Part shown: in pieces, positions 1 to 7,469 of the stretch
How positions within the stretch are numbered: position 1 is the stretch's first letter
Layout: every line of letters starts with the position of its first letter
Source of the DNA: an uncultured Flammeovirgaceae bacterium
Lineage (GTDB): Bacteria; Bacteroidota; Bacteroidia; Cytophagales; Cyclobacteriaceae
Direction: 5' to 3'
Assembly (NCBI GenBank): GCA_946886805.1
Contig: CAMPJM010000188.1
Coordinates: 1-7,469, forward strand
Length of the DNA: 7,469 nucleotides
The notes under the pieces: model-generated
What the model was told of the DNA's origin: nothing
Seen by the model: the letters and a program-made list of their open reading frames with translations, nothing else
Database searches by the model: none
Program-made: the position numbers and the translations under genes

Positions 1-1458
1 CAACAGAATATCTTCTTTAATCAAATAACTAAAATCTAATTCTTTAATCGTTTTTTGATGATTGTTGTTGTTTGGGTATAACAGTTGAATAGCCTGTTGA
101 TATAAATCTCTATTCCTCAATTCAGGGTGAAAGTTCTTCTGGTTTTTATAAATAACATCTAATTCATCCCGATAATAATCTCGTTCGATAACTGTGATTA
201 AACCTCCTTTAATTTTTTGCTTTGGATTTTTCAGTAGGCTGCAATAAACAAAGGAAGCAATGCCTTTGGTGTTGTTTTTTGCATTGAACGAAGTGAGGGA
301 AGTTTCAGTCTTTAATTTCATCAAAGTCCAGTCTTCTTCCTTAGGAATATTGATGTTTCTACCTTTATCAGCCCCTTTTAAAATCCTATAGCCTTTCTCA
401 TCATATCTTGTTTTAATGATAAAATCGCGATTAGTATTCTTCCATTTAGGCCAGAACTTGCTTTGTTGTTCTTTTATCCAACCAGTTTCCAATTCGACTT
501 CAAAAACAAAATTGTCCTTTCTTTTCTGACCTGTATTACGAACATCAGTTATCAAGAACTCACGGACTTCATTAATGAGATATTCTGTTTTCTTTGTATC
601 AATCGTACCCTCGTCATTATATTTCGAAACAATTTCAACTTCTTTCAAATCTCCAATTTCAGTAATTGCAATTTTTGTTTCTTCCTTATATTTGAATAGC
701 TCTGTGTTCTCATTATTGCTATCCACCAAAATAATTTCATAAGCATCCTCACCCTTAATTTTACTCGCACTTTTTACTTTGCCTACAAAAGTATCTATCA
801 ATTCACCTTCTTTCTGCACTTTTTCATCTTGACCAATTACTTTTTCATAGCCTCTTTTTTGATTAAAACTCAAGGTAATCCAAGCCAGTTGCTCTTTTGT
901 TAGTTCAAAATGTTTATCAGTAACTGCCTTATGTCGCAAATAATATAAGGTCCAGTCGTAAGGTATTTTTGTTCGTTTGCCATTTTTCTTTTGGTAAAAC
1001 ATTTCTGGATAGCGCTTTTTAAAATCACTTTCCATTTGATTATAGGCATCCATAAACAAGAAATGGTATTTACCTTCTTCGTCCTTATAATAAGCAAGCT
1101 TTTCTTCCGTTCCTTTTTTAAATTTACCACTCCGTTTACCTTTATCATTCTCAAATTCAATAGATAATTTATAATGCTCAGGAAGCGAGTTCAGAAGATT
1201 CAAAACACAATGAAGCCTATCTCTTCTTAGTAAATATCTTTCATTTAATTTTCTTGGCGAGTGTTTAGTCGTTCTTTCAGCCGCGGCACTATCAATTTTG
1301 GCTCCACTTTCAAATTTTGAAATTTCTCCAGCATCCATTGTAAGAATCCGAGAACCAAGACCTAATATTTTTACTGTTCTGTTTTCGTGGTCTATCTCAA
1401 CCAGTGCCCATCCAATAGAGTTCGTCCCTAAGTCAAGTCCAAGTATGGTTTTTTTCAT
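1..1458 (-). CDS. cas9: Cas9 endonuclease, N-terminal 486 residues (gene continues off the left end)
   Basis: This is the N-terminal part of the RNA-guided DNA endonuclease of a type II CRISPR-Cas system, which uses a crRNA:tracrRNA duplex to find and cut invading DNA. The frame is open from the ATG at 1458 to base 1 with no stop, exactly 486 codons. Residues 5-20 (ILGLDLGTNSIGWALV) are the RuvC-I motif, with D9 as the catalytic aspartate. Residues about 60-90 form the arginine/lysine-rich bridge helix (ERTTKHSPRKLNERYLLRRDRL at its core, listed here in part: PRKLNERYLLRRDRL). REC-lobe motifs typical of Cas9 follow: YDWTLYYLRHKA (167-178) and SFNQKRGY (197-204). RuvC-II, HNH, RuvC-III and the PAM-interacting domain lie outside. 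Bacteroidota relatives are usually about 1,400 residues, so roughly a third is visible. A tracrRNA gene is divergent just upstream. The subtype is probably II-C, inferred from the Bacteroidota style; cas1/cas2 and any csn2 cannot be seen. Confidence 0.96.
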   Translation of the reverse strand, partial: MKKTILGLDLGTNSIGWALVEIDHENRTVKILGLGSRILTMDAGEISKFESGAKIDSAAAERTTKHSPRKLNERYLLRRDRLHCVLNLLNSLPEHYKLSIEFENDKGKRSGKFKKGTEEKLAYYKDEEGKYHFLFMDAYNQMESDFKKRYPEMFYQKKNGKRTKIPYDWTLYYLRHKAVTDKHFELTKEQLAWITLSFNQKRGYEKVIGQDEKVQKEGELIDTFVGKVKSASKIKGEDAYEIILVDSNNENTELFKYKEETKIAITEIGDLKEVEIVSKYNDEGTIDTKKTEYLINEVREFLITDVRNTGQKRKDNFVFEVELETGWIKEQQSKFWPKWKNTNRDFIIKTRYDEKGYRILKGADKGRNINIPKEEDWTLMKLKTETSLTSFNAKNNTKGIASFVYCSLLKNPKQKIKGGLITVIERDYYRDELDVIYKNQKNFHPELRNRDLYQQAIQLLYPNNNNHQKTIKELDFSYLIKEDILL

Positions 1459-1462
1459 GCTT

Positions 1463-1493
1463 TTTGTTTTATATCAATTTTTTATTATAATTG
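1463..1493 (+). promoter_or_regulatory. Predicted tracrRNA promoter (Bacteroidota -33/-7 type)
   Basis: TTTG at 1463-1466 is followed after 19 bases by TATAATTG at 1486-1493. The Bacteroidota sigma factor consensus is TTTG, about 19 bases, TAnnTTTG, so this is a match with one difference in the -7 box. It predicts a transcript start near 1497-1500, right at the beginning of the anti-repeat. The whole promoter fits in the 38-base space between the cas9 start codon and the tracrRNA, so it overlaps the cas9 5' untranslated region. This is inferred from the motif and its spacing. Confidence 0.45.
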
Positions 1494-1496
1494 TAT

Positions 1497-1575
1497 TCAA
1501 AGAATAAGCAAATCACAATAAGGATTATTCCGTTGTGAAAACATTTAAGGTGGGGATAAAACCTCGCCTTTTTTT
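1497..1575 (+). ncRNA. tracrRNA of the type II CRISPR-Cas system
   Basis: This is the trans-activating RNA that pairs with the CRISPR repeat part of the crRNA and anchors it in Cas9. Three parts can be seen. The anti-repeat (about 1497-1519) includes AAGCAAATCACAAT, the reverse complement of ATTGTGATTTGCTT; Bacteroidota type II repeats are known to begin GTTGTGATTTGC. The nexus (1520-1534), AAGGATTATTCCGTT, has a GGA/TCC mini-stem with a TTAT loop. It parallels the S. pyogenes AAGGCTAGTCCGTT segment. A terminator hairpin with T-tract (1548-1575) ends it. The 5' end is predicted from a -33/-7 promoter, giving an RNA of about 75-80 nt; a longer primary transcript starting further upstream is possible. 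The adjacent divergent cas9 supports the call. The partner repeat array is not in the window. Confidence 0.88.
1548..1575 (+). terminator. Rho-independent terminator of the tracrRNA
   Basis: The 8-bp stem AGGTGGGG (1548-1555) with CCTCGCCT (1562-1569) closes on the loop ATAAAA. It pairs fully in RNA if two G-U pairs are allowed, and a T-run continues to 1575. In a tracrRNA this hairpin normally doubles as the 3' stem loop bound by Cas9. Confidence 0.88.
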
Positions 1576-2040
1576 ATGCTATTCCTCTTCAAACCTGTTT
1601 TTCTAATTAGTTATCCTTAACCTGTCATATTTCAAAATTCATTTTTGGCTGGCTCTCTTGAATCTGCCTTTATTGTATAGGTGATGAGAATATTCCCAAA
1701 GTATCGAAAGTTGAGGTAGAATATTTTTTAATAATACAAATTTTCACATAAAATATCCAATTGTTTTTGAAATAGTTGAAAAACTGTGAAATATTTCCTT
1801 TCACAGGACTCTATATCTAACAAATGCCGTTGCATTGCAGCATTTATATCGGAATTTCATAGATAGTTATAAGAACACCGCACGCCATTCTTCACCATAC
1901 AAGGGCATTTCGCAAACATATTTTTATGCGATAACGGTATGATTAAATGAAGGAACTGAATAAGTAAATTTCCATCACCTATGCAAGCAAAAACATTCCA
2001 CAGTACATTCTAAAATGAACTATCGGAAAAAACCATAGCC
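1576..2040. other. Non-coding spacer between the tracrRNA and the OsmC operon
   Basis: I see no credible gene in this AT-rich stretch of about 465 bases. It holds a perfect 8-bp inverted repeat, CTGTGAAA (1784-1791) and TTTCACAG (1799-1806), with a 7-base loop and no T-run on either side, so it looks more like a protein-binding site or RNA hairpin than a terminator. A weaker 6-bp pair, AAATGC (1822-1827) and GCATTT (1840-1845), lies close by. No CRISPR repeats are present. Confidence 0.6.
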
Positions 2041-2048
2041 TAACTTTG
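2041..2048 (+). promoter_or_regulatory. -7 promoter box for the OsmC operon
   Basis: TAACTTTG is an exact match to the Bacteroidota -7 consensus TAnnTTTG. It predicts a start of transcription near 2052-2056, leaving only about 11-15 bases before the ATG at 2067. The -33 region (about 2016-2022) has no clear TTTG, so the promoter may be weak or activator dependent. Confidence 0.5.
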
Positions 2049-2066
2049 CTTCAAACTTCAGAAGAT

Positions 2067-2525
2067 ATGGAAATAAAAAGCAAAATTTTATGGACTCGAA
2101 AGCCTGGCGAGACCTTTCTCGATGGGAAATATAACAGAGTTCACCAATGGTTTTTTGATGGTGGTTTAACCTTGGGCGCCTCTTCCTCGCCGGAAATAAT
2201 TCCGTTACCAATGTCAGATCCAGCACTGGTAGATCCCGAAGAAGCTTTCATAACGAGTGTTTCCAGTTGCCATATGCTTTTCTTTTTGTCTATTGCGGCA
2301 AAGAAGAAGCTTGTTGTAAACTGCTATGAAGATAGCCCGACGGCGGTTTTGGGTAAAAATGAAAATGGAAACTTGGCCATTATTTCATTGACCTTAAACC
2401 CGACAGTTATATTTGAAGGTTCGTCGATGCCTGATGAAAGCGCTATCCAAACTTTACACGAGCTAGCTCATGCTCAATGTTTTCTTGCAAATTCAATTAA
2501 AACTAAAATAACTATTAATTTATGA
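2067..2525 (+). CDS. OsmC-family peroxiredoxin-like protein
   Basis: The protein has 152 residues, usual for the OsmC/Ohr/YhfA superfamily, whose studied members are cytoplasmic thiol peroxidases that reduce organic or inorganic hydroperoxides with a pair of cysteines. Both expected cysteines are here. C68 is in DPEEAFITSVSSCHMLFFL (56-74), the segment leading into the central helix. C138 is in LHELAHAQCFLANSIKT (130-146). A third cysteine, C86, follows the central helix. The family signature of an N-terminal beta region, DPEE-x(8)-SC and a late C-F-[IL]-A-N-S motif is complete. I chose the ATG at 2067; a TTG at 2046 would add seven residues but lies inside the -7 box. There is no signal peptide. 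The stop overlaps the next start (ATGA, 2522-2525), which implies coupled translation with the ACT protein. The exact substrate is unknown, and it belongs to a general OsmC group rather than clearly to Ohr. Confidence 0.9.
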   Translation: MEIKSKILWTRKPGETFLDGKYNRVHQWFFDGGLTLGASSSPEIIPLPMSDPALVDPEEAFITSVSSCHMLFFLSIAAKKKLVVNCYEDSPTAVLGKNENGNLAIISLTLNPTVIFEGSSMPDESAIQTLHELAHAQCFLANSIKTKITINL

Positions 2526-2917
2526 AGGATTTGGCTATAATTATTAAAGATCAGCCCGGAGCTTTGGCAGCAATGGGCAATATTTTGGGCAGGGCAGGCG
2601 TAAGTCTCGAAGGAGGTGGCGTATTTGTTCACGGAGGAAAAGGAATTGCCCATTTTTTGGTAGAAGATGCGGAAATGGGCAAAAGCGAATTAGAAAAGCA
2701 TGGGATAGAAGTAGTAGGAATTAATAAGGTTTTGATTCAAAAATTAAAACAGGATGTGCCAGGACAATTGGGCAAAATCTGTCGCATTATGGGAGAAAAC
2801 AATGTAAATATCCTGGTTCAGTACAGCGATCATGCCAACCAACTGATATTGGTGGTGGATGATTATGAAAAAGGAGTAGAGATTTCAAAAAAATGGTCAA
2901 AAGGTGCTTATGAATAA
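2522..2917 (+). CDS. Tandem ACT-domain protein
   Basis: This protein of 131 residues consists almost entirely of two ACT folds. The first is at about residues 1-60: DLAIIIKDQPGALAAMGNIL, then GVSLEGGGVF. The second is at about 68-122: VLIQKLKQDVPGQLGKICRI, then NNVNILVQY and the closing strand QLILVVDD. Each has the D-x-PG-x-L turn that in known ACT domains helps form a site for an amino acid or other small ligand. No catalytic domain is attached, so a ligand-sensing or regulatory role is likely, as in stand-alone double-ACT proteins, but the ligand cannot be read from sequence. It starts within the stop codon region of the OsmC gene and overlaps the ArsR-type gene by 8 bases, so it sits between a redox enzyme and a regulator in one message. 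It is cytoplasmic, with no signal or membrane segment. Confidence 0.85.
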   Translation: MKDLAIIIKDQPGALAAMGNILGRAGVSLEGGGVFVHGGKGIAHFLVEDAEMGKSELEKHGIEVVGINKVLIQKLKQDVPGQLGKICRIMGENNVNILVQYSDHANQLILVVDDYEKGVEISKKWSKGAYE

Positions 2918-3611
2918 TCAGCTTGAAATAATTGAGCAACATTTCGGGAAAGTGGCAGCCTTGATAGGAGAGAAGTCACGCGCGATAATGCTGTGGAATT
3001 TGTTGGATGGGAAGGCCTATACAGCTACTGAGCTGGCAATCTCTGCAGATATTTCCAAACAGGCTTGTAGCAACCATCTCTCCAAATTGGTGGAAGGAAA
3101 CCTGCTGACTATTGAAAGCCAGGGAAGACACAAATATTATAGGTTTGCAAACGATCGGGTGGCACATGCAGTGGAAAATATTGCTTATCTACTGCCTGAT
3201 CTTCATTATTTTGAAAAATTTAACCGTGAGCCGGTTGAAGGAATAAAAAAAGCGAGGACTTGTTATGATCATATTGCAGGTAGCATGGGCGTAAAAATCA
3301 CCACGGCCATGTTGAAAAAGGAAGTAATAAGGGAAATGGACGAAAAGTATGTTGTTACCGGTGAGGGTGAAGTTTGGTTTGAATGTTTCGACATAAACAT
3401 TCCAGAATTGCAGAAGATGAAAAGGAGGTTTGCTTATCCCTGTCTCGATTGGAGCGAAAGGAAGCACCATATTGCGGGAGCGCTCGGTGCGGCAATTTTA
3501 AATGCCTTTCTACAGAAAGATTGGCTAAGGAAAAAAAAGCATACCCGCGTACTGCTCATTACGCCTACAGGTAAAATGGAGCTGGCAGAAAGATTAAGAA
3601 TTGAAGTTTAG
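2910..3611 (+). CDS. ArsR-type winged-helix transcriptional regulator with a C-terminal sensor region
   Basis: The protein has 233 residues. The N-terminal 95 form an ArsR-like winged helix: YTATELAISADISKQACSNH (37-56) is the helix-turn-helix, and a beta-wing with GRHKYYRF (72-79) follows. The remaining about 135 residues are not in classic short ArsR proteins but are known from a widespread longer group. They contain two similar blocks, ARTCYDHIAGSMGVKITTAM (115-134) and CLDWSERKHHIAGALGAAIL (178-197), each with a cysteine, histidine and IAG turn. A second short winged segment, LLITPTGKMEL, lies near the end. Cysteines C53, C118, C159 and C178 and the histidines make thiol or metal sensing possible; that is inference. 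The ATG at 2910 overlaps the ACT gene stop; a GTG at 2904 would add two residues and is less likely. The protein probably controls its own operon. Confidence 0.87.
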   Translation: MNNQLEIIEQHFGKVAALIGEKSRAIMLWNLLDGKAYTATELAISADISKQACSNHLSKLVEGNLLTIESQGRHKYYRFANDRVAHAVENIAYLLPDLHYFEKFNREPVEGIKKARTCYDHIAGSMGVKITTAMLKKEVIREMDEKYVVTGEGEVWFECFDINIPELQKMKRRFAYPCLDWSERKHHIAGALGAAILNAFLQKDWLRKKKHTRVLLITPTGKMELAERLRIEV

Positions 3612-3619
3612 GGGCACGT

Positions 3620-3638
3620 TCCCGGACCTGTTCCGGGA
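3620..3638. repeat. GC-rich palindrome after the regulator gene
   Basis: TCCCGGA (3620-3626) and TCCGGGA (3632-3638) form a perfect 7-bp stem with a 5-base loop, 8 bases past the stop of the ArsR-type gene. It could act as an mRNA 3' end or stabilising hairpin, but there is no T-run after it on either strand. Its GC content is far above the surroundings, and similar GGGATCCCGGA-type palindromes are common dispersed intergenic repeats in bacteria, so an element of that kind is my preferred reading. Confidence 0.5.
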
Positions 3639-3751
3639 TCCCTCAAAACGACAGCCAAACTTTCCCTTTCGGTATTTGAAAATGTTCTCTCCCCGGAAAT
3701 ATAGCTTGATCCGTTTTAATTTATTCTGGCAATCTCAGAAACGAGCGGTCG

Positions 3752-3775
3752 GACGGATGAGTAGACGGTTAAGTA
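3752..3775. repeat. 12-bp tandem duplication
   Basis: GACGGATGAGTA (3752-3763) is followed directly by GACGGTTAAGTA (3764-3775), identical at 10 of 12 positions. It lies in the non-coding spacer and has no evident function. Confidence 0.45.
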
Positions 3776-3790
3776 GTTAATTGAAGCTGC

Positions 3791-3887
3791 TTTCCGGCAA
3801 TCGTTGTTAGCAAAAAATCCTTTTTATCCAATAATCCCACGAATCCTGATTAAGACAAAAAAGTGCTGAAGTGACTACTAGCACAAG
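3791..3887. repeat. Dispersed intergenic repeat, copy A
   Basis: This is the first of two diverged direct copies of an element of about 95 bp; the second begins at 4028. Both share a TTTCCGG start, a GCAAAAAAT block, the exact 19-base core ATCCAATAATCCCACGAAT (3826-3844 here), a GA-TT-AGACAAA segment, a GTGCTGAA block and the end AGCACAAG. There is no reading frame in it. The core resembles a type of intergenic sequence widespread in Bacteroidota genomes; that comparison is from memory. Confidence 0.65.
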
Positions 3888-3954
3888 CCTCCAGACTATT
3901 CAGATAAAAGGCTAAAAGCAGTTCGATACAAGAGCGAAACACTCAAACTTATCA

Positions 3955-3977
3955 GGTCGCAGCGGGACGCTACGACC
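3955..3977. repeat. Stem-loop between the two repeat copies
   Basis: GGTCGCAGC (3955-3963) pairs with GCTACGACC (3969-3977) with one mismatch, around the loop GGGAC. Weaker flanking complementarity (CAAAC near 3944 with GTTTG at 3980-3984) could lengthen it. There is no T-run, so it is not a standard terminator. It may belong to a mobile or repeated element together with the flanking copies. Confidence 0.45.
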
Positions 3978-4027
3978 AGTGTTTGTGTAAATCTACATTT
4001 GGGTTTTATTTCAAATATGTAAATCTT

Positions 4028-4121
4028 TTTCCGGACGACCGCACGCAAAAAATTTTTTTCATCCAATAATCCCACGAATTCAGATTCAGACAAAGGTGCT
4101 GAAACCAACTACAAGCACAAG
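4028..4121. repeat. Dispersed intergenic repeat, copy B
   Basis: This is the second direct copy of the element described at 3791. The identical 19-base core is at 4061-4079, followed by CAGATTCAGACAAAGGTGCTG-like sequence (4081-4101) and ending AGCACAAG. The copies are about 235 bases apart in the same orientation. Confidence 0.65.
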
Positions 4122-4154
4122 TTCATCGGCAGTGCGCTCAGATTATGAAAACAT

Positions 4155-4185
4155 AAAAAAAGCATCAGTTAATTAAAACTGATGC
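4155..4185 (-). terminator. Rho-independent terminator of the acidic exported protein gene
   Basis: Read on the minus strand, GCATCAGTT (4185-4177) pairs perfectly with AACTGATGC (4170-4162) across a 6-base loop and is followed by seven T residues (4161-4155). It lies about 50 bases past the stop of the minus-strand gene ending at 4237. A shorter T-run (CTTT) on the plus side makes weak bidirectional action possible. Confidence 0.88.
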
Positions 4186-4236
4186 CTTTGTGAAAAAGTA
4201 GTATTGCAACTTTTCAAAAAAAATATTTATTACTAT

Positions 4237-4512
4237 TTACTCCGCAATTGGTGCAGCTGGTTCTTCAGCATTCATTTCTTCTTCGTTTTTAATAGCATCT
4301 GATTCAGTTCCTACAGCATCAGTTTCAGTCTCAGAATAATCAGCATCACTTGCAGGAGCCTCAGTCTCAGTAGCTTCGATTTCCTCAGTAGCTTCAGTTT
4401 CTGTAGCTTCTGTCTCTGTTGGCTGATAAACGTCTGAATCCTGTGCATCTTGTGCAAATACTGCTGTAAAACCTAATAACGCAATTCCGAAGGTCAAAAA
4501 TACTTTTTTCAT
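4237..4512 (-). CDS. Small exported acidic protein with Thr/Glu repeats
   Basis: The protein has 91 residues. Residues 1-20 (MKKVFLTFGIALLGFTAVFA) are a clear Sec signal peptide, with signal peptidase I cleavage likely before Q21. There is no lipobox cysteine, so the mature protein of about 71 residues should be released to the periplasm or outside. It holds 25 Asp/Glu against one Lys, no Cys or Trp, and is almost certainly disordered. Residues 32-52 are built of repeating TETEA / ATETE / ATEEIE units (bases 4357-4419). Further TE and SD pairs follow, then a proline/alanine end (AEEPAAPIAE). I recognise no domain. Small acidic exported proteins of this look occur in Flavobacteriia; calcium binding or surface buffering would be guesses. 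It is transcribed alone, with a strong terminator 50 bases downstream. Confidence 0.8.
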   Translation of the reverse strand: MKKVFLTFGIALLGFTAVFAQDAQDSDVYQPTETEATETEATEEIEATETEAPASDADYSETETDAVGTESDAIKNEEEMNAEEPAAPIAE

Positions 4513-4581
4513 AGTCTTAGTTTATTTAATTAAAGATTAAAATTATTAATTGTTTATTCACTACTATAGAAAAAGCATGCC

Positions 4582-4595
4582 AAAACCCTGGTTTT
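4582..4595. promoter_or_regulatory. 14-bp palindrome upstream of the acidic protein gene
   Basis: AAAACC (4582-4587) and GGTTTT (4590-4595) are perfect inverted halves separated by CT, about 70 bases before the start codon at 4512. This is a plausible operator position, but I see no well-formed -33/-7 pair beside it, so the role is open. Confidence 0.3.
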
Positions 4596-4869
4596 AGTAT
4601 AAATCATTGATGTTCAGATACATACAAATTTTATAAAATTGCGTACTTCGTTTCTATTGGTGTAAGAAATGGTCAAGCTGTGGAAATCCTCTACAGTGTG
4701 ATGCACATGATATGTCAGTTTAATGTAAAACTTTTCCTTCCGAGGCTGGAAAACGTCCTTCTTTGCTAAACCTCATTAGGGCTTGACGTCAGCAAATATT
4801 ATCGCCACATTTACCACTTCAGAAAAAGTGTTGGTTTTTTTCAGCCCCATTGCCTCGTCCAATTAAGAA
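4596..4869. other. Non-coding spacer after the DUF4405 gene
   Basis: No gene or convincing terminator is visible here. The stretch contains the 8-bp palindrome TGACGTCA (4784-4791), which begins a 17-base block, TGACGTCAGCAAATATT (4784-4800). That block recurs with one base missing at 5986-6001, before the oxidoreductase gene. On the minus strand this could be an upstream promoter or binding site for the acidic protein gene. Confidence 0.45.
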
Positions 4870-5346
4870 CTACTCCATAATCAAATCAATTACTTCTTCA
4901 GGGTCAGCATCATTGTTGATCCAAATAGCTTCTATTGTTGTTGCACCGTCAATTGATATGCCGTTTGTTCCTAATCTTTTAGAGGCTTCGGAATAATCAA
5001 TCTCTAAGGCTCTGAAAGCATCGGAAATCGGTGCTTTAACTATTTTTGATACTATAACTATATCAACGGGCGGCTTGAGTGTCTCAAAGATGACGAATAC
5101 AACTGATACGGTCAATACTCCTAGTGAAGCTGGAATAAATAGCTTTTTTTTAAAATGGCTTCTTAAGCCTTTCCAATTGAGTATGATGTGAGAAATAGCG
5201 CAAACCAAAAAGAACATACCCATATATTCGTGAGCGACTTCTGTATAGCCGTCAAACAAATGAAAAAACATAAGCACGCCCGAAAGCCCAACGACAAGAA
5301 AAACTAAAGATATAAAAGGGGTAACATAACTTCTATTAAGCTTCAT
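4870..5346 (-). CDS. DUF4405-type membrane protein
   Basis: The protein has 158 residues. It has three predicted membrane helices: about 9-28 (PFISLVFLVVGLSGVLMFF), 40-57 (MGMFFLVCAISHIILNW) and 69-88 (LFIPASLGVLTVSVVFVIFE). The HEYMGMFFLVCAISHIILNWKGL segment, split here at residues 39-61, is the hallmark of DUF4405. H39 and H53 (with H29) sit where this cytochrome b561-like group is expected to bind haem, though binding is unproven here. The C-terminal about 65 residues are soluble and end in a helical SEASKRLGTNGISIDGATTIEAIW-type segment often attached to this domain. It follows the oxidoreductase gene by 14 bases, so the two very probably share an mRNA. Electron transfer at the membrane together with that flavoprotein is a fair inference. 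Confidence 0.8.
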   Translation of the reverse strand: MKLNRSYVTPFISLVFLVVGLSGVLMFFHLFDGYTEVAHEYMGMFFLVCAISHIILNWKGLRSHFKKKLFIPASLGVLTVSVVFVIFETLKPPVDIVIVSKIVKAPISDAFRALEIDYSEASKRLGTNGISIDGATTIEAIWINNDADPEEVIDLIME

Positions 5347-5360
5347 AACAAAGATTTTAT

Positions 5361-5951
5361 TTAATTAAATTTCGAAAACTTATTTTCAAGACTGACTAGC
5401 CAATTTTCTCTTTTCTTCTGGCTTACTGATTTTACAGAAGCAAAATTTATCCAATTAAGATTTTTGTAGCCCATGGTTTTAAAAACACTTTTTAACATTG
5501 CTTTCTTGATTAAATTGCCAATGAGCAGGGAATACATTATTCTGGGTTTATTCATTGTAGTGATTATTGTTACGCCTTTTAGGGTCACTAAAAGTGGTAC
5601 CAATCCAAAACCTCGTGGGTGGTGGTCATAGACAATTCCCGGACATAGAACTCGGTCAATAAATCCCTTGGTCATCGCCGGCATCAAATCCCACCAAATT
5701 GGAAAAATAAAAATCAGGTGGTCTGCTTTTTCCAAACGCTTGTTATAGTCGATTACTTGCGGATCGATTGGCTTGTGTTCCACAAAGGCTTTTAAGTCTG
5801 CCTTTGACATTGCAGGATTAAATCCGTCATTGTCAAGGTGCATAAGGTCAACTTCGTGGTTTGCTTTTTGAAGCCCTTTTGTTACTGAGCTTAGTATTGC
5901 ATTGTTATAGCTTCGCTCGTAGGGATGATTAAATACTATTGCTACTTTCAT
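5361..5951 (-). CDS. Flavodoxin-fold NAD(P)H-dependent oxidoreductase (NQO/MdaB/KefF-like)
   Basis: The protein has 196 residues, typical for this family of FMN/FAD quinone reductases, which pass two electrons from NAD(P)H to quinones or similar acceptors. The first strand and phosphate loop, KVAIVFNHPYERSYNNAI (2-19), match the family's ...HP..SFN.A start. FIFPIWWDLMPAMTKGFIDR (81-100) is the diagnostic segment that holds the flavin and forms the dimer face. A G-F-G stretch and the strand GVTIITT (126-132) follow. There is no signal peptide, so it is cytoplasmic. It lies 79 bases downstream of a Crp/Fnr gene and 14 bases upstream of the DUF4405 gene. A perfect 12-bp inverted repeat ends four bases before its start codon, which suggests local transcriptional control, perhaps by that regulator. 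The precise acceptor is unknown. Confidence 0.9.
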   Translation of the reverse strand: MKVAIVFNHPYERSYNNAILSSVTKGLQKANHEVDLMHLDNDGFNPAMSKADLKAFVEHKPIDPQVIDYNKRLEKADHLIFIFPIWWDLMPAMTKGFIDRVLCPGIVYDHHPRGFGLVPLLVTLKGVTIITTMNKPRIMYSLLIGNLIKKAMLKSVFKTMGYKNLNWINFASVKSVSQKKRENWLVSLENKFSKFN

Positions 5952-5955
5952 TTTA

Positions 5956-5984
5956 AATTTTGCATAAGTTGATTATGCAAAATT
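5956..5984. promoter_or_regulatory. Perfect 12-bp inverted repeat at the oxidoreductase start (operator candidate)
   Basis: AATTTTGCATAA (5956-5967) and TTATGCAAAATT (5973-5984) match over all 12 bases, with a 5-base spacer. On the minus strand it ends four bases before the ATG at 5951. Its outer half overlaps CAATTTTG (5986-5979), one base off the -7 consensus, so a bound protein would cover the -7 box and transcription start. If transcribed instead, it would form a hairpin against the start codon. No T-run follows, so it is not a terminator. Confidence 0.6.
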
Positions 5985-6008
5985 GTGACGTAGCAAATAT
6001 TTTAACGA

Positions 6009-6020
6009 TAACAATTGTTA
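6009..6020. promoter_or_regulatory. 12-bp palindrome between regulator and oxidoreductase
   Basis: TAACAATTGTTA is perfectly self-complementary and lies 10 bases past the stop of the Crp/Fnr gene. It could be a second binding site upstream of the oxidoreductase promoter; palindromes of this length also arise by chance in AT-rich DNA. Confidence 0.3.
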
Positions 6021-6030
6021 AGAAATGAAC

Positions 6031-6552
6031 TTATCGCCTGTTTCGTATCCTGCTTAATGAAACAGACGTAATGCCTAAATAGGAAGCAATATAATGCTGT
6101 GGAATACGATGAATTATTTGGGGGTGTTGTTCTGTCAACTCTTCGTAACGTTGCTTTGGCGTATTTTTAAGATGTGAAAGAAAATGTTGTTGACCTTGGA
6201 TGAAGCGTTTAAATATATGTTCGTCAAATTCTTTTTTAATTTCGGGTATATTGTCTAGAATATATTGAAAATCTTTTTGTGACATTGTTTGCAGAACACA
6301 TGGCTCGATACTCTCAATGCTATATAAACTTGGTTGATGAGTTATTAAGCTCTCAATAGACGAGACTTTATCTCCCTCAAAGAAAAATTGAGTAGTGATG
6401 TCTTTCCCGTTAACATTTACCCAGGTTCGCAAACACCCTTGCTCAATAAAGAACATAGTTCTTGAAATTTTTCCCTCTTGTAAAAGAGTTGTTTTTGCAG
6501 GGACTTCCTGTCGTGTAAAGAAATGATTTAATTTATCCCATTCACTTGCCAT
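6031..6552 (-). CDS. Crp/Fnr-family transcriptional regulator
   Basis: The protein has 173 residues. Residues about 14-100 form the cyclic-nucleotide-binding-like beta barrel: TTLLQEGKISRTMFFIEQGC (21-40), then ITTQFFFEGD (52-61). A long dimer helix follows at about 103-128. The C-terminal helix-turn-helix is PQHYIASYLGITSVSLSRIR (151-170). This is the usual plan of short Bacteroidota members, which end right after the recognition helix. The barrel lacks the Arg/Ser signature of true cAMP binding, and there is no N-terminal cysteine cluster for an Fe-S centre, so the signal is unknown. The ATG at 6552 is the first after an in-frame stop; relatives are often about 15 residues longer at the N-terminus. 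It probably regulates the oxidoreductase and DUF4405 genes just downstream. Confidence 0.9.
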   Translation of the reverse strand: MASEWDKLNHFFTRQEVPAKTTLLQEGKISRTMFFIEQGCLRTWVNVNGKDITTQFFFEGDKVSSIESLITHQPSLYSIESIEPCVLQTMSQKDFQYILDNIPEIKKEFDEHIFKRFIQGQQHFLSHLKNTPKQRYEELTEQHPQIIHRIPQHYIASYLGITSVSLSRIRNRR

Positions 6553-6760
6553 TTTTACAGTCGCTTAGGGTGGCTACTAATTTGTTCGTAAAAGTTGCAA
6601 AATTACACAAATTTACCAATGGTTTGTTCGCCTTTCGCTTTGGTTGAATTATCTGAATCATTATAAGGATGGCTCCAACCGCGATGAGGAATCGGATCAG
6701 GCAAATATTTTTGGGGGAACCTTTGTGTAGATTTGGCTTTAGCCGAATAAAGATAATCAT
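6542..6760 (-). pseudogene. Possible small membrane ORF or remnant of a haem-binding-domain protein N-terminus
   Basis: This frame of 72 codons overlaps the Crp/Fnr start by 11 bases. Residues 19-39 (ICLIRFLIAVGAILIMIQII) look like one membrane helix preceded by Lys/Arg and followed by QPKRKANKP. That layout resembles the start of Bacteroidota haem-binding-domain proteins (helix ending IQF-x-RP). After that the sequence loses any protein-like character and no CxxCH follows. The likely Crp/Fnr promoter lies inside it. It may be a truncated leftover or a chance frame. Confidence 0.2.
6598..6605 (-). promoter_or_regulatory. -7 promoter box for the Crp/Fnr gene
   Basis: On the minus strand TAATTTTG (6605-6598) matches the Bacteroidota -7 consensus TAnnTTTG exactly and is followed by CAAC. 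The transcript would start near 6590, about 40 bases before the ATG at 6552. The -33 region has no clear TTTG. The box shares AATTTTGCA with the inverted repeat at 5956-5984, so the regulator might also bind here and control itself. Confidence 0.4.
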
Positions 6761-7097
6761 TAAATTTTTAAAGAAAGTTTTTTCATTATCAAAAATCTAA
6801 TACGATCCATCAAATTCTGCCATCGTCCGCATTTGCAATGCGGATGGTCGAGAAGGGCGATTGCATCGCCGTATCTTCCTCTCTTCATCAGCGTTTTCCA
6901 TCACCCTTTGGATTCCTGACCTAAGTAAGGCAGAAAGTTTGGGAATATTCACGCAGCGTCAAAAACGATTTTGATGGTAGAATAGGGATTTTTATATTTG
7001 ATCAAGTTCTCCCTATAGTTTTGATCCATGCCCTACAAGGAGTTGATATCATATACAAAATAGTTATCGGAGTATTGTGCAACATCAGGCGGAAATA
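6761..7097. other. Non-coding spacer with hairpins, before the DinB-like gene
   Basis: About 335 bases hold no intact gene. The stretch contains twin hairpins (6820-6870), a TCAAAA/TTTTGA inverted pair around 6959-6974, and a doubtful coding trace on the minus strand (6949-7101). I found no clear -33/-7 promoter for the gene at 7098. Confidence 0.5.
6820..6870. repeat. Twin REP-like hairpins with TGC loops
   Basis: The first hairpin is TCCGCATT (6826-6833) with AATGCGGA (6837-6844), a perfect 8-bp stem around TGC, with CCA/TGG able to pair outside a 3-base bulge. The second is GGCGAT (6856-6861) with ATCGCC (6865-6870), also around TGC. Both are more GC-rich than their surroundings. Paired hairpins of this kind resemble repetitive extragenic palindromes mobilised by RAYT/IS200-like transposases; no such gene is in the window. 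Confidence 0.5.
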
Positions 7098-7469
7098 ATG
7101 AAATCGAGTTTAGAATATTCAAAACAGCAATACGGATTTGTACAAGACTCCAGAAAAGCACTTTTGGATTATTGTAAAGCGATTTCCGCAGATGATTTTA
7201 TTGATCAAAATACTTCGTTTGGCCGTGGGGGAAGCATGAGGAATCTGTTGGTCCATATTGCAAATACTTATCAATATTGGATCGCAAATATTTCTTTGAA
7301 GAAAAACATAACATTTACGGATTACCAAGCTGTTCAAAATATAGATGACATAATCGAACTCTTTAATTTGGTCGATAATTTTATGCATGAATTTATTGCA
7401 ACTTTAGATTCCGCAGAAGAGATTCCATATGAAATAAATGGCGTGAAAAGGCTTGCTAATCCCTTAAAA
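7098..7469 (+). CDS. DinB/YfiT-like family protein, N-terminal 124 residues (continues off the right end)
   Basis: The frame runs open from the ATG at 7098 to the last base, 124 codons. The protein starts with an amphipathic helix (LEYSKQQYGFVQDSRKALLD, 5-24), then the family motif SMRNLLVHIANTYQYWI (46-62), in which H53 is the first of the three histidines that bind a metal in the DinB four-helix bundle. A further helix is visible at about 81-103. Family members are usually 150-170 residues, so roughly three quarters is here and the remaining histidines should lie beyond the edge. DinB/YfiT proteins include metal-dependent thiol transferases and hydrolases and many of unknown activity, so no substrate is assigned. 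It has no signal peptide and is the only plus-strand gene in this half of the window. Confidence 0.8.
   Translation, partial: MKSSLEYSKQQYGFVQDSRKALLDYCKAISADDFIDQNTSFGRGGSMRNLLVHIANTYQYWIANISLKKNITFTDYQAVQNIDDIIELFNLVDNFMHEFIATLDSAEEIPYEINGVKRLANPLK

Follow-up and report, generated by a model that had tools for sequence, protein, structure and literature searches.

The left end of the DNA analysed here (the window, 7,469 nt) carries the start of a cas9 gene, and the first-pass annotation had placed a compact tracrRNA with a Streptococcus pyogenes-like nexus beside it. This raises the question of whether the sequence is a tracrRNA gene and, if so, of what kind. We conclude with high confidence that a Bacteroidota CRISPR-Cas9 locus of type II-C has its tracrRNA gene here, at 1506-1575 (+) and divergent from cas9. 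All the named parts were found there, in the order and on the strand that had been claimed. The anti-repeat AAGCAAATCACAA (1506-1518, +), whose predicted partner is a repeat with (G)TTGTGATTTGCTT, is followed directly on its 3′ side by the nexus TAAGGATTATTCCGTT (1519-1534, +; pairs G1522-C1531, G1523-C1530 and A1521-U1533), the arrangement of a type II tracrRNA. A mini-hairpin, TGTGAAAACA (1534-1543, +; UGU-GAAA-ACA), sits between the nexus and an intrinsic terminator, AAGGTGGGGATAAAACCTCGCCTT (1547-1575, +), whose 9-bp stem (1547-1570) and following T-run provide the 3′ hairpin and terminator typical of these RNAs.

The fold of 1492-1576 was estimated at -22.8 kcal/mol (z -3.78), and none of 200 shuffles was as low. 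Three terminator-like sites were counted on the two strands of 1300-2100, against 0.4 expected, the one in the tracrRNA having the most pairs. For the 25-mer at 1514-1538, shuffles of the window gave 0 expected matches even with 3 mismatches. The covariance-model check that had been proposed came out empty, Rfam 15 giving 0 matches up to E = 1 for the window tracrRNA. TAnnTTTG, the -7 box of Bacteroidota, is named as a Bacteroidetes promoter motif in PMC10309648, and the promoter-like sequence TATAATTG (1486-1493, +) differs from it at one position; this level of match was reached by 60% of shuffles and is uninformative for the window alone. The exact motif was present upstream of the tracrRNA in 36 of 62 regions, versus 6.7% of shuffles. 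It also occurred inside 8 of the 31 repeats from exact-core loci, versus 6% of single-base shuffles, which is suggestive of promoters within repeats in some loci only.

The neighbouring gene was then characterised. The N-terminal part of cas9 occupies 1-1458 (-), comprising the first 486 codons with the remainder to the left of the window, and the 47 bases between its start (1458) and the anti-repeat (1506) place the tracrRNA beside cas9. The fragment matched TIGR01865 with E 4.4e-24 (84.8 bits, a partial protein under the 100-bit cut-off), and the PF16593 bridge helix was above its cut-off. It was 85-86% identical to the 1670-aa Cas9 of locus L011, the closest relative of the window in the Cas9 tree, and is like a large type II-C Cas9. 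No CRISPR array is present within the 7,469 nt, and the window shows the cas9 N-terminus only; the features that define subtype II-C (cas9-cas1-cas2-array without csn2 or cas4) were looked for in L011 and L009. In both, one or two ORFs separate cas9 from a type II Cas1 (TIGR03639), after which come Cas2 (TIGR01573) and the array. Among the eight proteins scanned from these two loci, none matched csn2, and the only cas4-related matches were below-cut-off ones of cas4g_cas1g to both Cas1 proteins. The extra genes between cas9 and cas1 differ: L009 (15029-15826) encodes a protein whose match to REP-associated tyrosine transposases falls short of the cut-off (54.2 of 80 bits), and L011 (14835-15741) encodes a DUF6036 nucleotidyltransferase-like protein, barely above cut-off, along with one of 134 aa that could not be convincingly assigned to a family. 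A PIN domain is the annotation given to PcrIIC1 in PMC13153721; scanning the three additional proteins from these two loci gave no PIN match, thus no sign of PcrIIC1 there.

The conservation of the tracrRNA was examined in relatives. GTDB species genomes were scanned with the window Cas9 fragment, yielding 21 first-round loci. The exact 25-mer CACAATAAGGATTATTCCGTTGTGA (window 1514-1538) lay divergent from cas9 in 18 of the 21, and L021 carried a form with two base changes, also divergent, bringing the core to 19 of 21; the contigs of L004 and L018 leave 127 and 2 bases ahead of the cas9 match, and no core was visible in them. Allowing up to 3 mismatches, one core copy was found in 12 of 13 genomes searched and two in G013. 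For a wider set, 395 genomes of the phylum Bacteroidota were searched for Cas9; 65 were above the cut-off, and 63 Cas9 regions were taken from 62 of them. Together with the window and the 21 loci of the first round, L052-L114 (62 Cas9 regions plus one region for the second tracrRNA of G013) make up 85 sources. A core of the general form CACA[AG]NAAGG..CCG was present in 60 of the 85, and in 41 of these 60 the copy adjoining cas9 was the exact 25-mer of the window. Of 41 rows tested, 40 had a terminator-like hairpin 3′ of the exact core. The remaining 25 sources (L004, L018 and 23 others) had no core; among the best-ranked Cas9s listed, theirs had reading frames of about 880-1,180 aa, and among the arrays listed, theirs had 36-nt repeats. 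The tracrRNA identity, strand and module order proposed for the window hold in relatives.

Some loci carried additional copies. In L093, two tracrRNA cores were 6.4 kb apart, at 11627 (-) and 5223 (-). L113 had two in tandem, at 5435 (-) and 5366 (-), the second with a broken anti-repeat and pairing at just 9 of 16 positions. Three extra tracrRNA 3′ tails (AAAACATTTAAAGCGG-like plus terminator) stood in tandem 3′ of the gene in L103, at 10877, 10976 and 11070 (+), 94-99 nt apart and separated by a TTAAATGTTTCACGAAC-like sequence; extra tail copies were also seen in L001 near 4396 and 3′ of the tracrRNA in L007 and L090. The TTAAATGTTTCACGAAC-like motif was confined to the tail locus in G317 and G001, gave one distant match in G298 and none in G006 or G344. 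Among plasmids, a tracrRNA-like match lay directly beside an annotated cas9 in Persicobacter plasmid pPP11 (L134), and another was found in a Phocaeicola plasmid (L135), in a region without annotation in its record.

A tracrRNA should match the repeat of its own array. The first-pass annotation had predicted a repeat start of (G)TTGTGATTTGCTT, and this was borne out in L011, whose 13-nt anti-repeat is identical to that of the window and whose array repeat starts with GTTGTGATTTGCTTTC (in longer form, GTTGTGATTTGCTT). Arrays were found in 49 core-bearing sources; in 15 of these 49 the repeat started with exactly the 14 bases of L011, and in 39 it started with GTTGTGA. Repeat length was 46 or 47 nt in 34 of 40 window-type rows. 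Pairing was assessed on 31 distinct repeat/anti-repeat combinations from window-type loci, at repeat positions 8-17 beyond the shared start, with repeats dealt among loci in the shuffles; repeat orientation was set by the best pairing with the own anti-repeat and retained in the shuffles. Own repeats paired at 277 of 310 positions, compared with a shuffled mean of 244.7 (sd 3.5), and none of 5000 shuffles was as high. Anti-repeat and repeat had changed jointly in L003 (GAAAGGAACTCACAA with GTTGTGAGTTCCTTTC), L021, L085 and L099, and with one mismatch remaining in L020 and L088. Leftover mismatches were seen in many relatives, chiefly at the outer end of the duplex. Directly observed are the modules with their order and conservation and, across relatives, the co-change of repeat and anti-repeat. 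Past the 13 shared bases, the anti-repeat reads AAGAATAAGC in the window versus TTGAAAGC in L011, so pairing with an L011-like repeat would end after 13 pairs; the window's own repeat may differ from that of L011 beyond this point.

Two candidate structures compete for the same bases of the RNA. The two nexus G-C pairs were invariant in all 52 distinct aligned tracrRNAs and the A-U pair was kept in 49 of 52; the G-C pairs give no covariation because they never vary. In the mini-hairpin 94.8% of cells were paired, and one pair had changed on both sides (U-A in 43, A-U in 8, other in 1), the eight A-U rows belonging to variant groups, partly with longer middle hairpins. For nexus and mini-hairpin together, 96.5% of cells were paired in the 52 sequences and the covariation score exceeded all 500 shuffles; two of five measures, pairs changed on both sides and further pair types, were not above shuffles. 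Sliding the partners by 2 columns lowered the score from 0.098 to 0.080. The covariation support for the mini-hairpin is thus modest, coming from one pair.

Alternatively, the free tracrRNA could be a conformational switch in which the anti-repeat is hidden through pairing of TCACAA with the repeat-like TTGTGA after the nexus, to be opened by the incoming repeat. This pairing dominates the predicted fold of the free RNA (pair probabilities 0.86-1.0), it can form in 92.6% of cells of the 52 sequences, and both segments are almost invariant in the window's group. However, none of its pairs shows a change in both partners, one pair is broken by single changes in as many as 9 of the 52 sequences, and its covariation score of 0.012 is shuffle-like (reached by 29 of 500). 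L109 keeps this anti-repeat end, yet GTAGGAAGC replaces TTGTGA, and the mini-hairpin, which uses the same bases, does show some, though modest, covariation. For lack of covariation, the self-sequestering pairing was rejected as a selected structure, and we regard a switch as improbable. The working form preferred on this evidence consists of anti-repeat duplex, nexus, mini-hairpin and terminator.

That the tracrRNA is decayed or orphan and its locus inactive could be argued from the array being outside view, the anti-repeat departing from that of L011 past 13 bases and the promoter box being one base off; yet the core is intact, as are the mini-hairpin and the terminator, and the 486 visible Cas9 codons are open at 85-86% identity to L011, and we consider decay very unlikely. 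That a plain terminator hairpin or an unrelated small RNA beside cas9 looks like a tracrRNA by chance can practically be dismissed: the nexus motif with 2 mismatches matched 335 of 395 genomes, with control counts alike by eye, making it useless as a tracrRNA finder, but the full 25-mer has 0 expected matches, adjoins cas9 in 18 of 21 relatives, with a variant doing so in one more, and comes with anti-repeats that match their own repeats (277 of 310 positions vs 244.7 shuffled).

For the tracrRNA reading, by analogy with known type II systems, an RNA of about 75-80 nt would be transcribed from a start near 1497 to the terminator near 1575. Its anti-repeat (1506-1518) would pair with the 13-14 bases at the start of the CRISPR repeat, and the nexus and the small GAAA hairpin would be held by Cas9. 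Trimming of the duplex, as known for type II guides, would then give the mature dual guide.

The kind of tracrRNA was considered next. AATAAGG and TCCGTT around the nexus are common to the window and to the tracrRNA of S. pyogenes (type II-A). The surprise expressed at finding such a nexus with a Bacteroidota Cas9 was unwarranted, as sgRNAs of clades VIII and X are already described in PMC7606464 (Gasiunas et al. 2020) as structurally analogous to Spy-like ones. That description gives clade X Cas9s 45-50 bp repeats, and likeness to this clade lies in the long repeats of the relatives, the short nexus, the 3′ hairpin and the Spy-analogous structure; we infer clade X from repeat length rather than from a tree with the sequences of PMC7606464. 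The same account gives the Spy tracrRNA two further hairpins after the nexus. The window RNA has one 3-bp mini-hairpin plus terminator and a Cas9 closest to CbCas9, and thus is not of the S. pyogenes type (II-A). CbCas9 (PDB 8iyq, 8wmh and others) is the closest solved Cas9 both to the window fragment (E 4.5e-79) and to the Cas9 of L011 (E 1.1e-251), with 1442 aa versus 1670 aa in the latter. Compared on the anti-repeat alone, the putative tracrRNA of Riemerella anatipestifer CRISPR1, described in PMC5006608 with anti-repeat TGAAAGCAATTCACAA upstream of cas9 and a 47-nt repeat, belongs to the same anti-repeat family as the relatives, the window having AAGCAAATCACAA. Fp2Cas9 of Flavobacterium psychrophilum is described as type II-C with 46-bp repeats and a tracrRNA gene that adjoins cas9 save for an inserted IS982 (PMC10309648, PMC12609912); a 99-nt tracrRNA supports its in vitro cleavage, the essential part being nt 25-64 (PMC12609912). 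Its likeness to the window tracrRNA is one of descriptions rather than base by base. The window RNA is therefore an ordinary tracrRNA of a known kind, and its Spy-like nexus is not new. The core 19-mer AAGGATTATTCCGTTGTGA, sought in DNA and RNA letters, was absent from the main texts (as distinct from supplements) searched. For the CbCas9-related Cas9 group (~1670 aa in L011), a likely guide RNA and a predicted repeat start are set, and guide RNAs could be designed ahead of RNA sequencing.

The core was compared with the divergence of the Cas9s that it accompanies. Among 39 Cas9s of more than 1000 aa adjoining the identical 25-mer, the median pairwise identity was 39%, 41% of the 741 pairs were below 30% and the minimum was 24% (L019 with L073). 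A Cas9 tree, built by a quick method with SH-aLRT support, requires one change between the window type and the 36-nt-repeat group S36 when variants are left out, and five between the window type and all others. Nine S36 Cas9s with a common core of their own had a median identity of 35% and a minimum of 29%. S36 behaves like the window type, indicating that the combination of a near-frozen core with a fast-moving Cas9 is general here and not specific to the window. For Flavobacteriales, PMC12669027 reports that cas9 has been exchanged in place (Extended Data Fig. 9, legend), and a common guide core would presumably ease such exchange. Tentatively, and short of an even chance in our estimate, the core may be a guide standard of Bacteroidota II-C systems in which cas9 is swappable in place while the resident tracrRNA and array continue to function, and phage sgRNA-like RNAs, built of a repeat-like arm, a loop, an anti-repeat-like arm, nexus and tail, may occupy or redirect the host Cas9. 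If so, the window RNA would be interchangeable among very distant Cas9s and a target of RNA-based counter-defence. The letter-perfect core makes guide interchangeability over such Cas9 distances testable, and with it a possible role in the in-place exchange of cas9.

The core sequence also reveals phage sgRNA-like RNAs that were left unannotated in phage records. Searched with the window tracrRNA, phage records gave weak matches in five Riemerella phages (E 2e-3 to 2e-2) and in two Listeria phages (0.9). A second search from one Riemerella phage match returned 14 records, 11 of them Riemerella; coverage of the query was 80% or more in nine, of which two are the same phage, RAP44. The unannotated, intergenic sgRNA-like stretches of CRP19 (L130, 1456-1690), PJR4 (L131, 1360-1682) and RAP44 (L151, 821-1142) are three sequence versions, each near a DNA-binding-protein gene and an integrase. 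They contain a hairpin, TTGCGAAATG..CATTTCGCAA or TTATGAAATG..CATTTCATAA, joined to the tracrRNA nexus and tail, reading AAGGA.TATT..GT.G, and the two hairpin forms differ at two base pairs, in each of which both partners have changed. In CRP5 and CRP6 the match is confined to the 3′ part. In the prophage-like contig L119 (IMGVR_UViG_2903131571_000001; 8100-8330, the core ~49.6 kb into the record), a repeat-like GTTGTGAATT is paired with AATTCGCAA, linker and terminator are intact, and the nexus has an insert of ~30 nt able to form two small hairpins. Judged by their sequences, these phage and prophage RNAs look like natural single-guide RNAs. In 84 cas9/tracrRNA regions, the best matches of the phage guides were no better than those of shuffled guides. 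Counted without a control, the L119 guide matched the loci set once over 20 nt with 3 mismatches, exactly over 14 nt at two places (one of them shared by two overlapping loci) and once over 14 nt with 1 mismatch. No description of a free-standing phage sgRNA was found in the literature searched (main texts of freely accessible papers); a phage Cas9 with its own tracrRNA is described in PMC10910872 and repeat-mimicking Racrs in PMC10651486, and the search on phage-encoded tracrRNA or sgRNA also found a review (PMC11656645).

Other viral records contained the tracrRNA or parts of it. In IMGVR_UViG_2700988695_000002 (L115 at 432, L120 from 4582 onward), cas9 is accompanied by a tracrRNA whose sequence gives way, after GTTGTGAAAA, to DNA with phage-like genes; either a prophage has inserted into the tail of the tracrRNA or the contig is rearranged. 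The tracrRNA of L115 as a site-specific integration site was rejected, as neither a PF00589 integrase match nor the other junction was found in the record. L136 (~82-99, IMGVR_UViG_2920168565_000005) has the anti-repeat and core with one changed base (TTCTGTTGTGA), diverges just after TTGTGA and is without the usual tail. In IMGVR_UViG_3300013936_000003, an ORF whose integrase match stays below the cut-off ends ~230 bases from an intact tracrRNA (L117, ~1031-1055); cas9 had no match in L117 or in 40 of the 61 kb of this record.

Elsewhere in the window, a 91-aa ORF (4237-4512, -) without a family match is rich in Glu/Thr/Ala repeats and has a hydrophobic N-terminus. Two 50-nt copies, 88% identical and 235 bases apart, are located at 3810-3859 and 4045-4094.
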